Origin: Candidatus Woesearchaeota archaeon | GTDB lineage: Archaea > Nanobdellota > Nanobdellia > Woesearchaeales > JAGVYF01 | DNA: 46,606 bases | Direction of reading: 5' to 3' | NCBI GenBank assembly: GCA_018303425.1 | Contig: JAGVYF010000034.1 | Coordinates: forward strand, 1-46,606 | Part shown: one piece after another, positions 1 to 46,606 of the stretch | Layout of the letters: each line of letters begins with the position of its first letter | Numbering within the stretch: position 1 is the first letter of the stretch | The notes under the pieces: generated by a model | What the model was told of the DNA's origin: nothing | What the model saw: the letters and a program-made list of their open reading frames with translations, nothing else | The model's database searches: none | Translations under genes and position numbers: made by a program

Positions 1-536
1 TTTTGAAAGCCTTGTGGATTATTTTTTTCGGTTTCAGCTTTAAGTCCCCTATACATTTTTGAAAGCGTGTCAAGCGAACCAACTGGATCATCAAAACTTA
101 CCCCTAGCTCCGCGCCATACTCAGGCGTACCGGTAGGGAATATTATTGCAATTGCATCATCAGATGTCTGAATATTTTCAACAGGGAAAACTGCTGCTAA
201 AGTATGACCGGTGGATTTTAATGAATTAATATCAATACCGCTTAAGTCTGCGAAACCTCCGGAAAAAGATTTATAGCCCCCCCCTAAAGACAGGCCTATA
301 ATTTCATTTATTTGATACTGATTAAACAAAATCAAAACTGCAGCTAAAACTATTAGAGTTACAATTGGCTTGGAAAATAAAGTTTTTTCTTCATTTTTTA
401 CCTGTTTATGATTTACCTGTTTATGAGATTCTAAATGTCCATAATGTTCATGATCTCCTTGGTGTTCATGAGATTCTAAATGGTCATGATGTTCATTATC
501 ATCATGATGTTCGTAATGTTTATGGCGTTCATCCAT
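1..536 (-). CDS. His-rich N-terminus, single-TM membrane protein (3' end cut by the window edge)
   Basis: The reading frame is open from an ATG at 536 to the window edge, about 178 residues, with the C-terminus missing. Residues 1-45 are a hydrophilic tail packed with His, Asp and Glu (repeats such as LESHEHQGDHEH), a likely metal-binding segment. One membrane helix follows (about residues 56-71, IVTLIVLAAVLILF), then a Gly/Ser-rich external part. A run of six G lies just upstream of the ATG as a probable ribosome binding site. The codons for LGGGYKS include an unbroken G8 tract (277-284), striking in this AT-rich DNA. I do not recognise a family. The His-rich tail and the metal genes next door suggest metal handling (inference). 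Confidence 0.7.
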   Translation of the reverse strand, partial: MDERHKHYEHHDDNEHHDHLESHEHQGDHEHYGHLESHKQVNHKQVKNEEKTLFSKPIVTLIVLAAVLILFNQYQINEIIGLSLGGGYKSFSGGFADLSGIDINSLKSTGHTLAAVFPVENIQTSDDAIAIIFPTGTPEYGAELGVSFDDPVGSLDTLSKMYRGLKAETEKNNPQGFQ

Positions 537-550
537 TTTTTTGCCCCCCT

Positions 551-586
551 ATGGTTTAATTGTAAACCTTATGGTTTAATTGTAAA
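551..586. promoter_or_regulatory. Tandem palindromic operator candidate, two copies at 20-bp spacing
   Basis: The 16-mer ATGGTTTAATTGTAAA occurs at 551-566 and again at 571-586, so the copies sit on the same face of the helix. The first copy is part of the palindrome GGTTTA-ATTG-TAAACC (553-568). The pair lies between a TATA-like AAATAAATATT (about 588-598 on the minus strand) and the six-G ribosome binding site of the minus-strand gene starting at 536. It therefore overlaps the likely transcription start, as expected of a repressor site. The binding protein is unknown. Confidence 0.5.
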
Positions 587-625
587 AATATTTATTTAGC
601 CAGTATTTAAATAGTAAGCAATAAT

Positions 626-669
626 AGTGAAAAAATAGGGTAAATTTATATACAAACCCCCTATTTTTT
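626..669 (+). promoter_or_regulatory. Promoter of the sensor gene: TATA box framed by an 11-bp inverted repeat
   Basis: AAAAAATAGGG (630-640) and CCCTATTTTTT (659-669) are perfect inverted copies separated by 18 bases that hold the TATA-like TTTATATA (645-652). The box lies about 27 bases before the ATG at 676, a geometry typical of leaderless archaeal genes. The left arm extends to a 15-mer (626-640) whose reverse complement recurs exactly at 2559-2573, upstream of the DUF411 gene. This suggests autoregulation and shared control by one factor, possibly the winged-helix protein encoded here (inference). Confidence 0.5.
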
Positions 670-675
670 AGAAAT

Positions 676-2356
676 ATGGGAAAAAAGTTCATCAAAGGAA
701 ACTTGTTATTAGTACTTATTTTAATCTCATTAATAATTATTGGAATAGCTATATTCACAATCAATTAAAACTGAATCTGCCGCGAATAAAATCGAAAATC
801 ATATTGTACAGGTAAAAAATGATCTTGTGACTTTAACCAAATTTCCATTATTAAAATCTTTAAATATAAATAACTGCAGCGGAGATATGAAAATAATACA
901 TGAAAATATTAATTCTAAGATTAATTCATTATTAAGAATTGATAAAGGGGGTAATATAATAGAGTGTTCTTCATCTGATTTTCAGGATTATTTAGGATTA
1001 AATGTTGAAAATATAGATTATTTCAAAATTCCAAAAGAAACTAATGAACCCTACATTACAAGCATTGAAAGGCAAGGACAGATTATAGTAACAGCCCCAT
1101 TATTTGAAACAACGGAATATACGCCCTATCCTAATTTTATTGGTGAATTTAAAGGGGCATTAATGAGTATTATTGAATTGAAATACCTTTACAACCTATA
1201 TCTTTTGCCTGCGCTAAAAACACAAAATAACCATTACTTAATAATTAACGCCAAAACAAATCAAATGATTGATAAGAGCACGCACCTTAGTGAATATGAA
1301 GATTTAAAGTTAAATTTACCTGAATTAAAAGATGGATTCGCAACAATTGTTAATATTGCAGGTTTTGGCGATACTATTATTACGGTTTCAAATTTAATAT
1401 TGGGCAGTGAAAACTGGAGACTTATACTGATTACTCCCATTAAAACGGTTAATAATGAAATTTTAAGTATTCAATACAGGCTATTTTTCAGTTTGGGAAT
1501 TGTTGTTTTAGTAATATGTATAATTGTGGGAATACTAATATTTCTAAAGAGATCTAATGATGCAACGGAATTAAAACTGAAAGAAGCCCAGGTTACACTT
1601 GAAAAATTAGGAATTAATATTGAAGTTGAACAGGATAAATTTAATCAGGCAGATATCGCACTTGAATCTAAAAAAATATACCTCATAAAAGAAGACCATG
1701 AAAATCACGCGTATGAACTTTTTATTAATACATTAAATAATGGTTTTGCAGGGTTAGGATTGGTAAGAGATGATCCAAAAAAAGTTAAGGAAAAATATAA
1801 TCTGTTTAAAACTCCATTTATCTGGTTAACTAATCAGAAAATTCCGGAAATTCCATGTGAAACTAACATTGAAAATTTATTCGTTATAATTAATCAATTC
1901 ATTAAAAAAAGCCAAAAAAGTGTTATATTAATAAATAGGCTAGACTATTTAATAAAAGAAAACGGATTTGAAAATGTTATTAAAAAATTACATGCTTTAA
2001 AAGATTCAATAAATAGTTCCAATTCAATTGTGATATTATCAATTAATCCTGAACTTATCTTGGATTATGAGATTAAGGCTATAGAAGCTGAAACCATAGA
2101 TTTATACGGCAAACATTTGAAAAGCAGGGTTGAACTTTCTTCAATTGAAATGGAAATACTCAAATTTGTGAACGAACACAATATTATTAATAGGTTAGTT
2201 TCTTACAAGGACATTACTTTAAAATTTAACATTACAAAACCCACAACAAGATCAAAAATTAGCCGGCTTGAAAAATTAGGACTTTTATCAGTTGAACAGC
2301 GAGGAAGGGTTAAAGCAATTAAAGCAAGTTCTGCAGGAAGGAAAATTCTTGGATAG
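676..2356 (+). CDS. Membrane sensor: Cache-type external domain, DUF835, C-terminal winged helix; frameshifted near the start
   Basis: The protein looks like a one-component signalling regulator. From 827 (GTG) the frame is open for 509 residues: an external Cache-like domain (about 20-205, with YFKIPKETNEPYITS), a membrane helix (about 217-240), a linker, a DUF835 domain (about 285-410, with GFAGLGLVRDDPKK and INRLDYLI) and a winged helix-turn-helix (about 440-509). The first membrane helix expected of a Cache sensor is encoded in another frame, from ATG 676 (MGKKFIKGNLLLVLILIS), which stops at 766-768. The 827 frame reads sensibly back to about 749-765, so a one-base shift there joins both parts. 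It is either a sequencing error or a recent mutation. A GTG start at 827 would lose the first membrane anchor. The ATG has a well-placed TATA box. Confidence 0.75.
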
Positions 2357-2384
2357 GATGATACATTCTGTCTAAAAGTCCATT

Positions 2385-2495
2385 AATTTTGATATTCATA
2401 TCTAAAACTTAATTTAAAGCCCGTAAGAACTATCTTACCCTACGAATTAAAAAAAAGTATACTAATTGGCAATGGAACTACTTCAACAACATAAG
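2385..2495 (+). repeat. Dispersed structured element, copy A
   Basis: Intergenic sequence that closely resembles 24321-24427: both carry ATATCTAAAACT, a following TTAAAG, a short perfect hairpin (here GTAAGA-ACTA-TCTTAC, 2423-2438), then TATACTAATT and GGCAATGGAAC. More divergent copies lie at about 13390 and 15711. It sits between the sensor stop and the DUF411 promoter. It could be a small RNA gene or a non-autonomous repeat. Confidence 0.55.
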
Positions 2496-2558
2496 CATAG
2501 ATTTATTTTTCCAAGTATAATAACTTTCACATCAAACCCTGGCGCAATAGTTAATTTT

Positions 2559-2598
2559 CCCTATTTTTTCACTGTTTTTTATACGAATATTTATATAT
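2559..2598 (+). promoter_or_regulatory. Promoter of the DUF411 gene with shared upstream motif
   Basis: CCCTATTTTTTCACT (2559-2573) matches the reverse complement of 626-640 exactly. It lies just upstream of the TATA-like TATTTATATA (2589-2598), a position that fits an activator. GGTG at 2618-2621 is a possible ribosome binding site before ATG 2630. Confidence 0.45.
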
Positions 2599-2629
2599 GA
2601 CTTGTTAAGCATAGATTGGTGAATATACG

Positions 2630-3112
2630 ATGAAAAAACTAACTACAAATGCAAAAGTAGGCATTGGAATAATCGCAGTAATCTTAATCATACTTGCAGT
2701 TAATTATGATGCTACTCCTAAAAATGCAATAATCAATACTTATCAAGGCACTAAAATAACGATCTTCAAATCACAATCATGCGGTTGTTGTGGGGGGTTT
2801 ATAGCTGAAATTCAAAGGCAAGGATTTGATGTGAGTGTTAAAGAAATGAGTAATATCAATGATATTAAAGAAAAGCACAGGATACCTGAAACAATGACAA
2901 GTTGCCATACTTCAGAAATAGAGGGGTATTTTATTGAAGGACATATGCCGATTGAGGCCATTATTAAACTATTAGATGAAAGACCTGATATTGATGGTAT
3001 TGCTTTGCCGGGGATGCCTCCAGGTGTGCCGGGAATGGCGGGGGTAAAGAATCAAGAATGGATTGTTTACAGTATCAAAGATGGCAAATCTGAAGTGTTC
3101 ATGAGAATATAG
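2630..3112 (+). CDS. DUF411 family metal-binding protein, membrane-anchored
   Basis: A 160-residue protein with an N-terminal membrane anchor (about residues 9-24) and the DUF411 fold: the thioredoxin-like start TKITIFKSQSCGCCGGF with Cys51, Cys53 and Cys54, a conserved SCHT, GHMP, and the Gly/Pro-rich GIALPGMPPGVPGM. DUF411 proteins are small metal-binding proteins usually found beside copper-resistance genes. The context here, with a copper ATPase, a DsbA and a cupredoxin protein, agrees. The anchor suggests it acts outside the membrane. It is the first gene of a tight run that continues into the DsbA gene nine bases on. Confidence 0.85.
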   Translation: MKKLTTNAKVGIGIIAVILIILAVNYDATPKNAIINTYQGTKITIFKSQSCGCCGGFIAEIQRQGFDVSVKEMSNINDIKEKHRIPETMTSCHTSEIEGYFIEGHMPIEAIIKLLDERPDIDGIALPGMPPGVPGMAGVKNQEWIVYSIKDGKSEVFMRI

Positions 3113-3121
3113 AGTTCGAAA

Positions 3122-3817
3122 TTGAAAAAGCTTAACATTAAAATCGGGAAAATAAGCATTGCAATTGGAATTCTCTTTTTTTTATTATATATTATAATTG
3201 GTTTTATAATAAGTAATAATGAGAATGTATCTGGCGAATTCACAGAAACTTTTTCAAAAAATTCAAAAAATAAAGAAATAGGTAATCTTAACATGAGTAT
3301 TTTAGCAGAAAATAGCCAATTTAAAGGGAATGTTAGCGCACCAATCACTATAATAGAATGGTCCGATTTTGAATGTACATTTTGTAAAAATTTTTATTCA
3401 GAAACCTCTTGGTTGATTGATGAAACATATGTTAAACAAGGAAAAGTAAAATTTGTATATAAACATTTTCCAATAACTTTTCTTCATGAAAATGCAAAAA
3501 AAGCTGCCGAAGCTGCTGAATGCGCGGGAGAACAGGGAAAATTTTGGGAAATGCATGATTTTTTATTTGAAAAAGGAGTGGATGGGGGCATGAAAACATT
3601 TATGAATTATGCAAAAGCTCTAAATTTAGACAATGCAAAATTTGATCAGTGTCTTAAATCCGGCGTAATGGCTAAAAAAATAGAAAAAGATATGCAGGAA
3701 GGCGCAAGTTTGGGCATAGAAGGCACACCCACATTTATTGCTAATGGTATCTTATTTTCAGGGTCGCAACCATTTGAATTATTTAAACAAATAATTGAGG
3801 AAGAATTAGTAAAATAA
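3122..3817 (+). CDS. DsbA-like thiol-disulfide oxidoreductase
   Basis: A 231-residue extracytoplasmic thioredoxin-fold protein. A membrane anchor (about residues 11-29) is followed by a spacer and then the DsbA/BdbD domain, opening with GNVSAPITIIEWSDFECTFC. The catalytic CTFC motif is Cys85-Cys88, and the cis-Pro loop GIEGTPTF lies near residue 203. It likely makes or isomerises disulfides in exported proteins and would work with the VKOR and CcdA proteins encoded 10 kb downstream (inference). The start is TTG at 3122; no ATG is available before the anchor and the ribosome binding site is poor, so the exact start is uncertain. Confidence 0.85.
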   Translation: MKKLNIKIGKISIAIGILFFLLYIIIGFIISNNENVSGEFTETFSKNSKNKEIGNLNMSILAENSQFKGNVSAPITIIEWSDFECTFCKNFYSETSWLIDETYVKQGKVKFVYKHFPITFLHENAKKAAEAAECAGEQGKFWEMHDFLFEKGVDGGMKTFMNYAKALNLDNAKFDQCLKSGVMAKKIEKDMQEGASLGIEGTPTFIANGILFSGSQPFELFKQIIEEELVK

Positions 3818-3818
3818 T

Positions 3819-4376
3819 ATGATTAACAAGTTCCTAAGAAAGTCATGGTTTCCAAATATCACAAGGATAATTGGTTTAATTTTTTTCTTTTACCTCTCTT
3901 ATTTGCTATTCACAAGCACAGGGAGTAAAATTGCGATGTTTATAGTTTGGACACTTTGGTGGCCAATGCTTTATATTACCCTATTGTTTAGCGCAAGAGC
4001 ATGGTGCGGTTTTCTTTGCCCGTTAAGTCTCGTAAATCAATACGGCAACAAATTACGAAAAGGTAAAACAATTAATTTTGTAAAATGGGAATTTATTGCA
4101 TACATTTTATTTTTCTTAGTTATAATATTTGAACAAGTATCTGGAATGTTTTTGTCAACACAAATAACACTAATTGTTTTTATATTCTTGTTTTTGCTGG
4201 CTTTTATAATGGGATTATTATTTCAACGACATAGTTTTTGTAATATTGTTTGTCCGATTGGCGCAATTTTGGGTATATTCAGCAGACTTTCGTTTATTGG
4301 AGTAAGAGTTAAAAAAAATATTTGTAAAACTTGCCGCGATAAACCCTACAAATCAAAATTGTTTATTGTGCACTAA
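3819..4376 (+). CDS. Membrane polyferredoxin (NapH/NosR-like), N-terminal part before a frameshift
   Basis: This frame encodes four or five membrane helices with two CxxxCP motifs (WCGFLCPLS and FCNIVCPIG) and then CKTC, the layout of NapH/NosR/CcoG-type membrane ferredoxins. It ends in an unlikely tail (YKSKLFIVH) exactly where a second Fe-S motif should begin. Dropping one A from the run at 4341-4343 gives ...RDNPTNQNCLLCTNCIKNCP..., which continues directly in the frame at 4366. The two frames are therefore probably one protein of about 470 residues, moving electrons across the membrane to a copper domain at its end (inference). Confidence 0.75.
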   Translation: MINKFLRKSWFPNITRIIGLIFFFYLSYLLFTSTGSKIAMFIVWTLWWPMLYITLLFSARAWCGFLCPLSLVNQYGNKLRKGKTINFVKWEFIAYILFFLVIIFEQVSGMFLSTQITLIVFIFLFLLAFIMGLLFQRHSFCNIVCPIGAILGIFSRLSFIGVRVKKNICKTCRDKPYKSKLFIVH

Positions 4377-5244
4377 CTGTATAAAAAATTGTCCATACGA
4401 CTCTGCAAACCTCCAATTCGTGTCACCTACTGAAGAGCTTACACGTAGCGTAAAATTTAAATTAGCCGAGTCTTTATTTATAATTGCATTACTCGCATTT
4501 ACAACAACTCTTACTACGGCTGGCACTAAATTTTATAGAATATTAAACTTGGGTTTAACCGGAAATTTGTTAAGAGTTTCAGATTTAGTGATTGCAATTT
4601 TGTTATTCTTTATAATTTATTATATAATAACTTTCATTAGTTCTAAAATTAACGGCAAACAATTTAAGGACAATTTGAAGGATGATGGTTATGTTTATTT
4701 GCCCTTAACATTTGCAATTTTATCATACACTATTATTATAGGGTTCCTTAACCCATGGTTAAATGTTAATCAATCATTACTTTCAATTATTAAATATAGC
4801 GTAATCCTTTTAGGTGGATTATGGAGTCTTGACGTTTTGCATGAAAGGGCTAAAAAATATATAGAAATGTTGCCACATGCTATTTTAATTATAGGGATTG
4901 CTTTATTATGGTTGTTTATGTTAATACCTCAAGCGCCGGATGGGATGGGTGAAGATATATATCAAGTTGTCTCTGGTGAGATAATCAAGATGGACGCATT
5001 TAGCATGGGTTTCTCACCTTCAACATTAATGGCTAAAAAAGGCGACAAAATCATCTTAGAGATAATTAATAAAGATATTACACACGCTTTTGATATTGAT
5101 GTTTTTAATATACACGAGATATTAAAACCAGGTGAAGTTAAAATGGTTGAATTTGTAGCTGACACAAAAGGAGTGTTTCAATTCTATTGCCAGGTACCTG
5201 GTCATTCCGAAGCAGGGATGAATGGTAAATTAATGATTACATAA
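4366..5244 (+). CDS. Continuation of the polyferredoxin: Fe-S motif, membrane helices and C-terminal type 1 copper domain
   Basis: This frame opens inside a ferredoxin motif (CTNCIKNCP), which no free-standing protein would do, and overlaps the tail of the previous frame. About five or six membrane helices follow (to about residue 197). The last 95 residues are a cupredoxin domain with the ligands His240 (THAFDID), Cys275, His280 and Met285 in FYCQVPGHSEAGM, the plastocyanin/nitrite-reductase type 1 set. The TTG at 4366 is not a credible start; it is the downstream half of the gene at 3819. The copper domain would lie outside the membrane, fitting a copper-linked electron outlet. Confidence 0.75.
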   Translation: MCTNCIKNCPYDSANLQFVSPTEELTRSVKFKLAESLFIIALLAFTTTLTTAGTKFYRILNLGLTGNLLRVSDLVIAILLFFIIYYIITFISSKINGKQFKDNLKDDGYVYLPLTFAILSYTIIIGFLNPWLNVNQSLLSIIKYSVILLGGLWSLDVLHERAKKYIEMLPHAILIIGIALLWLFMLIPQAPDGMGEDIYQVVSGEIIKMDAFSMGFSPSTLMAKKGDKIILEIINKDITHAFDIDVFNIHEILKPGEVKMVEFVADTKGVFQFYCQVPGHSEAGMNGKLMIT

Positions 5245-5246
5245 AA

Positions 5247-5271
5247 TTTAAATACTTGAATAACTGCTCAA
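5247..5271 (+). promoter_or_regulatory. TATA box plus ArsR/SmtB-type operator before the Fe-S gene
   Basis: TTTAAATA (5247-5254) lies about 28 bases before ATG 5279, so the transcript is probably leaderless. Immediately after it comes TTGAATAACTGCTCAA (5256-5271), an imperfect palindrome nearly identical to the site at 7083-7100 and in the same position relative to the TATA box. It resembles the 12-2-12 TGAA..TTCA operators of ArsR/SmtB repressors. The ArsR encoded at 7107 is the obvious candidate binder. Confidence 0.6.
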
Positions 5272-5278
5272 TTAATTA

Positions 5279-6607
5279 ATGGGACATATTATTGCAAAAG
5301 ATTATTTAAGCTTGCAAAAAAGATTGGACATGGCTGTGCAAGGCGCGCCAAAATCTGAAACAATATACAAAATTTTAGAAGTCTTGTTTACTAAAAAAGA
5401 GGCTGAATATGCTTCTTTGCTGCCATTGAAATTGTTTACTGCAGAAGATGCCTCAATCATCTTAAATAAACCAAAACCTGAAACTAAAAAAATTCTTAAC
5501 AAGCTGGCTGACAAAGGAATATTATTAGACTTTAAAAATAAAAATTCCCACACCTATTTTATGGCGCCAACGATGGCAGGGTTTTTTGAATTCGCTTTAA
5601 TGCGTACAGACGGCAAATTCAATACTAAGCTTTTATCTGAATTATTTTACCAATATCTGAACAAAGAGAATGATTACATGCAGATGTTGTATGGAAATAA
5701 TCCCCCAGTATTGCGAGTATTTCCTGAAGAAGAGAGTATTGAAAAAAAAAGCGTGATATTGGATTATGAAAAAACCAAACACATAATTAATACGGCTTCG
5801 TGTATCACGGTTGCAAGATGTTACTGTCGGCATAAAATGGAACATTTAGGCAAAGCATGCAATGCTCCGCAGATGGTTTGTTTAAGTTTTAATAAAGTAG
5901 CAGAAAGTTTATTGAAACATGGAATTAGTAAAGAAATATCTAAAAAACAAGCGCATGAAATAATTAATAAATGTATGGCTCTCGGGCTTGTTCAGATAGG
6001 CGACAACATACAGGAAGGGATTAATTGGATATGCAACTGTTGTTCATGTTGCTGTGAAGCGTTGGGAATATACCAAAAATTTGGACCAAGAGAATATGTG
6101 ACAAATAATTTTGTTTCAATAAATAAAGGAAATTGCATTGCTTGCGGAACCTGTGTAAAAAAGTGCCCGGTTGGAGCAATAAGCCTAAATATTATTAATG
6201 GGAAAAAACGGGCCAGAGTTGACCCTGTCAAATGTATAGGTTGCGGCATTTGCGGCAGATTTTGCCCTCAAAAAAGCATAAAACTTTATCGAAAGAAAAA
6301 ACTGTACCCGGTGCCAAAAGATACTTTTGAAAGAATTGTATTAGAAGCGATTAATCAAGGAAAACTTCAAAATTATCTATATGATAATTTTTCATCTATG
6401 AATAATCAAGTAATCCGTAAATTTTTAGATATCATAATCCATTTGCCGCCTGCGGAACGGTTAGCCGCGGACCAACAACTTCAGTCAAGATTTATAAAAA
6501 CAATCGCTAACTCAAAATACGGCAAACTATTCAGAAAAACATTTAATGACGGAAAAGAAATTAATTATAGCCACGATGAACTTAAACTAATGAAAAAGAA
6601 AAAATAA
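5279..6607 (+). CDS. Winged-helix and double 4Fe-4S ferredoxin protein, Cys-rich
   Basis: A 442-residue soluble protein. An N-terminal region (about 30-110) looks like a winged helix (LTKKEAEYASLLPLKLFTAEDASI). A Cys-rich middle holds CYCRHKMEHLGKAC (181-194) and the unusual cluster CNCCSCCC (252-259). Two classical 4Fe-4S motifs follow: Cys286/289/292/296 and Cys319/322/325/329. Related proteins are annotated only as 4Fe-4S proteins. It probably carries electrons for the neighbouring membrane polyferredoxin (inference from context). The ATG has no ribosome binding site but a well-placed TATA box, so the message is probably leaderless and under ArsR-type control. Confidence 0.75.
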   Translation: MGHIIAKDYLSLQKRLDMAVQGAPKSETIYKILEVLFTKKEAEYASLLPLKLFTAEDASIILNKPKPETKKILNKLADKGILLDFKNKNSHTYFMAPTMAGFFEFALMRTDGKFNTKLLSELFYQYLNKENDYMQMLYGNNPPVLRVFPEEESIEKKSVILDYEKTKHIINTASCITVARCYCRHKMEHLGKACNAPQMVCLSFNKVAESLLKHGISKEISKKQAHEIINKCMALGLVQIGDNIQEGINWICNCCSCCCEALGIYQKFGPREYVTNNFVSINKGNCIACGTCVKKCPVGAISLNIINGKKRARVDPVKCIGCGICGRFCPQKSIKLYRKKKLYPVPKDTFERIVLEAINQGKLQNYLYDNFSSMNNQVIRKFLDIIIHLPPAERLAADQQLQSRFIKTIANSKYGKLFRKTFNDGKEINYSHDELKLMKKKK

Positions 6608-6608
6608 A

Positions 6609-7055
6609 ATGAATAACGAAAAAATAAGAATATTTAGTAAAATATTAGGAATTTTATTTGTTTCAAGTTATTTACTTAATTTTATTTGGGAATCCATTCA
6701 TGCAGTATTATTATATGAGGGACATAACATTCCAGTTTATGATTATTTTATAATGATGAGTTATGTTTCAACAATCGACGGATTACTGATTGTAATTATT
6801 TATTTAATAATTTCACTGATTTTAAAAGATTTGTTTTGGATGAAAAAACTTGAAAATGCCGGGATTTATTTATTCGCTTTTGTTGGGGTAGTAATTGCGG
6901 CAATCATTGAATTTGATGCCTTATATCTTCGGCACAAATGGCATTATAATGCGTTAATGCCAACTGTTTTAGGCTTAGGTATTTCACCATTATTGCAGCT
7001 TAGTATAACTGGAATATTAAACGTACTTATTGTCAAAAGATTATTAAAACTATAA
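6609..7055 (+). CDS. Four-helix membrane protein, unknown function
   Basis: A 148-residue integral membrane protein with four predicted helices (about 12-30, 43-70, 83-103, 117-145). It begins one base after the stop of the Fe-S gene, so the two are surely co-transcribed. Charged and His residues sit in or next to helices (WESIHAV, EFDALYLRHKWHY), which could bind a metal or a quinone, but nothing identifies a family. It ends just before the ArsR promoter. Confidence 0.6.
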   Translation: MNNEKIRIFSKILGILFVSSYLLNFIWESIHAVLLYEGHNIPVYDYFIMMSYVSTIDGLLIVIIYLIISLILKDLFWMKKLENAGIYLFAFVGVVIAAIIEFDALYLRHKWHYNALMPTVLGLGISPLLQLSITGILNVLIVKRLLKL

Positions 7056-7073
7056 CACTTTAAAATCGCAATA

Positions 7074-7100
7074 TTTAAATATATGAATAGTTATTCAAAT
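7074..7100 (+). promoter_or_regulatory. TATA box plus ArsR/SmtB-type operator before arsR
   Basis: TTTAAATA (7074-7081) is followed at once by ATGAATAGTTATTCAAAT (7083-7100), with the palindromic core TGAATA-GT-TATTCA (7084-7097). This closely resembles known SmtB-family operators (TGAAnA..TnTTCA). The ATG at 7083 lies inside the operator, so the in-frame ATG at 7107, about 29 bases after the TATA centre, is the more credible leaderless start. The arrangement implies autorepression. Confidence 0.65.
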
Positions 7101-7106
7101 GATAAA

Positions 7107-7388
7107 ATGAATGTAAATCCAAAAATAATGGGCTTTTTTTCAGCCCTAAGCGACGAAACAAGACTAAAAATTGTAATAGGGCTTAAAGAAGGAAAAAAGA
7201 GCGTAACTGACATACACAAATTTGTAGGTGAGGGCAAAGTAACCTTATCAGGAATATCTCACCAATTAAATTATTTGCGCAATTTAGACATAGTCGAATC
7301 AACAAAACAAGGGAAAGAAAGGATATACTCTCTCTCAAACAATTTTTGCTGGTGTATGTTGAGAGATGCAATTTCCCATTTTAAATAA
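7107..7388 (+). CDS. ArsR/SmtB-family metal-responsive repressor
   Basis: A small winged helix-turn-helix protein of 93 residues (101 from the earlier ATG at 7083). It has the family's FFSALSDETRLKIVIGL start and the recognition segment LSGISHQLNYLRNLDIVES. The C-terminal CWCM could supply metal or thiol ligands. Family members leave DNA on binding a metal, here probably copper or another soft metal given CopA downstream (inference). Start 7107 is preferred because 7083 lies in the operator immediately after the TATA box. The gene heads a run that continues without promoter-sized gaps through CopA. Confidence 0.85.
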   Translation: MNVNPKIMGFFSALSDETRLKIVIGLKEGKKSVTDIHKFVGEGKVTLSGISHQLNYLRNLDIVESTKQGKERIYSLSNNFCWCMLRDAISHFK

Positions 7389-7390
7389 AA

Positions 7391-7759
7391 ATGATTAAGA
7401 ACATTAAAGAAAAAATAATTGGACATCTGGGATCATTTTCAGGAATAACAAGCTTATTAAGTTCATGGCAAGTATGCCATAACGTATGTTTAGCTATTAT
7501 GAGCGCGCTTGCAGTTCTGGGCATAACATTAACGATAATGCCTTTTGAATTCTTAACCAAAATAGCAGTACCGGTATGGACATTTGCGTTTATCTTGCTA
7601 ATGCTTAGCATAGGATTTTATTTAAATAAAAAATGTATCTCTAAAACTCAATTATACTTTAATTCAGGATTAATTATAGCGAGTGTGCCGTTTCAGCCAG
7701 TCCAAAGCGCTATAAAATATTTCTGGTTGATTGGCGCAAGTTTAGTATTGATTGGATAG
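7391..7759 (+). CDS. Membrane protein with CHxxC motif, N-terminal part before a frameshift
   Basis: The frame encodes 122 residues with about four membrane helices. SSWQVCHNVC at the start of the first helix gives two Cys and a His that could relay a metal. It starts two bases after the arsR stop. It ends at 7757-7759 in the middle of a hydrophobic stretch, and the next frame (to 8202) has no usable start codon yet continues in the same style. One missing base near 7745 (for example GTTATTGATTGG) would join them. The whole protein would be a four- to five-helix membrane protein with an external domain, feeding metal to CopA next door (inference). Confidence 0.65.
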   Translation: MIKNIKEKIIGHLGSFSGITSLLSSWQVCHNVCLAIMSALAVLGITLTIMPFEFLTKIAVPVWTFAFILLMLSIGFYLNKKCISKTQLYFNSGLIIASVPFQPVQSAIKYFWLIGASLVLIG

Positions 7760-8202
7760 TATATGGCGTAATTGCCTTTCTTGTAATTGGGGGAATTTAC
7801 ACTTTTTGGGAAAATGATACGAACGTTAATGACGCAAATGCTAAAGTTGCGCCAAATATAAAAAATAACGATTTAAATGGTTATTCGGGTTTTGCGCCAG
7901 TTTTAACTGGAACAACTGGTGAGGGAGATGTAGAGATTAGTTTAACGCCGGTTGTTGATGGCAGCGTAATCAAGATTCAAATTGCTGCCAATACCCACTC
8001 TGTAGACTTAAGCCAGTTTGATTTAATGAAAATAATTAAATTAGTCTATGAAAATAAAAAAATATCTCCTGTATCTGCGCCAAAATTAAGCGGACATCAT
8101 GCAAATGGCGAACTTGTTTTTAATCTTGAAAAAGAAATAAATAGTTTCGCTGTAACAATCGAAGGCATTCCAAAAATTAATGAGAGGTTATTCAAATGGT
8201 AA
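7750..8202 (+). CDS. Continuation of the 7391 protein: membrane helix and external THSVDLS domain
   Basis: The frame reads [20 protein letters not shown] (a membrane helix), then a low-complexity linker and a domain of about 100 residues with [29 protein letters not shown] and a C-terminal FKW. Similar THSVDL...HH domains occur in short exported proteins next to metal transporters (recalled, not searched). The frame is open back to about 7663 but contains no ATG, GTG or TTG before its coding part, so it must be entered from the preceding frame. Its stop overlaps the copA start (ATGGTAA at 8196-8202), giving translational coupling to CopA. Confidence 0.6.
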
Positions 8203-10826
8203 AAGATCCTATATGCGGGATGAGTGTAGATGTTAAAAAAGCAAAAATTAAAGGATTAATTAGCAGGAAAAAAGATAAAACTTATTATTTCTGTTCAAAA
8301 AACTGTAAAGATGAATTTGAAGGAAAAAATGCAGTAACAAAAAATGAAGTAAAAACATCTAAATTAGGCAAAGAAAAGATTTCTATCAAAATAACTGGAA
8401 TGAGCTGCGTATCATGCGCAGGAACCATTGAAAGCTCTTTAAAAAAAGTTAACGGTGTAAACAGGGCTGAAATAAACTTCGCAGCTGAAAAAGCATATAT
8501 TGAATACAACCCCGAAACCACAAATAGAACTGAACTTGAAGATGCAATTATAAATGCAGGTTATAACATTATCAAAGAGAATGGAAAAAGCAACATATTA
8601 AAGTTAAAAATAATTGGTATGGATAATCCTCATTGTGTAAACATTGTAAAAAAAGCATTAGATAAACTTAACGGGATAACATCTAAAGAATTATTGGTTA
8701 CGCAAAAAGCCGTTATTGAATACGAACCTTCAATAATAACTGTAGAAGAGATAAAAGAACAGATTACAAATGTAGGTTATAAACCTATTGATGAAAAAGC
8801 CGATTTTAAAGATGCAGAGAAAGAAGCCCGGGAAAAAGAGATTAATTCATTAAGAATACGCGTAACTATATCTGTTGTTTTGGGTTTGCCATTGCTATAT
8901 TTTGCAATGGGCCATATTATAAGGTTGCCAATGCCTGGCTGGAACATTTTAACTTCCGCATCAATACAATTTATATTCGCATCAATAATAATGATTGCAG
9001 GTTCACAGTTTTTTACCAGAGGATTCACAGCAGTAATAAAAGCCAAGACAGCGAATATGGACACATTGGTAGCAATTGGCACAGGAAGCGCATATGCATA
9101 TAGTATATTTGCGCTATTGAACATTTATTTTGGCTCAACAAGTTTCGGAGCAAAAGACATTTATTTCGAAGTTGCAGGCTTGTTAATCGCGTTTATTTTA
9201 GTGGGAAGATACCTTGAAGCAATTGCAAAAGGCAAAACAAGCGCAGCAATTAAAAAACTGATCGGATTGCAGGCAAGAATTGCCGTCGTAATAAGAGCAG
9301 GTAAAGAGATTAAAATTCCAATTGAAGAAGTTAAAGTCGGAGATATTGTTCTTGTTAAACCCGGACAAAAAATTCCAGTCGATGGAATAGTTGTAAGCGG
9401 GTATTCATCAGTTGATGAAAGCATGATTTCAGGTGAATCAATCCCCGTTGAAAAAACAACTGGAAATAAAGTGATTGGAGCAACAATTAACAAGACTGGA
9501 AGTTTTAGATTCAGGGCAGAAAAAGTAGGAAAAGATACTGCGCTTGCGCAAATAATCAAACTCGTTGAAGAAGCCCAGGGAAGCAAAGCGCCGATACAAA
9601 AACTTGCGGATACAATCTCTGCTTATTTTGTACCAGCAGTAGTAACACTTGCAATCATTTCCTCGATTACATGGTATTTATTAGGGTTTGGTTTTACTTT
9701 TGCATTGACAATATTTGTCGCTGTTCTAATAATTGCATGCCCTTGCGCGCTGGGTTTGGCGACACCCACTGCTATCATGGTTGGTACAGGAAAAGGAGCT
9801 GAACACGGAATATTATACAAAAATGCTGAAGCCTTGCAGATTACCCATAAATTAGATACGATTGTATTTGATAAAACTGGCACTTTGACAAAAGGAAAAC
9901 CGGAAGTCACTGATGTTTATTCTTTAGAAAAAGGTCAAGAAGATAGTATATTAAAATATGCCGCAATTGCTGAAAAAAATTCTGAACATCCGCTGGGAGA
10001 AGCAATTGTGAATGGCGCAATGAAAAGAAAGTTAAAGATTGGCGATGCTAACAAATTTAAGTCTTACACTGGCAAAGGCATCAGTGCGGAATTCGGGGGC
10101 AAAAAAATATTATTAGGCAATAGATACTTGTTCAAAGACAATAAAATTAATATTAATAATGTAGAAGAAAAATTGCAGACATATGAACTCCAAGGAAAAA
10201 CTGCAATGATAATTTCACTTGACAATAAAATTGCCGGAATTGTCGCTGTCGCTGATACTGTCAAAGAATATTCCAAAGAAGCGGTAAAAGAACTGCACAA
10301 TTTGGGAATTAAAGTTGTAATGATGACTGGCGATAATAAAAGAACTGGTGAAGCAATTGCTAAACAACTGGGTATTGATATAGTTTTGGCAGAAGTGTTA
10401 CCAGAGGATAAAGCCAATGAAATCAAAAAATTGCAGGCAAAAAATAACAAAGTTGCAATGGTTGGTGACGGAATTAATGATGCTCCGGCATTAACACAGG
10501 CTAATATAGGTATTGCAATTGGTTCTGGCACAGATGTTGCAATTGAATCAGGAGATATTGTTCTTATCAAAGAGGATCTTCGGGATGTTGTAACTGCAAT
10601 GGATCTCAGCAGATATACTATGAAAAAGATTAAACAAAATTTATTTTGGGCATTTTTTTATAATGTGGCGGGAATCCCATTGGCGGCGGGCGTGTTTTAT
10701 CCGTGGACTGGGTGGCTGTTAAGCCCTATAATCGCAGGTGCAGCAATGGCATTTTCATCTGTATCAGTGTTAAGCAATTCATTATTAATGAGAAGTTATC
10801 AAACAAAAATTAAAACTAAAAGGTGA
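8196..10826 (+). CDS. copA: Copper-translocating P1B-type ATPase
   Basis: An 876-residue heavy-metal pump. In order: a TRASH/YHS-like Cys module (Cys7, Cys33, Cys37), a metal-binding HMA domain with CVSC (71-74), a second degenerate HMA domain (GMDNPHC, about 141-147) that has lost one Cys, then the membrane and catalytic core. The core has Cys515-Pro-Cys517 in the transport helix, the phosphorylated Asp559 in DKTGT, SEHPLG (about 595) and [10 protein letters not shown]. The CPC motif with the following helices fits Cu(I) export (P1B-1). It overlaps the preceding frame by seven bases and lies downstream of arsR, so metal-induced expression is likely. The frame is intact. Confidence 0.95.
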
Positions 10827-10833
10827 ACGAAAA

Positions 10834-10926
10834 ATGGTATTTGATTTTTTAAGAAAAAAATCTTCAAAATCTGAAGAAAAAAATAAAAACGATAAAAAAA
10901 AGGGCGGCTGTTGCGGCGGTCACTAA
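10834..10926 (+). CDS. 30-residue protein with C-terminal GGCCGGH metal motif
   Basis: The frame starts at an ATG with AGGTGAA about seven bases upstream and encodes a Lys-rich peptide ending GGCCGGH. The start lies seven bases after the copA stop. The amphipathic MVFDFLRKK start and the Cys-Cys-Gly-Gly-His tail suggest a tiny soft-metal binder, perhaps a copper buffer or chaperone for CopA (inference). No known family is recognised. Confidence 0.6.
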   Translation: MVFDFLRKKSSKSEEKNKNDKKKGGCCGGH

Positions 10927-10958
10927 GATGAACAGGATAAAATATGGAGGTAACACTA

Positions 10959-11171
10959 ATGAGTTTGCTGCAAAAAATTAAAGAAAATCATTGGCTTTTA
11001 ATGACGCTTACCTGTATTTTGCCGTTTCTTATTTTAGCGATATTAATTTATGTATTTGATATCCGTTCAAGTTGGCTTGTATGGACAGCATTAGCAATCT
11101 GCATTGGCAGCCATTTATGGATGATGGGTTCAATGCATAATCATGATTCAAAAGGAGGTAAGTGTCATTGA
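10959..11171 (+). CDS. Small two-helix membrane protein with His/Cys tail (DUF2933-like)
   Basis: Seventy residues with two membrane helices (about 13-32 and 38-54) and the tail HNHDSKGGKCH. GGAGGT at 10946-10951 is an ideal ribosome binding site for ATG 10959, which rules out the in-frame ATG at 10944. The shape and tail recall DUF2933 proteins found beside copper ATPases. This is a resemblance, not a firm match. Its stop overlaps the next start. Confidence 0.65.
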   Translation: MSLLQKIKENHWLLMTLTCILPFLILAILIYVFDIRSSWLVWTALAICIGSHLWMMGSMHNHDSKGGKCH

Positions 11172-11263
11172 ATGACAAAAATAAAAAAATACTAACTGCC
11201 ATTACATTTATACTTGCAACCGGCCTTATGTTCCTGGTTATGCATCCGGAATGGTTTAGGTAA
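11168..11263 (+). CDS. 31-residue single-helix membrane peptide
   Basis: TTG at 11168 overlaps the previous stop (TTGA), and AAGGAGGT lies about eight bases upstream inside the end of the preceding gene, the same coupled layout as its neighbours. The product has a short basic start, one membrane helix and the tail MHPEWFR. Its function is unknown. The strong ribosome binding site and coupling are the evidence that it is real. Confidence 0.5.
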   Translation: MNDKNKKILTAITFILATGLMFLVMHPEWFR

Positions 11264-11289
11264 TTATAAAATAAAAAGAGGTAAAAATA

Positions 11290-11490
11290 ATGAAATCAAA
11301 TTTAGGTAAATTAGACCGAATCTTACGATTTGCACTGGCATTTTGGTGGCTTGGCCCTTGGGCTCCGCAATACAGCGTTGTTTTTGTGAATTGGCTTATA
11401 GCGATAGTAGGATGGATTGCTTTAATAGAAAGTTTCACTGCATGGTGCGGACTGCATAGTTTGTTCAGCATAAACAATAAAAACCACTAA
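11290..11490 (+). CDS. DUF2892 family small membrane protein
   Basis: Sixty-six residues beginning MKSNLGKLDRILRFALAF, the signature opening of DUF2892 (usually NxGxxDRxxR), followed by two membrane helices and a Cys in AWCGLHSLFSI where the family has CPLY. DUF2892 units are common beside rhodanese, CopA and other sulfur or metal genes. GAGGTAA precedes the ATG at good spacing. Confidence 0.8.
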   Translation: MKSNLGKLDRILRFALAFWWLGPWAPQYSVVFVNWLIAIVGWIALIESFTAWCGLHSLFSINNKNH

Positions 11491-11551
11491 AATTAAAAAA
11501 TAATTGGGAAACAATAAAGGTAATTGTTTAGCAAAATAAAGCTTTAACATA

Positions 11552-11651
11552 AAAGTTAGCGTCTCTTCCGTGAAGCATTATTATTCTGAACATGTAGTAA
11601 CCTCTGGTTACCTTATATTCATAATTTAATATGCGAACTGACGCTAACTTT
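11552..11651 (+). repeat. Structured inverted-repeat element, copy 1
   Basis: A perfect 12-bp inverted repeat, AAAGTTAGCGTC (11552-11563) and GACGCTAACTTT (11640-11651), closes a 100-base unit. Inside are CTTC-CGT-GAAG and the hairpin GTAACC-TCT-GGTTAC (11597-11611). The unit at 11869-11980 has the same internal plan (TCCGTGAAG, then a GTAA...TTAC hairpin) on the opposite strand. Together they bracket the small gene at 11700-11861. Confidence 0.55.
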
Positions 11652-11699
11652 GTTCAATTGCTTCAGAAAGCTAAAGTATTACCAATAAAGATTGTAAAA

Positions 11700-11861
11700 A
11701 TGGTCAAAAAAAATAAGAAAGAAAAGAAAATACTTTTCCAATGTGAAGAATGTAAATTATTTTACGAAAATAAAAAATTGGCTGAAAAATGCGATGCTTA
11801 TTGCAAAGAACATCATGCCTGCAATATTGAACTAATCGCTAATTCAGTACGTGGTGAATAA
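11700..11861 (+). CDS. Small Cys/His-rich zinc-knuckle-like protein
   Basis: A 53-residue basic protein with FQCEECKLFYENKKLAEKC followed by YCKEHHACN: two Cys pairs and a His pair that look like a small zinc or soft-metal site. Similar short archaeal proteins tend to lie beside CopA-type genes (recalled, not searched). An earlier in-frame ATG at 11631 falls inside the inverted-repeat element, so 11700 is preferred although its ribosome binding site is weak. The gene is bracketed by two inverted structured elements. Confidence 0.6.
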   Translation: MVKKNKKEKKILFQCEECKLFYENKKLAEKCDAYCKEHHACNIELIANSVRGE

Positions 11862-11868
11862 ATTGACG

Positions 11869-11980
11869 TATGTGCATAGCTTTTGTCAGTTATGTTGTGT
11901 ATCTAACACTATATAGTAAGCCAAGCTTACATATATTGTAAAATAAACAACTTCACGGATAGGCATTAGCTATGCACGTA
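11869..11980 (-). repeat. Structured inverted-repeat element, copy 2
   Basis: The ends GTGCATAGCT (11872-11881) and AGCTATGCAC (11968-11977) are perfect inverted repeats, extended by near matches. Read on the minus strand it has TCCGTGAAG shortly after the stem and the central hairpin GTAAGC-TTG-GCTTAC, the same order as at 11552-11651 although the stems differ in sequence. This suggests a conserved structure rather than a simple copy. Confidence 0.5.
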
Positions 11981-11995
11981 TAAAATGGCAAAAGA

Positions 11996-12024
11996 TTTAA
12001 ATATTGAATTATCAAATGATAATT
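11996..12024 (+). promoter_or_regulatory. TATA box with 8-2-8 perfect palindrome
   Basis: TTTAAATA (11996-12003) is followed by AATTATCA-AA-TGATAATT (12007-12024), a perfect 18-base palindrome placed exactly where the ArsR operators sit relative to their TATA boxes. The sequence differs from the ArsR sites, so another regulator is likely. Transcription would start near 12026, leaving a leader of about 85 bases before ATG 12113. Confidence 0.5.
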
Positions 12025-12112
12025 GATAAATTAAGAATTGTTTTGATTTTTAAAAAAAAGATAATACAAAATGTGGCTATTATTAGAGTCATTTAAAAGG
12101 AGGAAATATAAA

Positions 12113-12346
12113 ATGAAAAAATTAAGTTATTTATTAAGCGGAGCATTAGCAGTACCATCAGTCATGGCTGATTTCAGTTCTGGTTGTTCAATGATGGGCT
12201 TTAACGGAAATTACGGAATGATGGGTAATTTTGGAATGGGTTTATACGGTTTGGTATGGGTTGGGCTAGTAGCATTTGTATTTGCATTAGTATTTTGGTC
12301 AACTTATAAATGGCTGATGGGCAATAAAAAAAATAGGAGAAAATAA
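12113..12346 (+). CDS. Small exported Met/Gly-rich membrane protein
   Basis: A 77-residue protein with a signal-like start (MKKLSYLLSGALAVPSVMA), a Met/Gly/Asn-rich segment (CSMMGFNGNYGMMGNFGMG) and one membrane helix (about 48-67) before a basic tail. Clustered Met plus Cys residues outside the membrane are typical of copper-binding segments (general knowledge), and the location fits. AAAGGAGG (12097-12104) is an excellent ribosome binding site for ATG 12113, which rules out the earlier in-frame ATG at 12071. Confidence 0.65.
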   Translation: MKKLSYLLSGALAVPSVMADFSSGCSMMGFNGNYGMMGNFGMGLYGLVWVGLVAFVFALVFWSTYKWLMGNKKNRRK

Positions 12347-12361
12347 AGATAGATTTATCAC

Positions 12362-12383
12362 GCCCATACTTAAAGTGATGGGC
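12362..12383 (+). terminator. Hairpin between the Met-rich gene and dsrE
   Basis: GCCCAT (12362-12367) pairs with ATGGGC (12378-12383) across a 10-base loop and is followed by a short T-rich stretch (CTATTTTGA). It could end the upstream message or be a leader structure for the gene at 12407. Confidence 0.3.
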
Positions 12384-12406
12384 TACTATTTTGATTCATA
12401 ACTACA

Positions 12407-12730
12407 ATGAAACTGGGAATAATAATAAATACAAAAGATCCAGAAAAAGTTTGGAATGCATTAAGATTGGGAAATGCAGCTTTAAAAAACAATAATACCA
12501 CTAACATTTTTTTTTTAGGAGAAGGCGTAGAAGCTGAAGACTGCAAAAGCAAAAAATTTAATGTAAAAGAACAGATTAAGATTTTTGTTGAGAATAGAGG
12601 GTTGATTAAGTCATGTGGAACTTGCCTGGTCTCAAGAAAAAAAAAGGCATCCAAAGTATGTCCTTCTTCAAATTTGGGGGAATTGCTGGCATTGATTGAA
12701 AAAAGTGATAAAATGTTAACTTTTGGATAA
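12407..12730 (+). CDS. DsrE/DsrF-like sulfur-relay protein
   Basis: A 107-residue protein with the DsrE fold signature: MKLGIIINTKDPEKVWNALRLGNAAL, then NIFFLGEGVEAED, and Cys residues in LIKSCGTCL (about 68-74) and VCPSS near the C-terminus. DsrE proteins carry persulfide sulfur on a conserved Cys or bind small thiols. With DoxX, VKOR and CcdA following, it points to sulfur or thiol metabolism. No strong ribosome binding site is visible. The next gene starts 17 bases after its stop. Confidence 0.7.
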   Translation: MKLGIIINTKDPEKVWNALRLGNAALKNNNTTNIFFLGEGVEAEDCKSKKFNVKEQIKIFVENRGLIKSCGTCLVSRKKKASKVCPSSNLGELLALIEKSDKMLTFG

Positions 12731-12747
12731 ACAAGGAGGAGAGAAAT

Positions 12748-12900
12748 ATGGATTATTTTGCAATAATAGGTTATGGTATAATTTTCTTTACACATGTGTA
12801 TATGTTAGTAATCGGATTACCTGAATCACAAATAATGGGTCACGCAGTACTGAATTTAGGAGCCGGCGGAATATTACTTTATAATCAATTTTGGAGGTAG
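12748..12900 (+). CDS. 50-residue membrane protein
   Basis: ATG 12748 follows AAGGAGGA at good spacing. The product has two hydrophobic stretches (about 3-24 and 31-46) and ends YNQFWR. Its last codons form the GGAGGT ribosome binding site of the next gene, so the two are translated together. No family is recognised. Confidence 0.55.
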   Translation: MDYFAIIGYGIIFFTHVYMLVIGLPESQIMGHAVLNLGAGGILLYNQFWR

Positions 12901-12905
12901 ATCAA

Positions 12906-13154
12906 ATGGCAAATAACGAATTAAATTCATTAGCGCTTGGTTATGCAGGAGCAACACTTTCAGCAGTTTGTATGTTATTAGTAGGCATTGGCTGGAATTT
13001 GGGCATCTATGTTGGAGCAGCAGAAGCAATGGCTAAGTGGCATATGTTTTTTAATGCAAGTGTTACCGGAGTTTTAGCTGGGATGGCAGAAGCAACGGTT
13101 TGGGGCTTTGTTAGCGCATACGTTTTTGGTTGGTTATACAATAGATTCGTATAA
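12906..13154 (+). CDS. DUF5676-like small membrane protein
   Basis: Eighty-two residues with two membrane helices and the ending ATVWGFVSAYVFGWLYNRFV, which resembles the WGF...GWLYN ending of DUF5676 proteins, usually found near CopA-type genes. The start is ATG 12906, six residues or fewer from the overlapping upstream stop, with GGAGGT at 12893-12898; the in-frame TTG at 12891 is not needed. Confidence 0.6.
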   Translation: MANNELNSLALGYAGATLSAVCMLLVGIGWNLGIYVGAAEAMAKWHMFFNASVTGVLAGMAEATVWGFVSAYVFGWLYNRFV

Positions 13155-13528
13155 TCTTTTTTTGTTTTTAAATAGATACTCATTTCGTAATACTTTAACT
13201 TTTTGAAACAAATTTCCTAATCCGCCATTTAGAAACCCCCAAAATAGAGCAACCAGAGGTTGCTGTGCTGACAAATGCACTATACTCAAAGCATTAAATG
13301 ATTGTACATTTGAATGCTTTTCGTAATAAGCAAGTGTGCTTGATATTTTGCATTTTGATAACTTTAATTGTTTGAAAGTATGTCATTCTTTACTTAATTT
13401 TAACAAGAATATTCTTGCTTTAGAGTATATTTAGAGCATACTAATTCGACAACGAATAACGAAGTGATAATTCTGGGTTAACCCCGGTTTAGATAAATAT
13501 ATAAATAATTATTACCCTGATTAATATA
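13155..13528. other. Gene-free stretch with several hairpins
   Basis: No convincing reading frame. It holds a perfect 7-bp hairpin AGCAACC-AGA-GGTTGCT (13248-13264), the inverted pair AAGCATT / AATGCTT (about 13290-13320), a small AAGCA-TGCTT hairpin, copy B of the dispersed element (about 13385-13475), the palindrome GGGTTAACCC (13475-13484) and a TATA-like AAATATATAAAT (about 13496-13507) that serves the gene at 13529. It may encode one or more small RNAs. Confidence 0.45.
13385..13475 (+). repeat. Dispersed structured element, copy B
   Basis: ACTTAATTT, a hairpin CAAGAATATTCTTG, then GCATACTAATTCGACAA and AACGAAGTGATAATT. The last 15 bases also occur in copy C (15785-15799), and the hairpin and ATACTAATT block occur in copies A, C and D. 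Confidence 0.5.
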
Positions 13529-13627
13529 ATGACAAGTCCTAAAACCAAAACAGTAAATAAATCTGTAAAAAAAACAGTTAAAAAAAAAGTTGCAAAAGAA
13601 AAAACGCACGTTTGCGAATTTTGCTAA
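13529..13627 (+). CDS. 32-residue Lys-rich peptide ending in CEFC
   Basis: ATG 13529 lies about 27 bases after a clear TATA box, so the message is probably leaderless. The product is Lys/Thr/Val-rich (KSVKKTVKKKVAKEK) and ends THVCEFC, a CxxC metal or redox motif. It lies 12 bases before doxX. It is short and of simple composition, so coding is likely but not certain. A nucleic-acid- or metal-binding role is guesswork. Confidence 0.45.
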   Translation: MTSPKTKTVNKSVKKTVKKKVAKEKTHVCEFC

Positions 13628-13639
13628 AGAGATATTAAT

Positions 13640-14125
13640 ATGAAAAAAGAACAAAACATATGGATATTATTACGATTCACAATGTCTTTTATTTTGTTAT
13701 GGGCATTTTTTGATAAATTGTTTGGGCTAGGTTTTTCAACTCAGCCAGGCAAAGCATGGATTGATGGGGTTTTACCAACAACTGGATTTTTACAGTGGGG
13801 TGTGCACGGGCCATTAGCATTTTTTTATAATAATATTTCTTCGAGTCAAATTGTTGCTGTATTATTTATGGCAGGTCTATTTTTAATAGGATTATCTTTA
13901 TTACTTGGAATTGGTGTAAAAATTGCTGGTTACTCCGGCGCATTATTAATGTTATTAATGTGGTCAGCTTTGTTACCACCTAAAAATAACCCCTTCATTG
14001 ATGAACATATTGTTTATGCATTAGTTTTTATTGGTTTAACATTTGTTAAACCAGGACATTGCTGCGGGTTGGGTAAATGGTGGTCAAAAACAAAATTAGT
14101 TAAAAAGTATACATTTTTAGAATGA
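13640..14125 (+). CDS. DoxX/DoxD-family membrane protein
   Basis: A 161-residue four-helix membrane protein of the DoxX/DoxD type (LLRFTMSFILLWAFFDKLFGLGFSTQP at the start, FYNNISSSQIVAVLFMAGLFLIGLSLLLGIGVKIAGYSG in the middle). DoxD is the small subunit of thiosulfate:quinone oxidoreductase; relatives link thiol stress to membrane redox. GHCCGLGKW near the C-terminus adds a Cys pair. Its end overlaps the next ATG (ATGA), so it is coupled to the VKOR gene. Confidence 0.8.
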   Translation: MKKEQNIWILLRFTMSFILLWAFFDKLFGLGFSTQPGKAWIDGVLPTTGFLQWGVHGPLAFFYNNISSSQIVAVLFMAGLFLIGLSLLLGIGVKIAGYSGALLMLLMWSALLPPKNNPFIDEHIVYALVFIGLTFVKPGHCCGLGKWWSKTKLVKKYTFLE

Positions 14126-14961
14126 AGGAAAAAACTAGAACAAATTTGTATAAGTGGCTTATCGGGTTAAGTTTAATAGGTTTAATTATATCAATCTATT
14201 TAGTTTTTGGCCATTTTGCAGATGTTACTGAAGGATCAATTTGCGATATAAGTGCAACTATATCATGTTCTGAAGTAAACACCAGCCAATATTCTGAAAT
14301 GTTTAATGTGCCGGTTGCAATCTTCGGGGTTATCTGGTTTATTGTTTTAATTTTAATGTCGTGGCGAGCTTTAAATAAAGAAGGGGTGCTGCACATAGGA
14401 ATTTTACTTTGGAATATTGTAGGCTTAGGGTCTGTATTTTATTTAATATGGGCCGAATTTATACTTGGCGCAATTTGTCCGTTTTGTACTGTCGTGCATA
14501 TTATAATTGTTACTAATCTGATTATTTCAATAATCTTGTTTAAAACCGGTAAAAAATTAAGCCTTGATGAATTTCAAAAATCCGCAAAATCATGGATAGT
14601 TTTAATTATTATATTAAACTTAATTCCTTTAATCTATTTTAATTTACCTGAAAAAGAACAGATAAACTATGACAATCTTACAAAATGCGTGACTGTAAAC
14701 GGGGTTAGTATGTATAGCTCTTTTACTTGCGCAGTATGTAAAAAACAAAGAGAATATTTAGGGAATTCTTTTCAATATATCAATGAAATTGAGTGCCACC
14801 CGAGAGGTGAAAATCCGCAAACAGCTTTATGTCTTGAAAAAAGCATAACTGGAACACCAACATGGATACTTGAAAAAAATAATGTAGAAACTAAACGATT
14901 TGTTGGATTTATGACCGCAAAATCATTAGCAGAATTTGCAGGATGTGAATATGATGGCTGA
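14122..14961 (+). CDS. VKOR-family disulfide generator fused to a thioredoxin-like domain
   Basis: A 279-residue protein. An N-terminal four- to five-helix VKOR domain has the loop Cys pair in SICDISATISCSEVN and the catalytic CPFC in the last helices. After a further helix (about 157-172) comes a thioredoxin-like domain with CAVC and the cis-Pro loop GTPTW. In bacteria and archaea such fusions reoxidise DsbA-type partners and pass electrons to quinone. The DsbA at 3122 is a natural partner. The gene overlaps doxX before it and ccdA after it. Confidence 0.9.
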   Translation: MKEKTRTNLYKWLIGLSLIGLIISIYLVFGHFADVTEGSICDISATISCSEVNTSQYSEMFNVPVAIFGVIWFIVLILMSWRALNKEGVLHIGILLWNIVGLGSVFYLIWAEFILGAICPFCTVVHIIIVTNLIISIILFKTGKKLSLDEFQKSAKSWIVLIIILNLIPLIYFNLPEKEQINYDNLTKCVTVNGVSMYSSFTCAVCKKQREYLGNSFQYINEIECHPRGENPQTALCLEKSITGTPTWILEKNNVETKRFVGFMTAKSLAEFAGCEYDG

Positions 14962-15658
14962 ACTTACACTTGGTTTGTTAGTGAGTGCAGCATTACTTGA
15001 TAGTATAAATCCATGTGTGTTCGGTGTACTTATTTTCTTACTTGCTTACATGACCAAAGTTTTTAAAAGTAAGGTTAAAATGTTAATTTCAGGTTTAATA
15101 TATACTGCTTCAGTTTACATTACTTATTTGCTAATAGGTTTAGGCATATTCACTATCACATATACTTCAGGGTTATCCAAACCATTTTATTGGTTCGCTG
15201 CTTTAATTGCAATTGGGGCAGGATTACTTGAAATTAAAGATTTTTTTTGGTATGGGCGCGGGTTTACTTTAGAAATGTTACCAGGCGGTTCTGAAAGATT
15301 AAAAAAATACCTTAATTTTATGAAAAACTTAGAAAAAAATTATCCTAAATTAAGCATGGCATCTTCCGCATTATTAGGGATATTTGTAGTATTTGTTGAG
15401 TTACCCTGTACAGGCGCACCTTATCTTGCAGTTATTGGTTTACTAAGCGCAGGTAATTATACCGACGGAATTCCTTTAATGTTATTATATAACCTAATAT
15501 TCATTTTACCATTGTTTGTAATCATTGGTCTAGTGTACTGGGGCAAAAGTTCTAAAGCAATGGAAAAATGGAGAAAAAAGCACAGGGGTTTGATGAGATT
15601 AGTTATAGGGCTATTTTTAATGGCACTCGGTACTTATATGATTTGGAATATTATATAA
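14951..15658 (+). CDS. ccdA: CcdA/DsbD-type transmembrane thiol transporter
   Basis: About 235 residues with six or more membrane helices and the two family Cys motifs, DSINPCVFGVLIF in the first helix and ELPCTGAPYLAVIG in the fourth. CcdA moves reducing equivalents from cytoplasmic thioredoxin to outside thiol proteins, complementing the oxidising VKOR encoded just upstream. ATG 14951 (or 14954) overlaps the end of the VKOR gene; the in-frame start at 14936 would add residues of no value. Confidence 0.88.
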   Translation: MMAELTLGLLVSAALLDSINPCVFGVLIFLLAYMTKVFKSKVKMLISGLIYTASVYITYLLIGLGIFTITYTSGLSKPFYWFAALIAIGAGLLEIKDFFWYGRGFTLEMLPGGSERLKKYLNFMKNLEKNYPKLSMASSALLGIFVVFVELPCTGAPYLAVIGLLSAGNYTDGIPLMLLYNLIFILPLFVIIGLVYWGKSSKAMEKWRKKHRGLMRLVIGLFLMALGTYMIWNII

Positions 15659-15704
15659 CTAACTAAAAAGAGAGTTAATCCGGAAGGGTAATTGTCTGGA
15701 TATT

Positions 15705-15803
15705 AGTATATCATTTAACTTAGATTCTAGCAAGAAATTTCTTGCCTTTTTGGTGGATGATGTAAATACTAATTTGACAATAAAGAACGAAGTGATAATT
15801 TCG
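15705..15803 (+). repeat. Dispersed structured element, copy C
   Basis: Hairpin GCAAGAAATTTCTTGC (15729-15744), then AATACTAATTTGACAA and AACGAAGTGATAATTTCG. It shares the hairpin and ATACTAATT block with copies A, B and D, and AATTGTCTG upstream with copy D. It lies between the converging ccdA and purN genes. Confidence 0.5.
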
Positions 15804-15823
15804 AATGAACCTAAAAAGAATAA

Positions 15824-16414
15824 CTATGCAAACCTCATCCCATCAAAATTAAGTTCACATTGGTATCCTTTGTCTCTAACATCTTGAACTTGGCCCATCA
15901 ACGAAGTAAAATGCAAAAATTTGTGGCTTTCATAACCAAAGGATGCCTGATATACTATTTCTGTTTTAGAATTGGCCAATTTTGAAACTTTTAAATGGTT
16001 CAAATCAGTTCTATATTTGACAAAGATTAAATCCTCTTTTGATATTCGTTCAATTACACCTGAATAACCTTCATTATTCAAGAGGTTTACTTTATCGCCG
16101 ATTAATTCAATTTGACCGTTCACAAGCATTTGCAATGCTAAAGGATAAAGTTTATGCTCTACTTCAAAGCCGACATTTTTAAATTCTTCCAAACTTCCGT
16201 ATTCAGGTTTAATTTGAATTGGCGCTTGTAAAATTATTGGGCCCGTGTTATTTAAAGATTCAACAAAATACACAGTTGCGCAAGTTGCATTTAATTTATT
16301 TAACCACGCCCATTCATAAGCATTTAACCCCTGATATTTTCTTGTATCGGCCGGGAATAAATCTACTATTTTATTATTGTACAAATTAAAAAATTCAGGT
16401 GTCAATTTTCTCAC
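15824..16414 (-). CDS. purN: Formyltransferase PurN-like protein, C-terminal part after a frameshift
   Basis: This frame holds the second half of a glycinamide ribonucleotide transformylase: GYVRKLTPEFFNLY just upstream of and across the nominal start, then LFPADTRKYQGLNAYEWAW and TGPIILQAPI (family forms: GYMRxLSPEF, PSLLPxFxGxHAxxxA, DTGPIIxQ). The PSLLP segment is divergent. About 90 extra residues follow the normal end of the family. The frame is open upstream of 16414 through IDLIVLVGYV, which belongs to the gene, so the real protein starts in the frame at 16740. Confidence 0.7.
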   Translation of the reverse strand: MRKLTPEFFNLYNNKIVDLFPADTRKYQGLNAYEWAWLNKLNATCATVYFVESLNNTGPIILQAPIQIKPEYGSLEEFKNVGFEVEHKLYPLALQMLVNGQIELIGDKVNLLNNEGYSGVIERISKEDLIFVKYRTDLNHLKVSKLANSKTEIVYQASFGYESHKFLHFTSLMGQVQDVRDKGYQCELNFDGMRFA

Positions 16415-16431
16415 ATACCCTACAAGAACAA

Positions 16432-16740
16432 TTAAATCAATTTTAGAACTTGTAAAATATCAGATTCATCTGATAACCTTCTTTCTCCGGCAATTAAACT
16501 TAATAAATTTTGCTGCAAGACTGAATTTTTGGAAGAGATTGCTTGATTTTGGTTTGATTCACTTACTTTGTCAATTGCCTCACTATTAACATCATCACTT
16601 GCCCCACTATTAGCATCATCACTTATAATAATAGGGACATCTGCATTTATTCTATCTTCAAGACAAGCCTTAATGATTAATCTAGCATTACTCTGGTTTC
16701 CAGATGTTAAAATTCCTAATTTTAGCTTATCACTCATCAA
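16432..16740 (-). CDS. purN: Formyltransferase PurN-like protein, N-terminal part before a frameshift
   Basis: MMSDKLKLGILTSGNQSNARLIIKACLE is the PurN opening (GxLxSGxGSNxxxI), where the phosphate-binding SGxGSN has become SGNQSN. After IISDD comes an unusual Asp/Ser/Asn-rich insert with a near-repeat (SDDANSGASDDVNS), then helices to SDILQVLK. The frame stops at 16432-16434, but one extra base near the A-run at 16441-16444 would lead into IDLIVLVGYVRKLTPEF. The single-base break may be error or mutation. Joined, the protein would have about 300 residues, long for PurN (about 200). Confidence 0.65.
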   Translation of the reverse strand: MMSDKLKLGILTSGNQSNARLIIKACLEDRINADVPIIISDDANSGASDDVNSEAIDKVSESNQNQAISSKNSVLQQNLLSLIAGERRLSDESDILQVLKLI

Positions 16741-16934
16741 TATTCACTAAACTATAATATTTTTTTCAATTTTCCTTAATATTTATCCATTTATTACTCA
16801 CAGAGTCTAACCCGTAGCTTGCAATGATTCAGCGAATAATAACCAAAAATAGGTTTTGAAAAATCACCGAATACCCCCTAACTTACTGCGGAGCAACCAA
16901 CGGAAGCGAGGAGTAAGCGATTTTAGGATTTCAC
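16741..16934. other. Intergenic stretch with a hairpin
   Basis: Between the two purine genes lies a stem CTTACT / AGTAAG enclosing 24 GC-rich bases (about 16882-16917), much richer in G and C than its surroundings. No gene is seen. It could be a structured RNA or leader element for purN on the minus strand. Confidence 0.3.
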
Positions 16935-17561
16935 TCATTTTTCGGTATTCAGGCTCCAATAATCTGCAACATATTTAACTGCTTTTATTGCAAGCATTTC
17001 TTTAGATTTACTGTTTAATTCGCCATAACCTAGTTTTAGTTCGTCAATTATCATTGAGTAATCCTTATGATCAACAACAACAATAACTTTTTTATAATTC
17101 ATAACAGAGCCCATTATCATTGCAGGACCGCCAATATCAAAATTTTCAATAAATTCTTCCAATGTATCATGATTTACCGATGTTTGTGTAAGTAGAGAAA
17201 AGTTACAAACAACTAAATCAATTGGAACTATTCCATTTATTTTAGCTTCTTCAGCGTCAATATTTTTCAGATATGATATTCCGCCATGAATTTGGGGGTG
17301 CAGGGTCTTTACTCTCCCCATTAACATTTCGCCCAAATCCGTAAAGTCATAAACATTAATAATCTGATCTTGTTTATATTTATCTCCCTGTATCCAATGA
17401 TTCTCTTCAAAATGCTTTTCAGTGCCAACAATCTCTCTAATTGCTTTTTCAGTATCACCAAATGAAATAATTTCAATATAGGGATTGATTATGAATAAGC
17501 CATGTATTAAACAATCTAATCCTTGTTTCTCTGAAACTGATATTAATGCCCGTTCTATCAT
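16935..17561 (-). CDS. IMP cyclohydrolase domain of PurH, stand-alone
   Basis: A 208-residue protein matching only the N-terminal (methylglyoxal-synthase-like, IMP cyclohydrolase) domain of PurH: RALISVSEKQGL, EIISFGDTEKAI, FTDLGEMLMGRVKTLHPQIHGGI, PIDLVVCNFSLL and NFDIGGPAMI. It closes the purine ring from FAICAR to IMP. The AICAR transformylase domain is absent, so another enzyme (for example PurP) would be needed elsewhere (inference). Archaea more often use the unrelated PurO, so this looks acquired from bacteria. It lies upstream of purN in the same direction. Confidence 0.85.
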   Translation of the reverse strand: MIERALISVSEKQGLDCLIHGLFIINPYIEIISFGDTEKAIREIVGTEKHFEENHWIQGDKYKQDQIINVYDFTDLGEMLMGRVKTLHPQIHGGISYLKNIDAEEAKINGIVPIDLVVCNFSLLTQTSVNHDTLEEFIENFDIGGPAMIMGSVMNYKKVIVVVDHKDYSMIIDELKLGYGELNSKSKEMLAIKAVKYVADYWSLNTEK

Positions 17562-17763
17562 TTATTTATCACTTTCCAAAATTTTTATCAAGTTTTAATT
17601 TATTCCGTTTTAAAATATAATCAAACCTGACTTAGTTTAAAGTTTATTTAAAGTTTTGTATAATGTAAACAAATAATGCCGTTTACATCAAATAATTTTC
17701 ATGCTGGTAAATACTGGCAAAAATTAGGGCAGTTTTATATATTAATAACCACTCATTCTTTAT

Positions 17764-19671
17764 ATGAAATATAAGGATTTAACTGAATATTACCAAAAAA
17801 TAGAAGCTGCTTCTAAACGGCTTGATAAAACGTATATCCTTGCGCAATTATTAAAAAAAGCGCCAAACTCTGAACTTGAAACCATTGTGTTGCTTATGCA
17901 AGGAAAAATTTTTCCACAGTATGATGAACGCAAAATTGGAGTTGCAACAAAAATGGCTGTAAAAGCTATAATGGTAGCAACGGGATTAGACGAAACTCAA
18001 ATTGAAAAAGAATGGAAAAACCGGGGAGATTTAGGCGAAACTGCTGAAGAACTTTGTAAAAATAAAAAACAGCAAACATTCTTTTCTCAACCATTAACAA
18101 TACGGAAAGTGTTTGAAAATCTTAAAAAACTTGCTGAACTTGAAGGCCCAGGTTCTTCAGATATGAAAATCAAATTATTAGCTGAACTGCTTGGTAATGC
18201 CTCATCAATTGAAGCTAAATATATAATTAGAACAGTTCTGGAAGATTTACGCGTTGGTGTAAAGGAAGGAGTGTTAAAAGATGCAATTGTTTGGGCATAT
18301 TATCCGCCAGTTGCACCCATATTTGTAAAATGCAATAATTGCGGTAAAGTAATGCCGCATATTGATAAATGTCTTGAGTGTTCTGCGAACATTGACCTGA
18401 AAGAAGAAATTAAAATTTCTGGAAAAATACTTAAAGCATCCTCTTTAGAAGATGTTGAAAAAGTTAAAAATTTGCAAGAATATTCTTTTATAGTTGCTAA
18501 AGATGAAAAGGCCGGTAGAGAGATATATAACTGGCTTAACGAAAAAGTTGAACAGGCAATTGAACTTACTAATGATTATGGAGTTGTTGCATCAAGGTGT
18601 AAAGCCGGCAGTCTGGATTATTTAATGAAAATAGGTTTAGTGCCCGGAACCCCCCTAAAAGCGATGTTATTCCCAAAAGCTAAAGATATGAAAGATGCAA
18701 TGAAACAAGCAGGTAAACCTGCGGCAATTGAGCACAAATACGATGGATTTAGAATTCAAGTGCATCGCAATGGCAACGATATAAAATTATTCACTAGAAA
18801 ATTGGAAGATGTAACTATACAGTTTCCAGACGTTGTCGAAGTAGTTAAAACACATGTTAAATCGCATGATTTTATTTTAGACGGAGAAATTGTAAGTATT
18901 GACCCTAAAACCAACATGAAATTGTCTTTTCAGCACATTTCGCAAAGAATAAAAAGAAAACATAACATTGCAGAAATGATTAAAAAGTTGCCAGTTGAAC
19001 TTTATGTATTTGACGTTATGGAACTTGACGGAGAAAATTATCTTAAAAAATCGTTCAAAGAACGGAGAAATTCCCTGGAACTAATAATTAAACCTGTTAA
19101 ATATCAAATTTATCTTGCTGAACAGATTGTTACTGATGACATTGATGAGGCTAACAAATTTTATCAGCAAGCATTAAGAGAAGGTCATGAAGGAGTAATG
19201 GTAAAAAGATTAGATGCGCCATATAAGCCAGGTTCAAGAATCGGCCATGCATTTAAAGTTAAACCTGTAATGGAATCACTTGACTTGATTATTATAGGGG
19301 CTACATGGGGCGAGGGTAAACGAGGTGAATGGTTATCATCATTTGATCTAGCTTGTCGTTCAGGGAATGTATTTTTAGAGATAGGTAAAGTTGGAACCGG
19401 CATAAAAGAAAAAAGTGAGGAGGGGCTTTCATTTATAGAACTAACTAAATTGTTAAAACCGCTAATCCGTGAAGATCAAGGCAAGCATATAATGGTTGAA
19501 CCACAAATAATTATAGAAGTCAATTTTGAAGAAATCCAAAAATCATCAACATATAGCTCTGGATTTGCATTAAGATTTCCTAGAGTCATTAGGATGAGGC
19601 CAGATAAACCGGTTGAAGACGTTTCTAGCATTAAACAAGTTGAAAGATTGTTCAGAGATCAGAGGAGTTAA
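17764..19671 (+). CDS. lig: ATP-dependent DNA ligase with inserted zinc knuckle
   Basis: A 635-residue replicative DNA ligase of the archaeal/eukaryotic type. The nucleotidyl-lysine is Lys325 in EHKYDGFRIQ (motif I). DFILDGEIVSID (motif III), EGVMVKRLDAPYKPG (motif IV) and FKVKP (motif V) follow, with an OB-fold and the C-terminal LRFPRVIRMRPDK. The N-terminal DNA-binding domain contains Cys190-x2-Cys193-x9-Cys203-x2-Cys206, a zinc ribbon not found in the best-known archaeal ligases and accounting for part of the extra length. The start has a TATA region at suitable distance. Confidence 0.95.
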   Translation: MKYKDLTEYYQKIEAASKRLDKTYILAQLLKKAPNSELETIVLLMQGKIFPQYDERKIGVATKMAVKAIMVATGLDETQIEKEWKNRGDLGETAEELCKNKKQQTFFSQPLTIRKVFENLKKLAELEGPGSSDMKIKLLAELLGNASSIEAKYIIRTVLEDLRVGVKEGVLKDAIVWAYYPPVAPIFVKCNNCGKVMPHIDKCLECSANIDLKEEIKISGKILKASSLEDVEKVKNLQEYSFIVAKDEKAGREIYNWLNEKVEQAIELTNDYGVVASRCKAGSLDYLMKIGLVPGTPLKAMLFPKAKDMKDAMKQAGKPAAIEHKYDGFRIQVHRNGNDIKLFTRKLEDVTIQFPDVVEVVKTHVKSHDFILDGEIVSIDPKTNMKLSFQHISQRIKRKHNIAEMIKKLPVELYVFDVMELDGENYLKKSFKERRNSLELIIKPVKYQIYLAEQIVTDDIDEANKFYQQALREGHEGVMVKRLDAPYKPGSRIGHAFKVKPVMESLDLIIIGATWGEGKRGEWLSSFDLACRSGNVFLEIGKVGTGIKEKSEEGLSFIELTKLLKPLIREDQGKHIMVEPQIIIEVNFEEIQKSSTYSSGFALRFPRVIRMRPDKPVEDVSSIKQVERLFRDQRS

Positions 19672-19839
19672 TATAAAATTTAATAAAAATCCCAATCACA
19701 GCAAGCTGTAGTATTTTTAAACTTCACGTGTTTAAGCAATTATCATAGTATACGCGGAGATTAAACTACTGAAATAATAAATTAGTTAGATAATTAACAT
19801 GAGTTAATCTATATAAGTATCCCACACCTTCTTTTAAAC
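19672..19839. other. Intergenic stretch, promoter of 19840
   Basis: It carries a probable long-range pairing (GTAGT at 19708 against ACTAC near 19765) and the sequence TTAAACTTCACGTGTTTAAG (19716-19735). The last 40 bases hold a TATA-like CTATATAAGTA at 19810-19820, about 25 bases before ATG 19840. Nothing else is recognised. Confidence 0.35.
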
Positions 19840-20223
19840 ATGGCTAAAACCAATGATTTGAGTGAATTGGTTGTAAATGAAGATTTTACTATTGATGGAG
19901 TGATTTCTGAGATTTATTGTACTGAAAAAGGTATTTTTCCAAAGTTAACATTAAAAGTAACCCCTAAAAAGAATATAGTTGTTAAGACTTTATCTTTTGA
20001 AGGATACTCTCCAGTCGAAACAGGTGATCGCGTGTCTGCAAAAATTGCGAGATATGATAAAATTAAACGGTTAAATGTACCCTGGAGCGGATATAGTTAT
20101 CATGAAAGAAATTTTAATAAAGAAGAATCAGCAATTGAATTAATAATTAAAGCAGAGGATGGTTCAGCTCTGCGAATCGATAGATCTTGGAATTATAATA
20201 ATTTTTTAAAAAAAAGCGGTTAA
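19840..20223 (+). CDS. Hypothetical 127-residue protein, possible OB-fold
   Basis: A soluble protein with alternating beta strands and loops: FTIDGVISEIYCTEKGIFPKLTLKVTP, then SFEGYSPVETGDRVSAKIARYD, a pattern reminiscent of OB-fold proteins (V..GD.V.A.I). No catalytic or metal motif is visible. It stands alone between ligase and a converging gene, with its own leaderless promoter. Confidence 0.6.
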   Translation: MAKTNDLSELVVNEDFTIDGVISEIYCTEKGIFPKLTLKVTPKKNIVVKTLSFEGYSPVETGDRVSAKIARYDKIKRLNVPWSGYSYHERNFNKEESAIELIIKAEDGSALRIDRSWNYNNFLKKSG

Positions 20224-20234
20224 TCATTTTTTAT

Positions 20235-20921
20235 TTAATCAATTGCTTTAATGCAAAGTTCGCATTTTTTAAATCCTTTTAGCTCGGCATCTTCAATCGT
20301 ATCAATCCAAATTAGGTTTTTAATATTAATTTTCTTTGCCCAATTGCATTTGGGTGAATGAAACTTTTCCCCTGTTTTAGATGCCATATATCGGGAAGGA
20401 TTAAATGTCTTTTTAATACTTCTAAGTTTAGATTTAATAATTTGTGAAACAACTTCTTTCTCATTTTCTGCAGTTTTTTCTATAGAGGGTTCTTCAAGAA
20501 TAATTTCTTTAATTGGTTCTTCCTTTTTATCATTTAAAAGATCAGTTATACCTGTAAGGTCTAAAGGAAATTGTATACGCCTAATTTTTTTCTTGATAGT
20601 GTATAAGGCTGAAACAATAATGCCAATTGATGATAATAATATTGCAAAAATGAACGATATTGGTTTATAAGCCATTATTGATGGCATTAAGGCTAAATTT
20701 AATAAATTTAACGAGTATAACAAAGTTAAAGCGGCATATGCATTTTTTTTTGATTTATACCCCGCAACAATTGCAGCCATCATAGCATACCATATAATTA
20801 CAAAAGTTCCTATTCTAATAAACTTTTCAAGACTAGATAAACCAAAAACTATTCTTATAGTAAATATCGCCGTAAAAACTAATAATGTTAAGTGCGCAAG
20901 CAAGCTTCTACCTTTTACCAT
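20235..20921 (-). CDS. Membrane protein with C-terminal Ada-like zinc motif
   Basis: A 228-residue protein: four membrane helices (about 8-26, 34-54, 58-80, 84-108), a charged linker, then YMASKTGEKFHSPKCNWAKK...FKKCELC (about 178-225). That last block is the Ada-type Cys4-like module, in which a His/Cys pair and a CxxC bind zinc, often seen as a tail on membrane or nuclease proteins. The function is unknown; it may sense or bind at the cytoplasmic face. It converges on the gene at 19840. Confidence 0.65.
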   Translation of the reverse strand: MVKGRSLLAHLTLLVFTAIFTIRIVFGLSSLEKFIRIGTFVIIWYAMMAAIVAGYKSKKNAYAALTLLYSLNLLNLALMPSIMAYKPISFIFAILLSSIGIIVSALYTIKKKIRRIQFPLDLTGITDLLNDKKEEPIKEIILEEPSIEKTAENEKEVVSQIIKSKLRSIKKTFNPSRYMASKTGEKFHSPKCNWAKKINIKNLIWIDTIEDAELKGFKKCELCIKAID

Positions 20922-21208
20922 GATTAAAAAAAAAATAATTCTGTTTATATTGATTTATGTGCTGTAAATTAGCTTTCAAGGTAATCAAATAATGATTTAA
21001 TGAAATCAAAATTAGTTCAGAGACATAGAAGTAAAAGGGCGGTATCATTGCTAATAATTACAAAGAACATTTACTAATGGCGTAACTTACTTTACGCGCA
21101 ATTTGTTATCAATAGATTAAGCAGACAAGTATACTTTGAATTAAACACAATATTAATTAGATACTTGATATTAGACACAATATGAATTAGATACAATAAA
21201 CAAATAAT
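20922..21208. repeat. Intergenic stretch with a 20-bp direct repeat and a hairpin
   Basis: ACACAATAT(T/G)AATTAGATAC occurs at 21145-21164 and 21175-21194, a 30-base period with one mismatch. Upstream, GCGTAA and TTACGC form a small hairpin near 21083-21101. The repeats lie just downstream of the aIF1A stop. No gene is seen. Confidence 0.5.
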
Positions 21209-21559
21209 TTAGAATTCTTCTTCTTGCTCAAGCTCTTTAAGAAAACCGCGTTTTTTAATCAAATCTACTTGGTTTCTACGATACTTATAGATTACATCGC
21301 CCCTTTCATCGCCGCCAAGTTCCCATGGTTCAACAAGCACTAAATCTGCTTCCCTGACCCATAAACTCTTTTTTAGCCTCCCTGGAATTCGGCAAAGTCT
21401 GGTTTTACCATCTAAACATCTTACAGACACCCTGCTCCCGCCAAGCCTTTGATCAACAATTCCAAAAACTTCTTTATTCCGCGGTAATTTGATTCTTCTA
21501 AACTCTTCTTCAGGCGATAATTCTTCAGTATGAGCATTATTTTTTTTAATATATGACAT
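21209..21559 (-). CDS. eif1A: Translation initiation factor aIF1A
   Basis: A 116-residue S1/OB-fold initiation factor. The core EVFGIVDQRLGGSRVSVRCLDGKTRLCRIPGRL...VREADLVLVEPWE is characteristic of archaeal and eukaryotic IF1A. It binds the A site of the small subunit during start selection. The C-terminal tail is acidic (ELEQEEEF). TATA-like sequence at about 21575-21590 on the minus strand supports the start. Confidence 0.95.
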   Translation of the reverse strand: MSYIKKNNAHTEELSPEEEFRRIKLPRNKEVFGIVDQRLGGSRVSVRCLDGKTRLCRIPGRLKKSLWVREADLVLVEPWELGGDERGDVIYKYRRNQVDLIKKRGFLKELEQEEEF

Positions 21560-21612
21560 AATATAGGTTAAAAAGTAAATATTTATATACCTTTCTATTA
21601 ATAATAATATAA

Positions 21613-22164
21613 ATGATTAAAAATGAAAGAGGCAATAATAAAGCAAACTTCACAAAAAAATTAAATTTGCCAAAAAAAGATATAATTTTAATGCCGGCTT
21701 CCTATTGGAAAAGGACTTTTGCTTTTTTAATTGACTTTTTAATTATTGATTTAATTATAATTTCGCCTTTTAAAAAAATTTTAAATAGTTTAATTTTACC
21801 AAACATTAACCCCTCTTCAATAAACTTAATTTTTGAGTCCAATCCTGACTTATTGTCCCAAATTTCGACATTAATTATTATTGTCTCCATTTTATCAATA
21901 ATGTATTTTTCAATTTTACAATTAAAACTCAGACAAACTTTGGGAATGATGTTATTTAATCTTTGGATATATAGTGATAATAAAGAAATAAGCATATTTA
22001 AATTAATTTTAAGCAATATTACTTTCATGCCAATTTTTCCATTTATATTATTATGGATAATCGATCCAATCTTCTTGATATTTTCAGCTTCAAAACAAAG
22101 ATTAATGCAAAAATTGGCTGGCGTATATGTTGTTGAAGAAATAACATCGGGGTTTTACCAATGA
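21613..22164 (+). CDS. RDD family membrane protein
   Basis: A 183-residue protein with a short basic cytoplasmic start and three or four membrane helices. ASYWKRTFAFLIDFLIIDL carries the RDD signature (Arg, Asp in the first helix), with LRQTLGMMLFNLWI and the final KQRLMQKLAGVYVV typical of the family. The role of RDD proteins is uncertain; some move ions or solutes. It overlaps the sppA start by four bases, implying coupled translation. Confidence 0.8.
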   Translation: MIKNERGNNKANFTKKLNLPKKDIILMPASYWKRTFAFLIDFLIIDLIIISPFKKILNSLILPNINPSSINLIFESNPDLLSQISTLIIIVSILSIMYFSILQLKLRQTLGMMLFNLWIYSDNKEISIFKLILSNITFMPIFPFILLWIIDPIFLIFSASKQRLMQKLAGVYVVEEITSGFYQ

Positions 22165-23105
22165 ATAGCAATATTAAAATAAATTCGGGTAATAAATGGA
22201 TATTTTTGACATTGTTCTTAGCTTTATTGGCAATATTCAGTAATATCGGCGCATGGTTTATTAGCAAAGATTTATCCGGAGGTTATAATGTTGATGGAAA
22301 TATTGCAGTTATCCCTTTATCAGGTTTAATTTTAACAGAGCCATCTAATTCTTTTTTAGGTGATGAAGTAACAGCATCAAATGACGTGCTTAAATACATT
22401 GATATGGCAAATAAAAATTCAAATATTAAAGCAATATTATTTGAAATTAACAGCCCGGGCGGATCACCTGTTGCTTCAAAAGAAATTGCTGATGCTATAC
22501 AACGAAGTAAAAAAAAGACTTATTCTTTGATCAGGGATGTTGGTACATCTGGAGCTTATTGGATTGCATCTGCAACAAACAAAATTATTGCAAATGAGAT
22601 GTCAATTACCGGTTCAATTGGTGTTATATCATCATATATAGACTTTTCAGGCTTATTAAATAATTATAATGTAACATATAACCGATTAGTTGCAGGAAAA
22701 TACAAAGATGTGGGAAGCCCATTCAAAAAATTAGAATACGATGAAAAATTATTAATTGAAAAACAATTAACTTTAATACACGGTTATTTTATTTCAGCTG
22801 TTGCAAAAAATCGAAACTTGTCCGAATCTGAAGTCAGGAATATTGCTACCGGCATGTATTTTATAGGTGTTGAAGCCAAAAAACTCGGATTAATAGATGT
22901 GTTGGGTGATAAATATACGCTCGAGAAATTATTAAAAGAAGAGTTAAATGTTTCATCTATAAGTTATAATTATTATAGTAAATCAAAATCAATATTTGAC
23001 ATTTTTTCTAAAACATTTGCTGAACAGTCTTTTTATATTGGAAAAGGGATAGGTTCTCAGTTTGCGCATGAAAGTTTGTACAGTGATTCTATTGTAAGAA
23101 CATAA
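22161..23105 (+). CDS. sppA: Signal peptide peptidase SppA
   Basis: A 314-residue membrane-anchored serine protease (anchor about 13-34). It has the ClpP/SppA fold: FEINSPGGSPVASKEIADAI, the nucleophile Ser130 in DVGTSGAYWIAS, MSITGSIGV and the general-base Lys182 in GKYKDVGSP. It is the short single-domain form usual in archaea and Gram-positive bacteria. It degrades leftover signal peptides in the membrane. It is coupled to the RDD gene, a pairing that suggests membrane maintenance. Confidence 0.92.
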   Translation: MNSNIKINSGNKWIFLTLFLALLAIFSNIGAWFISKDLSGGYNVDGNIAVIPLSGLILTEPSNSFLGDEVTASNDVLKYIDMANKNSNIKAILFEINSPGGSPVASKEIADAIQRSKKKTYSLIRDVGTSGAYWIASATNKIIANEMSITGSIGVISSYIDFSGLLNNYNVTYNRLVAGKYKDVGSPFKKLEYDEKLLIEKQLTLIHGYFISAVAKNRNLSESEVRNIATGMYFIGVEAKKLGLIDVLGDKYTLEKLLKEELNVSSISYNYYSKSKSIFDIFSKTFAEQSFYIGKGIGSQFAHESLYSDSIVRT

Positions 23106-23212
23106 ATATGCAATGATGAAAATCTCATATAACTAATTTTGTTTTCATTAAAATTTAATTCCTTAAAAGAAATAAATAAAAAAAGAAAAAAGATTTGAAG
23201 ATTGTAATTAAT

Positions 23213-23398
23213 TTATCTTCTTCTGGTAACTTTTCTTGCTGACTTTCTTACAACTTTTCTTTTAACTACTCTTTTAGCTGCTTTCCTTCTTTGACCCCCT
23301 CTAGCCATTTTTGCTCTAGAGATGTCTCCTTGCCTATCAACAAAGTAAAGGTATCCTGATTCTTTTTTTACGCCTACTTTTGCTACTTTTTGAGCCAT
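23213..23398 (-). CDS. Small basic protein, probable nucleic-acid binder
   Basis: Sixty-one residues with a conserved-looking head VGVKKESGYLYFVDRQGDISRAKMARGG and a Lys/Arg-rich tail with repeats (KRVVKRKVVRKSARKVTRRR). Similar short proteins are common in DPANN genomes (recalled). The basic tail suggests DNA or RNA binding, as for a small chromatin protein. It has its own promoter, and GGAGGCAAAC precedes the start. Confidence 0.65.
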   Translation of the reverse strand: MAQKVAKVGVKKESGYLYFVDRQGDISRAKMARGGQRRKAAKRVVKRKVVRKSARKVTRRR

Positions 23399-23562
23399 TT
23401 TAGTTTGCCTCCATAATATATTAATGAGTGGTAATATACCCCTATGAGAATTTTATGTTCTCCTGATTATATAGTCCAAACTCATATTTAAATGTTTCCC
23501 TTTTTCCCGTCGGACATCCGTCGGAGAATGTAGTAACTGCCAAGTAGAACTAAATATCGCCA
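23399..23562. other. Intergenic stretch with a short GC-rich direct repeat
   Basis: The octamer CCGTCGGA occurs twice 11 bases apart (23508-23526), rare for this AT-rich DNA. A TATA-like ATATTTAAAT (about 23485-23494) serves the minus-strand gene at 23398. No gene is seen. Confidence 0.3.
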
Positions 23563-24222
23563 CTAAATCTCGTTAATATTTATTAACACTTTTTCTGTCC
23601 GTTTCACGTCGTCAAATCCAATTCTCGGACACATCGTGTTAACCCAGCATTCAATGAACGGAAAATTTTCAAGCTCTTCAAAATTAAGTGTATTCGTAAT
23701 AAATATATAAGCATTTTTTCCGTCTGAAATTAAAGTTTGTTTAAGCGCTTCGGCTTTTTTCAGATGGTGCTGTCCAGGTTTAGTTGAGACTATAATCCCA
23801 ATATTTTCGCTGACTTTATACTTTAAGATAGCTCCATTCTGTCGATTTTTCAGAAGTTTAACATCTTGTTCATCAAGTTTATGGGTCTGTTGCGTAAACG
23901 GATTAAATGAAAATACGGGCTTATTTTGTTTTAATAACAATGCTTTAGGATGAAATTCCCCAGTCCCAATATATAAAAATAATTCTGTATCTTCTTGTTT
24001 ATTCATAGAACAGCCAAGAACCTGTCCGGGATATTTTGAATGTTCTCCTTTAAAAAATAAAACTCGTTTGTTCGCGTGTTCTAATTGTAGTTTTATTTCT
24101 TCCAGCGAATCAAGAAACTGGATAGTTGTAACTAATGTTACGGTATTTGGCAACAGATTAATCAGACTTTTCGGTAGCCTGAATCTCTCAGTATACCTTG
24201 CTTCTATGAAAAGTGTTTCCAT
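23563..24222 (-). CDS. dph2: Diphthamide biosynthesis protein Dph2, short form
   Basis: About 219 residues beginning METLFIEARYTERFRLPKSL. It has Dph2 landmarks: VTTIQFLDSLEEIKLQLE, YPGQVLGCSMN (second cluster Cys), YIGTGEFHPKALLL, STKPGQ, and ECWVNTMCPRIGFDD (third Cys). Dph2 makes the 3-amino-3-carboxypropyl radical on the EF-2 histidine using a 4Fe-4S cluster. The usual N-terminal domain with the first Cys is absent, so it is about 100 residues shorter than typical archaeal Dph2. The longer frame from 24363 is rejected: its extra 47 residues overlap repeat copy D, and a TATA box lies just upstream of 24222. Dph5 is at 34.9 kb. Confidence 0.85.
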   Translation of the reverse strand: METLFIEARYTERFRLPKSLINLLPNTVTLVTTIQFLDSLEEIKLQLEHANKRVLFFKGEHSKYPGQVLGCSMNKQEDTELFLYIGTGEFHPKALLLKQNKPVFSFNPFTQQTHKLDEQDVKLLKNRQNGAILKYKVSENIGIIVSTKPGQHHLKKAEALKQTLISDGKNAYIFITNTLNFEELENFPFIECWVNTMCPRIGFDDVKRTEKVLININEI

Positions 24223-24320
24223 AATTTGTATTTTGGAAGGTTTATTTATAAAAGCTATGGTAAAATACAGGGAATGGACTAAACCAACGAAACAGTTCTT
24301 GTCCAGAAAGTCAATTGTCT

Positions 24321-24427
24321 GTATATCAATATCTAAAACTAAACTTAAAGTCTGCAAGAACACTCTTGCTCATCTAAATTAATGTGAGCATACTTATTGA
24401 TAATGAAACCACTCTGAACAACACGAT
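24321..24427 (+). repeat. Dispersed structured element, copy D
   Basis: Close to copy A over about 100 bases: ATATCTAAAACT, CTTAAAG, hairpin GCAAGAACACTCTTGC (24354-24369), CATACTTATTGATAATGAAACC, then GAACAACA. The stem differs from copy A by a compensated change (T-A in A, C-G here). It lies between the divergent dph2 and ppsA promoters. Confidence 0.55.
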
Positions 24428-24471
24428 GAAACCGCAATATATATAAACTTAATTACAGTGAGAATATTAAC

Positions 24472-26856
24472 ATGTTACAAAAAAAAAAGAGCGTCAGTAA
24501 AGATAAATCTTTTATTCTATGGTTTGAAGAATTAGGTAATACAGATGTTGCATATGTTGGAGGAAAAAATGCCTCACTTGGCGAAATGTACAGGTTGCTT
24601 TCAAAAAAAGGTATTCGCATACCTAATGGATTTGCAATAACCTCATATGCTTATAGGTATGTAATAAAAAATGCAGGAATTCGAGAAGAAATTAAAAAAA
24701 TATTGGGACAGATGAATATACATGACACAAAAAGTCTTGCTGCTGCTGGTTCCAGAATAAGAAAATTAATCCAAAAAGCTGAATTTCCCCCGGAATTAAG
24801 AGAAGAAATAGTCACAGCATACCTAAAATTATGTAAAAAAGAAGGAACTACCGATGTAGCGGTACGCAGCTCTGCAACTGCCGAAGATTTACCAACCGCA
24901 AGTTTTGCAGGACAGCAAGAAACCTATTTGAATATCAATGGTGAACATGCATTGATTGAATCTTGTAAAAAATGTTTTGCGTCACTTTTTACTGATAGGG
25001 CAATTTCTTATAGAGTTGATAAAGGATTTGATCATTTCAAAGTTGCGCTTTCAATTGGCATACAGAAAATGGTGCGCTCAGATCTTGCAACATCAGGAGT
25101 AATATTTACATTGGACACAGATTCAGGATTTAAAGATGTTGTATACATCACAGGGATTTACGGATTAGGAGAAAACATTGTGCAAGGAAAAGTCAATCCT
25201 GACGAATTTTATGTATATAAACCTACACTTGCAAAAGGTTATAGCCCGATTTTGATGAAAAAAGCAGGGAACAAACATTTACGCATGGTGTATCAAATTG
25301 GAGGAAATAAAAGCACTAAAAATATATATGTATCCAAAGAAGATCAAAAAAAATTAACATTATCGGATAATGAAATATTAATTCTTGCAAAATGGGCAGT
25401 TGAAATTGAAAAACATTACAACATGCCAATGGATATTGAATGGGCCAAAGATGGTAAAACCGGAAAATTATACGTTGTGCAGGCAAGACCAGAAACAGTT
25501 CAAAGCCAAAAAAATCTAGAAATTCTGGAAACTTATAAATTAAACCAAAAAAGTAAAATTTTAATTCAAGGCATAGCTATTGGCTCAAAAATAGGTGAAG
25601 GAAAAGTTAATATTATAAAAAATGCATCTGATATCCACAATTTTAGAAAAGGACAGGTTCTTGTTACTGAAATGACCGATCCCGATTGGGAACCTATCAT
25701 GAAAGTTGCTTCTGCAATTGTCACTAACAGGGGCGGAAGAACATGTCACGCTGCAATTGTATCCCGTGAACTCGGTGTTCCGTGCGTGGTTGGTTGCGGT
25801 AAAGCAACTAAAATATTAAAAAATGGAGAAAAAGTCACAGTGTCTTGCGCAGAAGGTGAAAAAGGCAATGTTTATTCAGGTTTGTTGGAATTTAAAATTG
25901 AAAAAACTGATTTACGTAAACTAAAAAAACCTGATGTTAAATTAATGATGAACCTTGCCAACCCTGAACTAGCATTTACATCTGCAATGATCCCCAATGA
26001 TGGCATTGGTTTGGCCCGCGAAGAATTTATTATTAACTCATTCATTAAGATACATCCGTTGGCCTTAATCAATTATAAAACGCAAAACAAAAAGATTCGT
26101 GAACAGATTGATAATTTAACTTATGGATATAAAGATAAAACTAAATTTTTTGTTGATAAGCTTGCATCCGGCATTTCTATGCTGGCAGCTGCTTGCCATC
26201 CTAACGATGTAATTGTAAGATTTTCGGATTTTAAATCAAATGAATATGCAAACCTAATAGGTGGAAAAGCGTATGAGCCTAAAGAAGATAATCCCATGAT
26301 TGGATGGAGGGGCGCGTCAAGATATTACAGCGAAAAATTTGAGAAAGCTTTTGCTTTAGAATGCAAAGCGATTAAAAAAGTTCGTGACGAAATGGGGCTG
26401 AATAATGTCAAAGTTATGGTACCATTCTGCAGAACCCCTGAAGAAGGTAAAAACGTCATCGAAGTCATGCGAAAAAATGGTTTAAAACAAGGTAAAAATG
26501 AGCTTGAAATTTATGTTATGTGTGAAATTCCTTCCAATGTGATACTTGCAGATGAATTTGCTAAAGTGTTTGACGGATTTAGTATTGGCACGAATGATTT
26601 GACACAATTAACTCTCGGTTTAGATCGTGATTCAGAATTAGTTGCGCATCTTTATGATGAACAAAACCCTGCTGTTAAAGAAATGGTTATACGCGTTATA
26701 AAAGCTGCAAAGAGAAATAAACGTAAAATTGGCATCTGTGGAGAAGCTGCTTCTATTCCTGAATTTGCAAAGTTTTTAGTTGAAAATAAGATTGATTCGC
26801 TTTCAATGGTGCCTGATGCTTTGATGAGTGTTAGGCAAGGATTAGCAAAAAAGTAA
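24472..26856 (+). CDS. ppsA: Phosphoenolpyruvate synthase
   Basis: A 794-residue three-domain enzyme: N-terminal ATP-grasp domain (YVGGKNASLGEM; VRSSATAEDLPTASFAGQQETYLN), the swivelling phosphohistidine domain with catalytic His426 in GGRTCHAAIVSRELG, and a TIM-barrel PEP-binding domain ending GICGEAASIPEFAKFLVE. It makes PEP from pyruvate and ATP, releasing AMP and phosphate, for gluconeogenesis (in some archaea it may also run in the ATP-forming direction). The frame is intact. A TATA box (about 24437-24447) gives a leaderless or very short leader message. Confidence 0.95.
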   Translation: MLQKKKSVSKDKSFILWFEELGNTDVAYVGGKNASLGEMYRLLSKKGIRIPNGFAITSYAYRYVIKNAGIREEIKKILGQMNIHDTKSLAAAGSRIRKLIQKAEFPPELREEIVTAYLKLCKKEGTTDVAVRSSATAEDLPTASFAGQQETYLNINGEHALIESCKKCFASLFTDRAISYRVDKGFDHFKVALSIGIQKMVRSDLATSGVIFTLDTDSGFKDVVYITGIYGLGENIVQGKVNPDEFYVYKPTLAKGYSPILMKKAGNKHLRMVYQIGGNKSTKNIYVSKEDQKKLTLSDNEILILAKWAVEIEKHYNMPMDIEWAKDGKTGKLYVVQARPETVQSQKNLEILETYKLNQKSKILIQGIAIGSKIGEGKVNIIKNASDIHNFRKGQVLVTEMTDPDWEPIMKVASAIVTNRGGRTCHAAIVSRELGVPCVVGCGKATKILKNGEKVTVSCAEGEKGNVYSGLLEFKIEKTDLRKLKKPDVKLMMNLANPELAFTSAMIPNDGIGLAREEFIINSFIKIHPLALINYKTQNKKIREQIDNLTYGYKDKTKFFVDKLASGISMLAAACHPNDVIVRFSDFKSNEYANLIGGKAYEPKEDNPMIGWRGASRYYSEKFEKAFALECKAIKKVRDEMGLNNVKVMVPFCRTPEEGKNVIEVMRKNGLKQGKNELEIYVMCEIPSNVILADEFAKVFDGFSIGTNDLTQLTLGLDRDSELVAHLYDEQNPAVKEMVIRVIKAAKRNKRKIGICGEAASIPEFAKFLVENKIDSLSMVPDALMSVRQGLAKK

Positions 26857-26937
26857 CTTTCTAAGAGACTTAAACAAGTTAAATTAATTAATTAAAAATA
26901 GATATTCTATTTAATATATGTTTATATAACAAGGAAC

Positions 26938-27966
26938 GTGAGAAGTTTTATGACACTAATTTTAGGCAGGAGAAAAAAACCTGAAAATGGAGAACTTAAA
27001 ATGAATAATCCTTTTTTAGAAGATTATATAAGGATAACTAGAAGTTCTGCATTTAGAAGACTTGCATTCAAAACACAGGCAATCTCTTTACCTGATAATC
27101 CCCACACAAGTTCAAGACTTGTGCATACCAATGAAGTCCTTAATCTTTCTTTAATAATCTCTGAACAGCTAGGATTAAATAAAGAATTATGCATGGCAAT
27201 AGCAGCAGGACATGATATTGGCCATGTACCTTATGGTCATTTGGGCGAAAGGGCATTAACAGAACTCAGCGCTCAAAAATTAGGAGAAAATGTTAAATTC
27301 AGGCATAATGTATACGGCGTAATAATCGCCCAAGAGATAGAAAATCGCGGCCAGGGTTTTAATCTGACCCATGAAACATTAGAAGGGATATTTCAACATT
27401 CACGGGGTAGTGGTCCATACACATCACACCCAAACATTCATCAAGAATACAATGTTGTCATGTATGCAGACAAAATAGCATACCTTTTTTCAGATTTGGA
27501 AGATGCCATAAGGTCTGAACAGTTAGAAGAAAAGGATGTGCCTGATTTTGCAGCTAAATTTGGAAAAACAACAGAAGAAAGAAAGATGAGCGCCATAAAA
27601 GCATTACTTGAAGAGAGCAAGGCAAAAGGTTATGTAATTTTTGAAGAAGGTCCTTTATCTAAAGAGTTTGACCAGTTAAAATCATATATGTATACAGAAA
27701 TTTATCCAGAATGCAATAACGATCACCAAACCGATTCTATCAAACGGATTTGTGAATTTTTTGGGAAACGAAAAGAATTTGCAGGTGTTGATCCAATTGT
27801 TACTTTTTCATTACTAACAGATAATGAGACATATTATATGGGTAAACTTTTACTGCGTTCTAAAAGGATTCCGAAGAGTAAGATTGATCATTTAGGCGTA
27901 TTTGAATATTTGCCGTTTTTAGAAGGTAAAAAAATTGATTACACTAAGCCGAATTTAGATTGGTAA
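26938..27966 (+). CDS. HD-domain dGTPase-like phosphohydrolase
   Basis: About 340 residues of the dGTP triphosphohydrolase type: RITRSSAFRRLAFKTQ, SRLVHTNEVLNLS (first metal His), AAGHDIGHVPYGHLGE (HD motif), TSHPNIHQEYNVVMYADKIAYLFSDLEDA. It would hydrolyse dGTP or another dNTP to the deoxynucleoside and triphosphate. The frame starts at GTG 26938, with ATG 26950 as an alternative. It is shorter than the E. coli enzyme, as is usual for archaeal members. Confidence 0.85.
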   Translation: MRSFMTLILGRRKKPENGELKMNNPFLEDYIRITRSSAFRRLAFKTQAISLPDNPHTSSRLVHTNEVLNLSLIISEQLGLNKELCMAIAAGHDIGHVPYGHLGERALTELSAQKLGENVKFRHNVYGVIIAQEIENRGQGFNLTHETLEGIFQHSRGSGPYTSHPNIHQEYNVVMYADKIAYLFSDLEDAIRSEQLEEKDVPDFAAKFGKTTEERKMSAIKALLEESKAKGYVIFEEGPLSKEFDQLKSYMYTEIYPECNNDHQTDSIKRICEFFGKRKEFAGVDPIVTFSLLTDNETYYMGKLLLRSKRIPKSKIDHLGVFEYLPFLEGKKIDYTKPNLDW

Positions 27967-27972
27967 AACAGA

Positions 27973-28722
27973 TTAAAAACTATTTTTTATATCTTCTTCA
28001 GTTTCAAAACGTTTCCAGAATCCTTCAAATATGTAACCATGCTTATAATCAATCTTGTTTAATTGGGTTGTATAATGTTCAGTTTCATCAATTTTATCCA
28101 GCGCTTGCCTGGTAAAGATTGAGATGCCAGTAAAACAAAGATGTGAATCTGAATTTTGGGGTTTTTCAGTAAACTTTTTTACGGTGCTTCCTTCAAGGAC
28201 TGCAACACCATATTTATTAAACGGGTTCATTGTTTTTAATACCAGGGTCATGTCACTTTTATTTTCTTTATGGAATGCAACAAGTTGTTTCAATTCTACT
28301 CCCGCTAACACATCCCCGTGCATTACAAGGAATTCTTTACCCAGCTGACTCCCCCATCTTTTGATTGAACCGCTTGAGGTTAATCGTTCTTCCTCAAATA
28401 AAACATTTACAGTTTTATAATTTAATTTTACATAATCTTTTACCGGTTCAGAATCTGTTGCAACATTAATATTAAAAAAGTCTTGTCTTTTCAAATACTT
28501 AATTTGATGATCAATTAATTTTTTGCCGTTAAATTCTATCAGGCTTTTATATAAATCGCCAATTTTACCTTTGCTTGTTAAAATTAAAACAGGGATATCT
28601 TCAAAATCTTTTTTTAATAAAATTTCGATATATCTAGATCTATTAATTCCTTTTCTCTCACTTATTTTATCAATTTGTCTAAGTATCTGATCATCAACAG
28701 TAATGCTTATTTTTCGTTTCAT
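27973..28722 (-). CDS. Ribbon-helix-helix domain fused to a nucleotidyltransferase-like domain
   Basis: About 249 residues. Residues 1-45 (KRKISITVDDQILRQIDKISERKGINRSRYIEILL) form a CopG/MetJ-type ribbon-helix-helix DNA-binding domain. Residues 46-249 form a sugar-nucleotidyltransferase-like domain (VLILTSKGKIGDLYKSLIEFNGKKLIDHQI; MHGDVLAGVELKQLV; KYGVAVLEGSTVKKFTEKP). The usual nucleotide-binding GGxGTR loop is missing, so it may sense a nucleotide sugar rather than make one (inference). ATG 28722 is chosen over TTG 28728. A TACTAGTA palindrome (28734-28741) lies between TATA and start. Confidence 0.75.
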   Translation of the reverse strand: MKRKISITVDDQILRQIDKISERKGINRSRYIEILLKKDFEDIPVLILTSKGKIGDLYKSLIEFNGKKLIDHQIKYLKRQDFFNINVATDSEPVKDYVKLNYKTVNVLFEEERLTSSGSIKRWGSQLGKEFLVMHGDVLAGVELKQLVAFHKENKSDMTLVLKTMNPFNKYGVAVLEGSTVKKFTEKPQNSDSHLCFTGISIFTRQALDKIDETEHYTTQLNKIDYKHGYIFEGFWKRFETEEDIKNSF

Positions 28723-28946
28723 AAGCAAAGTAATACTAGTAGGATATTTAAATATTACTGTAAAGTATATATATCATATTACCCTATATATCAGCATAAT
28801 ATTATTCCAAGATAAGTCTGTATACTGATCTTTTAGAGTAGAATACCGCCAATAAAGCACATTTGAGGAAAATGAAAGTTTGCACCGGACTTTCTACGGA
28901 TTATTTTAAGAAAAGCATATAAAGAATAATTTCTTTAAAATTCCAA
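28723..28946. promoter_or_regulatory. Divergent promoter region with a palindrome and a hairpin
   Basis: For the minus-strand gene, a TATA-like ATTTAAATAT lies near 28745-28755, followed by TACTAGTA (28734-28741) and the flanking pair AGTAATA / TATTACT. Such a site fits autoregulation by the ribbon-helix-helix protein. Further right, GAAAGT...ACTTTC (about 28874-28904) forms a hairpin. AAAGCATATAAAG (28912-28924) is a TATA candidate for ATG 28947. Confidence 0.4.
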
Positions 28947-29744
28947 ATGACCGTATTTCTTAACGTGAAAAAAGAGGATATGAAATTATTGATTGACCAT
29001 GGCCTGGGACTTGATAAGACTAAAACAAAGTACGAGATAATGCGTTTACGCGGTTCATGCGTTGCAATTCTTTTTACTTCCGGTAAACTTCTTATTCAGG
29101 GTTCAGATGTAAATGTGTCGCGATATAGAGACCTGATGATTGCTAAAGGATTTAAGGAACCGACAAAAATAGAATATGTTTCTCAATCAGGATTATTTAT
29201 TGGTTCAGATGAATCATTGAAAGGAGACACTTTCGGCGGACTTGTTGTTGTAGGTGTAAAAGCAGATGATGTTGTTCGCGAAAACCTTAAAATTCTTGGC
29301 GTAATGGACTCTAAAAAATTAAAAGATTCGTCAATACCGCTACTGGCACAAAACATTAAAAAAATAGCTAAAGTATCAATTAGAAATATTTATCCTGAAA
29401 AATATAATCAATATAATCAAACTGAACTTATGAATAAACTGCATAAAACAGTAGCTGACGAACTAAGTCCAGGCACGCATGTAGTTGATAAATATCCCGG
29501 ATGCAATGTAGGTGATATAGCTGTAACTAAGGGTGAATCTAAATATGTAGAAATTGCCGCCGCATCAATTATTGCGCGAGATGAAGCATTATCACAGATA
29601 GGAGATTTAAGTAACAAGTTAGGTTTTGATATTCCTAAAGGTTCAACACATGTGAAATCAGCTTTGGAACTGCTTAAAAAATCAGGTAAAGATCCAAACC
29701 AATTTATTAAGATGCATTTCAAAAACATAAAACCCTATTTTTAA
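28947..29744 (+). CDS. rnhC: Ribonuclease HIII
   Basis: A 265-residue type 2 RNase H. Residues 1-75 are an N-terminal TBP-like substrate-binding domain (LRGSCVAILFTSGKLLIQGSD), which marks HIII rather than HII. The catalytic core has Asp88-Glu89 in IGSDESLKGDTFGG (the family usually has GSDEVGxGD), Asp121 in MDSKKLKD, Asp181 in VVDKYP, and AAASIIARD. It removes RNA from RNA-DNA hybrids. HIII is mainly bacterial, and a normal archaeal RNase HII also lies in this window at 44682. Confidence 0.88.
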   Translation: MTVFLNVKKEDMKLLIDHGLGLDKTKTKYEIMRLRGSCVAILFTSGKLLIQGSDVNVSRYRDLMIAKGFKEPTKIEYVSQSGLFIGSDESLKGDTFGGLVVVGVKADDVVRENLKILGVMDSKKLKDSSIPLLAQNIKKIAKVSIRNIYPEKYNQYNQTELMNKLHKTVADELSPGTHVVDKYPGCNVGDIAVTKGESKYVEIAAASIIARDEALSQIGDLSNKLGFDIPKGSTHVKSALELLKKSGKDPNQFIKMHFKNIKPYF

Positions 29745-30088
29745 GCTTCTTTCCGCCGAGCAATACGAATTTTAGAACCATCTTGTTTCAAATCTTTCTG
29801 AATGATCGATTCTAAATCCTTAAGTGCCATATGCAAAGCTTTTGCAAAATCCCATTCTGCTACTTTTGTAGAAACAAATATCCTAGTTGGAGCAACAGCT
29901 TTTGCATGAATCGAATATTTACACCTTGAACCAGTTTTATTGTAACATTTTAAATGTATGCTTAAAGATGTTTCATTATGCAGCCTTCTCTTGATTTTAT
30001 CGTAATATTCTTCCGATATTTTCTCAAGTAACCGTTTTTGATCTTCATCCAAATCATCCATTCCAATATATTGAATTACTTCTGCCAT
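29741..30088 (-). CDS. HPF/RaiA-like ribosome-associated protein
   Basis: A 115-residue protein whose second half (LSIHLKCYNKTGSRCKYSIHAKAVAP...VSTKVAEWDFAKALHMALKDLESIIQKDLK) matches the beta-strand then helix pattern of sigma-54 modulation/HPF proteins, with the final helix pairing lysines and WD. It could sit on idle ribosomes. The match is from pattern, not a search. Its stop overlaps the end of rnhC by four bases on the other strand. Confidence 0.55.
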   Translation of the reverse strand: MAEVIQYIGMDDLDEDQKRLLEKISEEYYDKIKRRLHNETSLSIHLKCYNKTGSRCKYSIHAKAVAPTRIFVSTKVAEWDFAKALHMALKDLESIIQKDLKQDGSKIRIARRKEA

Positions 30089-30281
30089 AAATTATGATTT
30101 GAAACTTGAAGTTTATATATTTTATTGTATTCTACAAAAATTATCGCGCCCCCCCTTGTCTAAAAACCAATGTGCAAACGCCAAATTAAAAAAAGTAACA
30201 AGTATATTACTAATATCTTTGCTATATTATATAGATAAGATTATTTTATCTGAACATCACACATTATTATTGCCAGCCGAA
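30089..30281. other. Intergenic stretch
   Basis: TATA-like TTTATATATTTTAT (about 30111-30124) serves the minus-strand gene at 30088. A C7 run (30149-30155) stands out. No gene is recognised. Confidence 0.35.
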
Positions 30282-32192
30282 TTATGAATAATTGATAATG
30301 ACGCGTCTTCGCATTAAATCTCGGTCATATAACTTATCTTGTGAACTTCTCATATGCCGTACCTTATAATAAAAATACGCTTCAGAACCCATTGTTTCAA
30401 AGTTGATGGATGAGCTATTATGGTCTATAAGTGTGCCATACAATATCCCCTCAACTCCCGGAGGAAGATTTTGAGCTGGCCTGGGTACTTCCCATAAAAG
30501 TTGCGGCGCTGTCCAGTGGATAATATCATTTGAAAATGCATAATAGACTCCGGTAACAGTCTTGCCACCAGAGATGCCTGCCCGTATTGTCGACATGACA
30601 TATTTACTAATATTTTTATTAAAGAGTACAGAATAGAGTGGCGCAATACTGCCAGAACCAAACCGTATTGGTTCGCATACATAGTCTTTTGAATCTACAT
30701 TTAATTCAAGATAAGGGTTTATGAATCGCACACTAAACTCTGAACCATTCCATGCTCTCCAAGACGGATTTTCAAGACTTGCAGTTCGCGCTAGACACAC
30801 ACCATCCTTAAGCTCTCCTTCACCTAATGTCCCCCCCCCTTGAATATTAAAAAAGGCGTAATAGTTTCCATCTGCGTGTTTGATGATATTACTTGGTACC
30901 ATATATCCAAAAGGACCGCCAGCGGAATCATATTGGTATGGCGCTGAAGCTACTAGGTGCTGTGGTGCTGGCGCGTGTTGAAAAGTATTTCCACCATCTG
31001 TTGACATTCCTTGCGTGATAGACATTCTCAAACACATGTATTGATTTCCTGACGGGCAATTACCAAAATCCTCTCCATGATATTCTTCATGAATTAGTGC
31101 ATAAATGTTGTTTCCTGATGTGCGATATGTCGCTGAGAGCCATTCATAATCATCATATTGGCTTGGGTCTGAATTATTGTGTGAAGTAAATACAGGGTTG
31201 CAATTGCGTGTCAGATTATCAAAATTAGGACCGCTTTCGCGATACCACATATAAAATGATGAAAAAAGTTGCAGATTACCCTGTGCGTCTCTGAACACAC
31301 GCGTAGGTAAGTCAGGGATATCTTCTTGTCTGCAACGATCTATTGTCCAATTATATACAGTCTCAGGTTCTCCGGCAAGTTGCAGACTTACGTTTCCTGT
31401 CATCTGCGGTGAACCAGTTAATTCTTTTCTTTCACCAGTTTGCGCATCTATGGCGTATGCGTGGATGATATGCACACCAGTTCTTAGCGATTCTGGAACG
31501 GTGAAGGTGAATCTATGGTCTCCTGGGTAAGGGAAACCTGGGTTAGAGGTAACATTTGCTCTGATTGTTACAATAACATCACGTTCTCCAAGAGGGGAAT
31601 ACAGCACCATCTCTACATCAATAGATTGCATAGGAGTATCGTTATCTACTGCCCAGCCGGAAGATACGAAGTTTGTGTTAAAAGGACCAAAGATTCCTGT
31701 GGGGGCGTAATTATTGATAGGGGATGTATTCGACAATGTTATTCCTTTAATTCCACTTCTCATTGTACCGGAAACTTTATGGATCAAGTCCGCTGCATCA
31801 TTCAAATAAAAATCAACTTGTAAAATTAATTTTTGTTTAAGTTGATTATCAGTATCACAAATAGTTACAATGGTTCCAATACCACCCCTTGAAATATTTG
31901 TGTCTCCAGAAGAGCTACAAAGTGAACCGCCTTCAAAATCTAAAACTTTAAATGCAGTAATAGTAATTCTATCACTTAAACCATTTCTAACAATAAACTT
32001 TGCTTCGCCTTCACCAATAATATAGTCTTCGCATATCAAACCCCCTGGAAGATTACATTCTTCAGGTAAGAACGATGTTGGTGAGAATACCCCTGAATAT
32101 GCAAGTGTGCCTATTGTTAAAAAAAAAAGAAGTATGGCCCAGCCATATGTCATCAAAAATTCTATACCCGCTTGCGCCTTTTTATTTTTCAA
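30282..32192 (-). CDS. Surface protein: type IV pilin-like leader with a propeller-like glycosidase domain
   Basis: A 636-residue exported protein. It opens MKNKKAQAGIEFLMTYGWAILLFFL, an archaeal type IV pilin-like leader cut before the hydrophobic stalk, followed by a pilin-like globular part with paired Cys (about 45-130). A beta-rich domain follows (TFTVPESLRTGVHIIHAYAIDAQTGE, about 170-270). Residues about 285-620 look like a five-bladed propeller of the GH43/sialidase kind (GMSTDGGNTFQHAPAP; NIIKHADGNYYAFFN; YYAFSNDIIHWTAPQLLWEVP). It may bind or cut glycans on a pilus or host surface (inference). The coding strand contains a G9 tract (30831-30839). Confidence 0.7.
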   Translation of the reverse strand: MKNKKAQAGIEFLMTYGWAILLFFLTIGTLAYSGVFSPTSFLPEECNLPGGLICEDYIIGEGEAKFIVRNGLSDRITITAFKVLDFEGGSLCSSSGDTNISRGGIGTIVTICDTDNQLKQKLILQVDFYLNDAADLIHKVSGTMRSGIKGITLSNTSPINNYAPTGIFGPFNTNFVSSGWAVDNDTPMQSIDVEMVLYSPLGERDVIVTIRANVTSNPGFPYPGDHRFTFTVPESLRTGVHIIHAYAIDAQTGERKELTGSPQMTGNVSLQLAGEPETVYNWTIDRCRQEDIPDLPTRVFRDAQGNLQLFSSFYMWYRESGPNFDNLTRNCNPVFTSHNNSDPSQYDDYEWLSATYRTSGNNIYALIHEEYHGEDFGNCPSGNQYMCLRMSITQGMSTDGGNTFQHAPAPQHLVASAPYQYDSAGGPFGYMVPSNIIKHADGNYYAFFNIQGGGTLGEGELKDGVCLARTASLENPSWRAWNGSEFSVRFINPYLELNVDSKDYVCEPIRFGSGSIAPLYSVLFNKNISKYVMSTIRAGISGGKTVTGVYYAFSNDIIHWTAPQLLWEVPRPAQNLPPGVEGILYGTLIDHNSSSINFETMGSEAYFYYKVRHMRSSQDKLYDRDLMRRRVIINYS

Positions 32193-32284
32193 TATTTAAA
32201 TATCTAAGAAATATAGATATATAAAGATTTCTGCTTATAATCAGCCAAAAAATATATAAATTCCAAAATCCTATTTTTTTATTA

Positions 32285-32905
32285 ATGAATAAAACAATTA
32301 AACTACTTATGATTTCAGATATTTTTTTAATCTCAGGTTTAGGTTTAATTGCGCCAATTTTGGCAATTTATATTAAAGAAAACCTTACAGGGGGCACAAT
32401 TTTTGCTGCGGGTTTTGCAAGTACTTTATATTTAGTAACAAAATGTATCGTCCAACTGCCTTTTTCAAAATATGTAGATATTCATGATGATAAAGTTAAA
32501 TGGTTAATGTTGGGAGCTTTAATTACATCAATTGTGCCTTTTGGTTATATTTTTTCAACAAATATTCAACATATCTATTTGATAGAAATCATGTATGGAA
32601 TAGGCAGCGGTCTAGCATTTCCTACATGGTTAGGTTTATGGAGTGTAAACTTAGATAAAAAACAAGAAAGTTATGAATGGAGTCTTTATTCTACATTAAC
32701 GGGTTTAGGAACTGCTTTAACAGCAGCAGTTGGGGCAGCAATTGCAAATTACTTCGGATTTAAAACAACATTTCTACTTGTTGGTATAATTTCATTAATT
32801 GGTTGGTCAATATTATTCGGTCTTGAAGTAAAAAAAGAAAAACTTTCAAAAATCAAAAATATTCATTATCATAAACAGAGGAAATATACGGATAAAGAGC
32901 CCTAA
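32285..32905 (+). CDS. Half-size MFS transporter
   Basis: A 206-residue protein with six membrane helices, matching the N-terminal half of a major facilitator: SGLGLIAPILAIYIKENL, then LVTKCIVQLPFSKYVDIHDDKVKWLM in place of motif A, and GLGTALTAAVGAAIANYFGF. It ends in a charged tail (HYHKQRKYTDKEP). No second half is found in any frame downstream, so it is either a functional dimer of halves or a remnant. ATG 32285 follows a TATA region at good distance. Confidence 0.7.
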   Translation: MNKTIKLLMISDIFLISGLGLIAPILAIYIKENLTGGTIFAAGFASTLYLVTKCIVQLPFSKYVDIHDDKVKWLMLGALITSIVPFGYIFSTNIQHIYLIEIMYGIGSGLAFPTWLGLWSVNLDKKQESYEWSLYSTLTGLGTALTAAVGAAIANYFGFKTTFLLVGIISLIGWSILFGLEVKKEKLSKIKNIHYHKQRKYTDKEP

Positions 32906-32974
32906 TTAGATAGTTCAATTTAATTCCTAAAACATTATAGAAAGATATATATATATGTAAACCAAATTAAAAAG

Positions 32975-33189
32975 GTGAACCAATAATGAAAAAAATAATT
33001 ACTATTTTGCTTATATTAATGATAGGTTTGGTTATGGTATCTGGTTGTGATATTAATACTAATGATTCAAATAGTATACCTCAACCACCAAGTTTGCCAG
33101 ATGATGACAATCAACAACAAGATGGAAGCGATGCAATACCGCAACCGCCAACACTACCGGAGGAATAAAAATGAATAACAAATTTTTAA
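32975..33189 (+). repeat. Direct repeat, copy 1 (lipoprotein gene)
   Basis: About 215 bases from GTGAACCAATAATG through the first 19 bases of the following gene are repeated at 33898-34118 with about eight substitutions and one 6-base indel. Sequence beyond both ends is unrelated or strongly diverged. Confidence 0.85.
32986..33168 (+). CDS. Short Pro/Gln/Asp-rich lipoprotein, copy 1
   Basis: Sixty residues: signal peptide with lipobox (LVMVSGC, Cys21) and a mature tail of about 40 residues rich in Asn, Asp, Pro and Gln with the repeated phrase IPQPP(S/T)LP. GGTGAACC precedes the ATG. After lipidation it would be a flexible surface peptide. Two bases separate it from the secreted-protein gene, and the whole unit is duplicated 0.9 kb downstream. 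Confidence 0.7.
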   Translation: MKKIITILLILMIGLVMVSGCDINTNDSNSIPQPPSLPDDDNQQQDGSDAIPQPPTLPEE

Positions 33190-33851
33190 GCATTATTATT
33201 ATATTAATATTGGCTAGTTTTGTATCTATTTTTACAATTTTAGTTTCTGCTGAATGGGAAGAAGAACCATCTACTGAAGGCAGAGTTCATTTATTTGAAG
33301 GATGGAATATAGTCTCATATTATGCCATTGATGAATGGAATTTTGATGCACTTCAAAAGAATGAAATAACTGCAATTTTTATGTACAATTCATTTGATAA
33401 AGAGTATATCAGATTATACCCTAATCATGACGTTGAAAAAATGAAAGAATTCTATTCCAAATTGGTAGCTAATAAACAAGATCATACTGTCGGAAATATG
33501 GCAATTTGGGTTTATTCCAATAAAGAGCAGATCATACAATTTAACACAAGAAACACAATTTATTCTGTGTCGCTTATGGACTTAAAAAAAGGTTGGAACT
33601 TTTTAGCGATAACGAATGAATTTAAAGATGAAATCAATTGGGATTTTACATTTGATGAATATAAAGGAACTTGTGATATCCAGAAAATATATTTATTTTT
33701 TTATAATCAATGGCTGGAAGTACAATTAAACACTGATTTTGCATTCAGGGATGCATTGTGGAGCGGAGTAATACTTAAAGTATCAAACGATTGCAATCTT
33801 GGAGAACCTGTAGAAAAAGCTCCATCTGCACCGCCAACCATTCCTAGTTAA
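33171..33851 (+). CDS. Secreted protein with GWN-type repeats, copy 1
   Basis: A 226-residue exported protein (signal MNNKFLSIIIILILASFVSIF). Two related halves each begin with an LxxGWN phrase (HLFEGWNIVSYY and DLKKGWNFLAI) and include an aromatic-rich strand (EYIRLYPN; IYLFFYNQWLEV). One Cys pair brackets the second half (GTCDIQKIY; SNDCNLG). Such GWN domains are common in surface proteins of DPANN archaea (recalled). It ends with a Pro/Ser tail. GGAGGA lies before its ATG. Confidence 0.65.
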   Translation: MNNKFLSIIIILILASFVSIFTILVSAEWEEEPSTEGRVHLFEGWNIVSYYAIDEWNFDALQKNEITAIFMYNSFDKEYIRLYPNHDVEKMKEFYSKLVANKQDHTVGNMAIWVYSNKEQIIQFNTRNTIYSVSLMDLKKGWNFLAITNEFKDEINWDFTFDEYKGTCDIQKIYLFFYNQWLEVQLNTDFAFRDALWSGVILKVSNDCNLGEPVEKAPSAPPTIPS

Positions 33852-33897
33852 ATATTTTTTTAAACTTTGGTTTATTACCGGAAACCAAAAATATAAA

Positions 33898-34118
33898 GTG
33901 AACCAATAATGAAAAAAATAATTACTATTTTGCTTATATTAATGATAGGTTTGGTTATGGTATCTGGTTGTGATACTAATACTAATGATTCAAATAGTAT
34001 ACCTCAACCACCAAGTTTACCAGATGATGGCAATCAAAATCAACAACAAGATGGAAACGATGCAATACCGCAACCGCCAACACTACCGAGAGAATGAAAA
34101 TGAATAACAAATTTTTAA
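33898..34118 (+). repeat. Direct repeat, copy 2 (lipoprotein gene)
   Basis: Second copy of the unit at 32975-33189; see there. The near identity stops 19 bases into the downstream gene, which is otherwise strongly diverged. Confidence 0.85.
33909..34097 (+). CDS. Short Pro/Gln/Asp-rich lipoprotein, copy 2
   Basis: Sixty-two residues, differing from copy 1 by four or five residues and a two-residue insert (NQ). It has the same lipobox (LVMVSGC) and IPQPPSLP/IPQPPTLP phrases. Its stop overlaps ATGA at 34094, so translation of the next gene is coupled. Confidence 0.7.
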   Translation: MKKIITILLILMIGLVMVSGCDTNTNDSNSIPQPPSLPDDGNQNQQQDGNDAIPQPPTLPRE

Positions 34119-34819
34119 AAAAAATATTATTAATTTCAATTATTCTAATAATATTAATTAGTTTAGCTGTTTTTGTTTCGGCTTATTTATTTGAAGCAGA
34201 AGATACTATTGTATTTGATGGATGGAACTTATTATACGGGTTTACTGAACCAGAACAATTAACAAAAGATTATGGTCCTGAAGCCGTTAAGTATGTCAAA
34301 GCGATTTACACTTTCATTCCAACAACAAAAGAATACATACGCCTTTACCCAAACCCTGAAACTAGTAAATTTTATAAAATTAGCGATTATGACTTAAAAC
34401 ATACAGCATCTTGGGTATACTTTGAGGGTATTGAAACATATTTAAGAAAGGTTGGCAGAAGAATTGTAGAATCGGCATATTTGACAACAGAATATGCATT
34501 AAAAGAAGAGTATCCTAATCTTGAATCTATGAAATTATCTCGCGGTTGGAATTTAATTGGACCTACTGGTAACATGTATTTAGTTAAAGAACCATTTGAT
34601 TATTTCACATGGGAAGAAGTACAAGGAAACTGCGAGTTTGAAAATATTTACTTTTATGAAGCTGATGATCTAGAATGGACTAAAATTCAGGGAGATAATT
34701 TCAAAATAAGTAATATATTCGTACATATGGGATTTGCAATTAAAGTAAAAGACAATTGTCATCTCGGAGAGCGGAAAGAAGAATTGGATATTTCATCCCC
34801 TCCAGCCATTCCTAATTAA
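34100..34819 (+). CDS. Secreted protein with GWN-type repeats, copy 2
   Basis: About 239 residues and the diverged counterpart of the protein at 33171. It has a signal peptide, IVFDGWNLLYGF, KEYIRLYPN, SRGWNLIGPTG, and the Cys pair in GNCEFENIYFYE and KDNCHLGE. Only the first six residues and scattered motifs agree with copy 1. The start at 34100 is chosen because it aligns with the copy 1 start; ATG 34094 in frame is possible. It ends with a PPAIPN tail like copy 1. Confidence 0.65.
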   Translation: MNNKFLKKILLISIILIILISLAVFVSAYLFEAEDTIVFDGWNLLYGFTEPEQLTKDYGPEAVKYVKAIYTFIPTTKEYIRLYPNPETSKFYKISDYDLKHTASWVYFEGIETYLRKVGRRIVESAYLTTEYALKEEYPNLESMKLSRGWNLIGPTGNMYLVKEPFDYFTWEEVQGNCEFENIYFYEADDLEWTKIQGDNFKISNIFVHMGFAIKVKDNCHLGERKEELDISSPPAIPN

Positions 34820-34942
34820 ATGTTTTCTTTTTCTTTGTTTTTTTTGTGACTATTCTAATTTAATTAAAATTACTGCTAAAAAATAATGCTAGGCTTGAGT
34901 TTAACCGCAGTATTTATAAATAAACATTTTAGCCTAAACAAT

Positions 34943-35689
34943 ATGTTATACATTATAGGTTTAGGGTTAAGTGATGCTAAAGATATCACAATGAAAGGTC
35001 TGGAAGCAGTAAAAAAATGTTCGAAAATATACTTGGAAAATTATACTAGCTCATTTCAAGCCACAAAAGAAGAACTTGAAACATTGTATAAAAAGCCAAT
35101 TATTCTCGCAGATAGAGAAATGATAGAAAAAAGTTCAGACAAAATATTTGGAAATTCAGGCAATGAAGATATTGCGCTTTTAGTTATTGGAGATCCAATG
35201 GGCGCAACAACCCACATAGATTTTATATTAAGAGCAAAAGAAAAAAAGATTCCAATTAAAATTATACATAATGCATCAATCATTAATGCAGTAGGCATTA
35301 CCGGACTGCAGTTATACAAGTTTGGTAAAACTACATCAATATGTTACAAAGAAGGAAATTGGTTGCCTGAAACACCATATGACACAATTAAAATGAATCA
35401 AACAAATGGTTTGCACACTCTTTGTTTATTTGATATAAAGAAAGATGAAAACCGATATATGTCAATAAAAGAGGCAATTCAAACATTGCTGGAAATTGAA
35501 AATAAACGCAAAGAAAACATTTTCACGGAAAATACTTTATGTGTTGGCTGCGCCAGAATTGGTTCCGATACTGAAATTATCAAATCAGGCAAAGCTTCAG
35601 ATTTGTTAAAACTTGATTTTGGCGGACCATTGCACTGTTTAATTGTGCCAGGTAAGCTTCACTTTATGGAAGAGGAAGCTTTAAAATAG
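34943..35689 (+). CDS. dph5: Diphthine synthase Dph5
   Basis: About 248 residues of the SAM-dependent methyltransferase that trimethylates the diphthamide precursor on EF-2. It starts MLYIIGLGLSDAKDITMKGL, then LVIGDPMGATTHIDFILRA, IKIIHNASIINAVGITGLQLYKFG and the C-terminal GGPLHCLIVPGKLHFMEEEAL. A TATA box at 34912-34921 lies about 27 bases before ATG 34943, so the frame's earlier start at 34886 is rejected. Confidence 0.93.
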   Translation: MLYIIGLGLSDAKDITMKGLEAVKKCSKIYLENYTSSFQATKEELETLYKKPIILADREMIEKSSDKIFGNSGNEDIALLVIGDPMGATTHIDFILRAKEKKIPIKIIHNASIINAVGITGLQLYKFGKTTSICYKEGNWLPETPYDTIKMNQTNGLHTLCLFDIKKDENRYMSIKEAIQTLLEIENKRKENIFTENTLCVGCARIGSDTEIIKSGKASDLLKLDFGGPLHCLIVPGKLHFMEEEALK

Positions 35690-35725
35690 GTGCTGTCAAA
35701 GTACCTAAAAAGTCAGGTGTAAAAG

Positions 35726-35762
35726 AGTTAGCTTCACTTTCGTAAAGGTGAAATAGATAACT
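35726..35762 (+). terminator. Strong hairpin between dph5 and the ABC genes
   Basis: AGTTA (35726-35730) and TTCACTTT (35733-35740) pair with AAAGGTGAA and TAACT (ending at 35762) around a CGT loop, a stem of about 13 pairs with small internal mismatches. It may end the dph5 transcript or belong to a small RNA. Confidence 0.4.
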
Positions 35763-35794
35763 TTAATAATCTAAATAATATAATATTTTTGTTA

Positions 35795-36520
35795 ATGTCT
35801 AAAACGATTATTGAATTAAAAGATGTTAGTAAACATTTTTATAATCAAGAAATTCTAAAATTAGTTAATTTAAAAATACGAGAGAATTCAATATTAGGTC
35901 TGATTGGCCAAAGTGGAGCAGGTAAAACCACTTTAATCAGAATAATACTTGGATTATACACCCCAACAACCGGAGAAATTTATATTAAAGGAAAACTCGC
36001 TACAAACAACCAAAATAGACAGGTAGGGTTCGCAAGCCAAGAATACTCTTTCTACCCGAGATTAACTGTTGAAGAAAATTTAAAATTTTATGGCACAATG
36101 TACCGCATGACTAAAAATGCGCTAGAAAATAGAATTGACGAGCTTCTGGAAATGATGGAACTTGCACATGCAAAAAAAATAAGAAGCTCAAAACTTTCCG
36201 GGGGAATGAAGCGCAGGCTTGATATAGCGCTCGCGTTATTAAACCGCCCGCACATTTTGATACTTGATGAACCAACGACCGGTTTGGATATTGTACTTAA
36301 AGAAAAAATTTGGGCAATGATTGAAAAAATTAAAAAGACAGGCATAACTATTATTATCTCAAGTCATGACTTAGAAGAACTGGAAGAACACTGTACAGAT
36401 ATCGCTTTTGTCAGAGAAGGGTTTGTCTATTCTCCCGAACAACTTAAAGAATATTCCAAAAAATATCATCCACTAAAATTATCTGATCTTTTTAAAACAT
36501 GGTATGTTGAAAAAAAATGA
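35795..36520 (+). CDS. ABC transporter ATP-binding protein
   Basis: About 241 residues with Walker A (GQSGAGKTT), Q-loop (FASQEYSFYP), signature LSGGMKRRLDIALALL, Walker B ILILDEPTTGLD and switch His (ISSHDLEELEEH). It is of the ABC-2 exporter class. ATG 35795 is preferred to TTG 35789. Its end overlaps the start of the permease gene by four bases, so the two form one transporter. Confidence 0.92.
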   Translation: MSKTIIELKDVSKHFYNQEILKLVNLKIRENSILGLIGQSGAGKTTLIRIILGLYTPTTGEIYIKGKLATNNQNRQVGFASQEYSFYPRLTVEENLKFYGTMYRMTKNALENRIDELLEMMELAHAKKIRSSKLSGGMKRRLDIALALLNRPHILILDEPTTGLDIVLKEKIWAMIEKIKKTGITIIISSHDLEELEEHCTDIAFVREGFVYSPEQLKEYSKKYHPLKLSDLFKTWYVEKK

Positions 36521-38283
36521 TTAAAACATTTTATACTCTAGTTGCAAAAAATTGCAAGAACCTATTTCGTAATTGGGCTTCTATATTATTATTAATAGTT
36601 GGACCATTAGTTATTCTTTTGATAATGATAGTTGCATTTTCAGACATAAGTTTCCACGGGATTACAATTGGATACATAGGAGATCATGAACTTGTACAGC
36701 CAATAATTGGCCGAATGGATTATTTGGGAAATTTTCAACAATACCCTGTATTAGAAGATTGTCTGCTTCAATTGAAACAACAAAAAGTTCATCTTTGTTT
36801 AGACCTAAAAAATTATCAATCAACTTATATTGATTTATATTATGATAACACGCGAGGAGTAATTTCTTTAATGTTGATCTCGCAATTGCGTGAAGGCATT
36901 TCAAGAGAAAAAGAGAATATACTTAGAAACAAAACACATTCACTCATAAGCGGGCTAGATGAAATTCAAAACTTCATTAAAGATAAACAAGGAAATATTC
37001 AAAATATTATTTCAAGTTTAGAAGGATATAAATTAGAAATAGCAACCACCCAAAACGAAATGCTTGTCATCAAAAATGATATTGATTTCCAAATAAATGA
37101 ATTAAATATTATGAAAAATGACCTTCATACTTTAAAAGACGATATAGATTACGGATATTCAAAATTTAACCAAAATAGAAATTCAATATACCAAACTCAA
37201 AATCAACTTCAAAATATACGAAATAATCTGATTAATCTTAATCAGGATACGGCCGCTATTGATCAAGCGATATATGCGCTTGATAGTCTTCAATCGGGCT
37301 TATCAACAATACAATATACAATTGTAGATGCACAAAATAAAGTAATTAATACGATTTCAAAAATTGACCGGGCGATTTCATCATTACAAAATGCAAAGAC
37401 CTTTATTATCCTAACGGATGATAAACTTAGTAATATTAAATCTTCTTTAACAGGTAAAATATCAGAACTTAGTATATTAAATGGGGAACTAAACAACAAA
37501 AACCAAATAATCTCCAAAACTGCAAATATAGATGTTGAAAATATGGTTAACCCATTCCTTTTAGACATTAAACCAATGTTCCAAGATTCAAAAAGAGTTC
37601 AAGTTTTTAAAGAAACATATGACTTGTCTCTTCCAAAAAGACAAACGCCAGATCTAACAAGTATAGATTCTGTTCAAACACTCCTGCCATTTTTAATTTC
37701 AATTTTAATCTGTTTTGTTTCAATTATGATTTCAAACATCATTATCTTAGATGAAAAACATTCACCTGCTTATACTCGAAATTTAATTAGCCCCATATCT
37801 GGATTTATCCATATATTAAGTATTTTATTTACAATTTTAATAATATTACTTATAATGATTAGTATAGTATTAGGTGTAAGTTATATAGTCTTTTTTTTAG
37901 ATATAACGCAAAGCATAGCAACAATTTTAACTGTAACTATATTTCTAATCTTGATTTATTCATTATGGGGTATTGCTTTAGGTTTTATCATAAATTCCAC
38001 AACTACCTCTCTTTTAATTACAACTTTTTTTATGATTATTAATGTTTTCTTATCAGGCGCAATATTTCCCGTTGAACGTATGTCTAAAATAATTTTAGAG
38101 GTTAGTTCATTTATCCCATTCAGGGACGGTTTATCAATACTACAACAGTCTATTTTTTATAATATTCCATTAACCAGCTTCGTTCCACAGATAATAAATA
38201 TGAGTATTATATTAGGTTTCAGTATAATAGTTCTAATGATAAGTTACAGTATCTCAAAAACAAGATTTAAACAAGGAATTTAA
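36517..38283 (+). CDS. ABC-2 type permease with a long coiled-coil external domain
   Basis: A 588-residue membrane protein: one N-terminal helix (about 22-41), a large outside region (42-395) dominated by coiled coil (about 160-330, many Asn/Gln/Ile heptads such as QNQLQNIRNNLINLNQ), then five or six helices (about 398-580) of the ABC-2 type (FMIINVFLSGAIFPVERM). The architecture resembles YhgE/Pip and other exporters that span the cell wall. The substrate is unknown. Confidence 0.85.
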   Translation: MIKTFYTLVAKNCKNLFRNWASILLLIVGPLVILLIMIVAFSDISFHGITIGYIGDHELVQPIIGRMDYLGNFQQYPVLEDCLLQLKQQKVHLCLDLKNYQSTYIDLYYDNTRGVISLMLISQLREGISREKENILRNKTHSLISGLDEIQNFIKDKQGNIQNIISSLEGYKLEIATTQNEMLVIKNDIDFQINELNIMKNDLHTLKDDIDYGYSKFNQNRNSIYQTQNQLQNIRNNLINLNQDTAAIDQAIYALDSLQSGLSTIQYTIVDAQNKVINTISKIDRAISSLQNAKTFIILTDDKLSNIKSSLTGKISELSILNGELNNKNQIISKTANIDVENMVNPFLLDIKPMFQDSKRVQVFKETYDLSLPKRQTPDLTSIDSVQTLLPFLISILICFVSIMISNIIILDEKHSPAYTRNLISPISGFIHILSILFTILIILLIMISIVLGVSYIVFFLDITQSIATILTVTIFLILIYSLWGIALGFIINSTTTSLLITTFFMIINVFLSGAIFPVERMSKIILEVSSFIPFRDGLSILQQSIFYNIPLTSFVPQIINMSIILGFSIIVLMISYSISKTRFKQGI

Positions 38284-38342
38284 GACCTTAGAAACCACTA
38301 ATTTTATAAATAGTTAATAATTCAAAGAGAATATCCGTTTAA

Positions 38343-38462
38343 AGCCCCGTAGTGTAGCGGCCAATCATCTTGCCCTTTGGATGCTTTATGCAAAAGATAG
38401 GCGAGGACCACGGTTCGAATTTGCGCTGTAAAATATCGCAAACGAAAATCCGTGCGGGGCTA
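38343..38462 (+). tRNA. tRNA-Gln(UUG) with two introns (37/38 and 59/60)
   Basis: The mature tRNA is AGCCCCG / CGGGGCT acceptor stem with A73, D arm GTGT...TCAT, anticodon stem TTGCC / GGCGA with anticodon TTG (38377-38379), 4-base variable loop and T stem CACGG / CCGTG. Intron 1 is 38381-38398 (18 bases) at the canonical 37/38 site: CTTT pairs with AAAG between the 3-base bulges GGA and ATA, and TGC pairs with GCA. Intron 2 is 38420-38448 (29 bases) in the T loop: TTCG pairs with CGAA beside AAT bulges, and TTGCG pairs with CGCAA. Cutting after the second base of each bulge restores TTCGAATCC exactly. Both are bulge-helix-bulge sites for the archaeal splicing endonuclease. A T7 run follows. 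Confidence 0.9.
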
Positions 38463-38532
38463 TTTTTTTAGTTTTTAATCAGTCCCTATGTTTTTCCCGG
38501 GGTTTTATTAAAACGCTGTGCGGGGCTATTTT
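38452..38532 (+). repeat. Duplicated 3' end of the tRNA-Gln gene
   Basis: GTGCGGGGCTATTTT occurs at the end of the tRNA (38452-38466) and again at 38518-38532. The second copy has no tRNA body. It could be an old attachment-site scar or a duplication of the tRNA end with its terminator. Confidence 0.5.
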
Positions 38533-38571
38533 ATTTTCACTTTATATATCTAACAAGCGATAGTTTTATAA

Positions 38572-42806
<4,235 letters not shown>

Positions 42807-42832
<26 letters not shown>

Positions 42833-43745
42833 ATGTTGCCAGCCTCTTCAAACATTGTTCAGGTAAATAATCTTTAAATTCATATCCTGAATCTTGCGGG
42901 TATAACCAAACATTTTCAGCGTGTTTACCGTCATAATACAAAGGATATTCTAATCCTTTTAACCAATAGTCTGAAAATTGGGATTTATGCAATGACGGAA
43001 ACTTTTGCAATAATATAATCCATGACTTTTGTTGCTTTTCAATTTTAGGGTCAAGATTAAATTCTGAAAATAAATTTTCAATCTCATCATATTCACGATT
43101 CTGCGCAGAAGACTGAAATTTATATCCTCTGCTTAAACCAAAAGCTGCAACATAATGATGCGAAGGTGAGACTGTTACTTCATACCCTAACTGATTTACT
43201 AAACCTCTTGCATTGTCCGCAAAATAATTAGCAGCCCCCTTCAAAGGTAAAGCGCTTTGACCTGGATAATGCCCCGTTACAAAAGCACTTTGCCAAAGTT
43301 CAAGAAACTCAGAAGGGTCTCCAAAAATATAATCAAATGGTTCACGCACAAAAGTAGTTAACTCTGTCTTAAGAAAATATTTATCAGGGTCTCTTGAATA
43401 TCTGGACAATTCTACAGCCGGGCAATCAACTTTGTCATATGGCGCATCATAAGACCAATCTGTCAAAAAAGAAACGTAATTGGGCGTACCATCAAAACGC
43501 CTATCACGGATTTTAAATTTAACAACTTCTTTGCCATCTTTCATTAAAACATGCAATAATATGGAATTAAAGTCTCTTAAAACATTAATTACGCCATCAT
43601 TATGATGATAAATAACCTTCTCAATATCTTCCTTGTTTTCAGAAACTTTTTCTAGCCTGCCTACTCGCTCAAAGACTAATGGATGCAATAATTCTAAAAG
43701 TGTTTCATTTTTGATTTGTGTAATAGGCGACTTTGTTTGTATCAT
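42807..43745 (-). CDS. Conserved-looking protein of unknown function coupled to the M20 gene
   Basis: A 312-residue soluble protein with no signal or membrane segment. Notable stretches are KFKIRDRRFDGTPNYVSFLTDWSYDAPYDKVDCPAVELSRYSRD, SAFVTGHYPGQSALPLKG and SPSHHYVAAFGLSRGYKFQSS, full of His, Asp, Arg and Tyr as in an enzyme active site. I do not recognise the family. Because its end overlaps the M20 gene by 26 bases, the two probably act on one small-molecule pathway (inference). ATG 43745 sits just below a TATA-like region. Confidence 0.65.
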
Positions 43746-43929
43746 AATATAACCATTTGTAAAGAAGTATTAATATTATTATGACATAAATATTCGTATG
43801 AGAATATTAAACAAGCTAGCTGAGAAGGTTTCAAAGTAGCCTAACTTATAATATAAGTTAAATTTAACACAAAGCTCCGATACACCGAAAGCTTTATAAA
43901 AGGTTTATAGATTCTTATACTAAGTTAAA
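43746..43929. other. Divergent promoter region upstream of eS1
   Basis: It contains the near-palindrome TAACTTATAATATAAGTTA (about 43843-43861) and the hairpin AAAGCT...AGCTTT (about 43872-43895). TTATAAAAGG (about 43895-43904) is the TATA box for the eS1 gene at 43930. Confidence 0.4.
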
Positions 43930-44649
43930 ATGGTTAATCCAAACACTAGAAATATAGGGCGTAAAACGAAAAAAGTATGGTATCCTTTAATAGCCCCAAA
44001 ATTATTTTCAAACCAGATTATAGGGAAAACATTAGTTTATTCACCTGAGGACCTTATGCACAAGCCTGTTTCTATAAATTTAATGAACTTAACAGGAGAC
44101 GTTAAAAACCAAAATATTAATATTGGATTTAGAGTATTAGGCGTAAAAAATGGCCAGGGATTAACTGATTTATGGTCATACACAATTATACCTTCTCATG
44201 TTAAAAGAATTGTAAGAAAAAAATTAGACAAAATAGATGATAGTTTTATATTGCAAACAAAAGATAATGTAAAATTAAGAGTAAAACCCTTGATTTTAAC
44301 ATTAAATAAAACAAGCAGACAAATCAGAAAAATACTAAGAAAAACAGCTAAAGAATCTTTAGCAAAGACATTTAACAGTTTTATATATGAAGACCTTATA
44401 AGAAATATATTAATGCGTAAATTGCAAAATGGTTTATCAAGAGAACTAAGAAAAACCACGCCTATCAAAGCATGTGAAATAAGAGTTTTAGAAAGATTAA
44501 GTGAAAAAGATGACGAAAAAGCAAAAGTAATGCAAATACCAAAAGAAACTAAAACTAAACCTCTCCGCGAAAAAGCTGCACCAAAAAAAGCATCCCTAAA
44601 AGCATCAGCAAAACAAACAGTTGAAGTTGCTAAAGAAACTAAAGAGTAA
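43930..44649 (+). CDS. rps3ae: Small-subunit ribosomal protein eS1 (S3Ae)
   Basis: A 239-residue protein: TKKVWYPLIAPKLFSNQIIGKTLVYSPEDLMHKPVSINLMNLTGD, then SHVKRIVRKKLDKIDDSF and the helical RQIRKILRKTAKESLAKTFN. These are eS1 hallmarks. A Lys/Ala-rich tail of about 35 residues (KAAPKKASLKASAKQTVEVAKETKE) extends beyond the conserved core. It has its own TATA box and a leaderless start. Confidence 0.95.
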   Translation: MVNPNTRNIGRKTKKVWYPLIAPKLFSNQIIGKTLVYSPEDLMHKPVSINLMNLTGDVKNQNINIGFRVLGVKNGQGLTDLWSYTIIPSHVKRIVRKKLDKIDDSFILQTKDNVKLRVKPLILTLNKTSRQIRKILRKTAKESLAKTFNSFIYEDLIRNILMRKLQNGLSRELRKTTPIKACEIRVLERLSEKDDEKAKVMQIPKETKTKPLREKAAPKKASLKASAKQTVEVAKETKE

Positions 44650-44681
44650 ATGTTTTATACTCGCGCTTAATTCTAAATGAT

Positions 44682-45326
44682 ATGATAATTGCTATCGATG
44701 AAGCGGGCAAAGGTCCGGTTATAGGTCCGTTAATCATGTGCGGAATTTTAATTGAAGAAGAAAAAGTGCAAAAACTTATTGATATTGGTGTTAAAGATAG
44801 CAAGCTTCTTACACCAAACAAACGTGAAGAACTTTTTCCTGAAGTTAAAAAAATAGTTAAATCTTACAAAGTTATTTCAGTAAATCCTGCGGAACTTGAC
44901 AGTTTGATGAAATCAGGGACAAATCTTAACAGGATTGAACTTCTGAAAACTGCCGAAATAATTAACTCATTAGAGGGAGATAAAGCAATTATTGATTGCC
45001 CATCAGTAAACCTTGAGGCATACAAAAGAGAATTACTTGCGCAGCTTAGCCGCAAAGTTGCGCTTATTGTTGAACATAAAGCCGATTTCAACTATCCTGA
45101 AGTAGGCGCAGCCTCAATCATTGCAAAAGTTATACGCGATACTGAAATAAAAAAATTACAAGAACAGTATGACGCAGACTTTGGCTCAGGCTACATGTCA
45201 GATCCATTAACTCAAAAATTTATAGAAGAAAACTGGCAAAAGTATCCTGAACTGTTTAGGCATTCTTGGTCAAGTTGGAAAGATTTAGCATTCAATAAGA
45301 ATCAGAGTAAATTGGACGATTTCTAA
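44682..45326 (+). CDS. rnhB: Ribonuclease HII
   Basis: A 214-residue archaeal RNase HII: Asp6-Glu7 in AIDEAGKGPVIGP, KDSKLLTPNKR, Asp105 in IIDCPS, Asp135 in HKAD, and AASIIAKVIRD. It cuts RNA in RNA-DNA hybrids and at single ribonucleotides. It ends GSGYMSDPLT...HSWSSWKDL as usual. It starts 32 bases after eS1, in the same direction. RNase HIII at 28947 may share its job. Confidence 0.95.
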   Translation: MIIAIDEAGKGPVIGPLIMCGILIEEEKVQKLIDIGVKDSKLLTPNKREELFPEVKKIVKSYKVISVNPAELDSLMKSGTNLNRIELLKTAEIINSLEGDKAIIDCPSVNLEAYKRELLAQLSRKVALIVEHKADFNYPEVGAASIIAKVIRDTEIKKLQEQYDADFGSGYMSDPLTQKFIEENWQKYPELFRHSWSSWKDLAFNKNQSKLDDF

Positions 45327-45943
45327 ACACCGCCAAACAACAAAAACACTACCCCAACTGCAACAATCCCGCCATACACATTCTTGTTCCATTTTAAAAC
45401 CTTAGCGCCATCAAGTATCCCGACCGGTATCATGTTAAACAAAGCAAGCCACGTATTAATCAGATAACCATACTTAATTATCATACCAGTTACGCCAACA
45501 GCCGGAATAAAAAAACTCAAAAATAAAAACATTGCAGCCAAAATGATATTAACTATCGGTCCGCTCGCAGAGATTTTTCCATTAGTTATATTATTTACAT
45601 ACCCAGATATCATAACAGCGCCTGGCGCAGCAAAAATAATTCCGGTAAACGACATTGCAACTGCTAAGAGTAGCATTGTAAAGCTTGCTCTAAACTCTGC
45701 AAAGCACCCAAACCTTTGAGCAGTTATCTTATGCCCCAGTTCATGACAAATAAATCCGGTGCCTACTGTAACGGCAGAAATAAACCACACTATTAAAAAT
45801 TCAATTGTAAAAGAAAAACCGCCACCCAACGCAATTGCAAACGCCAATGACAACATTACCCATGCGAGCGTTAAATCTTTAATTTCCTTTTCAGAAGTAG
45901 TATAAGAACCTATCTTATATTGTTTTGAATTTGCAGCAAACAT
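45323..45943 (-). CDS. Site-2 protease-like membrane metalloprotease (M50)
   Basis: A 206-residue membrane protein with five or six helices. HELGH (residues 67-71) is the zinc site and NMIPVGILDGAKVL (about 167-180) is a variant of the NPDG motif that supplies the third ligand. S2P proteases cut membrane-bound regulators or signal anchors. The GSYTTSEKEIKDLTLAWV start is typical of the short archaeal form. It converges on rnhB and overlaps it by four bases. Confidence 0.88.
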   Translation of the reverse strand: MFAANSKQYKIGSYTTSEKEIKDLTLAWVMLSLAFAIALGGGFSFTIEFLIVWFISAVTVGTGFICHELGHKITAQRFGCFAEFRASFTMLLLAVAMSFTGIIFAAPGAVMISGYVNNITNGKISASGPIVNIILAAMFLFLSFFIPAVGVTGMIIKYGYLINTWLALFNMIPVGILDGAKVLKWNKNVYGGIVAVGVVFLLFGGV

Positions 45944-45993
45944 ATAATTAAGTTAAATTTTATAGTATATAAAGATATATAAAAAAGAAAAAT

Positions 45994-46263
45994 CTATAGA
46001 AGTGATCTTACGCCTTCTATATGATCTGAAACATCTTGACCTTTCTTTGTTAAACTAAGTAATTTTAATCTACCCTGTTTTTCAAAGTTAACTAATTCAT
46101 GTTTCTCCATTTGTTGCAAAATCTTAACTACGTGTGAATATGTGCAATCAACAGATTTAGCTAGTGAAGAAGCATACAGCGGCCCTTTAGTGTTCATTAA
46201 ACCTAACAGCATTAATGCTGGTTTTTCTCTAAAAAATACGTTAAAAATTTCTTTATTCTTCAT
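45994..46263 (-). CDS. Winged-helix transcriptional regulator
   Basis: An 89-residue MarR/ArsR-like winged helix: ALMLLGLMNTKGPLYASSLAKSVDCTYSHVVKILQQMEKHELVNFEKQGRLKLLSLTKKG, a full helix-turn-helix and wing with no extra domain. The effector is unknown. It starts 50 bases upstream of the site-2 protease in the same direction, and the two may form an operon. Confidence 0.85.
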   Translation of the reverse strand: MKNKEIFNVFFREKPALMLLGLMNTKGPLYASSLAKSVDCTYSHVVKILQQMEKHELVNFEKQGRLKLLSLTKKGQDVSDHIEGVRSLL

Positions 46264-46606
46264 GTAAATTCAACCCCCAATTCATTAAAGTGTTTTTCTC
46301 GATTCACGTTTTTCTCGACGCTAAACCAGAAAATTTGTATCGTAATAACATTGTTGTTAAACATATGTATTATGTGGGTCCTATTTAAACCTATCGAAAC
46401 CATGTTATAGTTTCTGACCAATAATAACGCAATGGGATTAAAAAATAACAAGGGTTTAAAAATATACGCTTTTAGAATAATACTTTAGCTTTTTCCTAAA
46501 ACGCCAGTTATGAAAAATAATATTATAATTCTCACAACTACTGCTTAAAATAAATCAATGCTGCTTAAAAAGCAATAATAAAAAGAAATAAACTTATTCC
46601 AACATT
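46264..46606. other. Gene-free right end
   Basis: Only short frames lacking coding character are present. The promoter of the 46263 gene should lie in the first 60 bases. Further right the sequence is AT-rich, with the near-repeat CTGCTTAAAATAAA / CTGCTTAAAAAGCA (about 46541-46574). It could be the start region of a gene outside the window. Confidence 0.4.

Follow-up and report, generated by a model that had tools for sequence, protein, structure and literature searches.

Analysis of the window, a stretch of 46,606 nucleotides from a Candidatus Woesearchaeota archaeon (contig JAGVYF010000034.1), revealed a tRNA-Gln(UUG) gene interrupted by two introns, one in the anticodon loop and the other in the T loop. 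With high probability this is a functional gene, the sole Gln tRNA found in a DPANN-like archaeon, whose two bulge-helix-bulge (BHB) introns are removed by a splicing endonuclease (EndA) of the single-subunit type and whose exons are then joined by RNA ligation. The prevalence of T-loop introns in this genome would follow from the T arm, which already supplies half of a BHB.

A tRNA-Gln(UUG) gene with two strict BHB introns

The genome holding the window is archaeal (937 kb in 39 contigs, 96% complete, with archaeal rRNAs), and Woesearchaeales is a DPANN order of very many families. The tRNA gene is flanked by an ABC-2 transporter gene and gyrB (Table 1). The latter (38635-41838, + strand) encodes DNA gyrase subunit B of bacterial affinity with an intein at residues ~431-863, and a search with GyrB returned bacterial matches only. 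Genes for a ribonuclease HIII-like protein (28947-29744, below its cut-off) and ribonuclease HII (44682-45326) also occur together in the window of this one small archaeal genome.

Table 1. Features of the tRNA-Gln(UUG) locus, in window coordinates
Feature	Position	Strand	Remark
TATA-box-like promoter element, TTTATAAATA	38303..38312	+	30 bases between its end and the tRNA 5' end; putative function, judged from sequence
tRNA-Gln(UUG) gene	38343..38462	+
Exon 1	38343..38380	+	tRNA positions 1-37
Intron 1, ATGCTTTATGCAAAAGAT	38381..38398	+	18 nt, at 37/38
Exon 2	38399..38419	+	tRNA positions 38-59
Intron 2, TTTGCGCTGTAAAATATCGCAAACGAAAA	38420..38448	+	29 nt, at 59/60 (T loop)
Exon 3	38449..38462	+	tRNA positions 60-73
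15-bp direct repeat GTGCGGGGCTATTTT, copy 1	38452..38466	+	end of tRNA-Gln
Run of seven T	38463..38469	+	immediately 3' of tRNA-Gln; probable terminator
Class B hairpin repeat, CAGCGTTTTAATAAAACCCCGGGAAAAACA...	38485..38518	-	antisense to tRNA-Gln, between the 15-bp copies
15-bp direct repeat, copy 2	38518..38532	+	orphan duplicate of the tRNA-Gln 3' end

Removal of both introns yields AGCCCCGTAGTGTAGCGGCCAATCATCTTGCCCTTTGGAGGCGAGGACCACGGTTCGAATCCGTGCGGGGCTA, a normal 73-nt cloverleaf with the anticodon TTG in which the acceptor, anticodon and T stems are all full. An earlier note on this DNA had proposed the two introns and near-perfect BHB structures at both junctions; coordinates, lengths and junctions agree with it, and a cut after base 2 of each 3-nt bulge gives CTTTGGA (with the anticodon) and TTCGAAT (T loop), the restored loops that it had expected. 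Both introns form a strict 3-4-3 BHB, with 3-nt bulges, 4/4 pairs in the 4-bp central helix and 5 outer pairs, to which the intron-aware parser adds 3 inner pairs for intron 1 and 6 for intron 2. The first motif consists of the exon stem TTGCC/GGCGA, bulge GGA, central helix CTTT/AAAG, bulge ATA and inner stem TGC/GCA; the second of the T stem CACGG/CCGTG, bulge AAT, central helix TTCG/CGAA, bulge AAT and inner stem TTGCG/CGCAA.

When the letters of each intron were shuffled with the boundaries fixed, the BHB score was equalled by 369 of 200,000 sequences for intron 1 (0.2%) and by 4 of 200,000 for intron 2 (0.002%). The fold z-score was -2.3 for the precursor and -3.3 for the T arm with its intron. 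The T-loop BHB is strongly favoured thermodynamically (central-helix pair probabilities 0.80-0.92); the minimum-energy structure does not contain the anticodon BHB, whose pairs reach 6-8% and whose fold lies 1.6 kcal/mol above an alternative. We infer that the gene would be transcribed in vivo as a single precursor containing both introns, that EndA would cut them out at 37/38 and 59/60, and that RNA ligation would then join the exons.

The gene escaped both ARAGORN with default settings and Rfam at its gathering threshold, as might be expected of a decayed tRNA-Gln carrying two random insertions. Such a pseudogene is nevertheless extremely improbable, given the intact stems of the spliced product, the strict BHBs at both junctions and the same intron pattern in ~20 essential tRNAs of the genome. 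Moreover, a Gln-specific pattern allowing up to 2 mismatches found no second Gln tRNA in the 96%-complete genome, and the second, intron-free tRNA-Gln(UUG) that figures in the earlier note's refuting case was not found. When trained on 13 T-loop-intron tRNAs of this genome, the Gln gene itself among them, a covariance model matches the gene at 62.2 bits. Since default searches overlook many tRNAs in these genomes, tRNA counts for them may be underestimates.

T-loop introns across the genome

The Rfam tRNA model reported 9 tRNAs above its cut-off in this genome, compared with 6 to 42 in 60 relatives. Our census relied on patterns and models (weak Rfam matches, a D-arm pattern and the intron-aware parser) and is incomplete; it located ~31 tRNA genes, of which ~27 have an intron, 20 have one at 59/60 and ~14 have at least two. 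Introns at 59/60 occur in the tRNAs for Gln, Arg(TCT), Arg(GCG), Arg(CCT), Ala(TGC), Ala(GGC), Gly(CCC), Gly(GCC), Phe, Asn, Ile(GAT), Ile(TAT), elongator Met, Asp, Glu, Pro(TGG), Ser(GCT), Lys, Tyr and Trp; 16 of the 20 were called by the full parser, and Lys, Tyr, Trp and Arg(CCT) by T-arm search alone. A separate T-arm pattern search of the genome gave no gain over its control. By eye, D-loop introns are also apparent in the Lys, Arg(CCT) and Ser(GGA) tRNAs, and only Val(TAC), Cys, Ser(TGA) and Leu(CAA) appear intron-free in this incomplete census. Introns at both 37/38 and 59/60 were also seen in a tRNA with the anticodon UAU (Ile; G000:C6:7697-7787).

The earlier note had regarded paired introns as notable here, and multi-intron tRNAs with non-canonical introns as known mainly from Thermoproteales and a few other archaea. 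With a 59/60 intron in ~20 of the 31 located tRNA genes, tRNA-Gln is unexceptional in its own genome, and intron-rich tRNA sets are reported outside Thermoproteales as well (PMC11291895).

An alignment of 13 T-loop-intron tRNAs showed no gaps near the junctions, T-stem pairs at 100% and central-helix pairs at 100/100/100/62%. None of the T-loop introns matched a known RNA family in Rfam at E <= 1. Two families of related introns, class A and class B, occur in the genome, and neither Gln intron belongs to either. The class A introns (about five of the T-loop introns) all begin with TATTA and end in a sequence resembling GAGAAAA; the hairpin that they have in common contains an asymmetric internal loop, and 3/4 central positions are paired.

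This recurrence would follow from the T arm itself. The TTCG(AA) of the T loop is self-complementary, so that inserts ending in CGAA+AA(T) would create a 4-bp central helix with TTCG, and the five-pair T stem would serve as the outer helix. Because TTCG pairs with CGAA, itself T-loop sequence, any segment duplicating or carrying CGAA+AA before T60 would complete the BHB.

T-loop introns in relatives of the order

We then searched 40 relatives with R1, a covariance model of T-loop-intron tRNAs, and obtained matches in 40/40, some of them to intron-free tRNAs. Among the 25 best matches that could be solved (one of them from the genome under study), 20 have a 59/60 intron, and these are spread over many other families of the order. 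The 3' ends of the 59/60 introns are mostly CGAAAA, TGAAAG or AGAAAR. Compensatory G57-C and A57-U changes accompany the T-loop introns in relatives: position 57 and its intron partner are G57-C in 12, G57-U in 3, A57-U in 9 and A57-C in 1 of 25 introns (Fisher p = 0.001, a test somewhat biased because the parser demands at least 3/4 central pairs). In 7 further introns, outside the 25 tested, a purine stands opposite position 57.

In Gln tRNAs the site is rarely occupied. Within the sister genus, genome G001 has a Gln tRNA with a single intron, at 37/38, whereas genome G002 has an intron-free UUG gene and a CUG gene whose 59/60 site holds a 28-nt intron. This CUG gene and the studied gene are the only 2 of 34 solved Gln genes of the order with a 59/60 intron, and two further Gln tRNAs (one TTG, one CTG) carry introns. 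In view of this rarity, the T-loop intron of the studied gene appears to be either a recent gain or one that has been lost many times.

One recognisable, loop-less splicing endonuclease

Many non-canonical tRNA introns are associated in the literature with EndAs that have an extra loop and a broad specificity. The EndA gene of this genome, which adjoins the RNase Z gene, encodes 176 aa with PF02778 and PF01974 domains, a TIGR00324 match and the Y/H/K residues. A single gene of ~180 aa with N-terminal and catalytic domains is characteristic of the alpha4 type, and the protein is closest to the catalytic EndA of N. equitans and the alpha4 EndA of M. jannaschii. Compared with the A. pernix alpha subunit (3p1z_B), it has a 10-residue gap where the specificity loop and Lys44 sit (Lys44 being located by counting along the printed chain of 3p1z_B), and the loop insertion was not found in EndA of 30 relatives either. 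The enzyme presumably assembles as an alpha4 homotetramer, as judged from the single gene. An (alpha-beta)2 enzyme with the crenarchaeal loop is not indicated, as neither a second subunit gene nor the Lys44 loop was found; nor is an epsilon2 enzyme, a three-unit fusion of ~390 aa, matched by this protein.

The earlier note had argued that a heteromeric endonuclease would be needed and had proposed a search for an epsilon-type enzyme. This need is not supported: the only recognisable EndA of the genome is this loop-less single unit, the one PF01974 match at E <= 10. Loop-less alpha4 and alpha'2 enzymes are classed as narrow, and relaxed motifs are efficiently removed only by (alpha-beta)2 and epsilon2 enzymes (PMC6379350). 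As the Gln introns are strict BHBs, a broad-specificity enzyme is not required for them, and motifs of this kind should suit a loop-less EndA. Because the fourth central pair is mismatched in the ~5 class A introns, some relaxation of the enzyme's specificity is possible.

The same mismatches would also suit a broad-specificity heteromer whose second subunit is too divergent for detection, and the nearest solved EndA is indeed the catalytic alpha subunit of the N. equitans (alpha-beta)2 enzyme. We consider such a heteromer improbable, since no second PF01974 protein was found in the genome at E <= 10 and almost all of 59 relatives likewise have one such gene. Furthermore, phmmer with the 176-aa EndA retrieves the N. 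equitans beta subunit at 2e-12, so a comparable beta subunit here should have been detected.

A hairpin repeat shared by T-loop introns and duplicated tRNA 3' ends

The class B repeat forms the 5' part of five T-loop introns, those of Gly(CCC), Gly(GCC), Ala(GGC), Ile(TAT) and Ser(GCT). It also lies in antisense behind the Gln, iMet and Arg(CCT) tRNAs, followed in each case by a duplicate of the respective tRNA 3' end. The copy behind tRNA-Gln scores 32.2 bits (E 7e-8), being itself one of the seven model sequences. The orphan Gln 3' end was considered as an alternative exon 3 and rejected, because CGCT stands before it in place of the CGAAAAT that the BHB requires.

Genome G001 of the sister genus has related copies, one within the T-loop intron of a tRNA-Ser and others beside two further tRNAs. 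Behind a different tRNA-Ser (L222:560-1200) lies a tandem array of about five near-identical units of ~100 bp, each ending in the 3' end of that tRNA, with a run of N inside the array. In the genome under study, a hairpin repeat near the start of the RNase Z gene (L010:950-1120) is flanked by a direct duplication of ~30 bp of that gene's 5' end. Independently of the class B repeat, the 3' end is duplicated 62-94 bp downstream, in some cases twice, at 7 of 34 Gln loci of the order, compared with 1 of 1122 in the shuffled control, and upstream duplicates were found at 0 of 34. Several of the inserts at these duplicated ends hold an inverted T-loop hairpin (GGATTCGAAC...GTTCGAATCC).

Conceivably, the T-loop introns go back to a short hairpin repeat, mobile or duplicating, whose targets are tRNA genes, with insertion into the T loop giving an intron, and insertion with 3'-end duplication giving the orphan ends at Gln, iMet and Arg(CCT). 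The class B copies on both kinds of site, the sister-genus copies with their array, the duplication at the RNase Z gene and the excess of downstream duplicates at Gln loci all accord with this origin, which we regard as possible though unlikely. The Gln T-loop intron itself has no sequence match to class B, and the majority of 59/60 introns show no relation to this repeat; the seven copies behind the model were all tRNA-linked, and only 1 of 3 new strong genomic copies lies in a tRNA. Neither an enzyme nor an empty-site pair was found, and slippage with tandem duplication could produce the arrays. The fuller proposal appears rather unlikely: that the repeat is mobile in the order and prefers tRNA T arms and 3' ends, that the self-complementary TTCGAA gives its T-loop insertions a ready BHB so that they are kept as introns, and that the orphan Gln 3' end is a by-product.

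Comparison with known systems and significance

Introns at 59/60, multiple introns and intron transposition are already known (PMC4090602, PMC4033280). In Thermoproteales (Pyrobaculum etc.), as here, a tRNA may have two or three BHB introns, including at 59/60, and different tRNAs of one genome share similar intron sequences (PMC4090602, PMC4033280). Transposed introns of the Thermoproteales type would be near-identical between tRNAs; the introns related to one another here are those of class A and class B, which include neither Gln intron. In Thermoproteales an (alpha-beta)2 EndA with the specificity loop accompanies introns at many sites, whereas here a loop-less single EndA accompanies a dominant 59/60 site. 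The Asgard Atabeyarchaeia and Freyarchaeia, of a different phylum, are similarly intron-rich, with introns in >90% of tRNA genes, several in over half and often non-canonical, but a dominant single T-loop site is not reported in the available part of the source (PMC11291895). ARMAN-2 is likewise an ultrasmall archaeon with non-canonical tRNA introns, but its EndA is the epsilon2 three-unit fusion (PMC12397907). For Caldiarchaeum, a mobile-element model of tRNA intron gain has been proposed from a disrupted tRNA-Thr gene, in which an intron was gained next to a putative mobile element and a fragment of a tRNA (PMC3293823); that element is 1.8 kb and codes for a recombinase, whereas the hairpin repeat here is gene-less and tens to ~100 bp long.

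Our literature search found no description of such tRNA introns in Woesearchaeota-like archaea or DPANN, and nothing matching for Cas1-type insertion at tRNA genes. As far as the literature searched shows, two observations are new: a non-canonical site that dominates in this lineage alongside one loop-less EndA, and a hairpin repeat shared by T-loop introns and duplicated tRNA 3' ends.

The whole order seems to pair frequent T-loop introns, mostly strict BHBs, with a single loop-less EndA, a combination which makes the idea of EndA/intron co-evolution testable. The shared repeat and the duplicated 3' ends provide material on the origin of archaeal tRNA introns and, if the introns do derive from a mobile repeat, would point to a direct way of gaining tRNA introns while the specificity of EndA stays narrow.
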